DNA of 64,000 bases from contig NZ_AP025739.1 in assembly GCF_003574315.2 (NCBI RefSeq), forward strand, positions 992,001 to 1,056,000, given 5' to 3'. Shown in pieces: positions 1-64,000 of this stretch. The stretch comes from Capsulimonas corticalis (GTDB taxonomy: Bacteria; Armatimonadota; Armatimonadia; Armatimonadales; Capsulimonadaceae). How positions within the stretch are numbered: the stretch's first letter is position 1; the number at the start of each line of letters is the position of its first letter. The position numbers were made by a program, and so were the translations under genes. The notes under the pieces are model-generated. The model saw only the letters and a program-made list of their open reading frames with translations, made no database searches and was not told the origin of the DNA.

Positions 1-2
1 CC

Positions 3-380
3 TGGGGCCAGATCCAGCGGTTCCATAACGCCAACGGCGCCGTGGACGATGTGACGCTCCCCATCGTCGAAGCGGCCCTGGCGACCGGCGCCACGGCGTT
101 CGTATGCGCCAACGACCTGCTGGCTCTGGCGCTGTGGCAATTTGCCGAAGATCGCGGTCTGCGCATTCCGCGAGACCTGTCCATTATTGGAGTAGATAAT
201 ATCTTGCAGGCGGATTATCAAGGTCTGACCAGCATCGATATTCCATTTGAAGAAATCGGGCGAGCGGCGGTCGACGCCGTTTTAGCGCTCGAAAAAGGCG
301 ATTCGACCGGCGAAGCTAGCCGGATTCTCCCGGTCGAACTCATTCCACGATCTTCCGTGACGGTTCCCTCCGAGCGGTAA
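3..380 (+). CDS. LacI-family transcriptional regulator, C-terminal part
   Basis: This is the 3' end of a gene whose start lies before the window; the reading frame is open from base 3. The 125 visible residues are the C-terminal sugar-binding lobe of a LacI/PurR-type repressor. The family segments CANDLLALALWQFAEDRG, IPRDLSIIGVDN and LTSIDIPFEEIGRAAVD are all present, in the usual order. The N-terminal helix-turn-helix that would bind DNA is outside the window. Such proteins normally repress sugar-use genes until a sugar ligand binds. The glycan-degrading genes that follow (sulfatases, nagA) make a carbohydrate ligand likely, but the ligand cannot be read from this part. Confidence 0.88.
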   Translation, partial: WGQIQRFHNANGAVDDVTLPIVEAALATGATAFVCANDLLALALWQFAEDRGLRIPRDLSIIGVDNILQADYQGLTSIDIPFEEIGRAAVDAVLALEKGDSTGEASRILPVELIPRSSVTVPSER

Positions 381-423
381 AAAACCATCCGACCAATCAC
401 CGGTATTGTTCTTTCCCGTGATT

Positions 424-438
424 ATTTTACTGTAAAAT
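424..438. promoter_or_regulatory. Palindrome over a probable -10 box upstream of the prepilin-like gene
   Basis: ATTTTAC-T-GTAAAAT is a perfect 15-base palindrome just upstream of the gene at 454. Its right half contains TAAAAT, which could be the -10 box. A regulator bound here would block transcription. The operator role is inference. Confidence 0.35.
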
Positions 439-453
439 TTAGGAGTATCCTTC

Positions 454-1209
454 ATGAAGCATCACAAATACCGTTCCGCCGCATTTACTTTGATTGAATT
501 GCTCGTCGTCATCGCCATTATAGCGATTCTCGCAGCGATACTCTTTCCCGTGTTCGCCAAAGCGCGCGAGAAGGCGCGGCAGACCACGTGCCTTTCCAAT
601 GAGAAGCAAATCGGGCTGGGTTTTCTGCAATATATTCAGGACTTCGATGAACGATTCCCGCTCTCGGTCGTCAGCACCGTCAGTCCTCCTCCCCCGGGCC
701 TTGCGGTCGGCTGGGCGGACGCCATTCAGCCTTACATCAAGAGCCGTCCGATCTTTCAGTGCCCGAGCGAGCCGTTTCCCGCCAACGATGTCGCGCAGAA
801 CGCTGGGTATACGGACTACTGGATGAACAAAAACGCCGGCGATGGAGATCAGACCTACCCGCTCTGCAATAACCCGTCGCTGACGATCATGATCGGCGAG
901 GGCGGCGCGTTCAACGGAACAATCATCGCGAACTCAACGGCGCGCTTCCGCACTAACGGCTGCAACGGCGCGGGCGACGCCTCCGCCACCGGCCTGAACC
1001 GCTACCAGCCCGTCTGCCCCAGTCCCGGCCTCGCGACCAATCTGGGCGGCGGCGGCCTTCGCCATACCGACGGCGCCAATTACGGCTTCGTGGACGGTCA
1101 CGCCCGGTGGATCAAAAACTCCACCGCTCAGATCAGCGCCCGTATCTGGAACGGCTTGACGCCGTTCTCCCAATCGGGAAGTGATCCGACGCTCCATTTG
1201 AAGGACTAA
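454..1209 (+). CDS. Prepilin-type N-terminal cleavage/methylation protein, DUF1559 family
   Basis: 251 residues. The N-terminus is a textbook type IV prepilin signal: a short basic leader, cleavage context [20 protein letters not shown] with Glu5 retained, then [11 protein letters not shown]. Near the C-terminus is the DUF1559 signature [17 protein letters not shown] (the H-x9-DG motif). Such proteins are exported, cleaved by prepilin peptidase and held in the membrane by the N-terminal helix. They occur in many copies in Planctomycetota, Verrucomicrobiota and Armatimonadota and their exact role is not settled (pseudopilin, adhesion or surface protein). The ATG is preceded by AGGAG at 441-445. 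A paralogue is at 20200-21030. Confidence 0.93.
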
Positions 1210-1224
1210 CGAACAAAACCGAGC

Positions 1225-1266
1225 GCCGCGCGTCACCATGAAGGCCGACTTCGTGCGACGCGCGGC
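1225..1266 (+). terminator. Stem-loop after the prepilin-like gene
   Basis: GCCGCGCGTC (1225-1234) pairs perfectly with GACGCGCGGC (1257-1266). Inside the loop AAGGCCG and CGGCCTT can form an alternative stem. There is no clear T-run, so a Rho-independent terminator is only a possibility. Confidence 0.4.
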
Positions 1267-1331
1267 CTTCCGATTCTCACGGCGCCATGCGTCCGTGAAG
1301 TTACGCAATCCGCAAAGCAAGGAAAGTATTC

Positions 1332-3383
1332 GTGATATCGAACACAAGAATCCGGTGGAAAACAAGGTCCGCAGCGCTCGGGTGGATCGCCCTGATCGGC
1401 CTTTCGGGGTGCGCGCACGGAGCGCCGCCCGCCGGGAAATCGCAGCCACAGCGGCCCAATGTCCTGATTATTCTGGCGGACGACGTCGGCTGGTCGGACA
1501 TCGGCTGCTATGGCGGCGAGATTCAGACGCCCAACCTTGACGCTCTGGCGGGCGACGGCCTGCGGTTCAAGCAGTTCTATAACTCCGCGCGGTGCAGCCC
1601 CTCGCGCGCGTCGCTGCTCACCGGCCTGCATCCGCATGAAGCCGGCGTGCCGGTGCTGGGGACGCCGCTCAACGATCGCTGCGTCACCCTCGCGGAAGTC
1701 CTGAAACCCGCCGGCTATCACACCTACATGGTCGGCAAGTGGCATTTAGGCGAACAGCACACCCCGGTCTCGCGCGGTTTCGATGAGTTCTACGGGATGC
1801 TCGGCGGCTTCAACACCTACTGGAAAGAAGATCCATTTTACACGCGTCTGCCCGCCGATCATCCCAAGCGCGTTTACCAGCCCGGCGAGTTTTACTCCAC
1901 CAACGTCTTTGGCGATTACGCGCTGGACTTCATGGACGAAGGGCAAAAAACCGGCGGTCCCTGGATGATGTACCTCGCGTTCAACGCGGCGCACTTCCCG
2001 CTGGGCGCCCCCGAGGAAACGATCGACAAGTACGAGACGATGTATCGGACCAAGGGCTGGGACGCCATTCGAGAGGAGCGTCTCGCGCGTGAGAAAGCCC
2101 TGGGACTGGTCCCCGCCGACCTGCCGCTCACCCCGCGCAGTGTCGTTCCGGCCAACTTCATCAACCGCCAGACCGGCTGGGCCGACAAGCAGAATCCGGC
2201 GTGGGATTCGCTGCCCGCCGACCGGCGCGCCGACCTCGCCCGGCGCATGGCGGTTTATGCGGCGACGATCGATATCATGGACCGCAACATCGGCCGCGTC
2301 GTGGCCCATCTCAAAGAAACAGGCCAGTGGAACAACACCCTGATCTTCTTCCTGAGCGACAACGGCGCCTGCGCCGAGTGGGATCCCTACGGCTTCGACC
2401 AGCTCGACTCGCCGAAGAATATTCTGCACACCGGCGACGCCCTGAAGACCGTCGGCGGTCCGGACAGTTACATCAGCTACGGCAGCGGCTGGGCTAACGC
2501 CAGCAACACTCCCTGGCGTCTCTACAAGCACTACACGCAGGAAGGCGGAATCCGAACGCCGATGATCGTCCACTGGCCCGGAGGATTGAAGACCAAACCC
2601 GGCGCGACGACGGATCAGCTCGGGTACATCACCGACTTCATGCCGACGCTGCTCACCCTCTGCGGCGCCGAGTATCCCAAAGAACGAAACGGCGTGGCCA
2701 TTCTGCCCATGGAGGGCGACAGCCTCGTCCCGGCCTTCTCCGGAGGCAAGCTGCCCCCGCGCACGCTCTGCATCGAACACGAAGGCAACCGCATGGTGCG
2801 CGAAGGCGACTGGAAGCTGGTCGCTCTGGCGGGCAAGCCATGGGAACTCTACGATCTGCATAAGGACCCGGCGGAGATGAACGATCTGTCGGCGGGCGAT
2901 CCCAAGCGCGTCCAGACGATGAGCGCCGCCTGGGAAGACTGGGCCGTGCGCTGCCAGGTCATCGCCAACCCCTCCCCGCAAATCGCCGGCCAGCCGATCG
3001 ACATCCGCTGCGACGTCACGCCGCAGGGCGCCGACGGCGTCATCCTCGCCCAGGGCGGCGACCAGCGCGGCTACGCGTTATATTTGCAGGGCGGCAAACT
3101 GATCTTCGGCGTCCGTGAAGCCGGCAAGCTTTACACCGCTGCCGTAGCCGATCCGCCCAAAGACAAATTCTCTCTCGAAGCTCGCTTAGAGACGACCGGC
3201 GCCATGACGCTCTCCATCAACGGCGGCCCGCCCGCGCGCGGCGCCGCCCCCGGCGTGATCGCCGCCCAGCCAAAAGACGGCCTGAGCATCGGCGAAGACA
3301 CGCAAAGCGCGGTCGGCGACTACACGGCGCCGAATACGCTCAAAGGCAAGGTCGAGAACGTGAAGGTCACGGCGGGCAAGTAG
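1332..3383 (+). CDS. Sulfatase (arylsulfatase family), lipoprotein
   Basis: 683 residues with a GTG start behind AAGGAAAG. A lipobox LSGC places the lipidated Cys at about residue 27, so the enzyme is exported and membrane-anchored. The sulfatase domain starts with RPNVLIILADDVGWSDIGCY, which contains the metal-binding Asp pair. It contains the modification motif CSPSR at about 88-92, in which the Cys is converted to formylglycine, followed by LLTG and GKWHLG. The last ~150 residues form a beta-rich jelly-roll-like tail, shared with the next gene. The enzyme hydrolyses sulfate esters, most likely on polysaccharides; the substrate is unknown. It precedes a second sulfatase and the FGE that would activate both. 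Confidence 0.93.
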   Translation: MISNTRIRWKTRSAALGWIALIGLSGCAHGAPPAGKSQPQRPNVLIILADDVGWSDIGCYGGEIQTPNLDALAGDGLRFKQFYNSARCSPSRASLLTGLHPHEAGVPVLGTPLNDRCVTLAEVLKPAGYHTYMVGKWHLGEQHTPVSRGFDEFYGMLGGFNTYWKEDPFYTRLPADHPKRVYQPGEFYSTNVFGDYALDFMDEGQKTGGPWMMYLAFNAAHFPLGAPEETIDKYETMYRTKGWDAIREERLAREKALGLVPADLPLTPRSVVPANFINRQTGWADKQNPAWDSLPADRRADLARRMAVYAATIDIMDRNIGRVVAHLKETGQWNNTLIFFLSDNGACAEWDPYGFDQLDSPKNILHTGDALKTVGGPDSYISYGSGWANASNTPWRLYKHYTQEGGIRTPMIVHWPGGLKTKPGATTDQLGYITDFMPTLLTLCGAEYPKERNGVAILPMEGDSLVPAFSGGKLPPRTLCIEHEGNRMVREGDWKLVALAGKPWELYDLHKDPAEMNDLSAGDPKRVQTMSAAWEDWAVRCQVIANPSPQIAGQPIDIRCDVTPQGADGVILAQGGDQRGYALYLQGGKLIFGVREAGKLYTAAVADPPKDKFSLEARLETTGAMTLSINGGPPARGAAPGVIAAQPKDGLSIGEDTQSAVGDYTAPNTLKGKVENVKVTAGK

Positions 3384-3434
3384 GCCCGTTTTGCGAGAAT
3401 ACGAGATCTGGCGATCAACCCATGCACAAGATTT

Positions 3435-3478
3435 GCCGGCGGTTGAAACCGCCGGCGCCCATTGGGCGTTTAACCGCC
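3435..3478. repeat. Alternative hairpins between the two sulfatase genes
   Basis: GCCGGCGGT (3435-3443) and ACCGCCGGC (3448-3456) form a 9-bp stem with a TGAA loop. CGCCC/GGGCG (3456-3468) makes a second stem. GGCGGTT can alternatively pair with AACCGCC at 3472-3478. It could be an intercistronic REP-like element or an attenuator. Confidence 0.5.
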
Positions 3479-3529
3479 AGCGCCACACAAAAAATACACA
3501 ACAACATCATCCCACAAAGGTCCCATCAG

Positions 3530-5605
3530 ATGCACACTCACTGGCGCCTCGCGGCGCTTTGCGCCCTGCTCACCACCCTCGGCGCCCCCTCCCATGCGGC
3601 CGCGCCGAAGCCGCCGAATATCGTCGTCATCCTTGTGGATGACATGGGGTACTCCGATATCGGCTGTTACGGCGGCGAGATCCACACGCCCAATCTGGAC
3701 AAGCTCGCTCAGGAAGGCGTGCGATTTACGCAGTTTCATAATACGGCGCGCTGCTGCCCGTCGCGGGCGGCGCTGCTGACAGGGCTGTATTCCCATGAGG
3801 CGGGCGTCGGCCATATGACCGACGAACAAGATGACGCGAACGGCAATCCGCTGCCGGGATACAGCGGCCGCCTCAACGACAAATGCGTCACCATCGCCGA
3901 GGCGCTGCATGGCGCGGGCTACTTCACCGCGATGACCGGCAAATGGCACGTCGGGCAAAACTACGGCGTGACGCCCTGGGGGCGCGGCTTCGACCGCACG
4001 ATGACCAGCGCGGCGGGCGGCTTCTACTTTCCGGACACGCCGGGCGGCGGATCGCTCTTTTTGAATGGAAAAAGCATCGGACGCACCGGCGGACCGCTGC
4101 CCCAGCAGTGGTATTCGACGGACCTGTGGACCGACTATGGCCTGAAATTCATCGACGAAGCGAAGGCGGCGCACAAGCCCTTCTTCCTCTATCTGGCGCA
4201 CAACGCGCCCCACTTCCCGCTCCAGGCGCCCGCCGCCGATATCGCGCGCTGGCGCGGCAAGTATATGGCGGGCTGGGACAAACTGCGCGAGGCGCGATAT
4301 CGTCGTCAGATCCAGATGGGGCTGATCGACAAATCCTGGCCGCTGTCGCCGCGCCTGCCGGGAGTGCCCGCCTGGGACAGCCTGACGCCGCAGCAAAAGG
4401 AACGCTACGATCACATCATGGCGATCTACGCCGCCGTGGTGGAGCATATGGACCAGAGCGTCGGCCGATTGGTGGCCGGCCTGAAGCAGCGCGGAGAGCT
4501 GGACAACACGCTCATTTTGTTTATGAGCGATAATGGCGGCAACGCGGAGAGTGGAATACAAGGTCGATTGGAGGGCGCCGATCCTGGCGGGCCAAAGTCC
4601 ACCGTGTTTGTCGGCCAATGCTGGGCGACACTCAACAACACGCCTTTCGTACGCTACAAGCACTACACGGATGAAGGCGGCATCGCCACGCCGCTGATCG
4701 CGCACTGGCCGCAGGGCATTCCGAAGGCGCGCGACGGCCGTTTGGAGCCGCAGCCGGGACATATCATCGATATCATGGGGACCTGTCTGGACGTCGCCGG
4801 CGCCGCATATCCCAAGACGTTTCAGGGGCATGCGATCACGCCGATGGAAGGCGTCAGCCTGCGCCCGGCGTTCGCGGGCCAGAAGATCCATCGCACACAG
4901 CCGATCTTCTGGGAGCACGAAGGCAACCGCGCCGTTCTGTCGCCCCCATGGAAGCTCGTCGCTGTCAGCGTCCAGCCCTGGCGGCTTTACAACATCACAA
5001 GCGACCGCACCGAGCAGCGCGATCTCGCCGGCGCGCAGCCGGAGCGCGTGAAACTCCTCACGGCGCAATGGAATCAATGGGCCGCGCGCGCCAACGTGCT
5101 GCCTTTGAATCCAGAGAACGGCGTCCTGAGCACGGAAACGCACTTCACGCTCCAAAGCGGCGCCCACCTTGACCAGTCGCACGCTCCCGCCGTCGCCGGT
5201 CGCGGCTTCACGCTCGCCGCCAAGTTTGCCGTCACGGGAACAAACGGCGTCCTCGCGGCGCAGGGCGGAGCGGCCCAAGGGTACGCACTCTTCCTTCAGG
5301 ATGGGAAGCTGGCGTTTCTGGTGCGGGAGAACGGCCAGATCACCCGCATCGACACGCCCCAAACCGTCTCCGGCGCGCACGCCTCCACCGCGCATGTGGC
5401 TCCGAACGGCGCTCTCAGCCTCACGCTCGACAGTCAGCCGCCCGTTACGGGAAAAGCGCCCAGCGCACTGCCGCTCATGCCGGTCGATGGCCTGGATATC
5501 GGCTCGGATCGGGGCGGACGGGTCGGGCCGTACGGCGCATCCAACGCCTTTCCCGGAACCATTACCTCGGTCACGATCGACTTAGAAGCCGAGCAGGCGG
5601 ATTAG
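3530..5605 (+). CDS. Sulfatase (arylsulfatase family), secreted
   Basis: 691 residues. I start it at the ATG at 3530, which has AAGG upstream and is followed by a normal signal peptide (WRLAALCALLTTLG...SHAA). The upstream in-frame ATG at 3422 would run through the hairpin region and add an unsuited leader. Sulfatase landmarks are PPNIVVILVDDMGYSDIGCY, the formylglycine motif CCPSR with the modified Cys at about residue 75, and GKWHVG. The C-terminal ~150 residues are a jelly-roll-like module similar to that of the preceding sulfatase. The two are clearly paralogous but differ in inserts, so they may act on different sulfated positions. The FGE gene starts 3 bases after the stop. Confidence 0.93.
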   Translation: MHTHWRLAALCALLTTLGAPSHAAAPKPPNIVVILVDDMGYSDIGCYGGEIHTPNLDKLAQEGVRFTQFHNTARCCPSRAALLTGLYSHEAGVGHMTDEQDDANGNPLPGYSGRLNDKCVTIAEALHGAGYFTAMTGKWHVGQNYGVTPWGRGFDRTMTSAAGGFYFPDTPGGGSLFLNGKSIGRTGGPLPQQWYSTDLWTDYGLKFIDEAKAAHKPFFLYLAHNAPHFPLQAPAADIARWRGKYMAGWDKLREARYRRQIQMGLIDKSWPLSPRLPGVPAWDSLTPQQKERYDHIMAIYAAVVEHMDQSVGRLVAGLKQRGELDNTLILFMSDNGGNAESGIQGRLEGADPGGPKSTVFVGQCWATLNNTPFVRYKHYTDEGGIATPLIAHWPQGIPKARDGRLEPQPGHIIDIMGTCLDVAGAAYPKTFQGHAITPMEGVSLRPAFAGQKIHRTQPIFWEHEGNRAVLSPPWKLVAVSVQPWRLYNITSDRTEQRDLAGAQPERVKLLTAQWNQWAARANVLPLNPENGVLSTETHFTLQSGAHLDQSHAPAVAGRGFTLAAKFAVTGTNGVLAAQGGAAQGYALFLQDGKLAFLVRENGQITRIDTPQTVSGAHASTAHVAPNGALSLTLDSQPPVTGKAPSALPLMPVDGLDIGSDRGGRVGPYGASNAFPGTITSVTIDLEAEQAD

Positions 5606-5608
5606 ATA

Positions 5609-6622
5609 ATGAACGTCTCTCGCCGCAACCATCTCGCCGCATGCATCCTCTCATTCGCCGGTGCGCTGCTGGCGACTGCCGCCCCATATGGGGCGGCAGC
5701 TGCCGCTAAGTCGTACGCCGCGCCCCCAGGAATGGCGTGGATCCCGGCGGGCGCGTTCACGATGGGCAGCAACGACGCGATGTTTCCGGACGCGCAGCCG
5801 CTGCACAAAGTCACTCTGGACGGCTTCTTCATCGACCGCAATCTCGTCACCAACGCCCAGTTCGCGAAGTTCGTGAGCGCCACGCATTACGTCACGGTCG
5901 CCGAGCGCCGTCCGGATCCTAAACTATTCCCCGGCGTCCCGGCGGACAAATTGGTCCCCGGCGCCATCGTATTCGCTCCGCCGCCCCGCCCCGTCGCGCT
6001 GGACGACGCCGCCCAGTGGTGGCGTTACGTCCCTGGCGCGAACTGGCGGCACCCCGAAGGCCCCCACAGCAGTATTGCGCGCCGTATGGATCACCCCGTC
6101 GTGCAAGTCTGCTGGGCCGACGCCGCCGCATACGCAAAGTGGGCCGGCAAGCGCCTGCCGACGGAAGCCGAATGGGAGTACGCCGCGAGGGGAGGACGGA
6201 ATCAGAAGCCGTACGTCTGGGGCGACACATTCCAGCCGCACGGCCGGATCATGGCGAACACCTTTCAGGGCAACTTCCCCAATCACAACACTCAAGAAGA
6301 CGGCTACGCGGCGACATCCCCCGTCGGCAAATTCCCACCCAACGGCTTTGGCCTCTACGACATGGCCGGAAACGTCTGGGAATGGTGCGCCGACTGGTAC
6401 CGGCCCGACTACTACGCCAGCAGCCCGCGTAAGAATCCCAAGGGTCCCGCCGCCAGTCTCGATCCCGATGAACCAGGCGTCCCCAAGCGCGTCCAGCGCG
6501 GCGGATCGTTTCTGTGCACGGATCAATACTGCTCGCGCTACATGCCGGGGAGTCGGGGCAAAGGGGAAGTGCTGACGGGAGCGTGCAATCTGGGGTTTCG
6601 GTGTGTGGTTTCGGGGAGATAG
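5609..6622 (+). CDS. Formylglycine-generating enzyme (SUMF1/FGE family)
   Basis: 337 residues with an N-terminal signal-like segment. The FGE-sulfatase domain begins at PPGMAWIPAGAFTMGSND and contains GKRLPTEAEWEYAARGG and YDMAGNVWEWCADWY. Near the C-terminus, RGGSFLCTDQYCSRY carries Cys at about 303 and 308. This five-residue spacing matches the catalytic Cys pair of true oxygen-dependent, copper-using FGEs (human 336/341), which many family members of other function lack. Together with the position 3 bases after a sulfatase gene, this argues that it oxidises the active-site Cys of the two upstream sulfatases. The signal-like segment suggests that it acts during or after export. Confidence 0.9.
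   Translation: MNVSRRNHLAACILSFAGALLATAAPYGAAAAAKSYAAPPGMAWIPAGAFTMGSNDAMFPDAQPLHKVTLDGFFIDRNLVTNAQFAKFVSATHYVTVAERRPDPKLFPGVPADKLVPGAIVFAPPPRPVALDDAAQWWRYVPGANWRHPEGPHSSIARRMDHPVVQVCWADAAAYAKWAGKRLPTEAEWEYAARGGRNQKPYVWGDTFQPHGRIMANTFQGNFPNHNTQEDGYAATSPVGKFPPNGFGLYDMAGNVWEWCADWYRPDYYASSPRKNPKGPAASLDPDEPGVPKRVQRGGSFLCTDQYCSRYMPGSRGKGEVLTGACNLGFRCVVSGR
5676..5699. repeat. 24-bp perfect palindrome inside the FGE signal-peptide region
   Basis: CTGCCGCCCC-ATAT-GGGGCGGCAG is perfectly self-complementary. It encodes the end of the hydrophobic leader, so it may be chance codon use, but a 10-bp G/C stem early in a CDS could slow translation. Confidence 0.5.
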
Positions 6623-6659
6623 TCGTCTCCCGGTAAAGCGAGAGAGAGAAGTCCCAGGC

Positions 6660-6782
6660 AGGATGCCCCCCGACCCCCACAGGGGGTGCAAACCATATTG
6701 TCGGAGACGTGACGAAGATTATCTCTTTGACACGCTATCGAACTCATGTTTTGCACCCCCTGTGGGGGCCGGGGGGCATCCT
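6660..6782. repeat. Long inverted repeat between convergent genes
   Basis: The arms 6660-6692 and 6750-6782 are 33 bases each and complementary apart from one position. The spacer is 57 bases. It lies between the FGE gene and nagA, which converge. The inner part of each arm (CCCCC-ACA-GGGGG) can also fold on itself. It may act as a bidirectional terminator or be a dispersed REP-type element. Confidence 0.8.
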
Positions 6783-6804
6783 ACTTTGGGCAACGCCCCA
6801 GGTC

Positions 6805-7971
6805 TTATTGCCGCCGATAAGCCACCCGTCCCCCAATCACCGTCCACTCCACCTGCCCCGTCTCCGGGTTGATCACCACCAAATCCCCCTGCTTGCCGAT
6901 TTCCAAAGTCCCAACCCGATCCAAAATCCCCAATTGCCGGGCGGCGTTCGCGGAGGCGAGGCGCGCGGCTTGCCAGGGGGCGATTTGGGCGAACTTCTGG
7001 ACGTTTTGGAAGGCCCGGTCCATCGTGAGGACGCTGCCGGCGAGGGTGCCGTCGGCGAAGGTGGCTTCGCCGTTTTGGACGTGGACGTCGAAGCCGCCGA
7101 GCTGGTAGACGCCGTCGGGCATCGCGGCGCCTTCCATGGCGTCGGTGATCAGCACGACGCCATCCAGGCCCTTGGCGGCGACCGTGAGACGGACGATCGC
7201 GGGGTGGAGGTGGACGCCGTCGGCGATGACTTCGGCCACGATCTCCGGGGAGGTCAGAATCGCGCCGGCGGTTCCGGGCTCACGGTGGTGGACGCCGCGC
7301 ATGGCGTTGAACAGGTGCGTTCCCTGGCGCACGCCCCACGGGATGGCGCGCGCCACGTCGGCGGCGCGGGAGTCGGTGTGACCGGCGGAGACGACGACAT
7401 TCGACGCCAGCGCCGCGCGGGTCACGACTTCGGCGCCGTCCATCTCGGGGGCGAGGGTGATCTGGCGGATCGCGCCGCCGCCGAGCGTCACCCAGTGCGT
7501 AAACTCTTCCAAATCGGGGAGCCGCACATGCGCTTCGGGCTGAGCGCCGCGCCGGGCGGGGCAGATGTAGGGGCCTTCGAGGTGGACGCCGACAATGCGC
7601 ACCTCGTCGTCCCCGCGCCCCGATTCGATCACGCGGCGCGCGGCCTGGATCGCGGCGTCGGTGTCCGCGCGCGAGGCCGTCAGGGTCGTGGCGAGCATGC
7701 CCGTCGTTCCAAAACGCGCGTGGGTGCGCGCCGCCGTCCGCGCCGCCGCTTCGGTCCCATGCATGAAGTCCGCGCCGCCGCCGCCGTGGACGTGCATGTC
7801 GATAAATCCCGGCAGCACCCAGAAGCCGCTCGCATCGATATCCGCGCTCGCTCCGGCGGCGTTTCGCCGCGAGCCGATGTCCGTAATCAGGCCCGTTTCG
7901 TCATCGATTGTCAGGGCTCCATCCGACAAAATTCCATCGAAGGTCACGATCTCGCCAGTCACTGTAATCAT
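6805..7971 (-). CDS. nagA: N-acetylglucosamine-6-phosphate deacetylase
   Basis: 388 residues, full length for NagA. It removes acetate from GlcNAc-6-phosphate in the cytoplasm, feeding amino-sugar use and cell-wall recycling. It is an amidohydrolase: the metal site begins with DMHVHGGGG, continues with the ligand Glu in HLEGPY and the His residues in SAGHTDS and GTHLFNAM, and the catalytic Asp is in LITDAMEG. The C-terminus has the usual small beta-domain (GDLVVINPETGQVEWTVIGG). No nagB or sugar transporter gene is adjacent. The ATG has no good ribosome-binding site. It converges with the FGE gene. Confidence 0.95.
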   Translation of the reverse strand: MITVTGEIVTFDGILSDGALTIDDETGLITDIGSRRNAAGASADIDASGFWVLPGFIDMHVHGGGGADFMHGTEAAARTAARTHARFGTTGMLATTLTASRADTDAAIQAARRVIESGRGDDEVRIVGVHLEGPYICPARRGAQPEAHVRLPDLEEFTHWVTLGGGAIRQITLAPEMDGAEVVTRAALASNVVVSAGHTDSRAADVARAIPWGVRQGTHLFNAMRGVHHREPGTAGAILTSPEIVAEVIADGVHLHPAIVRLTVAAKGLDGVVLITDAMEGAAMPDGVYQLGGFDVHVQNGEATFADGTLAGSVLTMDRAFQNVQKFAQIAPWQAARLASANAARQLGILDRVGTLEIGKQGDLVVINPETGQVEWTVIGGRVAYRRQ

Positions 7972-8218
7972 GGACTAAAATTTCTGGAAAATCTTTGTGA
8001 AATCCTGCACTAAATACTGGGACAATGGGTATGTTACGATATCCACTTGTCCTAGCGCTGCGGCAGATTGTATACGCCCCTTGACGGGTGGTCTCTTGAA
8101 CCATGTGTAATGGTATAAAAAAATGCTTCAGCGCCTCTCCAGTGGCGGAGCAAAAATACCATAATTTGAACAGGCTCGCCGGACAATACGTCCAAACAGT
8201 CAACACAGTCTATGGGGG

Positions 8219-8368
8219 ATGAGCATGGTACGGACCAAAGGATTTACACTTGTCAATTTGCTGATGATCGTTGCGCTTCTGGCGCTGCTCTCGGCGGTTC
8301 TATTTCCGCAGATCTGTCGCAGCACCGAAGAAGCGAACGGCGTGACGATGGAGTACAATTCTCGCTAA
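8219..8368 (+). CDS. 49-residue truncated prepilin-like protein
   Basis: A very short gene that encodes only a prepilin N-terminus: KGFTLVNLLMIVALLALLS, then AVLFPQI, then about 19 polar residues and a stop. Glu5 of the mature pilin, which is needed for methylation and helix registration, is Asn here. The globular domain present in the two full prepilin-like genes of this window is absent. It is either a decayed gene or a small membrane peptide. The bases before the ATG are G-rich (GGGGG), which could serve as a weak ribosome-binding site. The hydrophobic pattern is specific enough that I trust the homology, not the function. Confidence 0.55.
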   Translation: MSMVRTKGFTLVNLLMIVALLALLSAVLFPQICRSTEEANGVTMEYNSR

Positions 8369-8470
8369 CGCGAGTATCGCTATCTTTACGCCTGGCCGCC
8401 ATCTTTTGAGCGCTTGCCGCTCCCCGGCGGCAAAACAATTATGCGCCCCTGGCGAAGCGCGCCGCCTTTC

Positions 8471-8479
8471 TGTTACAAT
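8471..8479 (+). promoter_or_regulatory. Extended -10 promoter, probably leaderless
   Basis: TGTTACAAT (TGn plus TACAAT at 8474-8479) ends 8 bases before the ATG at 8488. Transcription would begin at or within a base or two of the start codon, and no ribosome-binding site is visible. Confidence 0.55.
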
Positions 8480-8487
8480 AGCGGCGT

Positions 8488-10056
8488 ATGCGCGCTTCAC
8501 TCCAGCACCGGCCGCTTCTTTGTTTCGCCTGCGCGTTCGCGCTCGGCGTCGCCGCATGCGGAGCCGGCCATACGCCGCTCTGGCTGATCGCCGCCGCCCT
8601 GGCGCTCGGGGGAGCGCTGCTGGCATGGCGAGCGTCTCCCTGGCCGCTGGCGCTCACGGGTCTGATCCTGGCGGGAATGGCCTGCGGCGCGCTGCGGGAA
8701 ACATCCGCGCTAGTGGTTCCGCCCGGCGATATCCGCCATTGCGCCGGTCAAGCCGCGCTGGCGACCGTCACCGGCGTCATTGCGAACGATCCGGAGCGCC
8801 GTCCGGGCCGCCTCCTCTTTCGCCTGCGCGCGGAGCAAGTCCAGATGCGCGGCGAAACAAAGGCCGTGACGGGCCTGCTCTCCGTAACGCTGGCGTCCTC
8901 CGAGGCCCGCGACACTCCCACTCTGGACTACGGCGACCGAATCGCCCTGCGCGGTTATCTGGATCTTCCCCCGGCCGCGACCAACCCCGGCGCGTTCTCC
9001 TGGCGCGACTACCTCGCGCGGCAAGGCGTTTACGCTGCGCTCTCCGCACGCCGCCCCCCCACCCTGATTTCTCATGGCGCCGGCGCGAATCCCATCCTCC
9101 GCGCCGCCTGGACGGCGCGCCATCAGATCGTGACCGCCCTGAAAGCGCATCTGCCGCCCACGGACGCCGCCGTGCTCTGCGGGATCCTGATCGGGCAGCG
9201 CTCCGATCTCGATCCGGGCCTGCTCGCGGATTTCGTGCATACAGGAACGATCCACGTGCTGGCGTCCGCCGGCCTGCATGTCGGGATCCTGATCTGGTGG
9301 CTTCTGGCGGCCGCGCGGCGGCTCACGATTCCGCGCCGCTGGGCCGCGCTGGGGATCATCGCGATCCTCTGGCTCTACGCCGTCATGGCCGGCGGCAGAC
9401 CTTCGGTGACGCGGGCGGCGCTGCTGGCGACGGTGTATCTCGCCGCCCTTTTCTTCGAACGCGAGCCGGACCTGCCGACATCGCTCGGCTTCGCGGCCCT
9501 CGCCATCCTCCTGGATAACCCACAGACGCTGTTCGACTCCGGATTCCAGATGTCGTTCCTGACGGTCGCCACCCTCGCCGTCACGATGCCGCTCTGGTCG
9601 GATTATTGGCGCGAACGCGCGGAGCGCTGGACGCGGCTCGCTCCCGCCGTCCGGCGCGCCGCGTTCTGGGGTCTGGAGCTTGCGGGCCTGACGCTGTTCG
9701 CGCAGCTCGGATCCGCGCCGATCGTGGCCGGCGCCTATAACGAGTTCTCCCTGAGCGGCGTCCTCGCCAACCTTCTGGTCGTCCCCGCGCTGTTTCTGAT
9801 CGTTCCTCTGGGCTTCCTGACGGCGGCGTTTGCCGGGATTTCTTCGGGCGCGGCCGCGCTGAGCGCGACTCTGCTGCTTCCCCTGCTGGACTATGTCATC
9901 GCCGTCGTCCGCGCCTGCGGCGAAGGGCGCTGGGCGTTTCGGGCCATCCAAACGCCGCCGATCGTACTTATCGCCCTCTACTATGCCGGCGTCGCCTTCG
10001 CTGCGGCGTTGCTTGCCCGGAGGAAAATTTCGTCAAATCGGCCACTCGCGCACTAA
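8488..10056 (+). CDS. ComEC/Rec2-family DNA-uptake channel protein without MBL domain
   Basis: 522 residues. The N-terminal part has membrane segments followed by the DUF4131-type soluble region (ATVTGVIANDPERRPGRLLFRLRA ... YGDRIALRGYL). The competence-domain core is clear: LCGILIGQRSDLD, HVLASAGLHVGIL, GGRPSVTRAALLA and DSGFQMSFLTVATLAV. ComEC proteins form the inner-membrane channel for single-stranded DNA during transformation. Many carry a C-terminal metallo-beta-lactamase nuclease domain; here the protein ends after the last membrane helices, so that domain is missing. A stand-alone MBL protein of the ComEC type is encoded at 43136-44041. Confidence 0.9.
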   Translation: MRASLQHRPLLCFACAFALGVAACGAGHTPLWLIAAALALGGALLAWRASPWPLALTGLILAGMACGALRETSALVVPPGDIRHCAGQAALATVTGVIANDPERRPGRLLFRLRAEQVQMRGETKAVTGLLSVTLASSEARDTPTLDYGDRIALRGYLDLPPAATNPGAFSWRDYLARQGVYAALSARRPPTLISHGAGANPILRAAWTARHQIVTALKAHLPPTDAAVLCGILIGQRSDLDPGLLADFVHTGTIHVLASAGLHVGILIWWLLAAARRLTIPRRWAALGIIAILWLYAVMAGGRPSVTRAALLATVYLAALFFEREPDLPTSLGFAALAILLDNPQTLFDSGFQMSFLTVATLAVTMPLWSDYWRERAERWTRLAPAVRRAAFWGLELAGLTLFAQLGSAPIVAGAYNEFSLSGVLANLLVVPALFLIVPLGFLTAAFAGISSGAAALSATLLLPLLDYVIAVVRACGEGRWAFRAIQTPPIVLIALYYAGVAFAAALLARRKISSNRPLAH

Positions 10057-10074
10057 AACAGCACGTTTGTCTCT

Positions 10075-10080
10075 TATAAT
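10075..10080 (+). promoter_or_regulatory. -10 box for the subtilase/CHAT operon
   Basis: A consensus TATAAT lies 36 bases before the ATG at 10116. An AGGAA ribosome-binding site follows near 10105. No good -35 box is visible. Confidence 0.5.
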
Positions 10081-10115
10081 AAGACATTATCGTTTGCCCT
10101 CATAGGAATTTCCCG

Positions 10116-12236
10116 ATGACTCCACGTTTCTTGTTCAGCCTCGCCGTGCTGCTGACCGCGCCGGCGGCGCACGCGGCCCCCGCCCTGCGCGTCCCATACC
10201 CAAATCTGGACGCTGGCATCCGGAAAGTCACCGCGCGCGGCGGCGAGGGAACCGCGAAGATCGCTCCCGAACTGCGGCTCCTGGCGAACCAGTTCCGCGC
10301 CGCAAAGCCTGCGGCGCCGGACACGTTCGTTTACTCCAAAGCGCAGCTGCTCAGCCGGTTTGGCATCGATGGATCGGAGGCGGAGCCGCAGGTGAATGTC
10401 GCGCTGACGGTTGCCGCGGACACCGGCGACGCCGCGTTGTCGGCTCTTGGGGCGCGGATTTACGAACACTCCGCCTCCAATACCGTCTGCGCGCGCGTTT
10501 CCGTCTCCAAAATTCCAGATCTGGCCATGGAAAGCTCCGTCTACGCCATCCGGCTCGCGCGCAGCGCCGAGTATCCGCCCGTCCCGCCAAGCTCCCTGCG
10601 GCCGCGCATCCGGCCCTTTACGACCTCACGCGGCGGCGAAGCCGACGCCGTGGCGTTCGACCATCAAGGACTGACCGGCAAGGGCGTGATCGTCGGCGTC
10701 GTCGACTCCGGGATCGACTGGCGGCACGCGGACTTCCGGCGCGCCGACGGATCGACGCGCATTCTCGCCCTGTGGGATATGACCGACAACTCCTGGAAGA
10801 CGTCCAAGGGGAAGATCGGCTCCAAGCCGCCGGTCGTGGGCGACAAAGAGATCATCGGCACGCTCTATACGCGCGCGCAGATCGACGCCGCGCTGGGCAA
10901 ATCCGGCGACGTAAAGTCCGTCGACCACGAAGGACATGGCACGGCCTGCGCCGGGACCGCCGCCGGCAGCGGCGCCGACTTCCCAGGCGTCGCCCCCGAC
11001 GCGGACTTGATCGTCGTCAAGGCCGGCGAGAACGGGGCCAACCCGTTTTACTTCCTTGGAACGCAGTTTATCGCCGATCAAGCCAAGGCGCTGGGCGAGC
11101 CGTGCGTGATCAGCCAGAGCTTCGGCTCGAACGACACGGCCCACGATGGCGACAGCCTGGAGGAGCAGGCGATGAACGAGATCGCGGCCCCGGGCAAGGC
11201 GGGAATCTGTATCTGCGTGGCGGCCGGAAACGACGGTCTCTCCAGCTCGCACGCCAGCGGCCGGTTCGGCGCGCTCCAGGACGGCCAGGCCGATATCGAA
11301 AGCCGCCCGATCCAGTTGTTTGTCGATCAGCCGACCCTTCTCGATGCGTACTTCAAGGCCGGCGACGAGTGGGGGCTGGCGGTCGCCGGCCTGGACAAAT
11401 ACCTCATCGATAAGGCGGGCAAACCGGTATTCTTTTACGTCGCGCGCACCGGCAAAGGGATCAAGGGCGTGACAAGCGCGACGCCGAGCGCCCCGAAGTC
11501 GTTCGCCGCGTTTTTCAAAACCGTCGAGCTTGACACGGTCTCCAACGGACAGGAGGACCATCTCTCGATTCCGCTGGAGCCGGGCAGTTATTTGATCTAC
11601 GGCTTCGGCGCCAGCGCCAAAGTGACGGATGGCGCCTTCCATCTTTACCTGCCATTCCCAGGCAACGCCTCGTTCGGCGACGGCGCGGACAAGCACGCCA
11701 TGGTCGCCGCGCCGGGGACCGCCTCCAACGTCATCACGGTCGGCTCCTACAATATCCGCAAGTCCTGGCGCAACGCCGCCAGCAAAACCACCTCATACAA
11801 CCTGCCGGTCGGCGATATCTCGGACTACTCCAGCCCCGGCTTCCGCCGCGACGGCGTCGTCAAGCCCGAGATCGCCGCCCCCGGCGCGTATGCGATCTCG
11901 CCGCTCGCGCAGGGCTCCAAGATGAGCCTCGGCGCGGACGGCAAGCCCGACACGGCCTCTCTCACTCCCGACAAACAGCACCTCGCCTGGTCCGGCACCA
12001 GCGCCGCCTGCCCCTACACCGCCGGCGTCATCGCCTTGATGCTGCAAAAGAACCCGACGCTCGACGAAGCCCAGATCCGCAAGATCCTCACTGGCGCCGC
12101 CCAGCACGACGACTTCACCGGCGCCGTCCCCAACAACCTCTGGGGCTACGGCAAACTCGCCCCCGCCGCCGCGCTCACGGCGACGCCCGCCGCGCCTGAC
12201 AGCGCCTCCTCCGGAAAAATGGGACAGCCGCAGTGA
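10116..12236 (+). CDS. Secreted S8-family serine protease (subtilase)
   Basis: 706 residues with a signal peptide ending near AHAAPA and a ~170-residue N-terminal region that looks like an inhibitory propeptide. The catalytic triad is intact: Asp about 197 in VVDSGIDW, His about 274 in HEGHGTACAG, and Ser about 629 in SGTSAACPYTAG. An insert of roughly 200 residues lies between the His and Ser segments, including a beta-rich stretch, as in subtilases with an inserted domain. The stop overlaps the GTG start of the TPR-CHAT gene by 4 bases, so the two proteins are translationally coupled and both are exported. A joint role outside the cytoplasm is inferred from this. Confidence 0.93.
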   Translation: MTPRFLFSLAVLLTAPAAHAAPALRVPYPNLDAGIRKVTARGGEGTAKIAPELRLLANQFRAAKPAAPDTFVYSKAQLLSRFGIDGSEAEPQVNVALTVAADTGDAALSALGARIYEHSASNTVCARVSVSKIPDLAMESSVYAIRLARSAEYPPVPPSSLRPRIRPFTTSRGGEADAVAFDHQGLTGKGVIVGVVDSGIDWRHADFRRADGSTRILALWDMTDNSWKTSKGKIGSKPPVVGDKEIIGTLYTRAQIDAALGKSGDVKSVDHEGHGTACAGTAAGSGADFPGVAPDADLIVVKAGENGANPFYFLGTQFIADQAKALGEPCVISQSFGSNDTAHDGDSLEEQAMNEIAAPGKAGICICVAAGNDGLSSSHASGRFGALQDGQADIESRPIQLFVDQPTLLDAYFKAGDEWGLAVAGLDKYLIDKAGKPVFFYVARTGKGIKGVTSATPSAPKSFAAFFKTVELDTVSNGQEDHLSIPLEPGSYLIYGFGASAKVTDGAFHLYLPFPGNASFGDGADKHAMVAAPGTASNVITVGSYNIRKSWRNAASKTTSYNLPVGDISDYSSPGFRRDGVVKPEIAAPGAYAISPLAQGSKMSLGADGKPDTASLTPDKQHLAWSGTSAACPYTAGVIALMLQKNPTLDEAQIRKILTGAAQHDDFTGAVPNNLWGYGKLAPAAALTATPAAPDSASSGKMGQPQ

Positions 12237-15200
12237 AGCGACGTTCTTTCGCCGCCGGCGCACTCACATTGACGATGCTCGGAATGTCGGCGAACTTCGC
12301 CCACGCTCAGAAGATGGCTTCCGCGTGGACAAAACTCGGCGATGCAGCTTACGACGCTCAGAAGTATGACGAGGCGTTAAAGGACTACCAAAACGCGGTT
12401 GATTCCGATGCGCATGACGACAAGGCCGTCGTCAAGCTCGCCTATTCCTACGGCCGTCTGGAGCGTTTCGACGACGGCGTTCAAATGCTGAAAACCGCCT
12501 TAGGGCGTTTTGCCGATCCCGAACCGCATCGCAAAGTTCAGCGGACGCAGTCGTTCCTGTACTTCCTGTGGTCTGAGGCGATGCGCGCCCAGGGAAAATT
12601 ACCGGACGCTCTCACGCATATCCAGCAGGCTTCCGAGTTGGCTCAGGACGCGGATCCCCCTCAATCCGGCCTCTATTTGATGATGTCCGGAGCCTTAATG
12701 ATGCAAATGGGACGCGGCGAAGCGGCCCTGGATGCGGCGACGCAAGCGATCGTCCTGGAAAAAAATCTCGGGGAATTCGCACTTCAGGGCAAAGCTTATC
12801 TCTTCCGAGCACAGTTCCATAGCATGATGCGCCATCTCGACGACGCCGCAAACGACGATACCCAGGCGCTCAATCTCGCGGTCGCCCATTCCCTTCCGCG
12901 TCTGAAGTTGGACGCATTGCAAAGGCTGGGCAATGTCTCCGCGGATCAGGGAGATCTGACCAAGGCGCTGGATGATTACAAACAAGCCATGGAATGCGCG
13001 CTCGATTTAGGCGACGTCAAATTGCAAGCCAGCCTGTTGATGGACAGCGCACAGTGCAATATCAAACAAATGCGATACGATCACGCGATCCTCGTATACC
13101 GTAAAGCGGCGGAGCTTTCGGAGAGCGTTCACAACGTTCCCGGCAAAGCGCAGGCGCTGTCCGGTATTGGACAGGTCTATACGCAGTTAGGCAGCTTTGA
13201 GCAGGCGCTCGATTTCCATAAACAAGCGCGAGAGATCTATATTTCGCTCAAGGACGAACAATTCGATCTTGAGGAGCTTGGAAACATCGGCTACTCGGAG
13301 GCGAACCTGGGCCGCTTCCCGGAAGCGATCACGGATTTAAACCATGGACTGACCAGAGCGCGCGCCGAAAAAAACACGGACGTTGAACAGAACTTCCTCT
13401 GGCTTTTAGGGCAGACATATCGGCATAAGAAAGATTTCCCTCAAGCGGTTGCCTGCTACCGCGCGTCGCTCAAGATTGCACAGGCGACGCATGATGTTCC
13501 CAACCAACTCCAGTCGCTTATGCCGCTGGCGACGGCCGAAACAAATGAAGCGCGCTACGATGACGCACGTCAGGATTTGAACGCCGCAATCACATTAGCG
13601 AAGCAGTTAGGCGACTGGAATTCGGAAGGATTCGCCTTGAATTTCCTCGCCGGTGTCGAGATGTTATCGCACAATCGTGCGAAGGCGATCGATTTATCTC
13701 AGCAGGCCTTCTTGCTGTACTCCGCGCGGCCTGCAACATCCGGTGAAATTTCGGTTCTCAGCGAATTGACATACCTCTATGCCGAGAGCGCGCAAACCTA
13801 TCCGCTGGCAATCTTTTACGGTAAGCAAGCCGTCGCCCTGCGGGAGCGGATTCGGGCGAACACCGCGACATTTGACGAGGCGACGCGGCAAATTGTGTTT
13901 GCGCAGGATCGTGATGTCTATCGGATTCTGGCGGAGATGCTCGTCCAGCAAGGCCGTTTGCCTGAGGCCCAGCAAATTCTTCACCGGATGAAAGACAAAG
14001 AATATCGCGATTTCGCCGAGCGCGGCGGATCGGATGCGGCCGTTCCCGGAAAGTCCGTTGCATTGAACGCGGCGGAAACGGAATGGCGGGATCGATACGC
14101 CAAGATCGCCGATCAAGTCACGGCCATTGGGCAAAAACGCGAGGCGCTGCTGGCGCGTAAGGAGCAGGCGGATCCGGCGGCGTTTACGGACGCCGACCAA
14201 AAGTCGCTGGCGGACGCGGACCGCGATCTGGTCGTCGCGAACACGGCGTTCCAAAGCTCGCTCGTAAAGATGGCGGAGGAGTTTGCGAAGCCCGGCGCGT
14301 CGCCCCGGCTGGCGTCGGTTGGAGAAACATCCGGTCTTTCGGAGACCCTGCGCAACCTCGGACCAGGGACAGTCGCGCTTTACACCATCGTGGAGGCGGA
14401 CAAGTACCGGGTGATCGTCGTCACCTCGCAGACGCAGAAGGCGGAGGAGTATGCTATCTCGTCCGCCGACCTCAACAAAAAGATCCTGGCTCTGCGCGAG
14501 GCGCTGCAGGATCCCAGCCTCGATCCGCGCCCGATGGCGCAGGATCTTTACAAGATCTTGATCGGGCCGATTGAGAAAGACTTGGCGGGCGCGGAAGCGA
14601 AGACGCTGATGTGGTCGCTCGACGGCGCGCTGCGTTACCTGCCGATCGCGACGCTCTACGACGGCAAGCAGTATCTCGTGGAGCGCTATCGCAATGAAGT
14701 GTTTACCCTCGCCAGCCAGAGCCGCCTGGAGGAAGCGACGGCGCCTCACTGGTCCGCGCTCGGCCTGGGCGTCTCCAAAGCGCAGCCGGGGTTTGAAGCG
14801 CTTCCCGCCGTTCCCGAAGAGCTCCACGGAATCATTCAGGGCGACGCCTCAAGCACGGGCTCCGTCCTCCCAGGCTCCGTGCTGCTGGACGCCGCGTTCA
14901 CGCGCGACTCAATGGTCGCGGCGCTGGAGGAGCGCAAATACCCGGTCGTCCATATCGCCAGCCACTTCTCGTTCCGGCCCGGCGGCGATTCCGAATCGTT
15001 TCTTCTTCTTGGCGACGGAACGCACCTTACCCTCGCCGAGCTCAAGACTCTCCCCCAGGTCTTCCAGGGAACCGATCTGCTGACGCTCTCCGCCTGTGAC
15101 ACCGCCATGAGCGCAGGCGACGACGCGAGCGGCGGCCGCGAAATCGAAGGCTGCGCCGTAATCGCCCAGCGCCAGGGCGCCCGCGCCGTCCTCGCCAGCC

Positions 15201-15496
15201 TCTGGCCGGTGGCCGACGAAAGCACGCAGATGCTCATGCACGCTTTCTACCAATACCGCGAAAGCCACCCCGGCGCCTCCAAAGCCCAGGCCCTGCAAGC
15301 CGCCCAGCTTGCCCTCCTCCACGGCGACCAAAGCGCCCCCGCCGGCGCGCATCGCGGCGGCGCCCCCAAACCCATCAATCCAACACACACCGATCCTGAC
15401 CCCGCCGGCGCGCCGGACTACACCCCCGATCCCAAAGCCCCCTTCGCCCACCCATACTTCTGGGCGCCGTTTATTTTAATCGGGAACTGGAAGTAG
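12233..15496 (+). CDS. Exported TPR-repeat protein with C-terminal CHAT protease domain
   Basis: 1087 residues, starting with GTG in a GTGA overlap with the subtilase stop. A signal peptide (RRSFAAGALTLTMLGMSANF then AHAQ) is followed by roughly 500 residues of tetratricopeptide repeats (for example AWTKLGDAAYDAQKYDEALK), a charged coiled linker at ~600-700, and a CHAT domain. CHAT is a caspase-like fold with a His-Cys dyad: His about 911 in HIASHFSF and Cys about 955 in TLSACDTAMSAG, both present. The ending ASLWPVADEST...LMHAFYQ also fits the family. Most described CHAT-TPR proteins are cytoplasmic and often defence-linked; a signal peptide and coupling to a subtilase are unusual. Either protease could activate the other. 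Confidence 0.9.
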   Translation: MKRRSFAAGALTLTMLGMSANFAHAQKMASAWTKLGDAAYDAQKYDEALKDYQNAVDSDAHDDKAVVKLAYSYGRLERFDDGVQMLKTALGRFADPEPHRKVQRTQSFLYFLWSEAMRAQGKLPDALTHIQQASELAQDADPPQSGLYLMMSGALMMQMGRGEAALDAATQAIVLEKNLGEFALQGKAYLFRAQFHSMMRHLDDAANDDTQALNLAVAHSLPRLKLDALQRLGNVSADQGDLTKALDDYKQAMECALDLGDVKLQASLLMDSAQCNIKQMRYDHAILVYRKAAELSESVHNVPGKAQALSGIGQVYTQLGSFEQALDFHKQAREIYISLKDEQFDLEELGNIGYSEANLGRFPEAITDLNHGLTRARAEKNTDVEQNFLWLLGQTYRHKKDFPQAVACYRASLKIAQATHDVPNQLQSLMPLATAETNEARYDDARQDLNAAITLAKQLGDWNSEGFALNFLAGVEMLSHNRAKAIDLSQQAFLLYSARPATSGEISVLSELTYLYAESAQTYPLAIFYGKQAVALRERIRANTATFDEATRQIVFAQDRDVYRILAEMLVQQGRLPEAQQILHRMKDKEYRDFAERGGSDAAVPGKSVALNAAETEWRDRYAKIADQVTAIGQKREALLARKEQADPAAFTDADQKSLADADRDLVVANTAFQSSLVKMAEEFAKPGASPRLASVGETSGLSETLRNLGPGTVALYTIVEADKYRVIVVTSQTQKAEEYAISSADLNKKILALREALQDPSLDPRPMAQDLYKILIGPIEKDLAGAEAKTLMWSLDGALRYLPIATLYDGKQYLVERYRNEVFTLASQSRLEEATAPHWSALGLGVSKAQPGFEALPAVPEELHGIIQGDASSTGSVLPGSVLLDAAFTRDSMVAALEERKYPVVHIASHFSFRPGGDSESFLLLGDGTHLTLAELKTLPQVFQGTDLLTLSACDTAMSAGDDASGGREIEGCAVIAQRQGARAVLASLWPVADESTQMLMHAFYQYRESHPGASKAQALQAAQLALLHGDQSAPAGAHRGGAPKPINPTHTDPDPAGAPDYTPDPKAPFAHPYFWAPFILIGNWK

Positions 15497-15508
15497 GCGC
15501 CCACCTCG

Positions 15509-17065
15509 TTAAACCGAATGGATGACAAGGAAGGCGGCCAGCCAGGGGAGAACCGTGAGAAGCAAGATAATCGGCGCGACGAATGGGCGAAACCCACGAT
15601 CGAAACCTCCATAGAGATAAATAGGAACAATCATGAACGCCGCGACCAGAGAAAACGTGCTGAGATACGATCCAAAATCGACTCCCTCTCCATCCTGACG
15701 CGCCACAACAAAGATCAGCAGGCTCACGCAAATACATCCAAAGGCCATTTCGGCGTTCCGGCGCTGTAAAAAAATCAGATGCGCCTGCCGTTTCTCCGCA
15801 ACGCGCTTTTCTTTGATCGACCGGTTGAGCGCTTCCTTGGCTTGCGCCAGCTCAAAATCGTTCGTCAATTCCAAGTGTGCAAAGCAAACTTGAGCGTCAT
15901 CGATGAGCTCTCGATCCGCGTGCGGAAGAGATCCCATTTTTGTTGCGAGCGCAAGCGCCTCGCGATAATGCCGCTCCGCCGCCTGCCACTCATCCGCTTT
16001 CCCATAGGCTTTCGCCAAAGCATGGGCAACATTCAGATCAAGAGCGTCTGTTTCATAGAAGCTCCGTTTTTGCAGATACTCTTCATAGACTTTCAATCCC
16101 CCGTCTAGTCCATGAAGATCCAAAACCGCGTGGAGGCGGCATGTCAGCAACGTGACCGCCGTTTCGGCATTCTCTTCAATAGGATGGAGCGCAATCATCA
16201 TGTCAACGATCTTGAGCGCGTCCGCCGGGCGCTTCGCTTTTAGCAGCCACGAAAATCGGAGCCATTGGAGCGTTAGACCGTAATATTCCTCATGGTTCTC
16301 CGTGTAAAGCCTTTCGGCTTCATCCAGCGCTTCCTCAGTGTTTGCAAGATCATCTTCGGCTAACCCAATATGTGCGCGCAGCAACGCGTGCTCAAATTGA
16401 TGCTTGTTCTCAATTTGTTCGAGAGACGCCAGACATGAAAGCACCCACTTCGCATCTTCCCCTTCAGTGTAATACAAAAACGCGGGCAAAAGCGAAGTGG
16501 CGTAAAAATACAATCCTTTGTAGTCGCCTACGCCCTGCAAAAACTTAAGTATTGCTAGGTATCTAGAGAGCGTTTCGGGCGTCACAAGCTCATCGGATGA
16601 TTTTCGCGGCCATAAAATGTCGACAATATTCGCGCCGTCGTTCTGGGAAGAGAACGCATTTTGCAAATTACGCCAAGGAATAATGCTCCAAGACAGGCAG
16701 AGGCACGCCGTTCCCAATCCGATCCACCAGATCATATTGTCTGGATTGAAATATAAAATAAAGCAGAGAAGGCATGCGGTCGCAAAATTCGCGATGATGC
16801 CTCCACTATACACAAGCAACCGCGCGCCGCGCGTAGGTTTAACCACGTTCGGGAAGGTGAAGGTCACACCACTATAGAATTGGTCGCGACAAATATAATA
16901 TCGCACGCCGCCAAGGCTCCACGCGAAAATCGGCTTCCCTTGTCCCGTGCCAAGGCTTGTCACTTCGTACCTCATCGCATAGCCCACCACGGCATGACCT
17001 ATCTCATGTATCCAGATATGCAAATATAAGAAGCCGGCAAACGCCAAGCAAGAGATAAGGAACAT
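15509..17065 (-). CDS. M50-type membrane metalloprotease with TPR-like region
   Basis: 518 residues. A first membrane helix carries HEIGH (residues 20-24), the zinc motif of site-2-type proteases. Further helices follow, and NDGANI near residue 140 fits the third zinc ligand (the NDG/LDG motif of M50). The middle ~280 residues are helical repeats resembling TPRs (VAHALAKAYGKADEWQAAERHYREAL), and three membrane helices close the protein. Such enzymes cut membrane proteins within the bilayer; the repeat region probably binds partners. It converges on the CHAT gene with only 12 bases between the stops. Base composition is somewhat less GC-rich than the neighbours. Confidence 0.78.
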   Translation of the reverse strand: MFLISCLAFAGFLYLHIWIHEIGHAVVGYAMRYEVTSLGTGQGKPIFAWSLGGVRYYICRDQFYSGVTFTFPNVVKPTRGARLLVYSGGIIANFATACLLCFILYFNPDNMIWWIGLGTACLCLSWSIIPWRNLQNAFSSQNDGANIVDILWPRKSSDELVTPETLSRYLAILKFLQGVGDYKGLYFYATSLLPAFLYYTEGEDAKWVLSCLASLEQIENKHQFEHALLRAHIGLAEDDLANTEEALDEAERLYTENHEEYYGLTLQWLRFSWLLKAKRPADALKIVDMMIALHPIEENAETAVTLLTCRLHAVLDLHGLDGGLKVYEEYLQKRSFYETDALDLNVAHALAKAYGKADEWQAAERHYREALALATKMGSLPHADRELIDDAQVCFAHLELTNDFELAQAKEALNRSIKEKRVAEKRQAHLIFLQRRNAEMAFGCICVSLLIFVVARQDGEGVDFGSYLSTFSLVAAFMIVPIYLYGGFDRGFRPFVAPIILLLTVLPWLAAFLVIHSV

Positions 17066-17134
17066 AGCTCTCAGTTTACCTGCTCATCTGTTGTGATTGG
17101 CTTCACGAAAGATGCGTAGATCCGCCGAACGATG

Positions 17135-17156
17135 TATAATGGTCTCCATGGAGACC
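17135..17156 (+). promoter_or_regulatory. -10 box followed by a 16-bp palindrome overlapping the RBS
   Basis: TATAAT (17135-17140) is directly followed by the perfect palindrome GGTCTCCATGGAGACC (17141-17156). The palindrome spans the expected transcription start and contains the GGAG ribosome-binding site of the gene at 17161. It could be an operator, or a hairpin that hides the RBS in the mRNA. Confidence 0.5.
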
Positions 17157-17160
17157 TGAA

Positions 17161-18060
17161 ATGATCAAAGCAAAGTTCGCGGCGATATTGGGATTGGCGA
17201 TGCTGGCGGTTCTTCCTCTGGCGGCGCGCGCGGATGACAGCGCAACGCCGTTAATTACGGTGGGCGGGGAGACGATCTCGCGATCTGATTATCTGCAAAT
17301 CCTGGAAGATCAATATGGGAAGGGCGTCCTGCAAAAGCTGGTGTTTGGAAGCCTGATTCGGCAGGCGGCAGCGAAGGCGGGCGTGACTCCGACCGATGCC
17401 GACGTGGACAAGAGGCTGGCGGAGGTCTTACGGCGCGAGCCGCAGATCGTTCCGGACGCGCAGAGGGCGCCAGAGCAGCGGAAACAGTTTGTCGCGAATT
17501 TGAAACTAGATCTTTCTCTGGAAAATCTCCGTTTGAGAAATATCTCCTTGACGGACGATGAGGCGCAGCAGTATTACACGGCGCACTCTGCGGAGTATGA
17601 GCTTCCCCAGCAGGCGAAGACAACGATCGTCGTCACCGATTCGACCGAGGACTCGCTTATCGCCGAAAATCTTCTGAAGACCGGCGTTTCCGAGAGCGCG
17701 ATCGCACAGAAACCCGGCCTGCATGTGGTCGGCGTCGACGGCTTTAACGTCAACATGGACGCGCTGTCTCCAGCGGATCGTACCCGAATCTCCGATCTTG
17801 TGCTCCTGGCCAAACCCAAGGAGGTGAAGACTGTCAAAGTCCAGAATCACTTTCTCACCATCCGGGTCATCAGCAAGGACGCCAAGCGGATCCCGCCGCT
17901 TGCGGAGATCAAGAGCGATGTCGTTCGCGCCGCGAAGCTCGCCAAGGCGCCCAGCGCCGCCGCGATGATCCGCACGCTCTACCTCCAGAATCCGCCCACG
18001 TTTCAAGACCAAAAATACGAGAGCGATTTCGACGATGTCAATCCCGCCGTGGCCCACTAG
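17161..18060 (+). CDS. SurA/PpiC-like periplasmic foldase
   Basis: 299 residues with a signal peptide ending at ARADD. The N-terminal region (TVGGETISRSDYLQILEDQYGKG ... LIRQAAAKAGVTPTDADVDKRL) follows the SurA/PrsA chaperone fold, and the middle (LTDDEAQQYYTAHSAEYELP) is the usual hinge into a parvulin-type domain. The parvulin region (about 150-240) is short and divergent, so prolyl isomerase activity is doubtful and chaperone activity more likely. It stands alone between the M50 gene, divergently placed, and the DUF5666 gene. The ATG follows GGAG inside a palindrome. Confidence 0.72.
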   Translation: MIKAKFAAILGLAMLAVLPLAARADDSATPLITVGGETISRSDYLQILEDQYGKGVLQKLVFGSLIRQAAAKAGVTPTDADVDKRLAEVLRREPQIVPDAQRAPEQRKQFVANLKLDLSLENLRLRNISLTDDEAQQYYTAHSAEYELPQQAKTTIVVTDSTEDSLIAENLLKTGVSESAIAQKPGLHVVGVDGFNVNMDALSPADRTRISDLVLLAKPKEVKTVKVQNHFLTIRVISKDAKRIPPLAEIKSDVVRAAKLAKAPSAAAMIRTLYLQNPPTFQDQKYESDFDDVNPAVAH

Positions 18061-18137
18061 CAGCCGATGGATTTTGCGCTGTCCGCACAAGCCTGGCGAA
18101 TAAATTTCTGGCGGCGCTTCGCGCTTTGAACCTTGAG

Positions 18138-18170
18138 AATATTCTTTCGTCACTAGAGGCGAAGAATATT
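18138..18170 (+). promoter_or_regulatory. Leader hairpin before the DUF5666 gene
   Basis: AATATTCTTTCG (18138-18149) pairs with CGAAGAATATT (18160-18170) with one bulged T. The hairpin ends 3 bases before the GGAGG ribosome-binding site, so it could control translation or mRNA stability. Confidence 0.45.
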
Positions 18171-18185
18171 TTCGGAGGAACATTC

Positions 18186-18839
18186 ATGAAGACTACACTG
18201 CAATCGCTCATCTCGCTCGCCTGCGCGTCGTTTGCGCTGGCTCCGCTCACGGCGCTGGCCGACGTCCCCGCGGCCACGCCTGTCGCCGCTGCGGCGACCC
18301 CGAAAGCCGCCGACAATGTCCAGGGCAAGATCTCCAGCATCGACACGGCGGCGAAGACGATCACCGTGACGTCGCATCACGGCGCCAACACCTCGACCTT
18401 CGCGTGGGACGACGCCACGAAGATCCTCAAGACGAGCGAAGGCGCATTGTCGGACGTCAAAGTCGGCGACACGGTGCGCGCCTACGGCGCGGCCACTCCC
18501 GAAGCCCCCACCCTGACCGCCAGCCATATCCTGATCGAGCCTGCGATTACGGCAGGCAAGCATAAGACCGGCCCCAAGAGCGGCTTCCATCGCAACCATG
18601 TCGAAGGCGTGATCGCGACCACGACTCCGACGCTGACTCTCACGACGCCTGGCGGCGTCACCGTGACCGTAACCACCACCGCCGAGACCAAGGTGGAAAG
18701 CGTAACGGCCGCCGCGCCGAGCGACCTGTCCGCCGGCGTGACGGTTCAGGCTCGTCTGAAAACCGCCGCCACCCCGCCGGTCGCCGCGACGATCACCATC
18801 GTCCCCGCGCACGCCAGGCGAACGGCCAACGCGAAATAG
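18186..18839 (+). CDS. DUF5666-type exported protein
   Basis: 217 residues. The ATG at 18186 has GGAGG 7 bases upstream and opens a normal signal peptide (LISLACASFALAPLTALA); an in-frame ATG 60 bases upstream lacks both. After an Ala-rich linker come two similar small beta-domains: VQGKISSIDTAAKTITVTS with VKVGDTVRAYG, and VEGVIATTTPTLTLTTPGG with LSAGVTVQARL. This is the pattern of DUF5666, an OB-like repeat found in exported proteins of unknown role. A strong terminator follows. Confidence 0.75.
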   Translation: MKTTLQSLISLACASFALAPLTALADVPAATPVAAAATPKAADNVQGKISSIDTAAKTITVTSHHGANTSTFAWDDATKILKTSEGALSDVKVGDTVRAYGAATPEAPTLTASHILIEPAITAGKHKTGPKSGFHRNHVEGVIATTTPTLTLTTPGGVTVTVTTTAETKVESVTAAAPSDLSAGVTVQARLKTAATPPVAATITIVPAHARRTANAK

Positions 18840-18886
18840 CTTCACGCAGCGCGCGTGAATCGCGCGCTCCGGCCGCGACGCCATGC

Positions 18887-18927
18887 AAATTGCCCGGCTC
18901 CCGTGTGAACGGGAGCCGGGCAATTTT
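18887..18927 (+). terminator. Rho-independent terminator after the DUF5666 gene
   Basis: A perfect 17-bp stem (18887-18903 with 18910-18926), loop TGTGAA, with a T-run at the 3' side. It is one of the clearest terminators in the window. Confidence 0.9.
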
Positions 18928-18937
18928 CTGATCGCCG

Positions 18938-18946
18938 TGCTAGAAT
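18938..18946 (+). promoter_or_regulatory. Extended -10 promoter of the esterase gene
   Basis: TGC-TAGAAT (TAGAAT at 18941-18946) lies between the terminator and the gene at 18981, whose RBS is AAGGAGAG. Confidence 0.5.
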
Positions 18947-18980
18947 ATCGACAGCACAGCGTAAGGAGAGCCAAGCACTG

Positions 18981-20093
18981 ATGATCGCGAAGACGCCTTC
19001 CATGGAAATCGACCCGCTGACGGTTGTCGCCGAACTGCCCGATCCATTTTTGCGCCCGGACGGAACACGCATCGCCACCCCCTCCGAATGGGAAGCATGC
19101 CGCGCGTCAATCCAAAGCGCCCTGCTGCGCGATGAATATGGACACATTCCCCCGCCTCCGGAAAATCTGAGCGCGGCGGAGATCGCATCGGATCCCCTCT
19201 CTTATGGAGCGACTGAAAAGCGCATTCGCATCACCTGCGGGCCAGGCGGCGCCGTCCAATTTCATCTCCATGTCATCGTTCCCGGCGGCCATTCGGAGCC
19301 GATGCCGGTCCTTCTCGTGGGAGATCGATGCTGGGGCGCGGCTCCGATCCCGCAGGAGATCGCGGCGCGCGGCTACGTGCTTGCGGAGTTCGATCGCACC
19401 GAGATCGCGCCCGACGCCCCGGGGCGCGACGTCGGCGTCTACCCTCTCTATCCCGATCATGATTGGGGCGCGATGGGCGCGTGGGCGTGGGGATACCATC
19501 GCGCCGTCGATTATCTCGTGACGCAGCCGTATGTGGATGCGTCTAGAATCGCCGTCACCGGCCATTCGCGCGGCGGCAAGGCGACGCTGCTCGCGGGAGC
19601 GCTGGACGAGCGGATCGCCCTCGCCGCCCCCAATAACTCCGGATGCGGCGGCGCGGCGCCGTACCGCGCCAAGAGCGCCGGCGCTGAAACTCTGGAGATC
19701 ATCCTGCGCGTATTCCCCTACTGGTTCCAAGCACAGCTCCCCGCATTCATCGGCCGTGAAGACCAGCTCCCGTTCGACCAGCACTCACTGCTGGCGCTCG
19801 TCGCCCCGCGCGCCCTTCTTATCACCAACGCCCTCGGCGACCTCTGGGCGGATCCCGAAGGGACGCATCAAACATATCTTGCCGCCCGAGAGGTTTTTGA
19901 GTTTTTCGGCGCCGGCGGCCGGATCGCCAATCATTACCGGGAAGGCAAGCACGCGCACAACGCCGATGACTGGCGCGCGCTGCTGGACTTTGCCGATCAT
20001 CAGTTCTTCGGCAAAGACGTTCCGACCAAATTCGACGGCGCGCCGTTCACGCCGACGCTTCCCAGGTTCTCCTGGCGCGCGCCGCGCCCCTAA
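18981..20093 (+). CDS. CE15-like alpha/beta hydrolase (glucuronoyl esterase type)
   Basis: 370 residues without an obvious signal peptide. The nucleophile motif is GHSRGGKATLL, close to the G-C-S-R-x-G-K of carbohydrate esterase family 15. It is preceded by GAMGAWAWGYHRAVDYL, the helix that precedes the nucleophile in that family. The catalytic His is probably in GKHAHNADDW near the C-terminus. CE15 enzymes cut ester bonds between glucuronic acid and lignin alcohols; bacterial relatives include other esterases. The His in place of Cys next to the nucleophile and the lack of a signal peptide leave the substrate open. The ATG follows AAGGAGAG. Confidence 0.75.
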   Translation: MIAKTPSMEIDPLTVVAELPDPFLRPDGTRIATPSEWEACRASIQSALLRDEYGHIPPPPENLSAAEIASDPLSYGATEKRIRITCGPGGAVQFHLHVIVPGGHSEPMPVLLVGDRCWGAAPIPQEIAARGYVLAEFDRTEIAPDAPGRDVGVYPLYPDHDWGAMGAWAWGYHRAVDYLVTQPYVDASRIAVTGHSRGGKATLLAGALDERIALAAPNNSGCGGAAPYRAKSAGAETLEIILRVFPYWFQAQLPAFIGREDQLPFDQHSLLALVAPRALLITNALGDLWADPEGTHQTYLAAREVFEFFGAGGRIANHYREGKHAHNADDWRALLDFADHQFFGKDVPTKFDGAPFTPTLPRFSWRAPRP

Positions 20094-20125
20094 AGCGCGC
20101 TTAACTTGGCGGGCCGCACAAAATT

Positions 20126-20162
20126 CAGCCGCCGAGCTTCGTTTGATGAAGCTCGGCGGCTG
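20126..20162. terminator. Bidirectional terminator between convergent genes
   Basis: A 15-bp perfect stem (20126-20140 with 20148-20162), loop GTTTGAT. Read on the minus strand it is followed by AATTTT, so it fits the minus-strand prepilin-like gene best; it also lies downstream of the esterase. Confidence 0.8.
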
Positions 20163-20199
20163 TTCTTATCTCCGCGACCTCGGTCGTTGTGAACGGAAA

Positions 20200-21030
20200 T
20201 TAGCGGATGCTGTACGTAACGGCGTGCTTTCCGTTGTCGACGCCCTCCGCGTAGACCGTGCCGTAGACGCCCGGCGCGCCGGGGACCGAGCCGCCGCCAA
20301 GATCGGTGGATGTGACGGCGTTCCAGCCGGCGGAGACCGCAGCCGGCAGATACCATTTGCAGTGCCCGTCCGCCATCAGATAGTTGGCGCCTTCGTTATG
20401 GCGTCCGCCCTTGGCCGTATAGTATCCCCAATTGCCGGTTCCGACGCTTGTGGTTCCCTGGCCGTCGAGAACGCCGGTCGCCTGCAGCGGCGGGCCTCCC
20501 ACAAAGTTATCCGCCCGGTAATCGCACCAGATCGGTCCGCCGCCGGCGCAGGGGTGGTACGGCAACCCATCGGTGGTCGCCGAGCCGACTTCCGACGCAT
20601 TGGTGGGATCCGTCGTGTCATTCTGGCCTTCGGACAGCAGAATGGTCTTCGTGGACGACGTCATCGCGGCGGAGCTGGAGCCGCCCAGGCACAGGCTGTA
20701 TGTATAGCTGATGTGCGACCCCTTCGTGGGATCGTCCGGGCACTGGTAGACGGCCGTGCTCTTGACATAGGTATAGATCTGACTCGCCCAGCCCTCGCCC
20801 GTATTGAGATTACTGGGGTCGGTTCCGCGCGTGCCGCTCGGATAAAACTCGTCGTTATCCTGAACGTACTGCATGAGCGCCAATCCCAGCTGCTTCTGGT
20901 TGCTGGCGCAGCTTGTCTGACGCGCCTTTTCCCGCACCTTGGCGAAGACCGGGAAGAGAATGGCCGCAAGCACCGCAATGATCGCGATGACTACGAGTAG
21001 TTCAATAAGGGTAAAACCTTGTTTTTTCAT
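20200..21030 (-). CDS. Prepilin-type N-terminal cleavage/methylation protein, DUF1559 family
   Basis: 276 residues from the ATG at 21030. The frame stays open further upstream, but the class III signal [14 protein letters not shown] fixes the start. After the helix ([20 protein letters not shown]) comes [20 protein letters not shown], with the DUF1559-type region and [17 protein letters not shown] near the C-terminus. It is a paralogue of the protein at 454, sharing the first ~70 residues closely. It is expected to be processed by prepilin peptidase and displayed at the membrane or in a pseudopilus. It converges with the esterase across a shared terminator. Confidence 0.92.
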
Positions 21031-21153
21031 GGAAACCTTCCGCCGAGCGCGAATTTCTCGGCGCGCTCCGGCTAAAAATACAACTATGAAAGATTCTCGG
21101 AGCGAACGCCGCCTTTCATTACCTGGTAAACGACGCCGTCCCGAGCGATCTCG

Positions 21154-21162
21154 TGCTAAAAT
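21154..21162 (+). promoter_or_regulatory. Extended -10 promoter, probably leaderless, for the dus gene
   Basis: TGC-TAAAAT ends only 5 bases before the ATG at 21168. The transcript would start at or about the A of the start codon. Confidence 0.5.
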
Positions 21163-21167
21163 AAGAT

Positions 21168-22214
21168 ATGTCTGAGTTAGGTCCGCAAACAATTTGGGTG
21201 ACGCCGCACGCGCCGGCGCTGGTGCTGGCGCCCATGGACGGCCTCACCGACGCGCCGATGCGCGCGGTGCAAGGCGAAGCCGGCGCGTTCACCCACGCCG
21301 TCTCCGAATTTCTGCGCGTGAACGCCGATGTCCCGCCCAAAAAGGTCTTCCACCGGGATATCCCCGAGCTTCTGAACGGCGGGCGGACGCACACCGGCCT
21401 TCCCGTTCAGGTGCAGCTCCTCGGCGGCGATGCCGAGCGCATGGCGGAGGCGGCCGTGATCGGCTGCAAGGCGGGGGCGCGCGCCATCGACATCAACTTC
21501 GGCTGCCCCGCGCCGACCGTGAACCGTCACGACGGCGGCGCGACGCTGCTCAAATATCCCCAGCGCATCCGAGAGATCGTCGCCGCCATCCGCGCCGCGC
21601 TCCCACCCGAGATTCCCGTCTCCGCCAAGCTGCGCCTCGGCTGGGATACGATCGAATCGATCCACGAAAACGCCGCCATGGCCGCCGAAGGCGGCGCCGC
21701 CTGGATCACCATTCACGGCCGCACCAAGATCGAAGGCTACAAGCCGCCCGCCCACTGGGGCCCGATCGGCGAAGTCCGCGCCCGCCTCGGCATCCCCGTC
21801 GTCGCCAACGGCGACATCTGGTCCCTGGAAGCCTTCAAGCGCTGCCAGGACGAAACCGGCTGCGCGCACTTCATGCTCGGCCGAGGCGCCCTCGCCGACC
21901 CCACCCTCTCCTACCAGATCGCCGCCGAACTCGGCCTCGTCCCGCCCCGACCCGCCTACCTCAACGACGTCCCCTTGGACTGGATCGCCCAGCTCCAGCG
22001 CCTCGTCCACTGGACGGACCACTTCGAAGGCCCCAGCTCTCGCAAGATCCTCCCTCGGATGAAACAATGGCTCAACCTGGCGCGCCGGCACGGAGATTTC
22101 CAGGCGTTTGATGAGGTCAAGCGCGCCGAATCGGTAGAGGAGCTGTTTGCGATACTGCGCGCATACACACCAATATCATCAGAAGCCTCCAAGTCTTTCG
22201 CTGTAATTTCATAA
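21168..22214 (+). CDS. tRNA-dihydrouridine synthase
   Basis: 348 residues. It is an FMN enzyme that reduces specific uridines of tRNA to dihydrouridine. The barrel starts with [16 protein letters not shown], and the catalytic Cys is in [44 protein letters not shown] and [11 protein letters not shown] are FMN- and tRNA-binding segments in the usual order. Which Dus subfamily it belongs to (and so which position it modifies) I cannot settle; the short insert and DGLTD start recall DusC. The last ~20 residues are of less GC-rich composition, like the following ATPase gene. Confidence 0.93.
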
Positions 22215-22224
22215 CGGAGCATCC

Positions 22225-23241
22225 ATGCCTGCAATAGAAAAAATATCGATCAAGGGCTTCAAAAGCATCGCTTCGATTGAAGATCTAGCATTGGGTGCTG
22301 TGAACATCGTAATCGGCCCAAACGGCTCCGGCAAGTCCAATTTTATCGGGGTTTTCTCGTTTTTGCACGCCATTCGCGAAGGGCAACTTCAAGATTACGT
22401 CACCAGAGCTGGGGGTGCGGACAAGATATTGCACTTTGGAGCAAAGACAACTGAGAAGATTGAAATTAATGTCACCTTCCAGGAAGCAAAAAACAGATAT
22501 CGGCTGTCATTAATTCCTACCGTGACTGACGAATTTATTACTTCAGATGTCGAGATGGCCGAAGTAGATCGCACTCATTTGGATCGCTGGCGGATCTATC
22601 ATTTCCACGATACAAGTACGAACGCTCCGATCAAGAAAACATCGGATGTCAACGACAATCGGTTTCTCCGGGCAGACGGCGCAAACCTGGCGGCGTTTCT
22701 GTACTTTTTGCGGCTCAAGCATAGCGGTTCATACAGCCTGATTCGTAGAAGCATTCAACGGGTTGCGCCATTTTTTGACGACTTTATGCTGGAGCCACAG
22801 AACCTCAATCCGGAGAAGATTCGGCTGGAATGGCGGCACAAAGAATCGGATGCGTACTTTGATGTTTCGTCGCTGTCCGATGGGACGTTGCGGTTTATTG
22901 CGCTGGCGACGCTCTTTCTTCAGCCGGCCGAGCTTCTTCCCTCAGTGATCTTAGTCGATGAGCCGGAGCTGGGCCTGCATCCTTACGCGATTACTATGCT
23001 GGCGTCGCTTGTAAAGCAGGCGTCCGTTCATGCACAGGTGATCCTTTCCACGCAGTCTCCGCAATTGCTGGATCAATTTGAACCGGAGGATGTGCTTGTC
23101 GCCCAGCGCGTGGATGGCGGAACGCAATTCACGCGTTTGGATGCGCAGCGGCTCGGCGAGTGGCTAGACGAGTATAGCCTCGGGCAGCTCTGGGAAAAGA
23201 ACGAGTTCGGTGGCCGCCCTGGCGAGAGGATCAGCGCGTGA
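22225..23241 (+). CDS. OLD-like AAA family ATPase
   Basis: 338 residues, about the length of the ATPase part of OLD/RecF-type proteins without a fused TOPRIM domain. Walker A is GPNGSGKSN (31-39), the signature is SLSDGTLRFIAL, Walker B is SVILVDEPELGLHP, and the switch segment is STQSPQLLD. It belongs to the SMC/RecN-like AAA_21 group. It overlaps the following DUF4276 gene by 4 bases (GTGA), so the two products are made together. An ATPase next to a TOPRIM-like DUF4276 protein resembles a split OLD or PARIS-style anti-phage pair, with the ATPase as sensor. That role is inference from architecture. Base composition is less GC-rich than dus upstream. Confidence 0.88.
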   Translation: MPAIEKISIKGFKSIASIEDLALGAVNIVIGPNGSGKSNFIGVFSFLHAIREGQLQDYVTRAGGADKILHFGAKTTEKIEINVTFQEAKNRYRLSLIPTVTDEFITSDVEMAEVDRTHLDRWRIYHFHDTSTNAPIKKTSDVNDNRFLRADGANLAAFLYFLRLKHSGSYSLIRRSIQRVAPFFDDFMLEPQNLNPEKIRLEWRHKESDAYFDVSSLSDGTLRFIALATLFLQPAELLPSVILVDEPELGLHPYAITMLASLVKQASVHAQVILSTQSPQLLDQFEPEDVLVAQRVDGGTQFTRLDAQRLGEWLDEYSLGQLWEKNEFGGRPGERISA

Positions 23242-23945
23242 CGAGGCTTCTGATCCATGTCGAGGGCGAGACGGAAGAGACGTTTGTCAATGAATTGCTG
23301 GCCGACCACCTGTATCGTAAGGGATATACGGCCGTGAGCGCACGGCTGCTGGGAAATTCTCGGCAGCGAAGCCGCCGGGGCGGAATTCGGTCATGGAGGA
23401 CAGTCCGCGGCGATATTCTTCGGCATCTCAAGGAAGATCCAAATTGTCTCGCAACCACAATGGTCGATTATTATGCGCTGCCGCAAGGCGCCGATGACGG
23501 ATGGCCAGGCAGGCATAAGGCAGCCGGTCTTGCATTTTTCATGAAAGCGGCTTCTGTGGAGGAAGCCGTCGCCAAAGATATCATCGCGAACACACAAGAA
23601 ATGGGCGCCCTTTCCAGGTTTTTCCCGTTCGTGATGATGCATGAATTTGAAGCGATGCTTTTTAGCGATTGCGAGCGATTCGCAAGCGGCGTGGCGCAAC
23701 CAGGATTGGCTTCCGCTTTTCAGACAATCCGCGACCAATTCAGCAGCCCTGAAGAAATCAACGATTCACCAATCACTGCCCCCTCCAAACGGATTGAAGG
23801 ACTTGTGCCTGGTTATGTAAAACCTCTTTACGGCACACTCGCCGCATTGGAAATCGGGCTGGACGCCATTCGCGCACAATGTCCACATTTTCGAAGCTGG
23901 CTGGAACAATTAGAATCTTGGCCGGAACGCAGAGCGAGCCTCTGA
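23238..23945 (+). CDS. DUF4276 family protein (TOPRIM-like), partner of the ATPase
   Basis: 235 residues, GTG start inside the stop of the ATPase gene. The N-terminus LLIHVEGETEETFVNELLADHL is the DUF4276 opening: a beta strand followed by the conserved E-G-x-T-E, the TOPRIM acidic position. TTMVDYYALPQ is the second conserved strand with Asp-Tyr-Tyr, and FFPFVMMHEFEAMLFSD is the third, with Glu in HEFEA. The family has a TOPRIM-like fold and is often encoded beside OLD-like ATPases. A nuclease or other effector role is plausible because the Glu/Asp positions are intact, but the activity has not been established from sequence. Confidence 0.85.
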   Translation: MTRLLIHVEGETEETFVNELLADHLYRKGYTAVSARLLGNSRQRSRRGGIRSWRTVRGDILRHLKEDPNCLATTMVDYYALPQGADDGWPGRHKAAGLAFFMKAASVEEAVAKDIIANTQEMGALSRFFPFVMMHEFEAMLFSDCERFASGVAQPGLASAFQTIRDQFSSPEEINDSPITAPSKRIEGLVPGYVKPLYGTLAALEIGLDAIRAQCPHFRSWLEQLESWPERRASL

Positions 23946-23995
23946 TTTCCGCACGCTTCAAACCCCGACGAACCCACGAAGACGAGCTCCCCATT

Positions 23996-26900
23996 ATGCA
24001 TGATCAAACACACTCCCAAACTTTTCTCGACAACTCACAGCTCGCCGCCCGTCTGGATCACTACTATCGATTGGTGACCCGAGTGATTCTCAGCCGGCAG
24101 GACCCGATTTCGGGCCTGCTGCCCGCGAGCACGGCGGTGAACGCGCATGGGGACTATACCGACGCGTGGGTGCGAGACAATATCTACAGCATCATGGCGG
24201 CGTGGGGTTTGGGGCTGGCTTATCGTAAGCTCGACTGGGACCGGGGGCGGACGTACGAGCTGGAGCAGTCGGTCGTCAAGGTGATGCGCGGCCTGCTGCT
24301 GGCGATGATGCGGCAGGCGCCGAAGGTGGAGCGGTTCAAGCATACGCAGTCGCCGGGAGATTCGCTGCACGCCAAGTACGACACGCGGACGGGAAACACG
24401 GTGGTCGGCGACAATGAGTGGGGGCATTTGCAGCTCGACGCAACCTCGCTGTGGCTGCTGATGCTCGGGCAGATGACGGCGTCGGGCCTGTCCATTATTT
24501 ACACGGTGGACGAGGTGAACTTTGTCCAGAACTTAGTCTATTATATCGGACGGGCGTATCGAACGCCGGACTTTGGGATCTGGGAGCGCGGCGAAAAGAT
24601 CAATCACGGCGGCGCGGAGCTGAACGCCAGCTCCATCGGCATGGCGAAGGCGGCGCTGGAGGCGCTGAATGGGCTGGACCTGTTCGGCGTGCGCGGCGGG
24701 CAGGCGTCGGTACTGCACGTGCTGGCGGACGAGATCGCCCGGTCACGGATCACGCTGGAGTCGCTGCTGCCCTGGGAATCGAGCTCTAAAGAGGTGGACG
24801 GCGCCTTGCTCAGCATCGTCGGATTCCCGGCGTTCGCGGTGGAGGACGCGGAACTCGCGCACCGGACTCGCCGGCGGGTCATCGAAAAGCTTCAGGGCGA
24901 ATACGGCTGCAAGCGATTTTTGCGCGATGGGCACCAGACGACGATTGAAGATCCAGGCCGTCTCTATTACGAAGCCTGGGAGCTGAAGCAGTTCGAGAAT
25001 ATCGAGTGCGAATGGCCGCTCTTCTACACCTATCTCATGCTGGACGCGCTGTTCCGGGGAGATGACGGGGCGATCGCCGAATACCGGTCGCGGCTGAAAA
25101 GCGTGCTGGTGACCCACGAGGGCATGGAGCTGCTGCCAGAGCTGTACTATGTGCCGACGGAGCGGATCGACGCCGAGCGCGCGGAGCCGCACAGCCAGGA
25201 GCGTCTGCCGAACGCGAATGTCCCGCTGGTCTGGGCGCAGAGTCTTTACTATCTGGCGCTGATGGTGGATGAGGGGCTGCTGGAGACGGGCGAGATCGAT
25301 CCGCTGGGCCGGCGCCTGCGCATCGGCGCGCCGCGCGAACCGGTCGTCCAGGTGGCTCTGCTGGCGGAAGACGAAGCCTTGCAGCGCGAACTGGAGACGC
25401 TGGGAGTGACGACGCAAACGCCGCAGCAGATCGAGCCGATCCAGGTCCGGCGCGCCGGGGAGCTCGCCGGCGCCTACGGGTATATCGGGCGCAACGACAA
25501 GCTGGGCCTGACCGGGCGCCCCGTGCGACGCCTGCGCAGTCTCACGACCTCGAAGCTGTTTCTGATCCGAGGCCAGATCATGGTCTTCCTGCCCTCGTTT
25601 CTGGACCCACAGAAGTTCTACCTGATGCTGGACCGGTACTATCTGGTCGAGCACATCAAGAGCGAGATCGCCTATATTCAGCGGCACTGGCGACAAACGG
25701 GGCGTCCCACGATCACGCTGCTGCTCACGCGCACCGTGCTGGAGGCGGGGCGCGACGCCCTGCTGTCGCTGATCCAGGAGATGCACAACGGCGAATGCGG
25801 CGGCGTCCCGGTGCGCCTGGGACGGATCGGCGAGCTGCGCCAGATGGCGGGAATCGAGCGGATCGACTATCTCCACGAATTCGAGTTCTCCCAGACGCCC
25901 GTCCGCGACGCGCAGCCGGCGCACTTTCTCCTGGCCGTCGATCCTCTGCGATGCGCGCCTTTGTCACGCCAGGAAGAGATGGGAATCGATCAGGAGCATG
26001 ACGCCGACGCGATCTTCCGGCGGCTTCCCGGCAACCCCAACATCTACGAACAGGTGGAGCTGCTCCAGGCGCTGGTGCGGATCGTCGGCCTCACGGCGAC
26101 ATTTTCCATCGACGGAAAAAATGTCACGGTGCTGGACTTGCTGGAAGACGTTTACGCGCAGGCGGCGCGCGGCGAGCACGGGCGCTCCTTCTGGGCCGTG
26201 GTGCGCCGCGCCGCCGGACTCTGCGGCAAAACCGACGTCGCCCTCGCGGACGCCGTCACCGACATTCTCGTCCGCCAGAAGCAGCTCACGTTCGGCAAAT
26301 CGTACACCGACGCCTCGCTGGTCTCCCACCCGCTCCCGCCGAGCGAAATCCGCGACAAGATCCGCGAGTTCGGCGGCGCGGATATCCGCGACTGGGTGCT
26401 GACGCAGGAAATCCTGATCTACCTCGGCGTATTGATCAAGAGCGAGCCGGAGCTCTTCCGTGGCCTGCTCACCCTGCGCGTCGGCTATCTCATCCTGCTC
26501 ATTACCAGCGAGCTCGCGGGCGATCTGGACATGCGCCAGGAAGAAGCCTACGAGTACCTGATGCACCTGAGCCCTTCCGAGATCCAGCTGCGCCTGCGCC
26601 GTGTGCTGGGAGATTATGACGATACCGCCAGGCTGGCGCGCCGCCAAGAATCCCTCCCGCTTCAGCAGGGCGTCGTCGAACCCCTGGATTCTCTCACGAC
26701 GATCATCGAAACCCCGTCCGGCGGCTGGCTCCGCTACCGCCAGAAAGAAGGCTCCCTTAACCGCGTCCCCGCCGGCTTCTACCCGCGCGTCTGGAACCTC
26801 TTCGAGCACTGCAAGGGCCTGATCATCGGGGACAAACTGGAGCTGCGCAACCGCATCGACAGCGACTGGATTCTTTCCGAGATGACTCCCGGCGAAAAGA

Positions 26901-27220
26901 ACTTCGCCCTCACGATCGAGCATTTGCTCAACAAGATGGACGCCGTCAAGTTCCGCCAGGTCACCATCGAAACGCTCGTCGCCCTCTGCCATCTCGTCGA
27001 GCGCACCCCCAGCCTCCGGATCGACGACTACCTCGTCACCGACGTCATCGTCGGCCACGCCGTCCGCCTCGCCTGGCTCGACCACCACCCCGACCGCGCC
27101 GACGCCTACGACGAAGACAAATCCGAAGCCTGGACCTCCTTCTACGAATCCTCCCCCCAAACCTGCGCCGCCGCCGTCGTCAAAGCGCTGCAGTTCTTGA
27201 CGCAGGGGGAAGCGGTGTGA
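23996..27220 (+). CDS. GH15-like / phosphorylase-kinase-alpha-like protein
   Basis: 1074 residues from the ATG at 23996. The frame also has an ATG at 23879, but that overlaps the DUF4276 gene and encodes an atypical leader. The N-terminal ~400 residues form an (alpha/alpha)6 toroid of the glucoamylase type: DAWVRDNIYSIMAAWGLGLAY, WGHLQLDATSLWLL, INHGGAELNASSIGMAKAALE and YYEAWELKQFENIECEWPLF. The C-terminal half resembles the long tail of GH15/phosphorylase-kinase-alpha proteins known from cyanobacteria. No signal peptide, so it is cytoplasmic and could act on or regulate storage glucan. Catalytic acids cannot be assigned with certainty. It lies between two ATPase-effector pairs but has ordinary GC-rich composition. 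Confidence 0.8.
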   Translation: MHDQTHSQTFLDNSQLAARLDHYYRLVTRVILSRQDPISGLLPASTAVNAHGDYTDAWVRDNIYSIMAAWGLGLAYRKLDWDRGRTYELEQSVVKVMRGLLLAMMRQAPKVERFKHTQSPGDSLHAKYDTRTGNTVVGDNEWGHLQLDATSLWLLMLGQMTASGLSIIYTVDEVNFVQNLVYYIGRAYRTPDFGIWERGEKINHGGAELNASSIGMAKAALEALNGLDLFGVRGGQASVLHVLADEIARSRITLESLLPWESSSKEVDGALLSIVGFPAFAVEDAELAHRTRRRVIEKLQGEYGCKRFLRDGHQTTIEDPGRLYYEAWELKQFENIECEWPLFYTYLMLDALFRGDDGAIAEYRSRLKSVLVTHEGMELLPELYYVPTERIDAERAEPHSQERLPNANVPLVWAQSLYYLALMVDEGLLETGEIDPLGRRLRIGAPREPVVQVALLAEDEALQRELETLGVTTQTPQQIEPIQVRRAGELAGAYGYIGRNDKLGLTGRPVRRLRSLTTSKLFLIRGQIMVFLPSFLDPQKFYLMLDRYYLVEHIKSEIAYIQRHWRQTGRPTITLLLTRTVLEAGRDALLSLIQEMHNGECGGVPVRLGRIGELRQMAGIERIDYLHEFEFSQTPVRDAQPAHFLLAVDPLRCAPLSRQEEMGIDQEHDADAIFRRLPGNPNIYEQVELLQALVRIVGLTATFSIDGKNVTVLDLLEDVYAQAARGEHGRSFWAVVRRAAGLCGKTDVALADAVTDILVRQKQLTFGKSYTDASLVSHPLPPSEIRDKIREFGGADIRDWVLTQEILIYLGVLIKSEPELFRGLLTLRVGYLILLITSELAGDLDMRQEEAYEYLMHLSPSEIQLRLRRVLGDYDDTARLARRQESLPLQQGVVEPLDSLTTIIETPSGGWLRYRQKEGSLNRVPAGFYPRVWNLFEHCKGLIIGDKLELRNRIDSDWILSEMTPGEKNFALTIEHLLNKMDAVKFRQVTIETLVALCHLVERTPSLRIDDYLVTDVIVGHAVRLAWLDHHPDRADAYDEDKSEAWTSFYESSPQTCAAAVVKALQFLTQGEAV

Positions 27221-27547
27221 GATAACAGGATGAATTGAGGTTCAAAGTAAGCGATAGCAGGCAAACACAATGGTATAATGTTGCCATCGACTCCCGACAC
27301 TTGCAATGGTGTTAACGTCTCCCGATCTGGCAAACGATTCTCCTGTCGCTTTTACTTACAAGCTCGAAACAAGCTTGTCGCTTGTCTCATGTAGTGAGAA
27401 TCATGGGGCTTAGCCCAAACAGGTAGTGTAAAAATGAACAGCAATAGCAGATTGTCATGCATAATGGTAGTAGCGGCGAGCCGTGTGTCAACATGTGGAT
27501 AGTCACAAAAGACGCAAATCCGGCTGTATCGCAATGGACAGGAACGT
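27221..27547. other. 327-bp intergenic region before the IetAS-type pair
   Basis: No gene is visible. TGG-TATAAT, an extended -10 box, is at 27271-27279. ACAAGCT and AAGCTTGT around 27358-27377 form an imperfect hairpin. Composition changes from GC-rich to AT-rich in this region, so it marks the left border of the transferred segment. Confidence 0.6.
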
Positions 27548-28513
27548 ATGGCCACTGCTGATCAATTAAAATCACTCATAAAATCACACTTTGAGGATGA
27601 CCGAGAGCGCTTCTCGACAATTGCCCTGCAGTTGGCGGCTCATGAAGCCAGACAAGGTCATTCGGCGCTCGCTCACGAAATCCGTACGTCGGTTGAGCGA
27701 GGAACCGCAAGATCTGTACGCCTCTTCCCAGCTCATCAAGAATATGATAATATTTTCGAGATGTGGGAGCCGACCCAACGTCTGAGTGACATGATTATTA
27801 ACGCAGCTACCAAACGACGTTTAGAGCGTGTAATCCTTGAGTATCGTCAATTGGATCGTTTAAAACGGCATGGTCTAGAAAACAGAAGAAAGCTGCTGAT
27901 TTTCGGCCCTCCCGGAACAGGGAAGACTATGACGGCTCAAGTATTAGCGTTTGAGCTGGGGCTTCCGCTCCTTACAGTACTAACGGACAAGCTGGTCACC
28001 AAGTATATGGGAGAAACTAGCGCCAAACTTCGGGTAGTATTCGAATGTATGGAGGAGCGCAAAGGCGTCTATCTATTCGATGAATTTGATGCTATTGGTG
28101 GGGAGCGTGAACAAAGTAACGATGTTGGTGAAATCAGACGTGTTCTCAATTCTTTCCTTCAATTCATTGAACGTGATCAATCAGACAGTCTAATCATCGC
28201 TGCAACAAATAATATCCGTCTGCTTGATCAGGCACTATTTCGAAGGTTTGACGATGTAATCCGATATGATGTGCCAACGGATTCAGAGGCAAAGCGCTTA
28301 ATGGCAAATCGTCTAGGAATTTTCAAGAGCCAAAGTCTTTCATTTAGTAGCGCGATTAAGGACCAGTTACCACTAAGTCACGCTGAAATCTCACAAGCCT
28401 GCGACGATGCAATTAAAGAGGCAATCCTAAGCGGACGTGACAAGGTTACAACCACGCTCCTACGTGATATGTTATATGACCGACGCACTGCATACGAAAC
28501 AGAACGTGAATGA
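27548..28513 (+). CDS. AAA+ ATPase of an IetAS-type pair
   Basis: 321 residues. Walker A is FGPPGTGKTMTAQ (about 120-127), Walker B is VYLFDEFDAIGG (about 174-185), sensor 1 is IIAATNN, and the arginine-finger region is LFRRFDD. The AAA+ module is of the FtsH/Cdc48-like class. The N-terminal ~85 residues form a helical region typical of these ATPases. The next gene, 4 bases downstream, encodes a subtilase. This ATPase-subtilase pair matches IetAS, first described on an Agrobacterium Ti plasmid as a toxin-antitoxin-like stability pair and later reported to protect against phage. Here the ATPase would restrain or direct the protease. Codon use is markedly more AT-rich than in flanking genes. 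Confidence 0.88.
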   Translation: MATADQLKSLIKSHFEDDRERFSTIALQLAAHEARQGHSALAHEIRTSVERGTARSVRLFPAHQEYDNIFEMWEPTQRLSDMIINAATKRRLERVILEYRQLDRLKRHGLENRRKLLIFGPPGTGKTMTAQVLAFELGLPLLTVLTDKLVTKYMGETSAKLRVVFECMEERKGVYLFDEFDAIGGEREQSNDVGEIRRVLNSFLQFIERDQSDSLIIAATNNIRLLDQALFRRFDDVIRYDVPTDSEAKRLMANRLGIFKSQSLSFSSAIKDQLPLSHAEISQACDDAIKEAILSGRDKVTTTLLRDMLYDRRTAYETERE

Positions 28514-28517
28514 CCCT

Positions 28518-31004
28518 ATGCCTTCTACCCCTCTAAAGCATATTTTTCTTAACGATAAGGTTCATAACCAAAAGTATAAACGCCCAGGTACAGGTGGTGG
28601 CGGAAACAGTAAAATCCTAGAGCGTAACCGCTTGCCTCACGCCGAACGATTGGCGACTGAGTTTGATGCCGCATGGACAGCCTCTGAAACGACAGTTGCC
28701 GAGCGATTATTCGTATCGGTGCCCGCTCGAGACGGTATATACCTTGAATTTTCTGGCTTAAAAGGCTACGATCTTATGATCAAGAGCCTTGAAGACCGAA
28801 GACAAGGCGTCCGGTTAATGTCAACGCGTTCAATAAATGACACTGTATATGCGACCGTATATGTTCCTCGATCACGGAGGGCATATTTTGCAAAAAAAAT
28901 TCGCGACTATGGCAATAGCGAATCAAGGTTCGGACAGCCAAAGAACAAGGCATCGGTCGAGAGCATAGAGAGTATTCGAAAAGCTATAATTGCTTCCTTT
29001 TGGTTAGATAATATCACTCTATTGCCTAGTACCGAGCGTGTAAAATGTGAAGTGTGGTTGCATGTCGAAAATGAAGAAACTGAGAACAGATTCCGTGATA
29101 CATGCAAGCAGCTTTCAATTCATTGTGAAAATGGGTCAATAAAATTTCCTGAGCGCAGTGTACTAATTGTGACAGCAAATTTATCAGATTTGCATCAGTT
29201 AATAGAAGCGGCCGATTTTATTGCAGAGTTGAGAAGAGCTAAAGACACTGCGAGGTACTTCTTAGAACTCGAAAACGCAGATCAAACAAATTGGTCACAA
29301 GAATTGCTTGGGCGATTGCGTACACCAAGAGAACCAAAAGTTGCAATCTCTTTGCTAGATACTGGTGTCAATAACGGTCATCCTTTACTTCAACCATTGT
29401 TGTCAGATTCTGATTGTCATACATTCAACACAAGTTGGGGTGTTACCGATCATCATGGACACGGTACACTAATGTGTGGCTTGGTTGGTTATGGCAATTT
29501 GCGGGCAGCGATGGAGAATAGTGAAGAAGTCTTTATCGATCACAAATTAGAATCCGTAAAAATCCTCCCCCCTAATGGAGAGAATGACCCTAAGCTATAT
29601 GGACATATAGTTTCTCAGGCGATTAGCCTAGTAGAGATTACGTCTCCCAAATTGAAACATATTACGTGTATGGCTGTTACTGCTACAGATGATCGTGATC
29701 GTGGCAGACCATCATCATGGTCTGCGGCCATAGACGCAATCACTTCAGGTGCTGACGACAATCAAAAACGCCTATTTATAGTATCGGCAGGTAATGTTTC
29801 CGATCCAGATCATTGGCTTACATTTCCAGAGAGCAATAAGGAAAATTCGGTACATGATCCTGGGCAATCTTGGAATGCATTGACTATTGGCGCATACACC
29901 GAGATGATATCGATAACCGACCCGACATTTGACGGTTACGTAGCTATTGCTGCTGCCGGAGAGTTATCACCTTTTAGTTCAACATCTGCCACCTGGGACA
30001 TGAAATGGCCTATAAAACCGGAAGTGCTCTTTGAGGGCGGCAATGCCGCAGCATCATTAGATGGTACTTCTGCAAGCGTATGCGACGATTTGTCAATGCT
30101 CTCCACATATAGGCAACATGCCCGCAGGCAATTCGATTCGATGCATATGACAAGTGCAGCAACTGGGCTCGCTGCAAATCTCGCGGCTCGTATTCAAGAC
30201 GCTTATCCAGACGCTTGGCCAGAAACAGTGCGTGCATTAATGGTCCACTCAGCCGAATGGACCGAAGCAATGAAGCAACAGTTTCTATCAGATGAAACAA
30301 AAACTTCCTATAATAAATTATTGCGAATTTGCGGATACGGTGTTCCATTGGAAACTCGGGCGCTAGAGTGTGCAGGAAATTACCTTACTCTCATCACTCA
30401 AAACGAGTTACAACCATTCTCGCTGGGTAAAGACAATCGTCCATCGACTAATGAAATGGACCTTCACGAATTACCATGGCCTAAAGATGAATTGTTGAAA
30501 ATGGGTGACGTTCAAGTTACTTTAAAAATAACTTTATCGTATTTTGTAGAGCCTGGGCCAGGTGAAAGAGGTTGGAAAGATAGATATCGTTATGCTTCAC
30601 ATGGTTTGAGATTCGATGTGAATATGCCCGGAGAAACTAATAATGAATTTGTTGGGAGAATGAATGCTGCCGCGCGGGACGACAACGAAACATATGAATT
30701 TGGCAGTACATCGGGTAGATGGTTACTTGGTACGAATGCTCGCGATGTCGGTTCTGTACATTCGGATAGCATCCATGGAACGGCGGCAGACATAGCGACT
30801 TGCAACTTTGTTGGTATTTATCCAGTGGGCGGTTGGTGGCGAGAACGCAGTTATCTGAATAAATACGCGAATCGGACCAGATACTCACTAATTGTTTCTA
30901 TTAGCACTCCAGCTGTCGAAGTAGATTTATATACACCAGTTTTGCATCAAGTTTCAGTTGCAAGTCAAGTTCAGCAAGTTGAAACCACGGTGCCTGGAAT
31001 ATAA
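28518..31004 (+). CDS. Subtilase of an IetAS-type pair
   Basis: 828 residues from the ATG 4 bases after the ATPase stop; in-frame starts inside the ATPase gene (28437 GTG, 28476 ATG) exist but seem less likely. No signal peptide, so the protease stays in the cytoplasm. The S8 triad is intact: Asp about 281 in ISLLDTGVNN, His about 315 in DHHGHGTLMCG, and Ser about 546 in MTSAATGLAANLAAR. The ~270-residue N-terminal domain and ~230-residue C-terminal beta-rich region fit the long IetS-type protease. An active cytoplasmic subtilase with an AAA+ partner suggests a controlled proteolytic toxin. AT-rich codon use is shared with the ATPase, indicating joint transfer. Confidence 0.87.
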   Translation: MPSTPLKHIFLNDKVHNQKYKRPGTGGGGNSKILERNRLPHAERLATEFDAAWTASETTVAERLFVSVPARDGIYLEFSGLKGYDLMIKSLEDRRQGVRLMSTRSINDTVYATVYVPRSRRAYFAKKIRDYGNSESRFGQPKNKASVESIESIRKAIIASFWLDNITLLPSTERVKCEVWLHVENEETENRFRDTCKQLSIHCENGSIKFPERSVLIVTANLSDLHQLIEAADFIAELRRAKDTARYFLELENADQTNWSQELLGRLRTPREPKVAISLLDTGVNNGHPLLQPLLSDSDCHTFNTSWGVTDHHGHGTLMCGLVGYGNLRAAMENSEEVFIDHKLESVKILPPNGENDPKLYGHIVSQAISLVEITSPKLKHITCMAVTATDDRDRGRPSSWSAAIDAITSGADDNQKRLFIVSAGNVSDPDHWLTFPESNKENSVHDPGQSWNALTIGAYTEMISITDPTFDGYVAIAAAGELSPFSSTSATWDMKWPIKPEVLFEGGNAAASLDGTSASVCDDLSMLSTYRQHARRQFDSMHMTSAATGLAANLAARIQDAYPDAWPETVRALMVHSAEWTEAMKQQFLSDETKTSYNKLLRICGYGVPLETRALECAGNYLTLITQNELQPFSLGKDNRPSTNEMDLHELPWPKDELLKMGDVQVTLKITLSYFVEPGPGERGWKDRYRYASHGLRFDVNMPGETNNEFVGRMNAAARDDNETYEFGSTSGRWLLGTNARDVGSVHSDSIHGTAADIATCNFVGIYPVGGWWRERSYLNKYANRTRYSLIVSISTPAVEVDLYTPVLHQVSVASQVQQVETTVPGI

Positions 31005-31265
31005 CACTTGCCGATGACATTCATCATGATACACGAATGATGCCCTTCGCTATCTCCAGCGAAGAAATAAATTTCAATTAATGTTATCCTAGGAGGCTTA
31101 ATTTAAATAAGATGGATCACGATAACTGCAAACGACTAAATCGCTAAGTTTCTCATGGAACTGTGCGCCCTCATCGCCTAATACGACTTATACCCAGAGA
31201 CCACTCGAAGTATTTCCCTTTACTAGACTCCGTATTCCATGGCCATTCCTTAATAAAAAAAATCA
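31005..31265. other. AT-rich intergenic region after the IetAS-type pair
   Basis: No gene longer than ten codons is visible. CTTCGCT/AGCGAAG near 31047-31067 forms a short hairpin that could end the operon. AGGAGG near 31091 precedes only a ten-codon frame. No repeats or integrase remnant were seen. This is the right flank of the AT-rich segment. Confidence 0.5.
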
Positions 31266-31499
31266 ATGAAGCAGTTCAAATGCGATCAGTGTGAATCCGA
31301 AGCGATGCACATCGTCGAACGCGACGAGATATGCCATGTCAAGGGCGACAAGATTATCGTGCATGAAGCGGTGCGCCTCTGTGACGCCTGCGGAAAGCGG
31401 GTCTTTGACCGTGTACTCGATAGTGCTATCTTTCAGGAGGCGTTCGAGATCTATCGAACGCTTCATGGTCGGCAACTTGAACCGGACTGTCACCTTTAA
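31266..31499 (+). CDS. YgiT/MqsA-type zinc-finger protein, orphan
   Basis: 77 residues. CDQCESEAM near the start and LCDACGKRVFD about 30 residues on are the two CxxC knuckles of a YgiT-type zinc finger, the N-terminal domain of MqsA antitoxins. MqsA normally has a C-terminal helix-turn-helix; here the protein ends soon after the finger (AFEIYRTLHGRQLEPDCHL), so the DNA-binding part is missing. No MqsR or RelE-like toxin gene is adjacent. Many short YgiT proteins occur alone or beside a DUF4258 toxin, so it may be a remnant or a stand-alone antitoxin. It follows the defence pair directly. Confidence 0.75.
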   Translation: MKQFKCDQCESEAMHIVERDEICHVKGDKIIVHEAVRLCDACGKRVFDRVLDSAIFQEAFEIYRTLHGRQLEPDCHL

Positions 31500-31531
31500 A
31501 GATATTGCCCGATGAAATAAAGGAAATCACT

Positions 31532-32278
31532 ATGTCCATGACTTCTCTTTCCCGACGAAACTCGCTCGCCGCTCGCGCCACTGCGGCCGCGTTCGCCATC
31601 CTGATCCCAGTCACGGCCGCCGTCGCCGCGCCGCATATTACACACAAACCTATCCCGAAGGATGGGCTGATCGCTTACTGGCCGGGCGATGGAAACGCGC
31701 GCGATTTGGTTGGCGGGCACAATGCGAATCCGTCGGCGGGGATGCAGTATCAGCCGGGGAAGGCGGGGCAGTGTTTCGCGCTGGATGGGAAGTCGGCGTA
31801 TGCGGGCGTGCCGTTTGCGCCGGTGTTTGATCTCGATCCGGCAGGGCAGTTTACGATCAGCGCTTGGGTGCGGCCGGAGGCGACGGGGAGTTATCAGGCG
31901 GTCTTCGTGAAGGCGGCCACGAAGGGCGCTTGGGATTATGGCGTGATTATCGACCGGCAGGGACGCTTTTATTCGGGGCGTGACGCCAACGATGTCGCGC
32001 AGTCGAAGACGGTGGTGATTCCGGGAACTTGGTATCACATCGCCGTCACCTACGACGCCGGCAGCTTTAAAACCTACGTGAACGGCGCGCTCGAAGCGGA
32101 AGCGTCCAATGTGCAGATTGGGAAATCGGCGTCGGGGCTGTGCATCGGACACAAAGGGGAAGTCTCGGTTCCGGGCGAGGATCCAGACTGGTTTCAAGGG
32201 AATATCGACGAACTGCGGTTTTACAACAAGGCGCTGGGCGCCGACGGGGTGAAGATGCTCTACGACGCCAATAAATAG
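31532..32278 (+). CDS. Secreted LamG/concanavalin-like jelly-roll protein
   Basis: 248 residues. The ATG at 31532 follows AAGGAAA and opens a twin-arginine-like or ordinary signal peptide (SLSRRNSLAARATAAAFAIL). Most of the mature protein is one LamG-like jelly-roll domain: DGLIAYWPGDGNARDLVGGH, FTISAWVRPEATG, GTWYHIAVTYDAGSFKTYVNG and FQGNIDELRFYNKALG. Such domains bind carbohydrate or act as spacer modules in cell-surface proteins. No catalytic domain is attached, so binding or adhesion is the likely role. GC-rich composition returns here after the AT-rich defence segment. Confidence 0.85.
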   Translation: MSMTSLSRRNSLAARATAAAFAILIPVTAAVAAPHITHKPIPKDGLIAYWPGDGNARDLVGGHNANPSAGMQYQPGKAGQCFALDGKSAYAGVPFAPVFDLDPAGQFTISAWVRPEATGSYQAVFVKAATKGAWDYGVIIDRQGRFYSGRDANDVAQSKTVVIPGTWYHIAVTYDAGSFKTYVNGALEAEASNVQIGKSASGLCIGHKGEVSVPGEDPDWFQGNIDELRFYNKALGADGVKMLYDANK

Positions 32279-32343
32279 GATGTTGCCGAGTAGTGCGCGT
32301 GTGAATGACCTCGATAAATACCCGAAAGGCGAAAGAACAGCAC

Positions 32344-33225
32344 ATGACCGTCGTACAAGAGAATGAAGACATGGAGAAGCGCGGCGTTGCTGACTGGATT
32401 GCGGCGACTGCGTCCTCGGAAAACAAGGAGGCATTCCAGGACAATGCAAGAAAGGCGGCGCGGGCGCTCGGCGCGAAATATATTGACGAACTGCCGCCGT
32501 TTTTCCATCGCCCCCCGGCCATACCAGACGGCCAAAGCGAGCGTTTCCGAGGTCTGGGAAGTTGGATGGCGGCTTGCCAGGCGGCGATCTTTGAAATCCT
32601 CTACATGCTGCGCGAACCGGCGCTGCCTTTGCTGCGCAAGGTCGCGTTCGGCAACTACGATTGGACTCAGGCGAATGCGGTGGATATTCTCTGTCGATTC
32701 GGAATAGAAGGGCTGGAGCGAGAAGCGATTGCCCGAGAAATTGCGCAGAACATCCCTGACTGGCGGTATGAATTGATTATGTACTCAATCAATAGCCTCG
32801 CGAAGTTCGCCCTGTACGCGCCGCCCGTGGCTCAGGCGCTGCGCGAACTCATTGAGGAATCGATAGAAGAGGATCCTATCGATACACTCAGTATTCTGGA
32901 GCCGCTCGTGCAATATGCGCCGGACGAAGCGCGAAAATACACTCCACTGCTGCGCGAGATTATGCAGGTCCATGGCCGAGAGCAGCGCCACCCGTTGCTC
33001 GACGGTCATGTCATGAGCTTCTCCACTGTCAACAGCGTGACAGTGGAGAACGAAATAGAAAACCCGACGCCCCAGGATATCCATGCCATCCGAGCCGCGT
33101 TCCTGCTGCGCGATTTGATTCCTGAAGATACGGAAGCGGAGAAGAATTTGCGGAGCTGGGCGCTTCATCACACCAATGAAACAATCCGGAAGCAAATCGA
33201 CGAGCGCCTGTCAGCGTCCACATAA
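32344..33225 (+). CDS. Hypothetical helical protein (HEAT-like)
   Basis: 293 residues from the ATG at 32344; the ATG at 32305 is also possible, and neither has a strong ribosome-binding site. I do not recognise a family. The protein is acidic and almost all helical, with repeat-like pairs of helices such as ALPLLRKVAFGNYDWTQANA and VAQALRELIEESIEEDPID that recall HEAT repeats. No signal peptide or membrane segment is seen, so it is cytoplasmic. A protein-binding scaffold role is conceivable but unsupported beyond the helix pattern. The next gene converges with 12 bases between stops. Confidence 0.65.
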   Translation: MTVVQENEDMEKRGVADWIAATASSENKEAFQDNARKAARALGAKYIDELPPFFHRPPAIPDGQSERFRGLGSWMAACQAAIFEILYMLREPALPLLRKVAFGNYDWTQANAVDILCRFGIEGLEREAIAREIAQNIPDWRYELIMYSINSLAKFALYAPPVAQALRELIEESIEEDPIDTLSILEPLVQYAPDEARKYTPLLREIMQVHGREQRHPLLDGHVMSFSTVNSVTVENEIENPTPQDIHAIRAAFLLRDLIPEDTEAEKNLRSWALHHTNETIRKQIDERLSAST

Positions 33226-33237
33226 TTCTTAACCAAA

Positions 33238-34257
33238 CTACTGAAGCAGCGCCGCCAGTTCCGTGTGTCCCCCATGCTCCGTCCAGTCTGCCGGAGTTCC
33301 ATTCCATTGGTTATCGCGCTGATCCGTACGGGCGCCGTTCTCCAGAAGCAGCGCCACGATCTCCGAAAACCCGCGCCACGCCGCGTTGTGCAGCGCGGAG
33401 GATTGGCCGCCGGGCGACGCGTTCACATCCCCCCTCGCGCCGCTCCGAAGCAAATATCGGACGACTTCCACTTCGTTCTGCACGCAGGCGTAAACGAGCG
33501 ATTCTTCGAGTAGTTGCGAATTGGGATCTTCTCCAAGCAGGGCTGGCAGAAGATCCAGGCGTCCGAGCGCGGCGGCGTGGCGGACATCCATCGCCGCGCC
33601 GCGCTTCACGAGCGCTTCCGCCGTCGCCCGGCCGCCGTTCCAGAGCGGCTGCGAGAGTACGTCGGGATCGTCGAGGATGCGCTCACTCGCCCCGGAGGCC
33701 TCCAGCAGTTCGATCAGCGGAGCCGCGACACTCGCCTCGAACGCCTGACGGCTTGTGATCAAAAGCCCAATTGTGGTGGAAGCGCCGGCGAGGGCGTTCG
33801 GATCGGCGCCGCGCGCGAGCAGCAGGCGTGTGACGTCCACGATATTTGCCGGAATTGGACATCGAATGGGATTGCCGGCAATGTGATGGAGAAGCGTCGC
33901 GCCCGCGAAGTACCCTTGCGCATACTCGCCGTGATGGCAGTGGTATCGTATCAGAGCGGGATATTTGTTTAACAGCGCTTCGAGCTTTGGGAGGTCCCCG
34001 GCGTCCAGCGCGCCAACGCCCTGCTGAAAGAGCAAATGCTCTTTGAATTTCGTCCAGCTTCCATAGCCATTCTCGCGCGCAATGACAAGCTGACTATCGG
34101 CGAGGGCGATGTGGGGAAGAGAAAAGAGGCGCTCGCCTTCGGGATGGCTCACGCGCAATCGCGTCAAAGTGGCGGCGTCTCCAGCGCGGGCCTGCTTGAG
34201 CAGATCTTTGGCCTGTGTCTTGTACTGATCGAGGTCGATGCCATGAGGCGTGGTCAT
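33238..34257 (-). CDS. Ankyrin-repeat protein
   Basis: 339 residues; the ATG follows AAAGGAG. The N-terminal 70 residues (DQYKTQAKDLLKQARAGDA ... ALADSQLVIARENGYGSWTKF) are the helical cap often seen before ankyrin repeats in soil bacteria. At least five repeats follow; clear ones are ATLLHHIAGNPIRC, VDVTRLLLARGADPNALAG, SALHNAAWRGFSEIVALLL and ENGARTDQRDNQWNGTPADW. It is cytoplasmic, with no enzymatic domain. Ankyrin repeats bind proteins; the target is unknown. A related repeat block is fused to a sigma factor at 35729-37615. Confidence 0.85.
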   Translation of the reverse strand: MTTPHGIDLDQYKTQAKDLLKQARAGDAATLTRLRVSHPEGERLFSLPHIALADSQLVIARENGYGSWTKFKEHLLFQQGVGALDAGDLPKLEALLNKYPALIRYHCHHGEYAQGYFAGATLLHHIAGNPIRCPIPANIVDVTRLLLARGADPNALAGASTTIGLLITSRQAFEASVAAPLIELLEASGASERILDDPDVLSQPLWNGGRATAEALVKRGAAMDVRHAAALGRLDLLPALLGEDPNSQLLEESLVYACVQNEVEVVRYLLRSGARGDVNASPGGQSSALHNAAWRGFSEIVALLLENGARTDQRDNQWNGTPADWTEHGGHTELAALLQ

Positions 34258-34702
34258 AACGTTCTCCTTTCCTGGCGTCCATGCGCCGGCCTGCTGTCCG
34301 CTAGGTCAGGCAGAAAAGAGTGTCATAGGTGTGGCGGAAAGTGTAAATAGGGCTGAGCACGGCTCTTTCCGCGGACACGGACGCGATCCCATCGCGCTGT
34401 TGTTATTCTACCCTATTCCCTCTGCATACCTAGAGCACAACGCGGGATTTCCGTGAATTGATGGCTTCTTTGCAGGTAGACAGTATCCTCCTCCCCGAAG
34501 AAGTCACCGCCAATGGCTCGCGCGCCTCGCCGCCGCGTCCGCGCAACGCGCGAATGAGGGGAGGGCATAGCGCGACGGCGCTATCCGGCATGTCGCCCAG
34601 CGCGATCCCCCAAAAGCAGTCGTATGAGCGCGGAATCAGCGGGCAGACATAATGGTATAATATTCATCGTAAGCAAGGCGTATTACTGAGGAGAATCTTC
34701 CA
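34258..34702. other. 445-bp intergenic region with a promoter
   Basis: No convincing gene. Frames of about 60-70 codons exist on both strands but have composition and codon patterns unlike real genes here. TGG-TATAAT at 34654-34662 is an extended -10 box 40 bases before the ATG at 34703, with GAGGAG as ribosome-binding site near 34689. Confidence 0.6.
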
Positions 34703-35659
34703 ATGCTGCTGAGACGCTGGAAATTGCTGATGCCGCTCGGGGCGATCTCGTTCTTTGGCGCGGGGATCAATGGGCTGTATGTCGGCCTCGCCAATCCGCA
34801 CCCCAAAACGATGACCGCCAATCAATTTGCCCACATTGCCCCAAACTCCGGCTGGTACCACGTTACCGGCGGTTATCTCGATCTGAGCCAGTCCATCGCC
34901 CTGACCGACGACGGGCGTCGCCCCGGCTACGGGGATCATCCCGCCTACGATTACATCGCCCTCCATCAGCCGAACGAAGCTCCCAATACGCCCGTTTCGG
35001 TCTTCGTTCGCACCGCCGATCCGGCGTTGATGCAGGCGGCCCAGGACGCCTCCGGCGGCTCGGACTCCAGCGGCGAACAAACCGTTTACGCGCGGACGCC
35101 GGTTTATCGGCGGATGGATATCACGGGCATGGTGCAAACCGGGATGACTCGCGATTCCAGCATCACTCGCCGACTGGAGAACACGGGGCCCTCCGTGGAC
35201 GACAACCTGGTCGTGATTGCCGACGGAGCAAAACCCAATCTCTGGAGGGCGCTGGGGTCGCTCCTGCTTGGCCTGATCCTGGGATACGGATGTGTCCAGA
35301 TGTGGATCGGCGACGACAACCCCTTCCGGCGAAACGCCAAGCAGGACGATCTGCCGACGCAGCCCGGCCTCGGGTCCATACCCTATTCGCCCCAGATGGC
35401 GAACACGCCGGTCGGATTCCCTCCCCCATATCCCCCTTACGGGCAAGCCCAGCCGCCCCAGCACCCGCAGCCTTACGGGCAAGCCCAGCCGCAGTACGCT
35501 CCGACCTACGGACAGCCGGCGACGCCGCAGCAACCGGCGGCAAGTTACGGTCAGGCGCCGCGCCCTGCGGCGCCTCAGCCGGCCGCGGAGCCGGCAAAGC
35601 CCAATAAAACAGACTCCATTCCGCCCGTGTTCGACCCATTCGCCGACCAGCAGCCCTAG
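34703..35659 (+). CDS. Membrane protein with Pro/Gln/Tyr-rich cytoplasmic tail
   Basis: 318 residues, family not recognised. A first membrane helix (LLMPLGAISFFGAGINGLYV) is followed by a ~150-residue domain, probably outside the membrane, with GWYHVTGGYLDLSQSIALTD. A second helix (RALGSLLLGLILGYGCVQMWI) follows. The last ~100 residues are low-complexity, with repeated PYGQAQP-like units rich in Pro, Gln and Tyr. The layout resembles GIDE/BAM-type two-helix proteins and some envelope proteins with a disordered tail that recruits partners. Function cannot be assigned. It has its own extended -10 promoter. Confidence 0.7.
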   Translation: MLLRRWKLLMPLGAISFFGAGINGLYVGLANPHPKTMTANQFAHIAPNSGWYHVTGGYLDLSQSIALTDDGRRPGYGDHPAYDYIALHQPNEAPNTPVSVFVRTADPALMQAAQDASGGSDSSGEQTVYARTPVYRRMDITGMVQTGMTRDSSITRRLENTGPSVDDNLVVIADGAKPNLWRALGSLLLGLILGYGCVQMWIGDDNPFRRNAKQDDLPTQPGLGSIPYSPQMANTPVGFPPPYPPYGQAQPPQHPQPYGQAQPQYAPTYGQPATPQQPAASYGQAPRPAAPQPAAEPAKPNKTDSIPPVFDPFADQQP

Positions 35660-35685
35660 GTCAGCGCCGGCGCTGGGTCGAACGC

Positions 35686-35717
35686 CTCCCTCGCCTAGTC
35701 ATCGCCAGGCGAGGGAG
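35686..35717. terminator. Bidirectional stem-loop between convergent genes
   Basis: CTCCCTCGCCT (35686-35696) pairs perfectly with AGGCGAGGGAG (35707-35717). It lies between two convergent stops; there is no strong T-run. Confidence 0.6.
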
Positions 35718-35728
35718 CCGGGCGTCCG

Positions 35729-37615
35729 TTACTCCTCTCCTCCATGCTCCCGCAGAAACGCCGCCATCGTGTCGCGTCCCAGCGCGACGGCGTAGCGCAG
35801 CGGCGTCCAGCCCTGAGCGGCGCGGGCGTTCACATCGGCGCCGTGCTCCAGAAGCGCGCCGGCGATCTGGGTGTCGTTCCACCATTCGGCGCAGGCGTGC
35901 AGCGGGGTCCATCCGAAGCCACTCTCAACGGCGTTCACGTCCGCGCCGTGCTCGGCGAGCAGGTGGACGACAGCGGCGGCCATCTCCTGGGGTCGCCAGT
36001 TCTGGGCGACGGCGTGCAGCGGCCTCTTACTTCCGGCCTCGCCGCGCGGCGCATTGGCGAGCTCCGGGTCGGCGGCGAGCAGAGCGCGCACGCGCTCGAC
36101 ATCGCAAAACTGGGACGCCATCCAGATATTCATCACCGGGTTCTTAGTCATCAGGTACTCGATCACCTCTGACGCGCCTTTGGCGAAACCGATGATCGCG
36201 CACTCCAGCGGCGTCTGCCCCGAGTCGTTCTCCACATTCACCAACTCCGGCTGCGCTTCCACAAGCTGCGTCACCAGAGACAGCACGCCGGCGCTCGCGA
36301 CCGTAAAGACGTCATAGGCGTGCCCCTGCGCCGCAAGCAGCTCGATCGTTTCCGTATGACCCTGGTTGCACCAGTTCGCGTTCTTCGCCGCATGCTGAAG
36401 CGCGCTCCGATGCGTCCGATCGACAGCGTGGATATCCGCCCCATGGTCCAGAAGGATCCCTACAATGTCCGCATAGCCGTCGGCGGCGGCGATCAGAAGA
36501 GGCGTTCGGCCCAGACGGTCCCGAAGTTCGCTAAGATCCGTCTGCCGCTCCAGCCGCGCTTTGACGCGCTCGGCGTCGCCGGAATGAACGTCGCGGAAGA
36601 ACGTCCGCACGTCGGGGGCGGGAGCATCGAGAGTGTCGTCGTCGATCCCTCCGGCGTCCACCAGAACGCGGGCGATACTCCGGAAGCCGCGTGCGGCGGC
36701 CGTGTGGACTTCGTCTTCGGTCGCGGCGCCTCGTGTCAGAAGAAGCTCCACCGACACCTGCTTTCCGGCTCCGATGGACGCGGCCAGCGGAGACTGACGC
36801 GCAATCCCATAGCCATCGGTCATCGTGGCGGTCAGCAGCGCGGGGCGCTCGTCAAGCAGCCGCGCCGCCTCCGTCGCGTCCCCCGCCTTAAGCGCCTGGA
36901 AGAATTGAATCGTGGACATAATCGTGTCCGTCGCCGTGTTCGGATCTTGCCCCAATGTCTCTCGCATCATCTCGGTCATCCTTTCTCGGAGACGACCGCG
37001 AGCGGAATAAAGCCGTTTTTTGACAGTCGAAAGGGGAACGCTCAGGAACTCGGCGATGTCGTGATAGGTGTAACCACCAATGTAAAACATCATCACGGCA
37101 ATCCGCTCATTCTCGCCCAAGGACCCAATTGCGGCGTGAACATCCTCGCGGAACATCCGCAGCTCGGACAACCGCGCCGGTTCATATTCGTTCGAGCCTA
37201 CTCCCAGCGCGCTGTCCAGCGCAACGATCGCGATCTGCCTGCCCCGCGTCAAACGGCAGCACTGGGAAATCACGATCCGCCTCAGCCACGCCGGAAACGT
37301 CGCCGGATCGCGCAGCTTCGGCAGCTGAAGCCACACCGTCACGAACGATTCCTGCGCAGCATCCTCCGCATCGCGCCCATCGCCCAAGTACCCGTGCGCG
37401 TAAGCATACGCCATCCCGTGGAAGCGCCGAACGACCCGCGCGAACGCCCGATGCCGCTCCTTCATCTCCGCGCCTTCGTCCTGCGCCAGCACAATCCACT
37501 CTCGATACTCTTCCAAAATGACTTCCTCTCGCGTCTCTCCCAGTAAAGAGCCGCGCCGCGCGGGAAAAGTTACCGGTGGGCCATAATATCTGAACAAGCG
37601 GCCTTCCACCTTCAC
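35729..37615 (-). CDS. ECF sigma factor fused to ankyrin repeats
   Basis: 628 residues from a GTG; the true start could be further in (for example a TTG near residue 34 behind GAGGAAG, or Met51). Residues ~45-215 are an ECF sigma factor: sigma-2 with GDGRDAEDAAQESFVTVWLQ and FPAWLRRIVISQC, sigma-4 with RIAVMMFYIGGYTYHDIAEF and LSVPLSTVKKRLYSARGRLR. From ~235 to the end are ankyrin repeats, for example TPLLIAAADGYADIVGILLD, HGADIHAVDRTHRSALQHAA and TPLHACAEWW. Ankyrin repeats in place of a separate anti-sigma suggest control by a binding partner. It is divergent from a second chimeric sigma gene, 83 bases away. Confidence 0.88.
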   Translation of the reverse strand: MKVEGRLFRYYGPPVTFPARRGSLLGETREEVILEEYREWIVLAQDEGAEMKERHRAFARVVRRFHGMAYAYAHGYLGDGRDAEDAAQESFVTVWLQLPKLRDPATFPAWLRRIVISQCCRLTRGRQIAIVALDSALGVGSNEYEPARLSELRMFREDVHAAIGSLGENERIAVMMFYIGGYTYHDIAEFLSVPLSTVKKRLYSARGRLRERMTEMMRETLGQDPNTATDTIMSTIQFFQALKAGDATEAARLLDERPALLTATMTDGYGIARQSPLAASIGAGKQVSVELLLTRGAATEDEVHTAAARGFRSIARVLVDAGGIDDDTLDAPAPDVRTFFRDVHSGDAERVKARLERQTDLSELRDRLGRTPLLIAAADGYADIVGILLDHGADIHAVDRTHRSALQHAAKNANWCNQGHTETIELLAAQGHAYDVFTVASAGVLSLVTQLVEAQPELVNVENDSGQTPLECAIIGFAKGASEVIEYLMTKNPVMNIWMASQFCDVERVRALLAADPELANAPRGEAGSKRPLHAVAQNWRPQEMAAAVVHLLAEHGADVNAVESGFGWTPLHACAEWWNDTQIAGALLEHGADVNARAAQGWTPLRYAVALGRDTMAAFLREHGGEE

Positions 37616-37698
37616 CGATTCCGTTTCTCATGCAGAATTTCTTTTGCGTCGTGTGTCGGATTTGGCGCGTGCGCGTACAGAACTTGATTAGGACACCC

Positions 37699-39783
37699 AT
37701 GCAGGATCATCAGCTCATTCGAAAATATGTGGAATCCGGATCCAACGACGCCTTTCGCACGATCACGGCGCGCTATATCAATCTCGTCTACGCGACGTGT
37801 CTGCGGCAGGTCGGCGACCGGCAGACGGCGGAAGACGCCACGCAGGCCGTGTTTATTCTTCTGGCGCAAAAGGCGCCGCGTTTGAAACCGGACACGCCGC
37901 TTGCCGGCTGGCTGTTCCACGCGTCGCGCCTGGTCGCCCGCAACGCCCGGAAACGAGAAAGGCGGTACGCCGCGATGCTGCGTGACGCTCGGCCGCAATT
38001 GGAAACGGAGACGACAAGCGATGTGGCGCTTATGCTGGACGACGCCGTCTCCCGGCTCTCGGAAAAGGATCGTCAGGCGATCCTTTTGCGTTTCTACCAG
38101 GAGCTTTCCTTCGCGGAAATCGGCGCGCGGATCGGCGTGTCGGAAGACGCCGCCGGGAAACGCGTTTCCCGCGCCGTGGAGCGGCTGCGCGTCAGCCTGG
38201 GCAAGGCTGGAGCCGGCGTCCTTTCCATATCGCTGCTGGCGATCCTGGAAAGCGACGCGGCGCACAGCGCGCCTCCGGAGCTGGCGAACACGATCGCGGC
38301 GGCCATCACGGGAATGGGAGATTATGCTGGAACGAGCGCGGGTGTCCTGAAACTCGCACAAGGAGCGGCCCAGCAAATGATGAGAACAAAATTGATCGTG
38401 ACAGCGTCGTCAATCGGCGCCATCGCGCTTTGCGCGGGAGTAGCGGGAACGGCCTATGGGCGTTATGCAAGCGCGCCCCCTCACCCATCAACGCAGAAGA
38501 CGGCGGCGCCCCTCTCGGCGACGCCGCAAAACCCGAAGGTCACGCTGGCCGACGGGACGATCGTCGAACTTCTCGGCGTGACAGCCGATCAGTTGCTCGC
38601 GACTGTCAACGGGCATGCCTATAGCCAGAACGGATGGTGGACCGCCTCTGGGGACGCGATGGCCGATCCACCGGGAACGCCGTCGTTCCGAGTCGGCCAA
38701 ACTGCGGGCAGTTATGTCCCCCGCGAGCTTTGTTTTCGCGTGACGACTCCGGCCTCCGGAACGATCACGACCGAAGGCAAGCTCATCGGATTTACAACCA
38801 GCGACTACGGCGGCAATCTCAACGCCGATGTCGCTCCCGCCGAATCGGCCGTCGTGGAGGCGAACAAGCCGTCCTACGCGCTCATCACCGCGGACTTACC
38901 CGATAACCGGCATGAGTTCGGCTATCGGTTGGGGGTCTCAACAGGCGAATGGCGCGTCCTCGCGGACACGCCGCTGACTCTGCGCCCGGCGCGGGACGAT
39001 ATGTTCATCAGCCACGGCGGCTACGTCGCCGGTCCCAGCGTCAACGCCACGGGCGCGCCCATCGTTTATTACCTGGACAGAAATCGAAAAATCGTATCTC
39101 AGAATTTACTGCCGCCCGGCCAGACGGTCGGCGACGAGGAGCGCCGAGCCGAGGGATTGGACGCTCAGGGACAGATCGTCGCGCGGGAGGCGGACGGAAT
39201 CTGGTCGCCGGAGAGCTTCTTGAGGATCGCCACGATCCGCCTCGAACACCGCCCCCGAATGTGGGCGCAGTTCGACCACATCGCCGGCTGCGCCAAGAGC
39301 GAAATTCCGATGCCCCAGGCCCAGCCGCAGTTCCAGCAGACCATGGGCGACGCAACCGTCAGCGTGCTCGCCGTGGTCCAGTCCAGAGCCGACGGGCATC
39401 GCTGCTGGCTGCCTGACGGAACACCGATCACCGGCAAGGTTCAGGGCCTCGCATTCGCCGGTCCGGACGCTTGGTCCATCAGCAACAACCCTGGCGCGCA
39501 CAAAATCGATGTGCAGTATTACACCCAGCATGGCCGTTTGAGCATCATCTACGATATCTCTCGTCCACAGCAAGGCCCGCCCTGGCGAACCTTCTCCGCC
39601 GAGGTTCCCGGCGCCGGCTCGCCCGGACAGCCGGCCACCGGCCGCCTGCCGAGCAGCATCCCCGTAACAGTCCACCCGGGACAGTCCGCATGCGCCCTGG
39701 ACATCCAAGTCATGGCGACCGACCCACGCCTGCCGCCGCATCGATTCCATTTCGACAAGATCGCCTTGCGGCCACGCGAATAA
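37699..39783 (+). CDS. ECF sigma factor with membrane segment and large C-terminal extension
   Basis: 694 residues from the ATG at 37699, which has TTAGGA upstream; an in-frame ATG at 37630 gives an unlikely leader. The first ~180 residues are an ECF sigma factor: sigma-2 with INLVYATCLRQVGDRQTAED and PLAGWLFHASRLVARNA, sigma-4 with KDRQAILLRFYQELSFAEIG and VSEDAAGKRVSRAVERLR. A helix at about 231-253 (LIVTASSIGAIALCAGVAG) is a membrane segment, and the remaining ~440 residues are a beta-rich domain probably outside the cytoplasm. This makes a single-chain membrane-tethered sigma factor. An internal ATG at 38377 with AAGGAG upstream could alternatively start a separate membrane protein. Confidence 0.85.
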   Translation: MQDHQLIRKYVESGSNDAFRTITARYINLVYATCLRQVGDRQTAEDATQAVFILLAQKAPRLKPDTPLAGWLFHASRLVARNARKRERRYAAMLRDARPQLETETTSDVALMLDDAVSRLSEKDRQAILLRFYQELSFAEIGARIGVSEDAAGKRVSRAVERLRVSLGKAGAGVLSISLLAILESDAAHSAPPELANTIAAAITGMGDYAGTSAGVLKLAQGAAQQMMRTKLIVTASSIGAIALCAGVAGTAYGRYASAPPHPSTQKTAAPLSATPQNPKVTLADGTIVELLGVTADQLLATVNGHAYSQNGWWTASGDAMADPPGTPSFRVGQTAGSYVPRELCFRVTTPASGTITTEGKLIGFTTSDYGGNLNADVAPAESAVVEANKPSYALITADLPDNRHEFGYRLGVSTGEWRVLADTPLTLRPARDDMFISHGGYVAGPSVNATGAPIVYYLDRNRKIVSQNLLPPGQTVGDEERRAEGLDAQGQIVAREADGIWSPESFLRIATIRLEHRPRMWAQFDHIAGCAKSEIPMPQAQPQFQQTMGDATVSVLAVVQSRADGHRCWLPDGTPITGKVQGLAFAGPDAWSISNNPGAHKIDVQYYTQHGRLSIIYDISRPQQGPPWRTFSAEVPGAGSPGQPATGRLPSSIPVTVHPGQSACALDIQVMATDPRLPPHRFHFDKIALRPRE

Positions 39784-39838
39784 CAATCGGAGGAGATCGG
39801 CGCACGAACAGCGGCGGGGAAATTGGCGATTTCGCGCC

Positions 39839-40204
39839 TTACGATGCGTAAATTTGGACGGGTATACCCGCAGCCGCCGCAAGGTCTATCGCATGCTGCG
39901 TCCCACGCGCTTTCCCAGGCGCGCCCAGATCGGGATGGAAAGCCAGAACCTGTGAAACACCCGACGCGATCAGGCGCTCATTCAGCCCTTTCCAGGCTTC
40001 GCCCGGATACCGCTGCGCGTCATTCCGTGTCTTGCGCATCGCATCCACACGATAGCCCAGTTCGCCGCCGATCTCTATTACCAATGCGTCTATTCCGACT
40101 GTATCTCCCGTGACAAAAACCGTCCCCGGAGGAAAACCCGCGAGCACGGAGGAGAGGCGTAATTTATCCGTCCAAGCTGTCGACCCCGTCACAAGCACTC
40201 GCAT
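39839..40204 (-). CDS. DUF2493 / YspA-like SLOG-family protein
   Basis: 121 residues. The start MRVLVTGSTAWTD and the later VTGDTVGIDALVIE follow the SLOG nucleotide-binding fold of DUF2493 (cpYpsA/YspA), whose usual form is GSR.W.D then GA..GAD. The RN in MRKTRND and the helix RGTQHAIDLAAAAGIPVQIY also fit. SLOG domains bind nucleotide-derived ligands. The change of the usual GAxxGAD to GDTVGID is noticeable. Known relatives occur in phage and conflict contexts, but nothing adjacent here indicates such a role. Confidence 0.75.
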   Translation of the reverse strand: MRVLVTGSTAWTDKLRLSSVLAGFPPGTVFVTGDTVGIDALVIEIGGELGYRVDAMRKTRNDAQRYPGEAWKGLNERLIASGVSQVLAFHPDLGAPGKARGTQHAIDLAAAAGIPVQIYAS

Positions 40205-40355
40205 TTATTGGCCTCGATAATTTCTTAGCGTTCCGATAGATCGATCACTTCGCTACGTTTTGCCTCTTATCCTCTTTGATCGCGACCGGCGACCAGGTAT
40301 CATCCTACAGTGTAATAGTTCACAAAACTCGCAAGCTTTGCGCGGAGTTCGCACA

Positions 40356-40808
40356 ATGATGACGATGGACGAAAGCCTCTCGCTTTTCGGACTTACCCCG
40401 CCGGAATTGGCCTTGCCGCAGATCCGCGCCATATTGGACCGGGAAGCGGAGATCGAGCGAAACCACTACAGCAAAGATCCAGCGCGGCAAAACGACGAAC
40501 GCCAGCGGGCTGAAGATCTCGCCCTTATTTCCGCCGTCCAACTTTTTGCCGCAGGACATTTGGAAGATGTTTTACGTATTTGGGACACCAAACAAACGAG
40601 CATGGATATGGCGTGCGCATTGGACGTTCAGCTGCTCTGTGGCGGCGGACTTGAGCAAACCAAGTCCTACCTATCGACATTGGCCTCGGAAAATGCACAA
40701 GAGGCTCTGAAATACATTGGGGAATGCGAGCTGACCGGCGACTTCGATAACTTTACTCCCGACGCGCATCTTGAACGCTACCGCATTTATTTTGGAGGCG
40801 ATCAATGA
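40356..40808 (+). CDS. Hypothetical small acidic protein, coupled to the next gene
   Basis: 150 residues from the ATG at 40356, which follows GCGGAG; an in-frame ATG 96 bases upstream encodes an atypical leader. Not recognised. The protein is helical and acidic (PQIRAILDREAEIERNHYSK, SAVQLFAAGHLEDVLRIWDT, ECELTGDFDNFTPDAHLERY), without signal peptide or membrane helix. The helix pattern suggests a small adaptor or immunity-like protein. Its stop overlaps the next start in ATGA, so the two products probably work together. Confidence 0.7.
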   Translation: MMTMDESLSLFGLTPPELALPQIRAILDREAEIERNHYSKDPARQNDERQRAEDLALISAVQLFAAGHLEDVLRIWDTKQTSMDMACALDVQLLCGGGLEQTKSYLSTLASENAQEALKYIGECELTGDFDNFTPDAHLERYRIYFGGDQ

Positions 40809-42040
40809 TCACTCCCCAGATGGATTTCACACCACGATATGCGACCGAGACTGACTATTATCTCTTCGGTCTCGGTTCACGCCGCAAGCTTATCTATCAA
40901 AACGCCACTTTACGGGACGCGTTGACGGGGGATGTTCTTTATTCATGGCCTGGCGGAACTCGGTTCACCATCACGCCGGAGGGCGGCTGCGTTTGGTTTA
41001 CGAACACCCACCGGACGCAGTCGCCAAATATGATGATCGATGAGGGAAGCAGCGGCGTATGGGTGGGCAATCGAGGAACGCAGTTTAGTGAGAATGGCGT
41101 CCACTCGGTAAAGATGCACGGCGAATCGGTTACCTCGGGACGCGTTGGGCTTTGTCGATTTCGTGGCCTGGGGGAGTATGAGCGGCCGGAATTATATCAT
41201 CCCTACGATGTCGTCTTGAAGGTCCTTCAGCGCGAGGCGCTATTCAATATCATGGACGGCGCGCCTCGACCGAATGTCTTCGTCTACGATCGCCCCCACT
41301 ACCGGGAAGCAGCAATGATTTGCATGGTTTTGGAGAAAACCCGCAATCTTCACCTGGTTCGCGACTGGATACTCGGCCTCTCCGACCCCTTCGACCGGGC
41401 GCGCGGCGTCGACGAGCCGGACAATTTGGGCCAGCTGCTTTATATGATTTCGCTGGTTTCGGACGCATCGCATCCGCTTGTTCCGGTCGTGCTCGATGAA
41501 GCGAAAAGATTTCGAGTCGGCGATCACATCAGCGGTCTCACGGATTCGGAGCCCCATCCCGTTTATCAGACCAAATGGCTCAAATTTGGTCTGCGGTCGC
41601 TGGGACTGCCGGACAATCACACGATCCCTCCCGTTTACGACAGTTATTCCAGCCTCATCTGGTGGGCGCACCAGGACGAGCATATCGACGGCCCCCGCTT
41701 CGACGAACAGACACGCCAGCGTCGTCCCTACCTTGCCTGGGCCGAGGACCATTTTTACGGAAACGCCCCCGTCGGTATGGACGCTCTGATGACGACAACC
41801 TATGGACACCAGGTACGGCGTGACGTTTATACCGATCGAAACCAATATATTGGACCGTCCCAGCTCACCTATGAGCAAGATTCTCCAACGGCGGCCTATG
41901 GCCGATTCGCGCATGTGAATAGTGACGACGCGAAAAACCGTATCTGCCGCCCGCACGCCTGGCACGCCGCTGAGATGTTCCTCCATCTGGCGGAACTGGG
42001 ACCATTTCCAAATCTCGATAACTACAACGAATGGCCGTAA
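40805..42040 (+). CDS. Hypothetical protein coupled to the preceding gene
   Basis: 411 residues, starting in an ATGA overlap with the preceding stop. I do not recognise a family. The first ~90 residues are beta-rich (YYLFGLGSRRKLIYQNATL, GGTRFTITPEGGCVWFTNTH), and the rest is mostly helical with many aromatic residues (SSLIWWAHQDEHIDGPRFDE, YLAWAEDHFYGNAP, HAWHAAEMFLHLAELGPFPN). The latter recalls alpha/alpha-toroid glycosidase folds but has no identifiable catalytic motif. No signal peptide. The tight coupling to the small acidic protein is the best clue to function. Confidence 0.7.
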   Translation: MITPQMDFTPRYATETDYYLFGLGSRRKLIYQNATLRDALTGDVLYSWPGGTRFTITPEGGCVWFTNTHRTQSPNMMIDEGSSGVWVGNRGTQFSENGVHSVKMHGESVTSGRVGLCRFRGLGEYERPELYHPYDVVLKVLQREALFNIMDGAPRPNVFVYDRPHYREAAMICMVLEKTRNLHLVRDWILGLSDPFDRARGVDEPDNLGQLLYMISLVSDASHPLVPVVLDEAKRFRVGDHISGLTDSEPHPVYQTKWLKFGLRSLGLPDNHTIPPVYDSYSSLIWWAHQDEHIDGPRFDEQTRQRRPYLAWAEDHFYGNAPVGMDALMTTTYGHQVRRDVYTDRNQYIGPSQLTYEQDSPTAAYGRFAHVNSDDAKNRICRPHAWHAAEMFLHLAELGPFPNLDNYNEWP

Positions 42041-42118
42041 ATGCGCGCGGAAAGCATTTCCCGTTCGACGGGCCGCAAATGAGCAAGAATAGTCAACTGT
42101 ATCCCCTCTCCTCTCGGA

Positions 42119-42124
42119 TACAAT
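42119..42124 (+). promoter_or_regulatory. -10 box of the AraC-type gene, probably leaderless
   Basis: TACAAT ends 6 bases before the GTG at 42131. No ribosome-binding site fits between them. Confidence 0.45.
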
Positions 42125-42130
42125 CTCTGC

Positions 42131-43066
42131 GTGGACGAAAACCGAGACGATAAACAAGCCGCTTATGAGCGGCGGCGGGCGGAAATGACGCGTCTTATGG
42201 AACGGCATCTCAACGCTGGATCTCCTTCGGGAGAACTGGCCGGTGAGGCGTGCGTGAGCCGATACCATTTTCAGCGCGTATTTCGCGATACGATGGGCGA
42301 AACGCCCGGCGACTTACAGCGACGACTGCGCTTGGAGCGCGCCGCCCACGATCTGCGCCAAACCCCGGCGCCGATCGCCGCCATTGCGTTTGACGCCGGC
42401 TATATGAGCCTGGAAGGGTTCTCACGCGCATTTCGACGCGCTTATGGAGAGCTTCCCAGCCAGTTTCGTAAGCGCCTCGGCGCCGACGTCGCCCTGCACG
42501 GCGCAAGCCTCGTTCACTACGACGCACAGACGCGCAAGCTGCGCACGATACAAAGCAAAGGAGAACATCCGATGGACCTCGTGGATCGTTTACTCGACAA
42601 CGATTATCGCGCCAAGCGAGGACTGTTAACGTCCGCATTGGCTCTGACCGACGCCCAGCTCGACGCAACATTTTTCTGTCAAATCCAACAAGTCCCCTGG
42701 GCGGACCCAGACAAGAATCTGCGTGAAACGCTCAATCGAATGATCGACATGGGTTGGTGGGTCAGCGAACTCTTTAGCTCCATCGGCTGGGCATCCGCAG
42801 CGGATGAAGCGTCGCGTGAGAAAGCGCACACCATCACGGAAATGATCGCCCGCCTCGATCATTTCCACACCCTGTACTCACCGTTCGTCGAATACGTCAA
42901 AGAAAACAACCTCTGGGAAACAACATGGGTGGATAGCGCCTGCGAGCCTCCAGAAACGTTCACTTACGCCTCATTGATCGAGTCGGGACTGGAACGCGGA
43001 ATATTCCGCCGCTGGATGGCCCGCCAGCAACTCGCACAAGTAGGCGTGCAGGACGGCTTGTGGTAA
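42131..43066 (+). CDS. AraC-family regulator fused to a DinB-like domain
   Basis: 311 residues, GTG start. The N-terminal ~105 residues are two AraC helix-turn-helix motifs: LAGEACVSRYHFQRVFRDTM with GETPGDLQRRLRLERAAHDL, and IAFDAGYMSLEGFSRAFRRA with YGELPSQFRKRL. From about 145 a DinB-like four-helix domain follows (HPMDLVDRLLDNDYRAKRGL, LTDAQLDATF, RETLNRMIDMGWWVSEL, ITEMIARLDHFHTLY). DinB domains often bind a metal or a thiol cofactor; the helix pattern is visible but I cannot confirm three His ligands. It likely senses a small compound through the DinB part and controls nearby genes. Confidence 0.8.
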   Translation: MDENRDDKQAAYERRRAEMTRLMERHLNAGSPSGELAGEACVSRYHFQRVFRDTMGETPGDLQRRLRLERAAHDLRQTPAPIAAIAFDAGYMSLEGFSRAFRRAYGELPSQFRKRLGADVALHGASLVHYDAQTRKLRTIQSKGEHPMDLVDRLLDNDYRAKRGLLTSALALTDAQLDATFFCQIQQVPWADPDKNLRETLNRMIDMGWWVSELFSSIGWASAADEASREKAHTITEMIARLDHFHTLYSPFVEYVKENNLWETTWVDSACEPPETFTYASLIESGLERGIFRRWMARQQLAQVGVQDGLW

Positions 43067-43070
43067 ATGG

Positions 43071-43113
43071 GCCGCGCCGCATGAACGCCGGCGACTGGTT
43101 CATGCGGCGCGGC
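43071..43113 (+). terminator. Stem-loop after the AraC-DinB gene
   Basis: A perfect 16-bp stem (43071-43086 with 43098-43113), 11-base loop. No T-run follows, so the terminator role is likely but not certain. Confidence 0.6.
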
Positions 43114-43120
43114 AAGCAGG

Positions 43121-43126
43121 TATACT
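43121..43126 (+). promoter_or_regulatory. -10 box of the MBL lipoprotein gene
   Basis: TATACT ends 9 bases before the ATG at 43136. The transcript leader would be at most a few bases, and no ribosome-binding site is present. Confidence 0.45.
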
Positions 43127-43135
43127 GACGCGGTC

Positions 43136-44041
43136 ATGCACCGTAAACACTCATGGTTGTGGATAGTTGCGCTTAGCCTTCTCCTCACCTCCTGCGCCCA
43201 CGATCCCGACGCAGGCAAGCTACGCGTGACGGTGATCGATGTCGGCCAGGGCGACAGCATCTTGATCGAAACGCCGACGGGCCACGCGATGCTGATCGAC
43301 GGCGGGGGCTCGAACCGGGACGATGAGGGCGATCCGCGCCATGTCGGTCTGCGCACGGTGGTCCCGTATCTGCGCTATCGCGGGATCGATCACCTGGACG
43401 CCATCGTGCTCACGCACCCGCATGCGGACCATGTCGGCGGTCTGCCGGATATCCTGCGTGAAGTCCACACGGACACCGTGCTTGACGGAACCACGCTCCC
43501 GTTCCCATCTCCCGCCTACGCCGCGTTTTTGACCGAGGTGCGCAATCGACATATCCCCTATCGCCGAGTCGTGCGCGGAACGCATCTGGACTTTGGCGAC
43601 GGCGTGACCGCCGATGCGCTGAACCCGCCGACGGGGCTGCCTTATGGGACGGCGACCGACAATGCGACGATGAACAACTATTCGGCGGTCTTTCTGCTCT
43701 CCTACGGCAAAACCCATATGCTCTTGGACGGCGACGCACAACTCGAAGCTGAAGAAAATATGCTCGCCGCCTACCCCAACCTCCAGGCCGACGCGCTCAA
43801 GTGCGGCCACCACGGCGCCGCGAACGCCACATCCGACGCCTGGCTGGACCGCGTCCGCCCGCGCTACGCGGCGATCTCCTGCGGACTTCACAACCCTTTT
43901 CATCATCCGAACCCGGCGACGCTTGCGCGGCTGAAGGCGCATGGGGTTCAGGCTTACGTGACGGCGACGGACGGCGCGGTGATATTCGTGAGCGATGGGG
44001 CGCGGGTGACGGCCACGGGCGCAGTTAAGCGAAGCGAATAA
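43136..44041 (+). CDS. ComEC-type metallo-beta-lactamase-fold lipoprotein
   Basis: 301 residues. The lipobox LLTSC marks an exported lipoprotein. The MBL domain opens with RVTVIDVGQGDSILIETPTG, the typical start of the ComEC C-terminal domain. The metal motif is VLTHPHADHVGG (HxHxDH), then LLDGDAQLEAEENML with the bridging Asp, and LKCGHHGAANATSD with the ComEC-type CGHHG. In transformable bacteria this domain is thought to be the nuclease that degrades one strand during DNA uptake. The only ComEC core in the window (8488-10056) lacks it, so the two could complement each other. Free-standing members elsewhere may be nucleases or phosphoesterases. Confidence 0.88.
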   Translation: MHRKHSWLWIVALSLLLTSCAHDPDAGKLRVTVIDVGQGDSILIETPTGHAMLIDGGGSNRDDEGDPRHVGLRTVVPYLRYRGIDHLDAIVLTHPHADHVGGLPDILREVHTDTVLDGTTLPFPSPAYAAFLTEVRNRHIPYRRVVRGTHLDFGDGVTADALNPPTGLPYGTATDNATMNNYSAVFLLSYGKTHMLLDGDAQLEAEENMLAAYPNLQADALKCGHHGAANATSDAWLDRVRPRYAAISCGLHNPFHHPNPATLARLKAHGVQAYVTATDGAVIFVSDGARVTATGAVKRSE

Positions 44042-44059
44042 GCTCACAGATAAGGCAGG

Positions 44060-44065
44060 TATAAT
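44060..44065 (+). promoter_or_regulatory. -10 box of the glycosyltransferase gene
   Basis: Consensus TATAAT followed by a ~25-base leader with GGAGGG and then a TTG start at 44096. Confidence 0.6.
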
Positions 44066-44095
44066 CTTCGTATCGCCGTCCTGGAGGGTCGAACA

Positions 44096-45415
44096 TTGGC
44101 GCGTTTTTTGATCGGGACAATTCCCGTAATCGGACACATCAATCCCATCATTCCCATCGCCGCCGAGCTTGTCGCGCGCGGGCATCACGTTTGCTGGTAT
44201 ACCGGAGAGCAGTTCCGGCTCAAAGTGGAGATGACGGGCGCCGCGTGGCGTCCGATGAAGCGCGCCGTTTCGTTCTATGGGACGCAGGGGATGGACGCCT
44301 TTCCAGAGCGCATGGCGCTGCAGGGCGTGGACCGAGTCCGATGGGATATTGAGAACGTCTTTATTCCGGACGCCGCCAAACAGGCCGACGATCTCGCGGA
44401 GATCCTGGCGGACTTTCCCGCCGACGCCGTACTCTGCGACACCATGTTCCTGGGCGCCCGGTTTCTGCATGAACGGGACGGCGGGCCGCCCTGGGCGAAA
44501 TTGAACATCACCGTTCTCGGTCTGCCGGACACGGCCGGCGACGCTCCGCCGCTCGGCCTGGGACTGACGCCCGGCGATGGAATCGCGGCGCGGGCGCGCA
44601 ACCGCAGCCTTCATTGGATGTCGGACAATGTCCTGTTCCGAGACCTCCACCAGAAATACCGGGACGCGCGGCGCGACTACGGCCTTCCCGAAGGCAATGG
44701 GACGCTCACCGATGATCTCCTATCGCCCTATCTGTGGCTCCAAGGCTCCGTGCCGTCCTTTGAATATCCCTACCGGAATCTTCCGCCGCAGGTTCACTTC
44801 GTTGGGCCATTGCTGCCAAGCTCCGGATCGAGCTTTACGCTGCCGAGCTGGAGTCAGGAGATTGAACGCAAGCAGCGGCCGGTCGTGCTGGTGACTCAAG
44901 GGACCATCTCCGTCGATCCCAAAGACTTGATCCAGCCCGTCTGCCGCGCGCTCGCCTCGGAAGACATTCTGGTGATCGCGACCACCGCCGGCGCGCCGAT
45001 CGACACGCCCGTTCCCGACAACGCGCGGATCGCCTCCTTCCTTCCCTACGACCGGATCCTGCCGCACGTCGACGCCGTCGTGACCAACGGCAGCTACGGA
45101 ACCGTCCAGCATGCGCTCGCCTACGGCGTCCCCATGGTCGCCAGCGGAGCCACCGAAGACAAGATCGAAGTCTGCGCGCGTGTCGAATGGTCCGGCGTCG
45201 GCGTACGGGTCAAAGGCTCCCCGCCGCGCGAAGACCATCTGCGGAACGCCGTCAAACGCGTCTTATCGGATTCGAAATTCAAAACAGCGGCGCAGCGAAT
45301 TCAAAGCGAGATGCAGCGGCGCGACGGCCCCAAAGAAGCGGCGACACTGCTGGAAGAACTCGCCCGCACCAAACACCCCGTCACCGCCACACGATCGCCA
45401 ATCGGCAAGAATTGA
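44096..45415 (+). CDS. GT1-type glycosyltransferase (UGT/MGT family)
   Basis: 439 residues with a TTG start about 8 bases after GGAGGG. The N-terminal lobe begins FLIGTIPVIGHINPIIPIAA with the acceptor-side His of GT1 enzymes (PVIGHINP). The C-terminal lobe binds the nucleotide sugar: VVLVTQGTISVDPKDLIQPV, FLPYDRILPHVDAVVTNGSY and GTVQHALAYGVPMVASGATEDK, the last being the GT1 signature, though the usual H-G-G reads N-G-S here. Such enzymes glycosylate small molecules or lipids in the cytoplasm. The acceptor is unknown; the loss of the signature His (HGG to NGS) may change the donor site. Confidence 0.88.
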   Translation: MARFLIGTIPVIGHINPIIPIAAELVARGHHVCWYTGEQFRLKVEMTGAAWRPMKRAVSFYGTQGMDAFPERMALQGVDRVRWDIENVFIPDAAKQADDLAEILADFPADAVLCDTMFLGARFLHERDGGPPWAKLNITVLGLPDTAGDAPPLGLGLTPGDGIAARARNRSLHWMSDNVLFRDLHQKYRDARRDYGLPEGNGTLTDDLLSPYLWLQGSVPSFEYPYRNLPPQVHFVGPLLPSSGSSFTLPSWSQEIERKQRPVVLVTQGTISVDPKDLIQPVCRALASEDILVIATTAGAPIDTPVPDNARIASFLPYDRILPHVDAVVTNGSYGTVQHALAYGVPMVASGATEDKIEVCARVEWSGVGVRVKGSPPREDHLRNAVKRVLSDSKFKTAAQRIQSEMQRRDGPKEAATLLEELARTKHPVTATRSPIGKN

Positions 45416-45425
45416 TCGACGCCCT

Positions 45426-46619
45426 ATGAGAAAACTTCCACGAAAACATCTCATTCTCTTCGCCACCGGCTGGATTGCCGCGCTCTGCGTCATGATCTAC
45501 TGGCGAATGGAGTACGTTCGGTCCCATGATCCCCTGCAAATCGCGTTTGTTCCCAGTTCCAACGGATACGGAACAGAGATCGACCGCATGGCGTTTTCTC
45601 CCGACGGCCATCGCATTATCGCGGAGGATGTGGGCCAAAGTCTCAGTGTTTGGGATATTCGGAAAAGGCAGTGGGCACTATGGCTAAATAAGAAAAGATC
45701 ACAGACGCCCGAGTATCAGTCGCTGGCCGAGCCCCAATTTCCAAAACAGTATTACGGGCGCTATTCGGGCGTCTATTTTCCTCCGGATATTCCCAATTTC
45801 CCACCACCCAAACCTATACATAAGGACACGCCAGATCACCTGTTTAGCCTGAGCAACGACGACTTCCAAACTTTTAGCGATCTGTCCGCTTCAAGGAAGC
45901 TAATAGCCTATGGCTACGGAAACGGCATTCTCAGCGTCGCCAATATTCCTCGTAAGCGAGTACTGTTCGCAACCCCCTCTTCGCATGTGGAATCCTTCCC
46001 CGACGGCGGAGGCGTCTACGCGGATACTCTCTGCGGCCTGTGTTTCTCACCGGATGAGAAATTGCTCGCGACAGTCTCTATTCATAACGATGTTTCCGAC
46101 TATCTCAGTCAACGATCGTCTTCCGATTCTATTCCCGGTCCCGATCTACAAATTGCATTGAGAGACCCACACACTGGCGCAGTCATCCGGAACTGGACAT
46201 GGAAGCACTTTCGCGAACGTTGGACCGACACAGTGGGAGGGAACACCACTCCAGTTACGATGACGTTTTCCCCAGACAGCCGAACGTTAGCAATCGCGAG
46301 TGAGACGCAGGTACGGCTATGGAACACTGCCACCGGAATATCCACACGTACCTTATACGACGGCAACGGGACTTTTAAGTGGACTCATCGGCTTGTCTTC
46401 TTTCCACATCGCCCACTCCTGGCAAGCTCCGGATGGAGCGGAAGGCTGCAAATCTGGAATACGCAATCAGGACGGTTGGTCCAAGTCTTTCAAGCGCAGC
46501 CAGAAAACTACTACGGCCTGGAAGTGGCGGTTTCGCCGGATGAGAAGCTGATTGCGAACAGCGGGCGTACGGAAAAAGGAACGGCGATGCTCCAGATTTG
46601 GGATGTGTCGAAACTATGA
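45426..46619 (+). CDS. Membrane-anchored WD40-like repeat protein
   Basis: 397 residues from the ATG at 45426, 11 bases after the glycosyltransferase stop. The N-terminus is a single membrane helix (KHLILFATGWIAALCVMIYW). The rest is a beta-propeller with WD40-like blades: MAFSPDGHRIIAEDVGQSLS then VWDIRKR; MTFSPDSRTLAIASETQVRL then WNTATG; LQIWNTQSGRLVQVFQA; AVSPDEKLIANSG then LQIWDVSKL. It probably faces the outside and binds protein or ligand. No catalytic motif. It may be cotranscribed with the glycosyltransferase. Composition is less GC-rich than the upstream gene. Confidence 0.8.
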   Translation: MRKLPRKHLILFATGWIAALCVMIYWRMEYVRSHDPLQIAFVPSSNGYGTEIDRMAFSPDGHRIIAEDVGQSLSVWDIRKRQWALWLNKKRSQTPEYQSLAEPQFPKQYYGRYSGVYFPPDIPNFPPPKPIHKDTPDHLFSLSNDDFQTFSDLSASRKLIAYGYGNGILSVANIPRKRVLFATPSSHVESFPDGGGVYADTLCGLCFSPDEKLLATVSIHNDVSDYLSQRSSSDSIPGPDLQIALRDPHTGAVIRNWTWKHFRERWTDTVGGNTTPVTMTFSPDSRTLAIASETQVRLWNTATGISTRTLYDGNGTFKWTHRLVFFPHRPLLASSGWSGRLQIWNTQSGRLVQVFQAQPENYYGLEVAVSPDEKLIANSGRTEKGTAMLQIWDVSKL

Positions 46620-46724
46620 AACCCCTGCATTTTCTCAAGTTTTAAAATCGCATCCTTGATGGTAAGAATAGTCATGTAGCAAGCGTTATGCTAAGACAAT
46701 TCAAACCATGGAAGGAAAGAAACA

Positions 46725-47111
46725 ATGGATCGCAAGAAGAATTTCGGAGTGCTGGCCGCAACGGCGTTGATGGCGATTACGGCGCTGTCGCCGGCGGCGG
46801 TAATGGCGGACAGTCAGAAGAACAAGAATAACTGGCGCAACGGCGCGATCGGCGCGGCGGCTGTCGGCGTTTATGGCCTCACGCACCACAACAACACGCT
46901 GGGCGTGCTGGGCGCCGCCGGCGCGGCGTATTCGGCCAAGCGCTATGAGGACGAGCGGAAGAACCAGTCGAAGGCGTCCCAGAACCGCGCGCGTTACCAT
47001 CGCCGCAGCTCGAGCAGCTCGTATGTCCGCGGCGACCGCAAGTACTACACGTATAATGGTCAGCGGTATTACAAGAATCTGAGCACGGGCGAGCGCGTCA
47101 AAGTCAACTAA
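46725..47111 (+). CDS. Small basic exported protein
   Basis: 128 residues with GGAAGGAAAG as ribosome-binding site. A signal peptide (NFGVLAATALMAITALSPAA then VMADS) is followed by a Gly/Ala-rich hydrophobic stretch (NGAIGAAAVGVYGLTHHNNT, LGVLGAAGAAYSAKRYEDER) resembling glycine-zipper segments. The C-terminus is basic and Ser/Tyr-rich (RYHRRSSSSSYVRGDRKYYT). I do not recognise the family. A glycine zipper with basic tail suggests association with the membrane or cell wall. It stands alone with its own terminator. Confidence 0.75.
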   Translation: MDRKKNFGVLAATALMAITALSPAAVMADSQKNKNNWRNGAIGAAAVGVYGLTHHNNTLGVLGAAGAAYSAKRYEDERKNQSKASQNRARYHRRSSSSSYVRGDRKYYTYNGQRYYKNLSTGERVKVN

Positions 47112-47141
47112 GCGTCGCGGCGAATCATTTCGGACGTAAAT

Positions 47142-47185
47142 AAAAGCTGGGCCTGCGGGAACTCCGTAGGCCCAGCTTTTGTTTT
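47142..47185 (+). terminator. Rho-independent terminator
   Basis: A 17-bp stem (47142-47158 with 47164-47180) with one G-T pair, five-base loop and the T-rich tail GTTTTTG. Confidence 0.9.
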
Positions 47186-47332
47186 TGTGGTAAACGGGCA
47201 TGTTCGCCCGGTTTAACACTGCAACGTCGCAGGGAATGACTCTCTGGCTCATTCGGACCACTGCCGCTCCAAGAAGCCACTTTCACACGAAGCAACAAAC
47301 TATTTTCTGTGATTCAACTCACAATCTGGGAC

Positions 47333-47349
47333 TTGGCACGGCATTTGCT
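47333..47349 (+). promoter_or_regulatory. Sigma-54 promoter (-24/-12)
   Basis: TTGGCACG-GCAT-TTGCT matches the sigma-54 consensus YTGGCACG-N4-TTGCW at every defined position. The GG (47335-47336) and GC (47347-47348) are separated by exactly ten bases. It lies about 107 bases before the GTG at 47456. Sigma-54 promoters need an AAA+ activator bound upstream; candidate palindromes are present. Confidence 0.8.
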
Positions 47350-47455
47350 ATAAAGACAGTGTCAAAGTCGCCACCAAGAAAATAGCGCGGGTCTCGGCCC
47401 GCTTGTTGTATATCTCTTCTTTCGTGCAAGTCGTTTAAGGACAAGGTGATCACCA

Positions 47456-47683
47456 GTGGAAGCAAACGCAGCACTTTTCAACTACCCGGTCGCATCCATC
47501 GAGCGCCGCAAGGAGCTCCGCCGGCTGCGACGGCAAGTTGCATCAGACATCTCCATCAACGGATTTGCGCTCCTGCCCGAGAGCGTCCGGCTATTCGAAA
47601 ACGCCATGACGTCCGAGCAGGAACTGAGCGAGATTCAGGCGGAAGTCGCCAAAATCACGCAAACCAGCGCTATCACAAGCTAA
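47456..47683 (+). CDS. Small helical protein, possibly VbhA-like antitoxin
   Basis: 75 residues, GTG start behind AAGG. It is helical and charged (ERRKELRRLRRQVASDISIN, then GFALLPESVRLFENAMTSEQ, ELSEIQAEV). The middle and C-terminal pattern, a helix followed by GF-x-L-P/S and a second helix ending ELxEIQAEV, resembles the small antitoxin VbhA family, whose partner is a Fic AMP-transferase. No Fic gene is adjacent, so this is a weak match. It is the first gene after the sigma-54 promoter, with its own downstream terminator, so it is a single-gene sigma-54 unit. Confidence 0.55.
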   Translation: MEANAALFNYPVASIERRKELRRLRRQVASDISINGFALLPESVRLFENAMTSEQELSEIQAEVAKITQTSAITS

Positions 47684-47749
47684 TCGCGTCCACTCGTTTA
47701 TTCCCTGGGAAAGCTCATTACAGGGAATGAATGAGGTGATGTTTTCTTC

Positions 47750-47788
47750 AAGTGGCCGCCCAGATCTCTGGGCGGCCACTTGTTTTTG
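47750..47788 (+). terminator. Rho-independent terminator
   Basis: A perfect 14-bp stem (47750-47763 with 47768-47781), tetraloop ATCT, and the tail GTTTTTG. A smaller stem TTCCCTG/CAGGGAA precedes it at 47701-47727. Confidence 0.9.
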
Positions 47789-47896
47789 TGTGTGCGCCTT
47801 CAAATTCCGCTCCGGTATTCGTACTCGCCTGCCGATAATATCATCGATTGTGTCTTCGTAATTTCCTACGGAGCGATGACGAATGGAGTGCGTTTC

Positions 47897-48757
47897 ATGA
47901 CTCGACATGAATACCTGGATAAAATACTCGCGAAGGTCACGGATGTGCCGACGCTGCCGGCAAGCGTCCTGCACGTCATGCAAATGATCGAGGATCCGTT
48001 GTGTTCGGCGGCCGATCTTGCCCGCGTGATCCAAAATGATCCCGGCATGGCCACCAAAGTCCTCAAGCTCGCCAACTCCCCGTTTTACGGGTTTCGGCAG
48101 AAGATCACCAGCATCCCGCAGGCGGTCACGCTCCTGGGCTTCGCGACGCTGAAGAACGCGCTGCTTTCGGCGGCGGTCTTCGATATGTTTCGGATTTCCG
48201 GCACCGGGTTCGACATGCCCGCGCTTTGGAAGCACTCCGTGGCGACCGCAACCGCCGCGAAGCTCTTCGCCAAGCGCGTGCGATACCCCAACTCGGAAAA
48301 GGCGTTCACCGCCGGCCTGCTGCACGATGTCGGCAAGGTCATGATCGCCCGCTACCTGCCCAGCAGCCTGCTGACGATCGTCCAAACCGTGCATGACAAG
48401 AATGTCTCGATCTACGACGCCGAGCAGCATACGATCGGTCTGGCGCACCCGTCGTTCGGCGCCTGGGTCATCTCGCGCTGGGGCCTGCCCACGCAGCTCG
48501 TGGAGGCGGTGGAGTACCACCACCACCCCACCCGCGCCAAGTACGCCTTCGATCTGGCGGGCATCGTCTATCTGGCGAACATCCTGACGCACCGCGCCAA
48601 TATCGGCAACGGCGGCGACCTGATGATCCGCGAGGTCGACCCCAAGGTCCTGGAATACTTCAGCATGAACGAATCGACGCTCTATGATCTGCGCGACGCC
48701 CTGCACGCCAAGCGCCTGGAGATCGAAGCATTCGCCAGCATCGCGGCGTCGGTCTAA
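47897..48757 (+). CDS. HDOD-domain protein
   Basis: 286 residues from the ATG at 47897, with GGAG 10 bases upstream; in-frame starts at 47876 and 47780 are less suitable because of RBS spacing and the terminator. HDOD is an HD-related domain without enzyme activity, used in signalling. Landmarks are LPASVLHVMQMIEDPLCSAA, VIQNDPGMATKVLKLANSPF, ITSIPQAVTLLGFATLKNAL, FTAGLLHDVGKVMIARYL and VEYHHHPTRA. The HD pair in LLHDVGK and the His cluster are still present, so residual phosphohydrolase activity cannot be excluded. Such proteins act in chemotaxis, motility or cyclic-di-GMP pathways. Confidence 0.88.
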   Translation: MTRHEYLDKILAKVTDVPTLPASVLHVMQMIEDPLCSAADLARVIQNDPGMATKVLKLANSPFYGFRQKITSIPQAVTLLGFATLKNALLSAAVFDMFRISGTGFDMPALWKHSVATATAAKLFAKRVRYPNSEKAFTAGLLHDVGKVMIARYLPSSLLTIVQTVHDKNVSIYDAEQHTIGLAHPSFGAWVISRWGLPTQLVEAVEYHHHPTRAKYAFDLAGIVYLANILTHRANIGNGGDLMIREVDPKVLEYFSMNESTLYDLRDALHAKRLEIEAFASIAASV

Positions 48758-48778
48758 GAATCAGGAGCGACCACGACG

Positions 48779-50851
48779 TTGACCACTGCCGTCACTCAGG
48801 AATCGGTTTCGTATCGATTGGCGAAGAAGAGCGCCCTCTGGGTGTCGTTCACGCCATCCGGGCACGACGGCAGCCCGACATGGCAGATGGAGCTTTCCGC
48901 GCGCGGCCGGGGCGGGCGCGTGCTGGCGCTGCTGATCGACACGACCGCGATGCGGCCGCTCGCGTCGGTCACGCTCAAGGGCGAAACATACCCCTTGACG
49001 ATCGGCTGGCACGAATCCCGGCGCGGCGGCGCGGTCGCCTTCGGCGGCGAGCGCAAGGTCGGCCTCGAAGGGGGAACGGTCTCCTGGGAAATGCTGTGGA
49101 AGCCGCAGGACGCCGATCATAACGGCTTTCTGGCAGAAATGCGCATTCGCGCCACGCCGAGGCGCGACGGCCAGCTCAGCCTGCATCTGCACACGCCGCT
49201 CTACAAACCCGAAGTCTGGTCGCTGCCGGCCGCCGCCGCGCGCGGACACTGCGCCGTCGTCGCCCGCTCGGCTTACAACAAATACGCCGCCAGCTTCGTC
49301 ATGCTCAGCAGCGTGGACGATGACGGCGCGTGGGACGAAAACCGCAATAACTTCATGGCGACGATGTACTCGTTCCCCATGGGCGGCGGCAAGCCGATCA
49401 AGTTCGCGATGGACATCGCGGAGACGCCGTCGCCCCAGGAGGCGCGCCGCCTGCTCGCCAGCCACTACGCGCGCATCGCCGACACGCAGCTTCACCCCGT
49501 CGCGCCCCTTCAGCCGCTGGCGCCTCACCAGACTCTGGAGGCGCTGCTGGCGCCCGAAGCGCACGCCGTCATCGGAACCGAGCGCCTTTACCTTCGGCCG
49601 CCGGCGCCCGATCAGGATATCTTCTGCGCCGGCTTTCCCCATTATTCGTTAGAAGGGCTGCACGCGCTCTGGAATTGGGGACGGATTCATCCCGACGACC
49701 GCATATCGCGCCTCGTGCGCTTCGGCGCGACCGGATTCGCCACGGACTTTCAGGTGATGGGACGCGCGGGAGAGCCCGAGCCGAACAAGGGGGCGTTCTG
49801 GGATTGCCGGGGCAAGGACGGCTTTTCCGATGCGAACGGCGCGCCGACACACGGGATCGCCGCCAACGCGCGCATGGCGCGCGCGCTCTTTTTGCTGCAC
49901 GGCGCCACCGGCGAGCCGCTGTTCAAGCAGTCCGGCCTCAACATCTGCCAGTGGCTGATACTCAAACAAAACTCCGAGGATTATTACAACGGGGAGACGG
50001 TCCACGCCACGCTCGGGCTGCCGGAAGACGGCAAGGTATTTGGCGCTCCAACGGCGCTGGACGGCGTGCAGGCGATCCAGGCGATGGTGCTCGCCTACCA
50101 CGCCACGCAGAACGAAGTCTTTATCAAAGCCGCCCGCCGGACCGCGAACTATCTCATCCAGGAATGGATGCCCCACCACGAACCAATCTCGCCGGTGGAT
50201 ATCGCCCAGGTGATCCAGTCGCTGCTGGCGCTCGATTCCGAAGCGCCGTCGGACAAGCTGCGCACGGTGATCCGCGAATGGGGATCGTGGCTGCGCATTC
50301 GGCCGCTGAGCGCCGGCTCCCCAACCCTCAGCGCTGACGGCCACTATTCCGGTCTGTTCGAATGCGCGCGCGCCGGTTTCTGGATGCACGCCATGGATTC
50401 CGACCCCGACTACCTGCGTTACGCCTTCGCCGCGCTCGGCGTCATCCCGCGCGACTCTTACTTCGACACCTGGCGAGCCGCCATGCTTTACCACACGGCC
50501 CTGCTCTCGCTCGGCAGCCTCGTTCCCGAAGCCCGCACGGACTTCGACGCCCTGACCCTGCGTCTCGGCTGGCGCGAATTCGCCCCCGACGCCGCCACCG
50601 CGAGCTTCCTCAAGGTGACCGCCCTCAACGGCGACCCGATCGACTACCTGCCGCTCGTTTGCCGCGCCAACGACCAGCTCCTCGTCATCGCCCTCGCCCC
50701 ACCTCACGTCGAAGGCGTTCTCATCCACAAAAACAATAAACAGCCGATTTCCCGAAACATGCTCACGGACACGCTCGACGCCGACACGCCGCTGACGCCC
50801 CTGCTCGGCGAAGACTGGGCGCGCGTAGGGATCTTTACGGTCGATCGGTAA
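48779..50851 (+). CDS. Six-hairpin glycosidase-like protein
   Basis: 690 residues with a TTG start behind AGGAG; the stop of the HDOD gene is 21 bases upstream. The N-terminal ~270 residues are beta-rich (SALWVSFTPSGHDGSPTWQM, FMATMYSFPMGGGKPIKFAM). The middle ~350 residues are an (alpha/alpha)-toroid-like region: YSLEGLHALWNWGRIHPDDR, THGIAANARMARALFLLHGA, TGEPLFKQSGLNICQWLILK, PVDIAQVIQSLLALDSEAPS and YSGLFECARAGFWMHAMDSD. This fits six-hairpin glycosidases or related proteins. No signal peptide, no catalytic acids I can assign. It may be a cytoplasmic glycan-acting enzyme or a non-catalytic relative. Confidence 0.7.
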   Translation: MTTAVTQESVSYRLAKKSALWVSFTPSGHDGSPTWQMELSARGRGGRVLALLIDTTAMRPLASVTLKGETYPLTIGWHESRRGGAVAFGGERKVGLEGGTVSWEMLWKPQDADHNGFLAEMRIRATPRRDGQLSLHLHTPLYKPEVWSLPAAAARGHCAVVARSAYNKYAASFVMLSSVDDDGAWDENRNNFMATMYSFPMGGGKPIKFAMDIAETPSPQEARRLLASHYARIADTQLHPVAPLQPLAPHQTLEALLAPEAHAVIGTERLYLRPPAPDQDIFCAGFPHYSLEGLHALWNWGRIHPDDRISRLVRFGATGFATDFQVMGRAGEPEPNKGAFWDCRGKDGFSDANGAPTHGIAANARMARALFLLHGATGEPLFKQSGLNICQWLILKQNSEDYYNGETVHATLGLPEDGKVFGAPTALDGVQAIQAMVLAYHATQNEVFIKAARRTANYLIQEWMPHHEPISPVDIAQVIQSLLALDSEAPSDKLRTVIREWGSWLRIRPLSAGSPTLSADGHYSGLFECARAGFWMHAMDSDPDYLRYAFAALGVIPRDSYFDTWRAAMLYHTALLSLGSLVPEARTDFDALTLRLGWREFAPDAATASFLKVTALNGDPIDYLPLVCRANDQLLVIALAPPHVEGVLIHKNNKQPISRNMLTDTLDADTPLTPLLGEDWARVGIFTVDR

Positions 50852-50891
50852 GGAGCTGCGAGTGACGCCCCGCGGGGCTTCGCGCGCCCCA

Positions 50892-51065
50892 AATCCTACC
50901 TACCCCCGGCCTTCGGGTCAAACCCACCCCGGCCCTTCGGGCCACCCCTCCCGCCGACGGGAAGGGTTGGTAGGATTGCCTCTTACAGAAGCCGCTTGCG
51001 ATAACCCGCTCTGAAATAACCCTTCCCGTCAGCGGGAGGGGTGGCCCGAAGGGCCGGGGTGGGTT
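50892..51065. repeat. Long inverted-repeat element between convergent genes
   Basis: The arms 50921-50968 and 51018-51065 are 48 bases each and complementary except at one position. Inside each arm GGCCC-TTCG-GGGCC-like segments and CCCTCCCGC/GCGGGAGGG can fold on their own. An outer AATCCTACC (50892-50900) pairs with GGTAGGATT (50969-50977). It lies between the stops of convergent genes and is GC-rich with high symmetry, as in dispersed REP/BIME-like elements. Confidence 0.85.
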
Positions 51066-51093
51066 GGCCCAGGGAGGGGTTGGACGGGGTAGC

Positions 51094-51888
51094 TCACTCT
51101 TCTTCCTCAATCTCCGTCACATCCACTTGCATCGACCTCGTGCTTCCGTTCCCGTAGAACGTGCTCCAGGCGCAGTCGGCGGCGTCGCGGCCGGCGGCGA
51201 TTTGGATGAGGGCGGGGCGGGGCTGGCGCTCGGTGGCGTCGAAGACGACCCAGCGGCCGTCGATGTAGGCGTGGAAGAAGGCGTGCAGGTCCGGCGGCTG
51301 GAGGCCGAGGCAGTAGCCGGAGACGTAGCGGGCGGGGATGTTCATCGCCCGGCAGAAGGTGATGGCGAGGTGCGCGAAGTCGCGGCAGACGCCGACGCGT
51401 TCGGCGGCGGTCTCATAGGCGGATGTGCCGGAATTCGAGGTCCCGTACTGGTACGTGATATTCTCGTTGATCCAGTTGCAGATCTCCTGGACACGCGCGA
51501 AGCCCGGCGTGATCGATCCGAAGGTGTCGTTCGCCATCTTCACGAGCTTGTCCGACTGGCAGTAGCGCGACGGCAGCGTGTAGGTGAGCATATCCGTCGG
51601 CAGGTGGAGGATATCGGGCTCCGTGGGCTCGATAAACGCGCCGCGCTTGTCCGGCAGCTCCACCACGGAGTTGTACTCGATCCGGACATCGCCGGCGGGC
51701 ATCAGCAGACGGCGGCAGGGGTTTTTATAGATATCCAGAAACTCTTCGGTCTGCACGTCCGGCTCAATCTTGAGAGAGGACGATTCAATGTTCTGTGCTC
51801 CGGGAATGTCGGCGGCTTCGAGCTGTAATATGGTTGGCGCGGCGGCGGCGAGCTGTAATTCGCATTCAAAATGGATTTTAATTTTCAC
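51094..51888 (-). CDS. Transglutaminase-like cysteine peptidase family protein
   Basis: 264 residues. The N-terminal ~100 residues are the beta-domain seen in bacterial transglutaminase-like proteins. The core contains the Cys in AAERVGVCRDFAHLAITFCR, the His in LHAFFHAYIDGRWVVFDATE and the Asp/Glu in VFDATE, which together form the papain-like triad. RYVSGYCLGLQPPDLHAFFH is the usual segment between them. The family is thought to act as peptidases or protein crosslinkers; bacterial members are often in operons with circularly permuted ATP-grasp proteins, not seen here. No signal peptide, so it is cytoplasmic. Confidence 0.88.
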   Translation of the reverse strand: MKIKIHFECELQLAAAAPTILQLEAADIPGAQNIESSSLKIEPDVQTEEFLDIYKNPCRRLLMPAGDVRIEYNSVVELPDKRGAFIEPTEPDILHLPTDMLTYTLPSRYCQSDKLVKMANDTFGSITPGFARVQEICNWINENITYQYGTSNSGTSAYETAAERVGVCRDFAHLAITFCRAMNIPARYVSGYCLGLQPPDLHAFFHAYIDGRWVVFDATERQPRPALIQIAAGRDAADCAWSTFYGNGSTRSMQVDVTEIEEEE

Positions 51889-51985
51889 GTTTCGGTCGGT
51901 CCTTTGATTTCCATGTTTCCCGTATCAGCGTATCCACGAACCTTGCGGCGGGAATTCCAAAAAATCCGACCTCATTGACGGACGG

Positions 51986-53569
51986 CTACAGGCGAGAGAC
52001 GCTGGCGTCCTTCCTCACCTTCGTATCGTGACGCTCGCTTTCGAGCGTTTCGGGGTAATCAGTATTGAAGTTTAGCCCGCGCGACTCGTGGCGCTGCTGC
52101 GCGCAGTAGATAATCAGGCCGGCGACGGTGAGCATATTGCGCAGCTCCAAAAGCTCGTCGGTGAGGATCAGGCGTGAAAAGAGCGGGTCGGCTTCGGCGC
52201 GCAGGACGGCGATAGCGTCCGAGGCTTTTTGCAGCCGGGCGTCGGTGCGGACGATCCCGACATATTTCTGCATGACCGTCTGCACCCGATGCCGGAGCGA
52301 GCGCAGCTGGTGCGGATCCACTGGTTCGGTGCGCTTGCGTCCGGAATCGAAGCTGGGGACCGGGGCGCAGTCGTCCCACGCCGGCGTCCGTTCCATCGCG
52401 TCGGCCGCCGCGCGTTTGGCGAAGACCAGCGCCTCCAGCAGCGAGTTGGACGCCAAGCGGTTCGCGCCGTGCACGCCGGTGCTGGCGACTTCCCCGCAGG
52501 CGTACAAACGCGCGATGCTGGTGCGGCCGACCAGATCCGTGGTGACGCCGCCGCAGGAGTAGTGCGCGGCGGGAACGACGGGGATCCAGTCGGTCGTGAT
52601 GTCGATTCCGAAGGAAAGGCAGCGGGCGTAGATCGTTGGGAAGTGATCTTTGATCGCCTCGGGCGACAGATGGGTCACGTCCAGATAGACACACTCGTCG
52701 CCGGTCTTCTTGATCTCGCTGTCGATGGCGCGAGCGACGATATCGCGCGGCGCCAGATCCTTGCGCTCCGGATCGTACTCGACCATGAACGCCGTTCCGT
52801 CCTTGCGCCTCAGGATTCCGCCCTCGCCGCGCACGGCCTCGGAGATCAAAAAGCTCTTGGCGTCGGGATGGAACAGCGATGTCGGATGGAACTGGATAAA
52901 CTCCATGTTCGCGATCTCGGCGCCCGCGCGCCACGCCACGGCGACGCCGTCGCCGGTGGCGATCGGCGGATTGGTCGTAAACCGATAGACCTGGCCCGCG
53001 CCGCCCGTCGCCAGCAGCGTCGCCCGCGCGACATAGGGGCTGACCTCGCCCGTCGCTTCGTCCAATACGTAAGCGCCGCAGCAGCGTCCGTCCTGCACCA
53101 CAAGATCGACAGCGTAATGATGCTCCAGCACCGTGATGTTGGAGTGCCGCCGCACGGCCTCCACCAACGTATGCTCGACTTCCTTGCCGGTCAGGTCCGC
53201 CGTATGGATGATGCGCCGCCGGGAGTGGCCGCCCTCGCGCCCGAGCGACAGATCGCCTTCGGGGGTGCGATTGAAGTCCGCGCCAAATGAAATCAGCTCG
53301 CGGATACTGTCCGGGCCTTCATTGACCAGAACGCGCACGGCCTCTTCGTTGCACAGCCCCGCGCCGGCGATGAGCGTGTCCTGCACGTGCAGCTCCATAT
53401 CGTCATCCGGCCCCATGACGCCGGCGATGCCGCCCTGCGCCCAGTTGGTGTTGCTGTCCGTGCGTTCTTTTTTGGTGATGAGGGCCACGCTGCCGCTCTC
53501 GCAAACCCGCAGCGCGAAGCTCAGCCCCGCGCTCCCGCTCCCGATCACCAGATAATCGAATTGCTGCAT
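51986..53569 (-). CDS. nadB: L-aspartate oxidase
   Basis: 527 residues from the ATG at 53569, behind GGGAG; a longer in-frame start at 53605 adds only an unlikely leader. It oxidises L-aspartate to iminoaspartate, the first step of NAD synthesis. The FAD motif is YLVIGSGSAGLSFALRV; other family segments are NTNWAQGGIAGV, GREGGHSRRRIIHTADLTGK, ATGGAGQVY, EFIQFHPTSL and PAAHYSCGGVTTD. The end carries the helical region with ELRNMLTVAGLI. nadA and nadC are not nearby. It is the last gene of the ACT-def-hemC-nadB operon, 91 bases after hemC, with a small hairpin in the gap. Confidence 0.95.
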   Translation of the reverse strand: MQQFDYLVIGSGSAGLSFALRVCESGSVALITKKERTDSNTNWAQGGIAGVMGPDDDMELHVQDTLIAGAGLCNEEAVRVLVNEGPDSIRELISFGADFNRTPEGDLSLGREGGHSRRRIIHTADLTGKEVEHTLVEAVRRHSNITVLEHHYAVDLVVQDGRCCGAYVLDEATGEVSPYVARATLLATGGAGQVYRFTTNPPIATGDGVAVAWRAGAEIANMEFIQFHPTSLFHPDAKSFLISEAVRGEGGILRRKDGTAFMVEYDPERKDLAPRDIVARAIDSEIKKTGDECVYLDVTHLSPEAIKDHFPTIYARCLSFGIDITTDWIPVVPAAHYSCGGVTTDLVGRTSIARLYACGEVASTGVHGANRLASNSLLEALVFAKRAAADAMERTPAWDDCAPVPSFDSGRKRTEPVDPHQLRSLRHRVQTVMQKYVGIVRTDARLQKASDAIAVLRAEADPLFSRLILTDELLELRNMLTVAGLIIYCAQQRHESRGLNFNTDYPETLESERHDTKVRKDASVSRL

Positions 53570-53660
53570 CTGTGTACCACTCCCTCGCGGCGTCGCGTCG
53601 GTCACTTCCCGGCGAAAGACCGCCCCTCTCCATCCCTGGGCGGAAGACCGCCCGCGTTCG

Positions 53661-54542
53661 TCAGCGGAGCATCTTCGCCACCCGCGCTCCTAGTTCTTCG
53701 GCCATTCCCGGCGCGCCGCCCGCTTCCGCGCGGCGCATCAGTCCATCGTCCCCTACGAGCATGGCGCGCAGCATCAGTCCGCCGTCGATATGGCGCGCGT
53801 GCGCCCCGACCGGCGTTTGACAGCTGCCGCCGACCGCGCGCAGAAACCCGCGCTCCGCGCGCGTCGTCACAAACGACGCCATATCGTTCACCGCCGACAG
53901 CAGCCCGCGCACCTGCACGTCCGATTCCCGCGTTTGAAGCGCCAGCGCGCCCTGCCCCGGATCGGGGACAAACCACTCCGGGTCCAGATACTCCGTCACA
54001 CGGTCGGCTAAACCCAGCCGCTTCAGGCCGGCGGCGGCAAGACAGATGGCGTCATATCCCCCATCCTCCAGCTTTTTCAACCGCGTATCGATATTCCCGC
54101 GTATCTCCAGGAACCTCAAATCGGGACGCCGCGACGAGAACAGCGCCCGCCGCCGGACGCTCCCCGTGCCGACCAGCGCGCCCTGCCGCAGCGAATCCAG
54201 CGTCGAACCGATCAGCGCATCACGCGGATCCTCCCGCTTCGGCACGGCGGCCAGCACCAATCCCGGCGGCATCGTATGCGCGAGATCCTTCATGCTATGG
54301 ACGGCCAGATCGATCTCGCCGTCCAGCAGCGCCGTTTCCAGCTCCTTGGCGAAGATCCCCTTCTCGCCAAAGGACGCCAGCGGCACATTCGCCGCCTGCG
54401 TGGCGTCCCCGCGCGTGTTGATCGTGCGGATCTCGACCTCAAGCCCCAAATGCACCCGCCGCAAGGCGTCGGCGATGGTATTGGTTTGCGTCAGCGCCAG
54501 CGCGCTCCCGCGCGTACCGATGATGAGTTTTGGGTTGGGCAT
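53661..54542 (-). CDS. hemC: Hydroxymethylbilane synthase (porphobilinogen deaminase)
   Basis: 293 residues. It joins four porphobilinogen units into hydroxymethylbilane in haem synthesis. The start LIIGTRGSALALTQTNTIAD and GIFAKELETALLDGEIDLAV then HSMKDLAHTMPPGLV are diagnostic, with GTGSVRRRALFSSRRPDLRF binding the chain. The dipyrromethane cofactor is held by the Cys in AVGGSCQTPVGAHARH. It is 31 bases downstream of def in a minus-strand operon. No other haem genes are in the window. Confidence 0.96.
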   Translation of the reverse strand: MPNPKLIIGTRGSALALTQTNTIADALRRVHLGLEVEIRTINTRGDATQAANVPLASFGEKGIFAKELETALLDGEIDLAVHSMKDLAHTMPPGLVLAAVPKREDPRDALIGSTLDSLRQGALVGTGSVRRRALFSSRRPDLRFLEIRGNIDTRLKKLEDGGYDAICLAAAGLKRLGLADRVTEYLDPEWFVPDPGQGALALQTRESDVQVRGLLSAVNDMASFVTTRAERGFLRAVGGSCQTPVGAHARHIDGGLMLRAMLVGDDGLMRRAEAGGAPGMAEELGARVAKMLR

Positions 54543-54573
54543 AATGGGTGAAGTGAGGAGATGGCCCTATTCC

Positions 54574-55080
54574 CTACTTCTTCCTCCTCTGAAACAAATC
54601 CGTCTTCACGTTCGCGACTCGATCCAAAAACAAAATCCCGTCCAGATGGTCGATCTCATGCTGCAAAACCACCGCTTCAAAGCCTTCAGACTCGATACGC
54701 ACCGGCGCGCCGTTTGGGTCCAGCGCCTCGACGGTGATGCGCTCCCAGCGGCGAATATTCGCGGTGTAGTCGGGAAGGCTCAGGCAGCCTTCCCGGCCGA
54801 TCTGCTCGCCGGTGTGGGCGACGATCGTGGGGTTCACGAGCGCGAGATAGCCGTGGCCGAGACCTTCGTGCTTGGGGTTTCGCCCGATATCGACGATGGC
54901 GACCCGGGTCATGGCGCCGATCTGAGGGGCGGCGATGCCGACAGTGCGCGGCGGGCCGGCGTCCATCGTGTCGAGCAGGTCCTGAATCAATTGACGAACC
55001 GCGTCGTCCACGACGCCAACCGATTCACAGGCCATTTTGAGGCGTGGATCGGGATAAAGAATGACGGGAAAAGCCGGCAT
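54574..55080 (-). CDS. def: Peptide deformylase
   Basis: 168 residues. It removes the formyl group from the start Met of new proteins. All three motifs are intact: GIAAPQIG, EGCLSLPDY (metal-binding Cys) and QHEIDHLDG (two His and the catalytic Glu). The C-terminal tail is short and basic (LFQRRKK). It follows the ACT-domain gene with a 6-base gap and precedes hemC. Type 1 (bacterial) class by motif pattern. Confidence 0.97.
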   Translation of the reverse strand: MPAFPVILYPDPRLKMACESVGVVDDAVRQLIQDLLDTMDAGPPRTVGIAAPQIGAMTRVAIVDIGRNPKHEGLGHGYLALVNPTIVAHTGEQIGREGCLSLPDYTANIRRWERITVEALDPNGAPVRIESEGFEAVVLQHEIDHLDGILFLDRVANVKTDLFQRRKK

Positions 55081-55086
55081 GAGAGA

Positions 55087-55611
55087 TTACAGCGCCTCCG
55101 CGTCGAGGCTTTGCACGGTGATGTCCACGCCGAGGTTTTTGCGCAGGCTCTCGATCTCGGCCGCGAGATCGGCGTCGCCGCAGGCGACTTCCAGCACCAT
55201 CACATAGATCGGCGAACCGGGCGCTCCCGTCAGACGCGTGTCCATATCGGTGATATTGACTCCGCGCTGGGCGAGCCGCGCCGTGACCTCATAGACGATC
55301 CCGGCCTTGTCCGCGCCGTAAACCGTGAGCAGGTGATCGGGCGGCGTTTCCTCGCCGCCTTCGCCGCTCACTTCCTGGACGGTGACGGTCAGGCCCATTT
55401 CGCGGGCCACGGGCGTGAGGGCCGCTCGGCAGTCGTCGACGCTCACGTCGCTGGGCAGGCTCGCGGAAACCATGGTGGCGAAGGCGCTGTGCAGACGGGT
55501 CATGGTGGCGTCATCCAGATTGCCGCCCAGATCGAACATGGCCTTCGCCAGCGCGGCGACGATGCCCGGCCGATCCTGGCCCACGGCGGTGATGACAACG
55601 ACGGAATTCAT
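55087..55611 (-). CDS. Tandem ACT-domain protein (GcvR-like)
   Basis: 174 residues from the ATG at 55611, which has GGGAGCG upstream. Two ACT domains make up the protein: MNSVVVITAVGQDRPGIVAA at the start and HLLTVYGADKAGIVYEVTAR from about 97. The arrangement is that of glycine cleavage system repressor GcvR and similar amino-acid-sensing regulators. It has no DNA-binding domain, so it would act by binding another protein or as a sensor. It is the first gene of the ACT-def-hemC-nadB operon. Confidence 0.85.
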   Translation of the reverse strand: MNSVVVITAVGQDRPGIVAALAKAMFDLGGNLDDATMTRLHSAFATMVSASLPSDVSVDDCRAALTPVAREMGLTVTVQEVSGEGGEETPPDHLLTVYGADKAGIVYEVTARLAQRGVNITDMDTRLTGAPGSPIYVMVLEVACGDADLAAEIESLRKNLGVDITVQSLDAEAL

Positions 55612-55643
55612 AGACGCTCCCAGCAATGCAAACTATTGGGGCT

Positions 55644-55649
55644 ATTATA
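55644..55649 (-). promoter_or_regulatory. -10 box of the ACT-def-hemC-nadB operon
   Basis: The minus strand reads TATAAT, 32 bases before the ATG at 55611, followed by GGGAG. No clear -35 box. Confidence 0.55.
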
Positions 55650-55731
55650 CCCGGCGTCCGTCAGCCACGGAAGCGAACCGTTTCGCGCGTGTTTCGCGTT
55701 TATGATCCATCAGGACAGAGGGAGCCAAGCC

Positions 55732-57579
55732 GTGAATATCCACCGAACCTTAAGCAACGTCCTCGCCGCCGCCGCCGTCCTCGCCAGCCTTGCGCTGCTC
55801 GCCGCGCCGCAAACGGGCTGGATCGTGCGCGCTCAAATTAAGCACGTCTTCAGCCCGGGCAATCCTTGGGATCTGGACAAGAATGTCACGATCCCTGAAT
55901 CGAAAAGCGACTACTCGGTGCAGCTCGCCTCGGTGCGCGGCGACGCGGCGCAGAAAACGCGGCAGGCTCGGGCGCTGGAGCAGCGTTTCCCAGACACTCC
56001 CTCGCTATACGCCAACACCATGCGTTACGCAACTGCGGGCCCGATCTCTCTTTATCGCGACGACCAGATCTACATCGAAGGCGCGACCCCGCCTGGGCCC
56101 GGTCAATTCCAGCCTCGCCGAATCCCAAGCTCCCAGGCGGACCTTGACGCATTCGACCGAGACGCCGCGAATGGCGAGCGCCTGGATCCCGACAACGCCT
56201 ACTTCCCCGCGATGCGCGCGATCGGCCTGTTCGCGGCGCATCGGGATCCCGAAGCCCTCGCCGCCGTGCATCGAGCCGCCCAAAAGACGCAGTGGCGTGA
56301 GTATTACACGGATGAAGTGCAGGGGAATATGCGGAAGCGAGAGCTGGCGAACGGGCCGCAAAGCGAGATCGTGCGAACCGAGGTCTTCGCGTCCACGCTG
56401 TTTCCCCATTACGCCCGCCTGCGGGCCGTCACGCGGACGGCGACATACGCCGCCATGCAGGCGGAGATACACGGGCAGGCCGCGCGCGGCGCGCGGATCC
56501 GCCGCGACCTCATGCAGATCGGCGGGCTGATGCGCGCGCAAAGCCAGAGCGCGATCGGCGCGCTCGTCGGAATCGCGCTCACCCGCGAGGCGCTCAATCG
56601 TCCCGGCGGCGCCCCCTTCATCCCGGACAAGGACGAGCAGAAACCTACGTCTGAGCGTATCGACGCCTATTGCGCCTTCCTGCAAAGCCGCCACTTAAAC
56701 AGCGATATCCCGGCGATCCGCGCGGAGTACGAAGCGGGAACGACGGCGCGATCGATCACCGACCGCGCCTTCGAATCGCACGGCTCGGCGCTGCTCCAGC
56801 CATTCCGCGACGCCAGCGATTCCTGGGCCGTGGGCGCCGGCATGCTCGTCAATTCCGTCTGGGCGCTGGCCCTCGGCGTCCTCGCCTTCCTGGCGAGCCG
56901 ATCGCCGGCAATACGCCGCGCCGCCGCCCTGCCGCGCCGCCGCGTCGCCGGCATCTGGACCGGCCTCTTCCTCGGCGTCTTCGCTCTTTCTCAGCGGCCG
57001 CCGCTCTCCACGCTCAGCCCATCCTCCGAATGGCTGTCCATACTTCCCATCGTCTCCCTGAGCGCCGCGCTGCTGCTCACAGGCACCCTCCTCTGGCGTC
57101 TGCGCCGCCGACGCTCATTTCTCGGCGAAGCCGCGCGCGACGCCATAGCGGCATTCGCCTTCACATGCATCACCGGCGTCATCGTCATCACCCAGGTTAC
57201 AGCTCTGGGCGAAGCCAACGCAACGGTCCAGCAGATCTTCGATATGTCCGGCGAAGATTCGCGAACGACTCCGCAGCCTTATCACCCAATCTTGCTGTTC
57301 GCCATCCCGCTGGAAATCATCCTGGTAAGCGCCGTGCTCGGCCTCATCCGGCGCATCCCTCTCTCCGTCGCCGTTGTCCGAAGCGTCACCCGGTCCGCGG
57401 CGGCCACCACCGCCGTCGGCGTCTTGATCTACGGAATCTGCGTGCTGGGAATCCTGCGCGACGAGCACACCCTGCGCCAGCAAAACGATTGGATCCTGCA
57501 AAACGAACCGCAGTACCTCGCGCAGCGCGCCCACCAAACGTGGCCCGGCGTCACCCAATGGCCTAAGAGCGAGTCATGA
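55732..57579 (+). CDS. Membrane protein of unknown function, paralogue 1
   Basis: 615 residues from the GTG at 55732, with GAGGGAG upstream; the frame is open much further upstream over the hemC-def operon but that is chance. An N-terminal helix (LSNVLAAAAVLASLALLAAP) is followed by a ~320-residue soluble domain, then about five to six membrane helices (WAVGAGMLVNSVWALALGVL, GIWTGLFLGVFALSQRP, WLSILPIVSLSAALLLTGTL and more). Not recognised. It shares QTGWIVRAQIKHV, RIRRDLMQIGGLMRAQSQSA, PGGAPFIPD and a WPGVTQWP ending with the next gene, with which it overlaps in ATGA. The soluble domain includes helical repeats. Confidence 0.75.
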   Translation: MNIHRTLSNVLAAAAVLASLALLAAPQTGWIVRAQIKHVFSPGNPWDLDKNVTIPESKSDYSVQLASVRGDAAQKTRQARALEQRFPDTPSLYANTMRYATAGPISLYRDDQIYIEGATPPGPGQFQPRRIPSSQADLDAFDRDAANGERLDPDNAYFPAMRAIGLFAAHRDPEALAAVHRAAQKTQWREYYTDEVQGNMRKRELANGPQSEIVRTEVFASTLFPHYARLRAVTRTATYAAMQAEIHGQAARGARIRRDLMQIGGLMRAQSQSAIGALVGIALTREALNRPGGAPFIPDKDEQKPTSERIDAYCAFLQSRHLNSDIPAIRAEYEAGTTARSITDRAFESHGSALLQPFRDASDSWAVGAGMLVNSVWALALGVLAFLASRSPAIRRAAALPRRRVAGIWTGLFLGVFALSQRPPLSTLSPSSEWLSILPIVSLSAALLLTGTLLWRLRRRRSFLGEAARDAIAAFAFTCITGVIVITQVTALGEANATVQQIFDMSGEDSRTTPQPYHPILLFAIPLEIILVSAVLGLIRRIPLSVAVVRSVTRSAAATTAVGVLIYGICVLGILRDEHTLRQQNDWILQNEPQYLAQRAHQTWPGVTQWPKSES

Positions 57580-58805
57580 AGTGGGAGCGCCGCCGCTGGA
57601 TCCTTCCCGCCATCGCGACGGCGACCTTGCTTGTCCTTCTCGCGATCCCACAAACAGGGTGGATTATACGTACGCACGCGTTGCATGTCGTCAGGTACAG
57701 CGGCGATCTATGGGGGCTGGATAGGCTGGCGATAAAGCTTCAAGGAAGGGAGCGTGTCGAAACAGAGGGCAAACGGCAGAGCGCCCTCATTCCGCTTTCC
57801 AGCGCAAACAGCTCTTATTCGCTTAACAGCGCAAAGTCCCTCGCCTCCGCGCGCCTGGCAGTGCGCCGCGCCATACAGGCCGAGCGCTCAGGTCACGCGA
57901 ACGACGGGGTGCGGATTCGGCGAAGATTGATGCAATGGGGCGGCTCGATGCGCGCGCAAAGCCGGAGCGCACGCGGCGCCATGGTGGGCGTGGAGATCAC
58001 AAACATCGCGATGATCCAGCCCGGCGGCGCGCCGGCAATTCCGGGAGATAGCGACGAAGCATCGCAGCAACGCCTTGCCGCTTACTGTCGCTTTCTCACT
58101 CATACCGGCCACAAACAAGATATTCCAGCAGTCGAAACAGAGGCAGCCAACGGAGAAGTCGCCCGATCGATCGTCCTGCGCGTTCAAGGGATCGACACGT
58201 GGGCGCTTTCTCCTGCCTGGGATCACCTCACGAAACTGTGGATAGCCGGCTGGATATTATCCGTAAACATCGCCTGGCTGATCGTCCTTGGACTGATTGG
58301 AGCGCTCATCGCCAATCGCCTCACGATGGACGATCATACGCCGCCGCGAAATCCCATTTCCAAGATCGCTTGGAAGTGCGCCGCAATTCTTGCCCTTTCC
58401 CTCACGCTCTGGTTGATGCTGGCGATTCAAGCCAAATCTCTCGCCGCCTCCGCAAATTACATATCCTGGTACGATCGAGAGGCCGCCAGGATCAATGGAA
58501 GCGAAGGCTCAATGATCGCTCGTATCCTCGTTCTGACCGCCGCCCCGATCCTGCTCGCCGCCTTTTGCCTGATCGCCGGCGTCGCGCAAAGACCATCGAC
58601 GCCACGCACATTCGCGCAGCATATGGGCCGACTTGCATGGCCCATCGCCAGCATTCTCATTTTGCTTTACGGCGCGGTCATTCTCGAAACGTCACACGAA
58701 GAACGATTGCGAAACATGGAAGCGAGGGAGATCACCCAGAACGAATGCGCCTACTATGCACGGTGGGAACATCGGAAATGGCCGGGGATGACCGTGTGGC
58801 GCTAG
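57576..58805 (+). CDS. Membrane protein of unknown function, paralogue 2
   Basis: 409 residues, starting inside the stop of its paralogue. An N-terminal helix (WILPAIATATLLVLLAIPQT) is followed by a shortened soluble domain and four membrane helices. Shared segments are QTGWIIRTHALHV, RIRRRLMQWGGSMRAQSRSA, PGGAPAIPG and WPGMTVW. About 200 residues present in paralogue 1 between the first helix and the RRxLMQxGG motif are missing here. A tandem duplication followed by deletion explains this. Function unknown; translational coupling suggests a hetero-complex in the membrane. Confidence 0.75.
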   Translation: MKWERRRWILPAIATATLLVLLAIPQTGWIIRTHALHVVRYSGDLWGLDRLAIKLQGRERVETEGKRQSALIPLSSANSSYSLNSAKSLASARLAVRRAIQAERSGHANDGVRIRRRLMQWGGSMRAQSRSARGAMVGVEITNIAMIQPGGAPAIPGDSDEASQQRLAAYCRFLTHTGHKQDIPAVETEAANGEVARSIVLRVQGIDTWALSPAWDHLTKLWIAGWILSVNIAWLIVLGLIGALIANRLTMDDHTPPRNPISKIAWKCAAILALSLTLWLMLAIQAKSLAASANYISWYDREAARINGSEGSMIARILVLTAAPILLAAFCLIAGVAQRPSTPRTFAQHMGRLAWPIASILILLYGAVILETSHEERLRNMEAREITQNECAYYARWEHRKWPGMTVWR

Positions 58806-58892
58806 CCTGCAAAGACTTTCGAAGTACAGCAGGGCCATAAACACCAGCAGATCTTATCAAAATTCGCAAATACTCTCACATGGATGTAAAGA

Positions 58893-59163
58893 TCAATCAC
58901 TTTCCAACAGGAGAGAATCGATATCTCTGGCTCCATGTAGAAGTCGGACGACTTCGACGCCATTGGCGAATTGGCGCGGGCATATGCGGGCTGGTAAACC
59001 GTATCCGTCCGACTTCAGGCATCTCAGAAAGCGAGCGAAGGGTCTCGTAAAACGCCTCATAAAATCGCGTCCCCACATTAGCCTCAGATGCTTCGGATAT
59101 ATAATCCGCCGCCGCATCCAAATCACGATCCGCCATGGGAGAGACGAAAGTTGGCCTAGTCAT
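58893..59163 (-). pseudogene. ParE-type toxin, broken
   Basis: The first part reads as a ParE/RelE-family toxin: MTRPTFVSPMADRDLDAAAD, RFYEAFYETLRSLSEMPEVG, then PAPIRQW. About position 58958 the match continues in another frame with GVEVVRLLHGARDIDSLL, the standard ParE C-terminus. The usual segment between them (P-x-PGF-x-N-Y-LIFYR-like, about 16 residues) is missing, so a deletion of a length not divisible by three is likely. The start codon overlaps the antitoxin stop by 8 bases, as in intact parDE operons. The product cannot be a working toxin unless the sequence has an error. Confidence 0.82.
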
Positions 59164-59420
59164 TGCGCTCCTTCCCATGAAAACGCTCAAGGAACTGCGC
59201 CTTCTTAAGCTCCAAATATTTCTCAGTAACCTCTATGGATGGCCCGCTATCAAGCCCTTCCAGTAGCAGCCTCTCTAGCTTCTCTTGCTCACGTCGCCTC
59301 TGATTCCTCGCGCACGAGGTCCCGAAAATATTCACTCGTCGTAGAATATCCGCCTCCAGTCACGCGTTCATCCACGAAATCTTTCATCGACTCGGACAGA
59401 GAGATATTGATCGTCGCCAT
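59156..59420 (-). pseudogene. ParD-type antitoxin, frameshifted
   Basis: A strong AAGGAGG site precedes an ATG at 59420. The first 43 codons give MATINISLSESMKDFVDERV then GGGYSTTSEYFRDLVRE, a ribbon-helix-helix ParD N-terminus, and then a TGA. In the next frame the family continues with RREQEKLERLLLEGLDSGPS then IEVTEKYLELKKAQFLERF. Removing one A from GAGGAATCAG restores a single open frame, so a one-base insertion is the probable cause. The truncated protein would keep the DNA-binding half but lose the toxin-binding tail. Confidence 0.82.
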
Positions 59421-59501
59421 GGCTCGCCTCCTTGCTCGATTTTACCATTCAATTGGCAATTTTTGGCAAAATCCGCCAAAGGAAAGACAAAATCACAAAG
59501 A

Positions 59502-62042
59502 TCACTCACTCCGCCGGATGACCATCATCGCGGCGTCGTCGCGCAGAACATCGCCGGCGAAGCGGCGGACGCGGTCGTAGATGTTGTGGACGGCGACGCG
59601 GGCGTCGGGGGCGGGGGTGAGGAGTTTTTGTAGGCCCTCGATCCCGAGGAAGGTGTTGTGGATGTCGCGCGCTTCGGTCAGGCCGTCGGTGTAGAGCAGC
59701 AGCGAATCCAGCGGGCCGATCGTGACGGAGCGTTCGTCGAAGAACATTCCGGATTGGCAGCCGAGCGCGATGCCCTCGCCGACTTCCAGGGGCGATACGG
59801 CGCCGTTGGCGCGGCATAGGAGCGGGGTCTCGTGGCCACCGACGGCGTAGCGGAACTCGCCGGTGAGGACATCCAGAACTCCGTAGAACAAGGTGATAAA
59901 GCCCTGGAGGCCGCTGGAGTCAGCGCAGAAGACGTCGTTGACGCGGGAGACGACGGCGGCTGGATTTGTCGGGTCTTCCTGAGCGAAGGCGCGCAGGGTG
60001 TATTTGATCATCGCCGTTTGAACGGCGGCGCGCAGGCCCTTGCCGGAGACATCGGCGATCACGATACCCATGTGGGTGGGGTTGAGGCGGATCAAATCCA
60101 GGAAGTCGCCGCCGATGACGGATTCGTCGAGGCCGGCCTTATAGATGGAGGCAAACTCAAAGGAGCCCATGACCTGCGGCGTCTGCGGCAGCAGGCTGAG
60201 CTGCATGGTCTCGGCGGCGCGCTTTTCTTTGGCGTACAGCGTTTGCAGTTCGGCGAACAGGCGCGCGTTCTCCATGGCGTTCGCGGCCTGATGCGCGAAG
60301 CTCTGCGCGAGGCTGACCTCCGCCGGAAGGAAGGTGCGGGCGGCGCGGTAGTAGAGCGCCAGCACCCCCACGGTGTTGCCGCCGTACAGCAGGGGAAGCG
60401 CCAGCAGCGCGCGCGGCGCGCCGCGATCCAGCTCGCTTTCGGAGGCGCGCATGAGCGGCGCGTGCGCCATGTTGCCAATGACCTGGGCGGCCTGCTCCAG
60501 CATCACCATGCCCAGCACCTCCGCCTCGCGCGGATTGCGGCCGACCAGCGTTTCGGGAAACGTCAGCCCAAACTGCGCGCGCGTGGACCAGGCGCCGGTA
60601 TGCGGATCGCGCACCCAGAACGCGTAGCCGTCGGTGTTCAGAACCCGGCGGGCGCTGGCCATAACGCCGTCCAGAACGCGGTTGGGGTCGAGCTCCGCCG
60701 CGATCTTATGGGTCGCCTCCTGGAGCGCCTCGGCCTGAGCCAGCAGGGCGTGGGTGCGCTTCGCCAGGCGGGCGTTCTCCAGCGCGACCGACGCCTGGGA
60801 CGAGAGGGCGCGCGCGAATGCGTGCGATTCCGGGGACTGGGGACGCGGCTCGGCGTCCAGAAAGCACAGGATGCCGATCGGGCTGCGATCGCGGGAGCGC
60901 AGCACGAACAGAAATCCGGGCAGCGAAAGGACGTCGCAAAGGCTGTCGTTCAATCCGAGCGAGTCACAGACATTGGCGACATAGTGCCGATGCGGCTGCT
61001 CCTCATCTTCCGAAGGCGGCAGGATCGCGTCCATCTGGAGCGTGTGGTGGTAAAACGATTCGCGCATCGCCTTGGTGAGTGATTGCGAATCGTGGATGGC
61101 GAGCGGCAGAAACTGATCCAGGCCATCGTCGAACTCGTAGATCGCCACGCGGACACAGCCGAGGATGCCGGCGGCTTCGTCGGCGAAAAGCTGCATCAGG
61201 CGTGTGGAATCGGATGATGCGGCGATCGCCTCGCCCGTGCGGCCGATCAGGGTGCGCAGCATCTCGCCCCGCCGGCGCGCTTCCTCCATCATCCGCGATT
61301 TGGTCACGGCAATTCCGACCGTGGCGGCGAGAGCCGTCAGGATCTCCTCGTCCTCCTCGGTAAACCCCGGGCCTTCGCCGGACAGCTCGCCGCGATTGGC
61401 GATCATGACGACGCCGAGCACCTCGCCATTGTTAACAATAGGCGCAGTCAGAATACTTTCCAAGCGCAGGGCGGCGGCGGCGGAATCCACGGCCCATTCG
61501 CGATTGAGGGAGTGGAAGCGCTGGGGAGTCTTCAGGCGATTGGCGCCGTCGCGGCTGCTTTCAAAGATCCATTCCCGCACCAGGGAATGCAGGCCGGCGG
61601 GCAGGCCGTAAAACGCCTGGGCGATGGGGACGCACGCTTCGTCGTCGCTGAAGAGCCAGGCGGCGCCGTACTCGCCGTCCATCGCCATCGTGGCCTGGCG
61701 GACGGCCATTTGCAGCACGCGATCGGGAGCGTCTTCCTTCATGATGGCGGAATCGATCCCGTGCAGGGCGCGGAACTTCGCGTTCTGCCGGCCGACCCGC
61801 TGCTGCATGCGCTCCAGCGCGTTCAGCAGCGTCGGGGCGATCAGGATCGCCGCGAGCGCGGCGATCCCGTCGATGATCAGCATGAAGTGCAGGTCCGTGC
61901 GCAGCGTGGACGCTGCGCGCGGCGGGATAATAGCGGCCATCAGAATCCCGGCGACAGCGAACAGCGCAACGTTGGTCACGATCGTCAGTCCGATCAGGAT
62001 ACGTCGTTCGCCGCCAGGATTTAGAGCCGGTCGGTTGGGCAT
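59502..62042 (-). CDS. GAF-domain SpoIIE-type serine phosphatase (RsbU/RsbP-like)
   Basis: 846 residues from the ATG at 62042; the frame is open upstream to 62258 but without membrane-protein features. Two membrane helices (ILIGLTIVTNVALFAVAGIL and LHFMLIIDGIAALAAILIAP) come first. Then follow three GAF-like domains, roughly 90-260, 270-430 and 440-600 (e.g. ESILTAPIVNNGEVLGVVMI; LLALPLLYGGNTVGVLALYY). The C-terminal ~240 residues are a PP2C/SpoIIE phosphatase with VIGGDFLDLIRLNPTHMGIV, IADVSGKGLRAA, and LLLYTDGLTEARD carrying metal-binding Asp residues. It probably switches a partner such as an anti-anti-sigma factor in response to a signal sensed by the GAF domains. No anti-sigma partner is adjacent. 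Confidence 0.9.
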   Translation of the reverse strand: MPNRPALNPGGERRILIGLTIVTNVALFAVAGILMAAIIPPRAASTLRTDLHFMLIIDGIAALAAILIAPTLLNALERMQQRVGRQNAKFRALHGIDSAIMKEDAPDRVLQMAVRQATMAMDGEYGAAWLFSDDEACVPIAQAFYGLPAGLHSLVREWIFESSRDGANRLKTPQRFHSLNREWAVDSAAAALRLESILTAPIVNNGEVLGVVMIANRGELSGEGPGFTEEDEEILTALAATVGIAVTKSRMMEEARRRGEMLRTLIGRTGEAIAASSDSTRLMQLFADEAAGILGCVRVAIYEFDDGLDQFLPLAIHDSQSLTKAMRESFYHHTLQMDAILPPSEDEEQPHRHYVANVCDSLGLNDSLCDVLSLPGFLFVLRSRDRSPIGILCFLDAEPRPQSPESHAFARALSSQASVALENARLAKRTHALLAQAEALQEATHKIAAELDPNRVLDGVMASARRVLNTDGYAFWVRDPHTGAWSTRAQFGLTFPETLVGRNPREAEVLGMVMLEQAAQVIGNMAHAPLMRASESELDRGAPRALLALPLLYGGNTVGVLALYYRAARTFLPAEVSLAQSFAHQAANAMENARLFAELQTLYAKEKRAAETMQLSLLPQTPQVMGSFEFASIYKAGLDESVIGGDFLDLIRLNPTHMGIVIADVSGKGLRAAVQTAMIKYTLRAFAQEDPTNPAAVVSRVNDVFCADSSGLQGFITLFYGVLDVLTGEFRYAVGGHETPLLCRANGAVSPLEVGEGIALGCQSGMFFDERSVTIGPLDSLLLYTDGLTEARDIHNTFLGIEGLQKLLTPAPDARVAVHNIYDRVRRFAGDVLRDDAAMMVIRRSE

Positions 62043-62125
62043 AGCGTCACAGGCCTCATACGGGAAGATTAGGGAGTACTTGCCGGTCGTCACGACAGTC
62101 CGTAAGAGACAACACGCAGGGTGTG

Positions 62126-62295
62126 CTAAACTTGGAAGCGCACTGGGAGGACGTCGCCGTCCTGAACGAGATACTCCTTCAGAGGATGCAAACCGCCGTC
62201 GGGTGCGGGCAGAGCGGCGTTTCGAAAGCGCGGACGCCCGAAGCCGCATCCTCGGCATCCGGAGCGCCGACGAAGAAGTCCGAGCCGACTTTCAC
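62126..62295 (-). pseudogene. Possible small frameshifted gene
   Basis: From a GTG at 62295 behind GGAG, 38 codons (start KVGSDFFVGAPDAEDAASG) have the strong G/C third-position bias of real genes here and end at a TGA. In the -1 frame the bias continues with PLKEYLVQDGDVLPVRFQV to a stop at 62126. A single-base change in the G-rich part before the TGA would join the two into about 58 codons. I do not recognise the product. It could be a decayed gene or a programmed frameshift. Confidence 0.3.
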
Positions 62296-62420
62296 TCAGT
62301 TTCTCCTTGAGTATTCCATACATTCGTCTAAAAATGTAAGGCGAATTCCTGCCGTTTATTCTTGAACGCGCGCGACGTTAAGACAAGATTGTACCTGAGG
62401 CGGCCGACAAACGATTTTTT

Positions 62421-62442
62421 GGCGCCATAATCATTATGCGCC
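62421..62442. promoter_or_regulatory. Operator-like palindrome before the alpha-galactosidase gene
   Basis: GGCGCCATAAT-C-ATTATGCGCC is a near-perfect palindrome with one unpaired base. It lies 40 bases before the TTG start at 62483. CATAAT inside it could be the -10 box, so a bound regulator (LacI-type operators look similar) would block transcription. Confidence 0.5.
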
Positions 62443-62482
62443 GCCCATCGCCGGCCATTATTGACCAAGGGAGAAATATGCT

Positions 62483-64000
62483 TTGAAATTATGGAAGCGC
62501 CGGTTCGCCGGCGCCGTCCTGCTCGCGACAGGCCTCGTCTGTCCGCCGAGTTTGGACGCGCGCGCTGCGGGCGTGGCCGATGGAGCGGGCGGCTCCGTCT
62601 TGATGGAAGACCTGGACCTGCGTCCAATGACAACGGGCTGGGGCATTCCGATGCACGGCAAATCGATCGAGGGGAAACCTCTCACAATCGGCGGCAGAAC
62701 ATTCACTCACGGCGTCGGAGCGCACGCAAACAGCCTCGCCGCGTTTCAATTGAATGGTCAGTGTAACCGGTTTCTTTCCACCGTCGGCGTGGACGACGAA
62801 GTGGGCGCGGGCCGGGGCTCGATCGAGTTTCGGATAACGGCGGATGGAGCCGTCCGCTGGAGAAGCGGCGTCATGCGATTTGGCGACCCCGCAAAGAACG
62901 TCGATCTCGATTTGACGGGAGCGAAGACGCTCGTATTGGAAATATTAGACTGCGGCGACGGAACTGGTTACGACCACGGCGACTGGGCCGACGCGCGCTT
63001 TGAGATGAAGGCAGGACAACCGACAATGACACACGATCCCCGTCAGATCTGGATCTCCACCGCCCACACGGCGCTGGTCCTCCTCCCTGGCGACGACAAG
63101 AAATTGAACCAGATTCGCTACGGCGCCGCGACGAACACCGCTGCGGACGCAGGCAACGCCCCGATGGAGTACTATCCTCCGGCGGGCGACGGTCCGGTCG
63201 GCGAGCCGGCCCTGCGCGTGACGCACGCGGACGGCAACACCTCGACCGATCTGGTGTTCGTCAGCTCCACGACCAAAGCGATCGATTCCAATGTCACACA
63301 GACGCAGATCGAGCTCAAGGATCCGGAGTATCCGCTCTTCGTGACGCTCTTCTATAAGGCCTATCAAAAAGAAGACGTCATTGAGACGTGGACCGAGATC
63401 CGCCACGAAGAGTCGAAGCCAGTCACGCTCTATAACTTCGCTTCTTGCAGCCCCGTCTTCGCGCCGGGCGATTACTGGCTGACCCAGTATCACGGCGACT
63501 GGGCCAACGAAATGAACGTTTCGGAGACGAAGCTGGACTCGGGCGTCAAGATCCTGGACAGCAAGTACGGCATGCGCACGGAACTGGCGCGAAACCCCAC
63601 GTTCCTGCTCTCGGCCGGCGGCCCGTCGAAAGAAGATTCGGGGGAAGTGATCGGCGGCGCGCTCGCGTGGTCGGGCAACTTCCAGTTCGCCTTCGAGGTC
63701 GACCAGCGCAATCGGCTGCGCGCCCTGTGCGGCATGAACCCGTACGCGTCGGAATATCACCTTAAGCCCAATACTCCGTTCGTGACGCCGTCGATGATCT
63801 GGAGCTGGAGCGGCTCGGGCAAGGGAGAACTGAGCCGAAACTTCCATCGCTGGGGACGCGCGTACGGCATGCGCGACGGCGACAAGCTTCGCCCTACCCT
63901 GCTGAATAACTGGGAGGCGACCTTCTTCGACTTCGACGAGAAGAAGCTGGTCTCGCTGTTCGACGGCGCCAAATCGCTCGGCATGGACCTGTTCCTGCTG
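62483..64000 (+). CDS. NPCBM-domain GH36-type alpha-galactosidase, N-terminal part
   Basis: The gene runs off the window: 506 codons are present with no stop. The TTG start at 62483 follows GGGAG at 9 bases and opens a signal peptide (RRFAGAVLLATGLVCPPS). Residues about 45-170 form an NPCBM domain (novel putative carbohydrate-binding module; FTHGVGAHANS, FLSTVGVDDEVG, WADARFEM). Then comes the N-terminal beta-sandwich of family GH36 (YPLFVTLFYKAYQKEDVIET, YWLTQYHGDWANEMN), ending in NNWEATFFDFDEKKLVSLFD and GAKSLGMDLFLL. The last piece leads into the catalytic barrel, where the DDGW motif should follow. It would remove alpha-galactose units from exported substrates; activity rests on the missing part. 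Confidence 0.88.
   Translation, partial: MKLWKRRFAGAVLLATGLVCPPSLDARAAGVADGAGGSVLMEDLDLRPMTTGWGIPMHGKSIEGKPLTIGGRTFTHGVGAHANSLAAFQLNGQCNRFLSTVGVDDEVGAGRGSIEFRITADGAVRWRSGVMRFGDPAKNVDLDLTGAKTLVLEILDCGDGTGYDHGDWADARFEMKAGQPTMTHDPRQIWISTAHTALVLLPGDDKKLNQIRYGAATNTAADAGNAPMEYYPPAGDGPVGEPALRVTHADGNTSTDLVFVSSTTKAIDSNVTQTQIELKDPEYPLFVTLFYKAYQKEDVIETWTEIRHEESKPVTLYNFASCSPVFAPGDYWLTQYHGDWANEMNVSETKLDSGVKILDSKYGMRTELARNPTFLLSAGGPSKEDSGEVIGGALAWSGNFQFAFEVDQRNRLRALCGMNPYASEYHLKPNTPFVTPSMIWSWSGSGKGELSRNFHRWGRAYGMRDGDKLRPTLLNNWEATFFDFDEKKLVSLFDGAKSLGMDLFLL

Follow-up and report, generated by a model that had tools for sequence, protein, structure and literature searches.

An ECF sigma factor with a C-terminal ankyrin-repeat domain in Capsulimonas corticalis and its clade of extended ECF factors

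The fusion gene and its surroundings

The window analyzed here, a stretch of 64,000 nucleotides from Capsulimonas corticalis (Armatimonadota), contains a gene in which the two conserved regions of an ECF sigma factor and a long ankyrin-repeat domain are joined in a single product (Table 1). On the minus strand, positions 35729-37615 form an uninterrupted open frame of 628 codons, whereas the plus strand is broken by stops over the same interval. The first 33 codons of this frame are probably untranslated and translation probably begins at the TTG codon at 37516, since this codon is preceded at a suitable distance by GAGAGGAAG (37530-37522) and the N-termini of homologues agree with a start at the matching point.

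Table 1. Features of the fusion gene and of its immediate neighborhood, in window coordinates.
Feature	Position	Strand	Basis and remarks
ECF sigma-ankyrin fusion gene	35729..37516	(-)	595 aa from the preferred TTG; open frame extends to GTG 37615 (628 aa)
Sigma-70 region 2 (core RNA polymerase binding, -10 recognition)	37238..37432	(-)	Pfam PF04542, 2.9e-13; residues 62-126 of the 628-aa product
Sigma-70 region 4 (helix-turn-helix, -35 recognition)	36989..37147	(-)	Pfam PF08281, 2.8e-11; residues 157-209 of the 628-aa product
Junction between sigma-4 and extension	36911..36988	(-)	Alignment and motif counts; residues 190-193 of the 595-aa protein modeled with low confidence
Ankyrin-repeat domain, about 390 residues	35732..36910	(-)	Pfam Ank_2/Ank/Ank_4; helical-repeat model; best PDB matches are ankyrins and DARPins
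Intergenic region common to the fusion and the divergent sigma gene	37517..37698	.	Presumed to hold both promoters; read from sequence
Divergent sigma-70 factor	37699..39783	(+)	Pfam r2 and r4; hydrophobic, probably membrane-spanning stretch; long C-terminal tail; open frame from ATG 37630
Separate ankyrin-repeat protein, 339 aa	33238..34257	(-)	Pfam Ank
318-aa protein between the two ankyrin genes	34703..35659	(+)	Two hydrophobic stretches, no Pfam match

In the fusion product, Pfam identifies Sigma70_r2 and Sigma70_r4_2, followed by Ank_2 (5.5e-34, in three stretches) and Ank (5.1e-27), all with scores well over the curated cut-offs and, thus, neither the sigma nor the ankyrin matches can be ascribed to chance. 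The protein also matches the sigma70-ECF family TIGR02937 at 68.4 bits (cut-off 42.9), and the residues of sigma region 2 that are invariant in its clade, described below, are present. No family match to sigma region 3 was found in the product, in which regions 2 and 4 are only about 30 residues apart, in a stretch of low model confidence. A sequence-only reading of this locus had claimed that intact sigma-2 and sigma-4 regions are followed in the same frame by roughly 390 residues of ankyrin repeats, and this description is borne out, with neither a stop nor a frameshift between the two parts. The contig that carries the gene is a single chromosome of 7.65 Mb and the same architecture is found in independent genomes, so that an assembly error is a very unlikely source of the fusion.

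An AlphaFold2 model of the fusion protein, computed from an alignment of 19 sequences, reached a mean pLDDT of 87 and a pTM of 0.57, the latter leaving uncertain how the ankyrin domain is oriented toward the sigma core. A structure search with this model returned ankyrins and designed ankyrins, and the first 199 residues matched solved ECF factors (SigE, SigH, E. coli sigma-E, and SigW) over their full length at the sequence level, with a best value of 5e-15. A solved sigma-ankyrin fusion was not among the matches listed by either the sequence or the structure searches.

Among the window neighbors scanned, no anti-sigma family was detected, and no open frame of the zinc-type anti-sigma kind lies within 1.5 kb of the fusion gene. 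The neighbors with matches encode AAA, subtilase, lectin-like, AraC, lactamase-like, glycosyltransferase-like, and WD40 products. On the plus strand, at 27548-31004, an AAA ATPase gene is followed by an overlapping subtilase gene, in what appears to be a two-gene unit.

Recurrence of the fusion and the clade of extended ECF factors

The possibility that the window gene is a one-off was rejected, since ECF-ankyrin fusions recur in the same genome, in the same phylum, and in other phyla. A second ECF-ankyrin gene, encoding 520 aa, is located at G000:C1:1188046 in the same genome and, among 291 Armatimonadota genomes, matches spanning both the sigma and the ankyrin parts were found in the window genome (twice), G029, G034, G036, and G060. 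Since matches are limited to those few genomes, the fusion is rare in the phylum. The search for further fusions, extended to species genomes, added cases from Chloroflexota (L035, L038, and L047), Poribacteria (L036 and L045), and candidate division KSB1 (L037); the window protein as a single query gave no matches in that scan, and it was the alignment-based scan that found them. In total, 12 ECF-ankyrin fusions, two of which run into the end of their locus and are incomplete, were collected from Armatimonadota, Chloroflexota, Poribacteria, and KSB1; the loci L020 and L041 carry an identical open frame, one being the G034 copy and the other a GenBank record. Some of the extensions are orthologous over their whole length, in part across phyla, with identities of 69% between L037 and L029, 40% between L037 and L011, and 74% between L038 and L047. 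The ankyrin part of the window protein is 25-30% identical to the other fused ones.

Related ankyrin sequences also occur apart from a sigma domain. L151 (a 562-codon open frame, minus strand) and L152 (6166-7836, plus strand), from two genomes, encode free-standing ankyrin proteins whose homology to the extension of L037 and L029 covers most of their length, L151 being about 41% identical to that of L037, and no sigma domain was detected in the fetched flanks of either locus. In G062, the extension and the junction are present without a recognizable sigma part. L150 (248-2344, minus strand) holds an ankyrin extension with junction remnants (QAARPSGDPKLAEKVQRMVRPEALKKN) and no recognizable sigma part upstream, and is possibly a decayed or truncated fusion.

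The sigma parts of these proteins belong together. When sequences were scored with a profile of the sigma part alone, for which sequences of this very set, almost all with extensions, had served as the source, 50 sequences scored at 189-279 bits and ordinary ECF factors at 154 bits and below, and the window protein, at 237 bits, is found inside the group. In a maximum-likelihood tree the 50 sequences, including all ECF-ankyrin fusions, form one clade with a support of 99/90, which spans Armatimonadota, Chloroflexota, Poribacteria, KSB1, Hydrogenedentota, Nitrospinota, Pseudomonadota, and Bacillota. At least 160 residues follow sigma-4 in 43 of the 50, between 60 and 160 in three (two of which are cut by locus ends), and fewer than 60 in four; of the 65 ECF factors below the score gap, 9 carry at least 160 residues at this position.

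The extensions themselves are diverse and comprise ankyrin (12 members), T2SSF-like, tRNA-synt_2d (PheS-like), Polbeta nucleotidyltransferase, GNAT, DUF1835, an ATP-synt_ab piece, TPR, and several without a Pfam match; a group of related long extensions is labeled here as TPR-like, although a Pfam TPR match is found in L044 only. The ankyrin members are scattered in the tree: the best topology implies eight changes of label, and well-supported branches force two or more of these. The arrangement of all ankyrin members as one clade was disfavored (AU p 0.033); this evidence is moderate, and the deeper branches are poorly resolved. Thus, repeated gain of the ankyrin module within the clade is favored but not proved.

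Directly after sigma-4, many clade members have a segment of the RPSRDxxF type irrespective of the module that follows. Its PSxxxF core is present in 10 of the 12 ankyrin members, in six of seven TPR-like and three of three T2SSF-like members, and in the nucleotidyltransferase member, and is absent from the PheS-like members, the DUF1835 members, and nine extended ECF factors outside the clade. The window copy has diverged at the junction and has lost PSxxxF. This segment could contribute to the mechanism of control or could simply have been left over from a common ancestor.

The clade also differs from ordinary ECF factors in its surroundings. Open frames with the H...C..C motif, a scan that detects zinc-type anti-sigma factors only and that was applied to some loci shorter than the full flank, lie within 1.5 kb of 1 of 46 extended clade members vs. 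26 of 56 ordinary ECF factors handled in the same way (Fisher p 1.5e-7). A comparison of gene neighborhoods at 12 loci, whose ankyrin extensions are fused to a sigma part or related to those that are, gave no common partner gene. The sole neighbor seen twice is a conserved membrane-protein gene that adjoins the ECF-ankyrin gene in two Chloroflexota loci (L038, 6890-8173, and L047, 6704-7987, both on the minus strand). In the KSB1 locus L037, an ankyrin-like gene (7518-8423, plus strand) follows downstream of the ECF-ankyrin gene at a distance of about 1.6 kb and recalls the separate ankyrin gene near the window fusion.

Proposed control of the sigma part by the ankyrin domain

In ECF factors, sigma-2 and sigma-4 must be free to embrace the core RNA polymerase, and anti-sigma factors block that embrace. 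The near-universal extensions of the clade and the missing adjacent zinc-type anti-sigma genes form the pattern expected if the extension had taken over the anti-sigma role. The fusion, an ECF factor with a presumed regulatory extension, is probably controlled in cis by the ankyrin domain at its C-terminus, the binding of a partner protein or peptide changing the engagement of the sigma part with the polymerase, a reading to which a probability of roughly 0.6 can be given. The sigma-2/sigma-4 part would bind RNA polymerase and the promoter, and the ankyrin solenoid, held on a flexible junction after sigma-4, would bind the partner, which could alter, in either the activating or the inhibiting direction, the ability of the sigma domains to engage the polymerase. 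The fused module would then perform the anti-sigma function without a separate anti-sigma protein, as in the TPR-extended ECF42, and would be exchangeable within the clade, ankyrin being one of many modules. Against control in cis stand the lack of a conserved neighbor as a candidate ankyrin ligand in ECF-ankyrin loci, the loss from the window copy of the PSxxxF segment that most ankyrin members keep, the possibility of an anti-sigma factor that lacks the zinc motif or is encoded at a distance, and the uncertain domain orientation in the model. The sequence-only reading had proposed control by a protein ligand without a classical anti-sigma factor; the second half agrees with the absence of zinc-type anti-sigma genes near the window gene and in the clade, and the first half, a protein as the ligand, is a presumption.

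Several known systems offer partial parallels. In ECF42, the closest case that has been studied, activity requires the TPR extension, which is believed to work via protein interaction (PMC8999054), and the protein, like the fusion, consists of an ECF core followed by a long protein-interaction repeat solenoid, with no anti-sigma factor (PMC8999054). However, its TPR domain comprises about 200 residues as opposed to the 390 of the ankyrin domain, there is no TPR match in the fusion, and the YCII-family gene that neighbors ECF42 was not found among the window neighbors scanned. ECF57 likewise combines an ECF core with a repeat domain for protein contacts (PMC8999054), but the repeats are WD40-like and occur in part of the group only, and the fusion product has no WD40 match. 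ECF41/SigJ has a C-terminal extension that touches the sigma core and regulates it in cis (PMC8999054), as proposed here, although this extension has a SnoaL-like fold instead of a repeat solenoid, its ligand is thought to be a small molecule, and no SnoaL match was found in the fusion. Canonical pairs of the SigE/RseA and SigH/RshA type have the same sigma-2/sigma-4 core, but their zinc-type anti-sigma factor is encoded by an adjacent gene, whereas in the fusion the presumed control module is part of the protein.

The reviews of ECF factors that were consulted count at least 26 groups with extensions and mention extensions of the SnoaL, TPR, WD40, cysteine-rich, and anti-sigma-like kinds. Ankyrin is absent from these reviews, and no ECF-ankyrin fusion was found in the literature searched, which does not cover the primary 2021 ECF classification, where the clade may already be numbered as a group. 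The fusion had been called unusual in the sequence-only reading, and with respect to the reviews it is; on the other hand, it is a member of a multi-phylum clade, and a different fusion of ankyrin repeats and a sigma-70 domain, MzaA, has already been catalogued.

It is unlikely, but deserves consideration, that the ankyrin domain does not regulate the sigma part at all and instead tethers the sigma-polymerase complex to a place or partner, such as the membrane, a nucleoid protein, or an enzyme, with the gene being controlled by its own transcription. Control by transcription alone is known for some ECF factors (PMC8999054), and the enzyme-like modules of the clade (PheS-like, nucleotidyltransferase, and GNAT) are not obvious inhibitors; however, near-universal extensions that coincide with missing adjacent zinc-type anti-sigma genes are what would be expected of an extension that had taken over the anti-sigma role.

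An immunity-type sensor, in which the ankyrin domain recognizes an invader or a damage product and the sigma domain turns the response on, is an improbable reading that takes MzaA as its model. This protein, described as a sigma factor (PMC9523054) and belonging to the MZA anti-phage system (NF041931; NCBIfam), combines ankyrin repeats and a sigma-70 domain in a single polypeptide, as the fusion does, and gives a sub-threshold match of 67 bits to the ankyrin part, which is also matched by ankyrin models of candidate defense families. However, the latter matches amount to generic ankyrin similarity, and in MzaA the order is reversed, since the ankyrin repeats are N-terminal (about 5-120 of the profile) and the sigma part, at 460-717, differs in type, its best matches in the window genome being sigma genes other than ECFs. 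Moreover, MzaA is encoded in a defense operon, while the MutL, Z1, and AIPR families were not found among the neighbors tested. Membership of the fusion in the MZA system itself was rejected, given a score of 67 against a cut-off of 800, a best stretch that is the ankyrin part, the reversed order, and the lack of mzaBCDE-type genes among the neighbors scanned.

The partners suggested in the sequence-only reading, namely the separate ankyrin protein at 33238-34257 and the tail of the divergent sigma factor, are very improbable ligands, and on this point the earlier interpretation, otherwise right in outline and partly supported, finds no support. Both are close to the fusion gene, and in L037, too, an ankyrin-like gene is found no more than about 2 kb away, but proximity is weak evidence because the genome holds dozens of ankyrin genes. 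The two ankyrin genes are separated by a gene on the opposite strand (34703-35659), and the ankyrin protein shares with the fusion only a weak, generic ankyrin similarity of 31 bits. The divergent sigma factor scores 59 bits with the sigma profile of the clade, far from the 189-279 of its members, and neither neighbor is conserved in most other ECF-ankyrin loci.

Finally, a functionless accident, either a recent gene fusion or an annotation artifact, is scarcely credible: the low identity of the window ankyrin part to the other fused ones and the missing junction motif could be explained in this way, but the frame is open on a chromosome assembled as one contig, the domains are intact, and orthologous fusions have persisted across phyla, all of which speaks against it, and recurrence largely refutes it.

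Other modules on the same sigma core

Exchangeable extensions on one ECF core are a more interesting result than a single fusion. It can tentatively be proposed, at slightly worse than even odds, that one ECF lineage present in at least seven phyla serves as a plug-in platform, in which unrelated modules (ankyrin, PheS-like, T2SSF-like, nucleotidyltransferase, GNAT, DUF1835, TPR, and unclassified) have repeatedly been attached to a sigma core and a short junction. Each module would be an internal sensor that doubles as anti-sigma factor or activator, and the ankyrin type would have originated at least twice. Regulatory extensions of ECF factors are a known phenomenon, yet only a few kinds have been investigated, and one sigma core with many unrelated modules could show, through module swapping, how an extension controls an ECF factor. 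The clade is, moreover, a possible source of natural one-protein sensors and switches, and provides a testable regulatory hypothesis for genes in poorly studied phyla, such as Armatimonadota, Poribacteria, and KSB1.

Several of the other fusions can be described individually. Clade ECF factors fused to a PheS-like core (tRNA-synt_2d, with E values down to 2e-38) are found in L017, L028, L124, and L131 (Armatimonadota) and in L039 (Hydrogenedentota), and might sense an amino acid or tRNA. A T2SSF piece of type II secretion or pilus systems is fused to the ECF factors of L014, L021, and L130, and also of L032, which is weakly T2SSE-like. In Paenibacillus, the clade members of L049 and L053 carry a fused DUF1835. 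Under the score gap of the clade, ECF factors with extensions of about 670-880 residues occur in Oscillospiraceae and other Clostridia (L063, L065, L092, L095, L105, and L114), and the extension of L063, the one scanned among these, has no clear Pfam match. The window genome (G000) is, as a whole, rich in long sigma proteins, with 46 matches to sigma region 4, 16 of which, among them an ECF factor with HEAT repeats at 7562710, lie in open frames of at least 400 codons.
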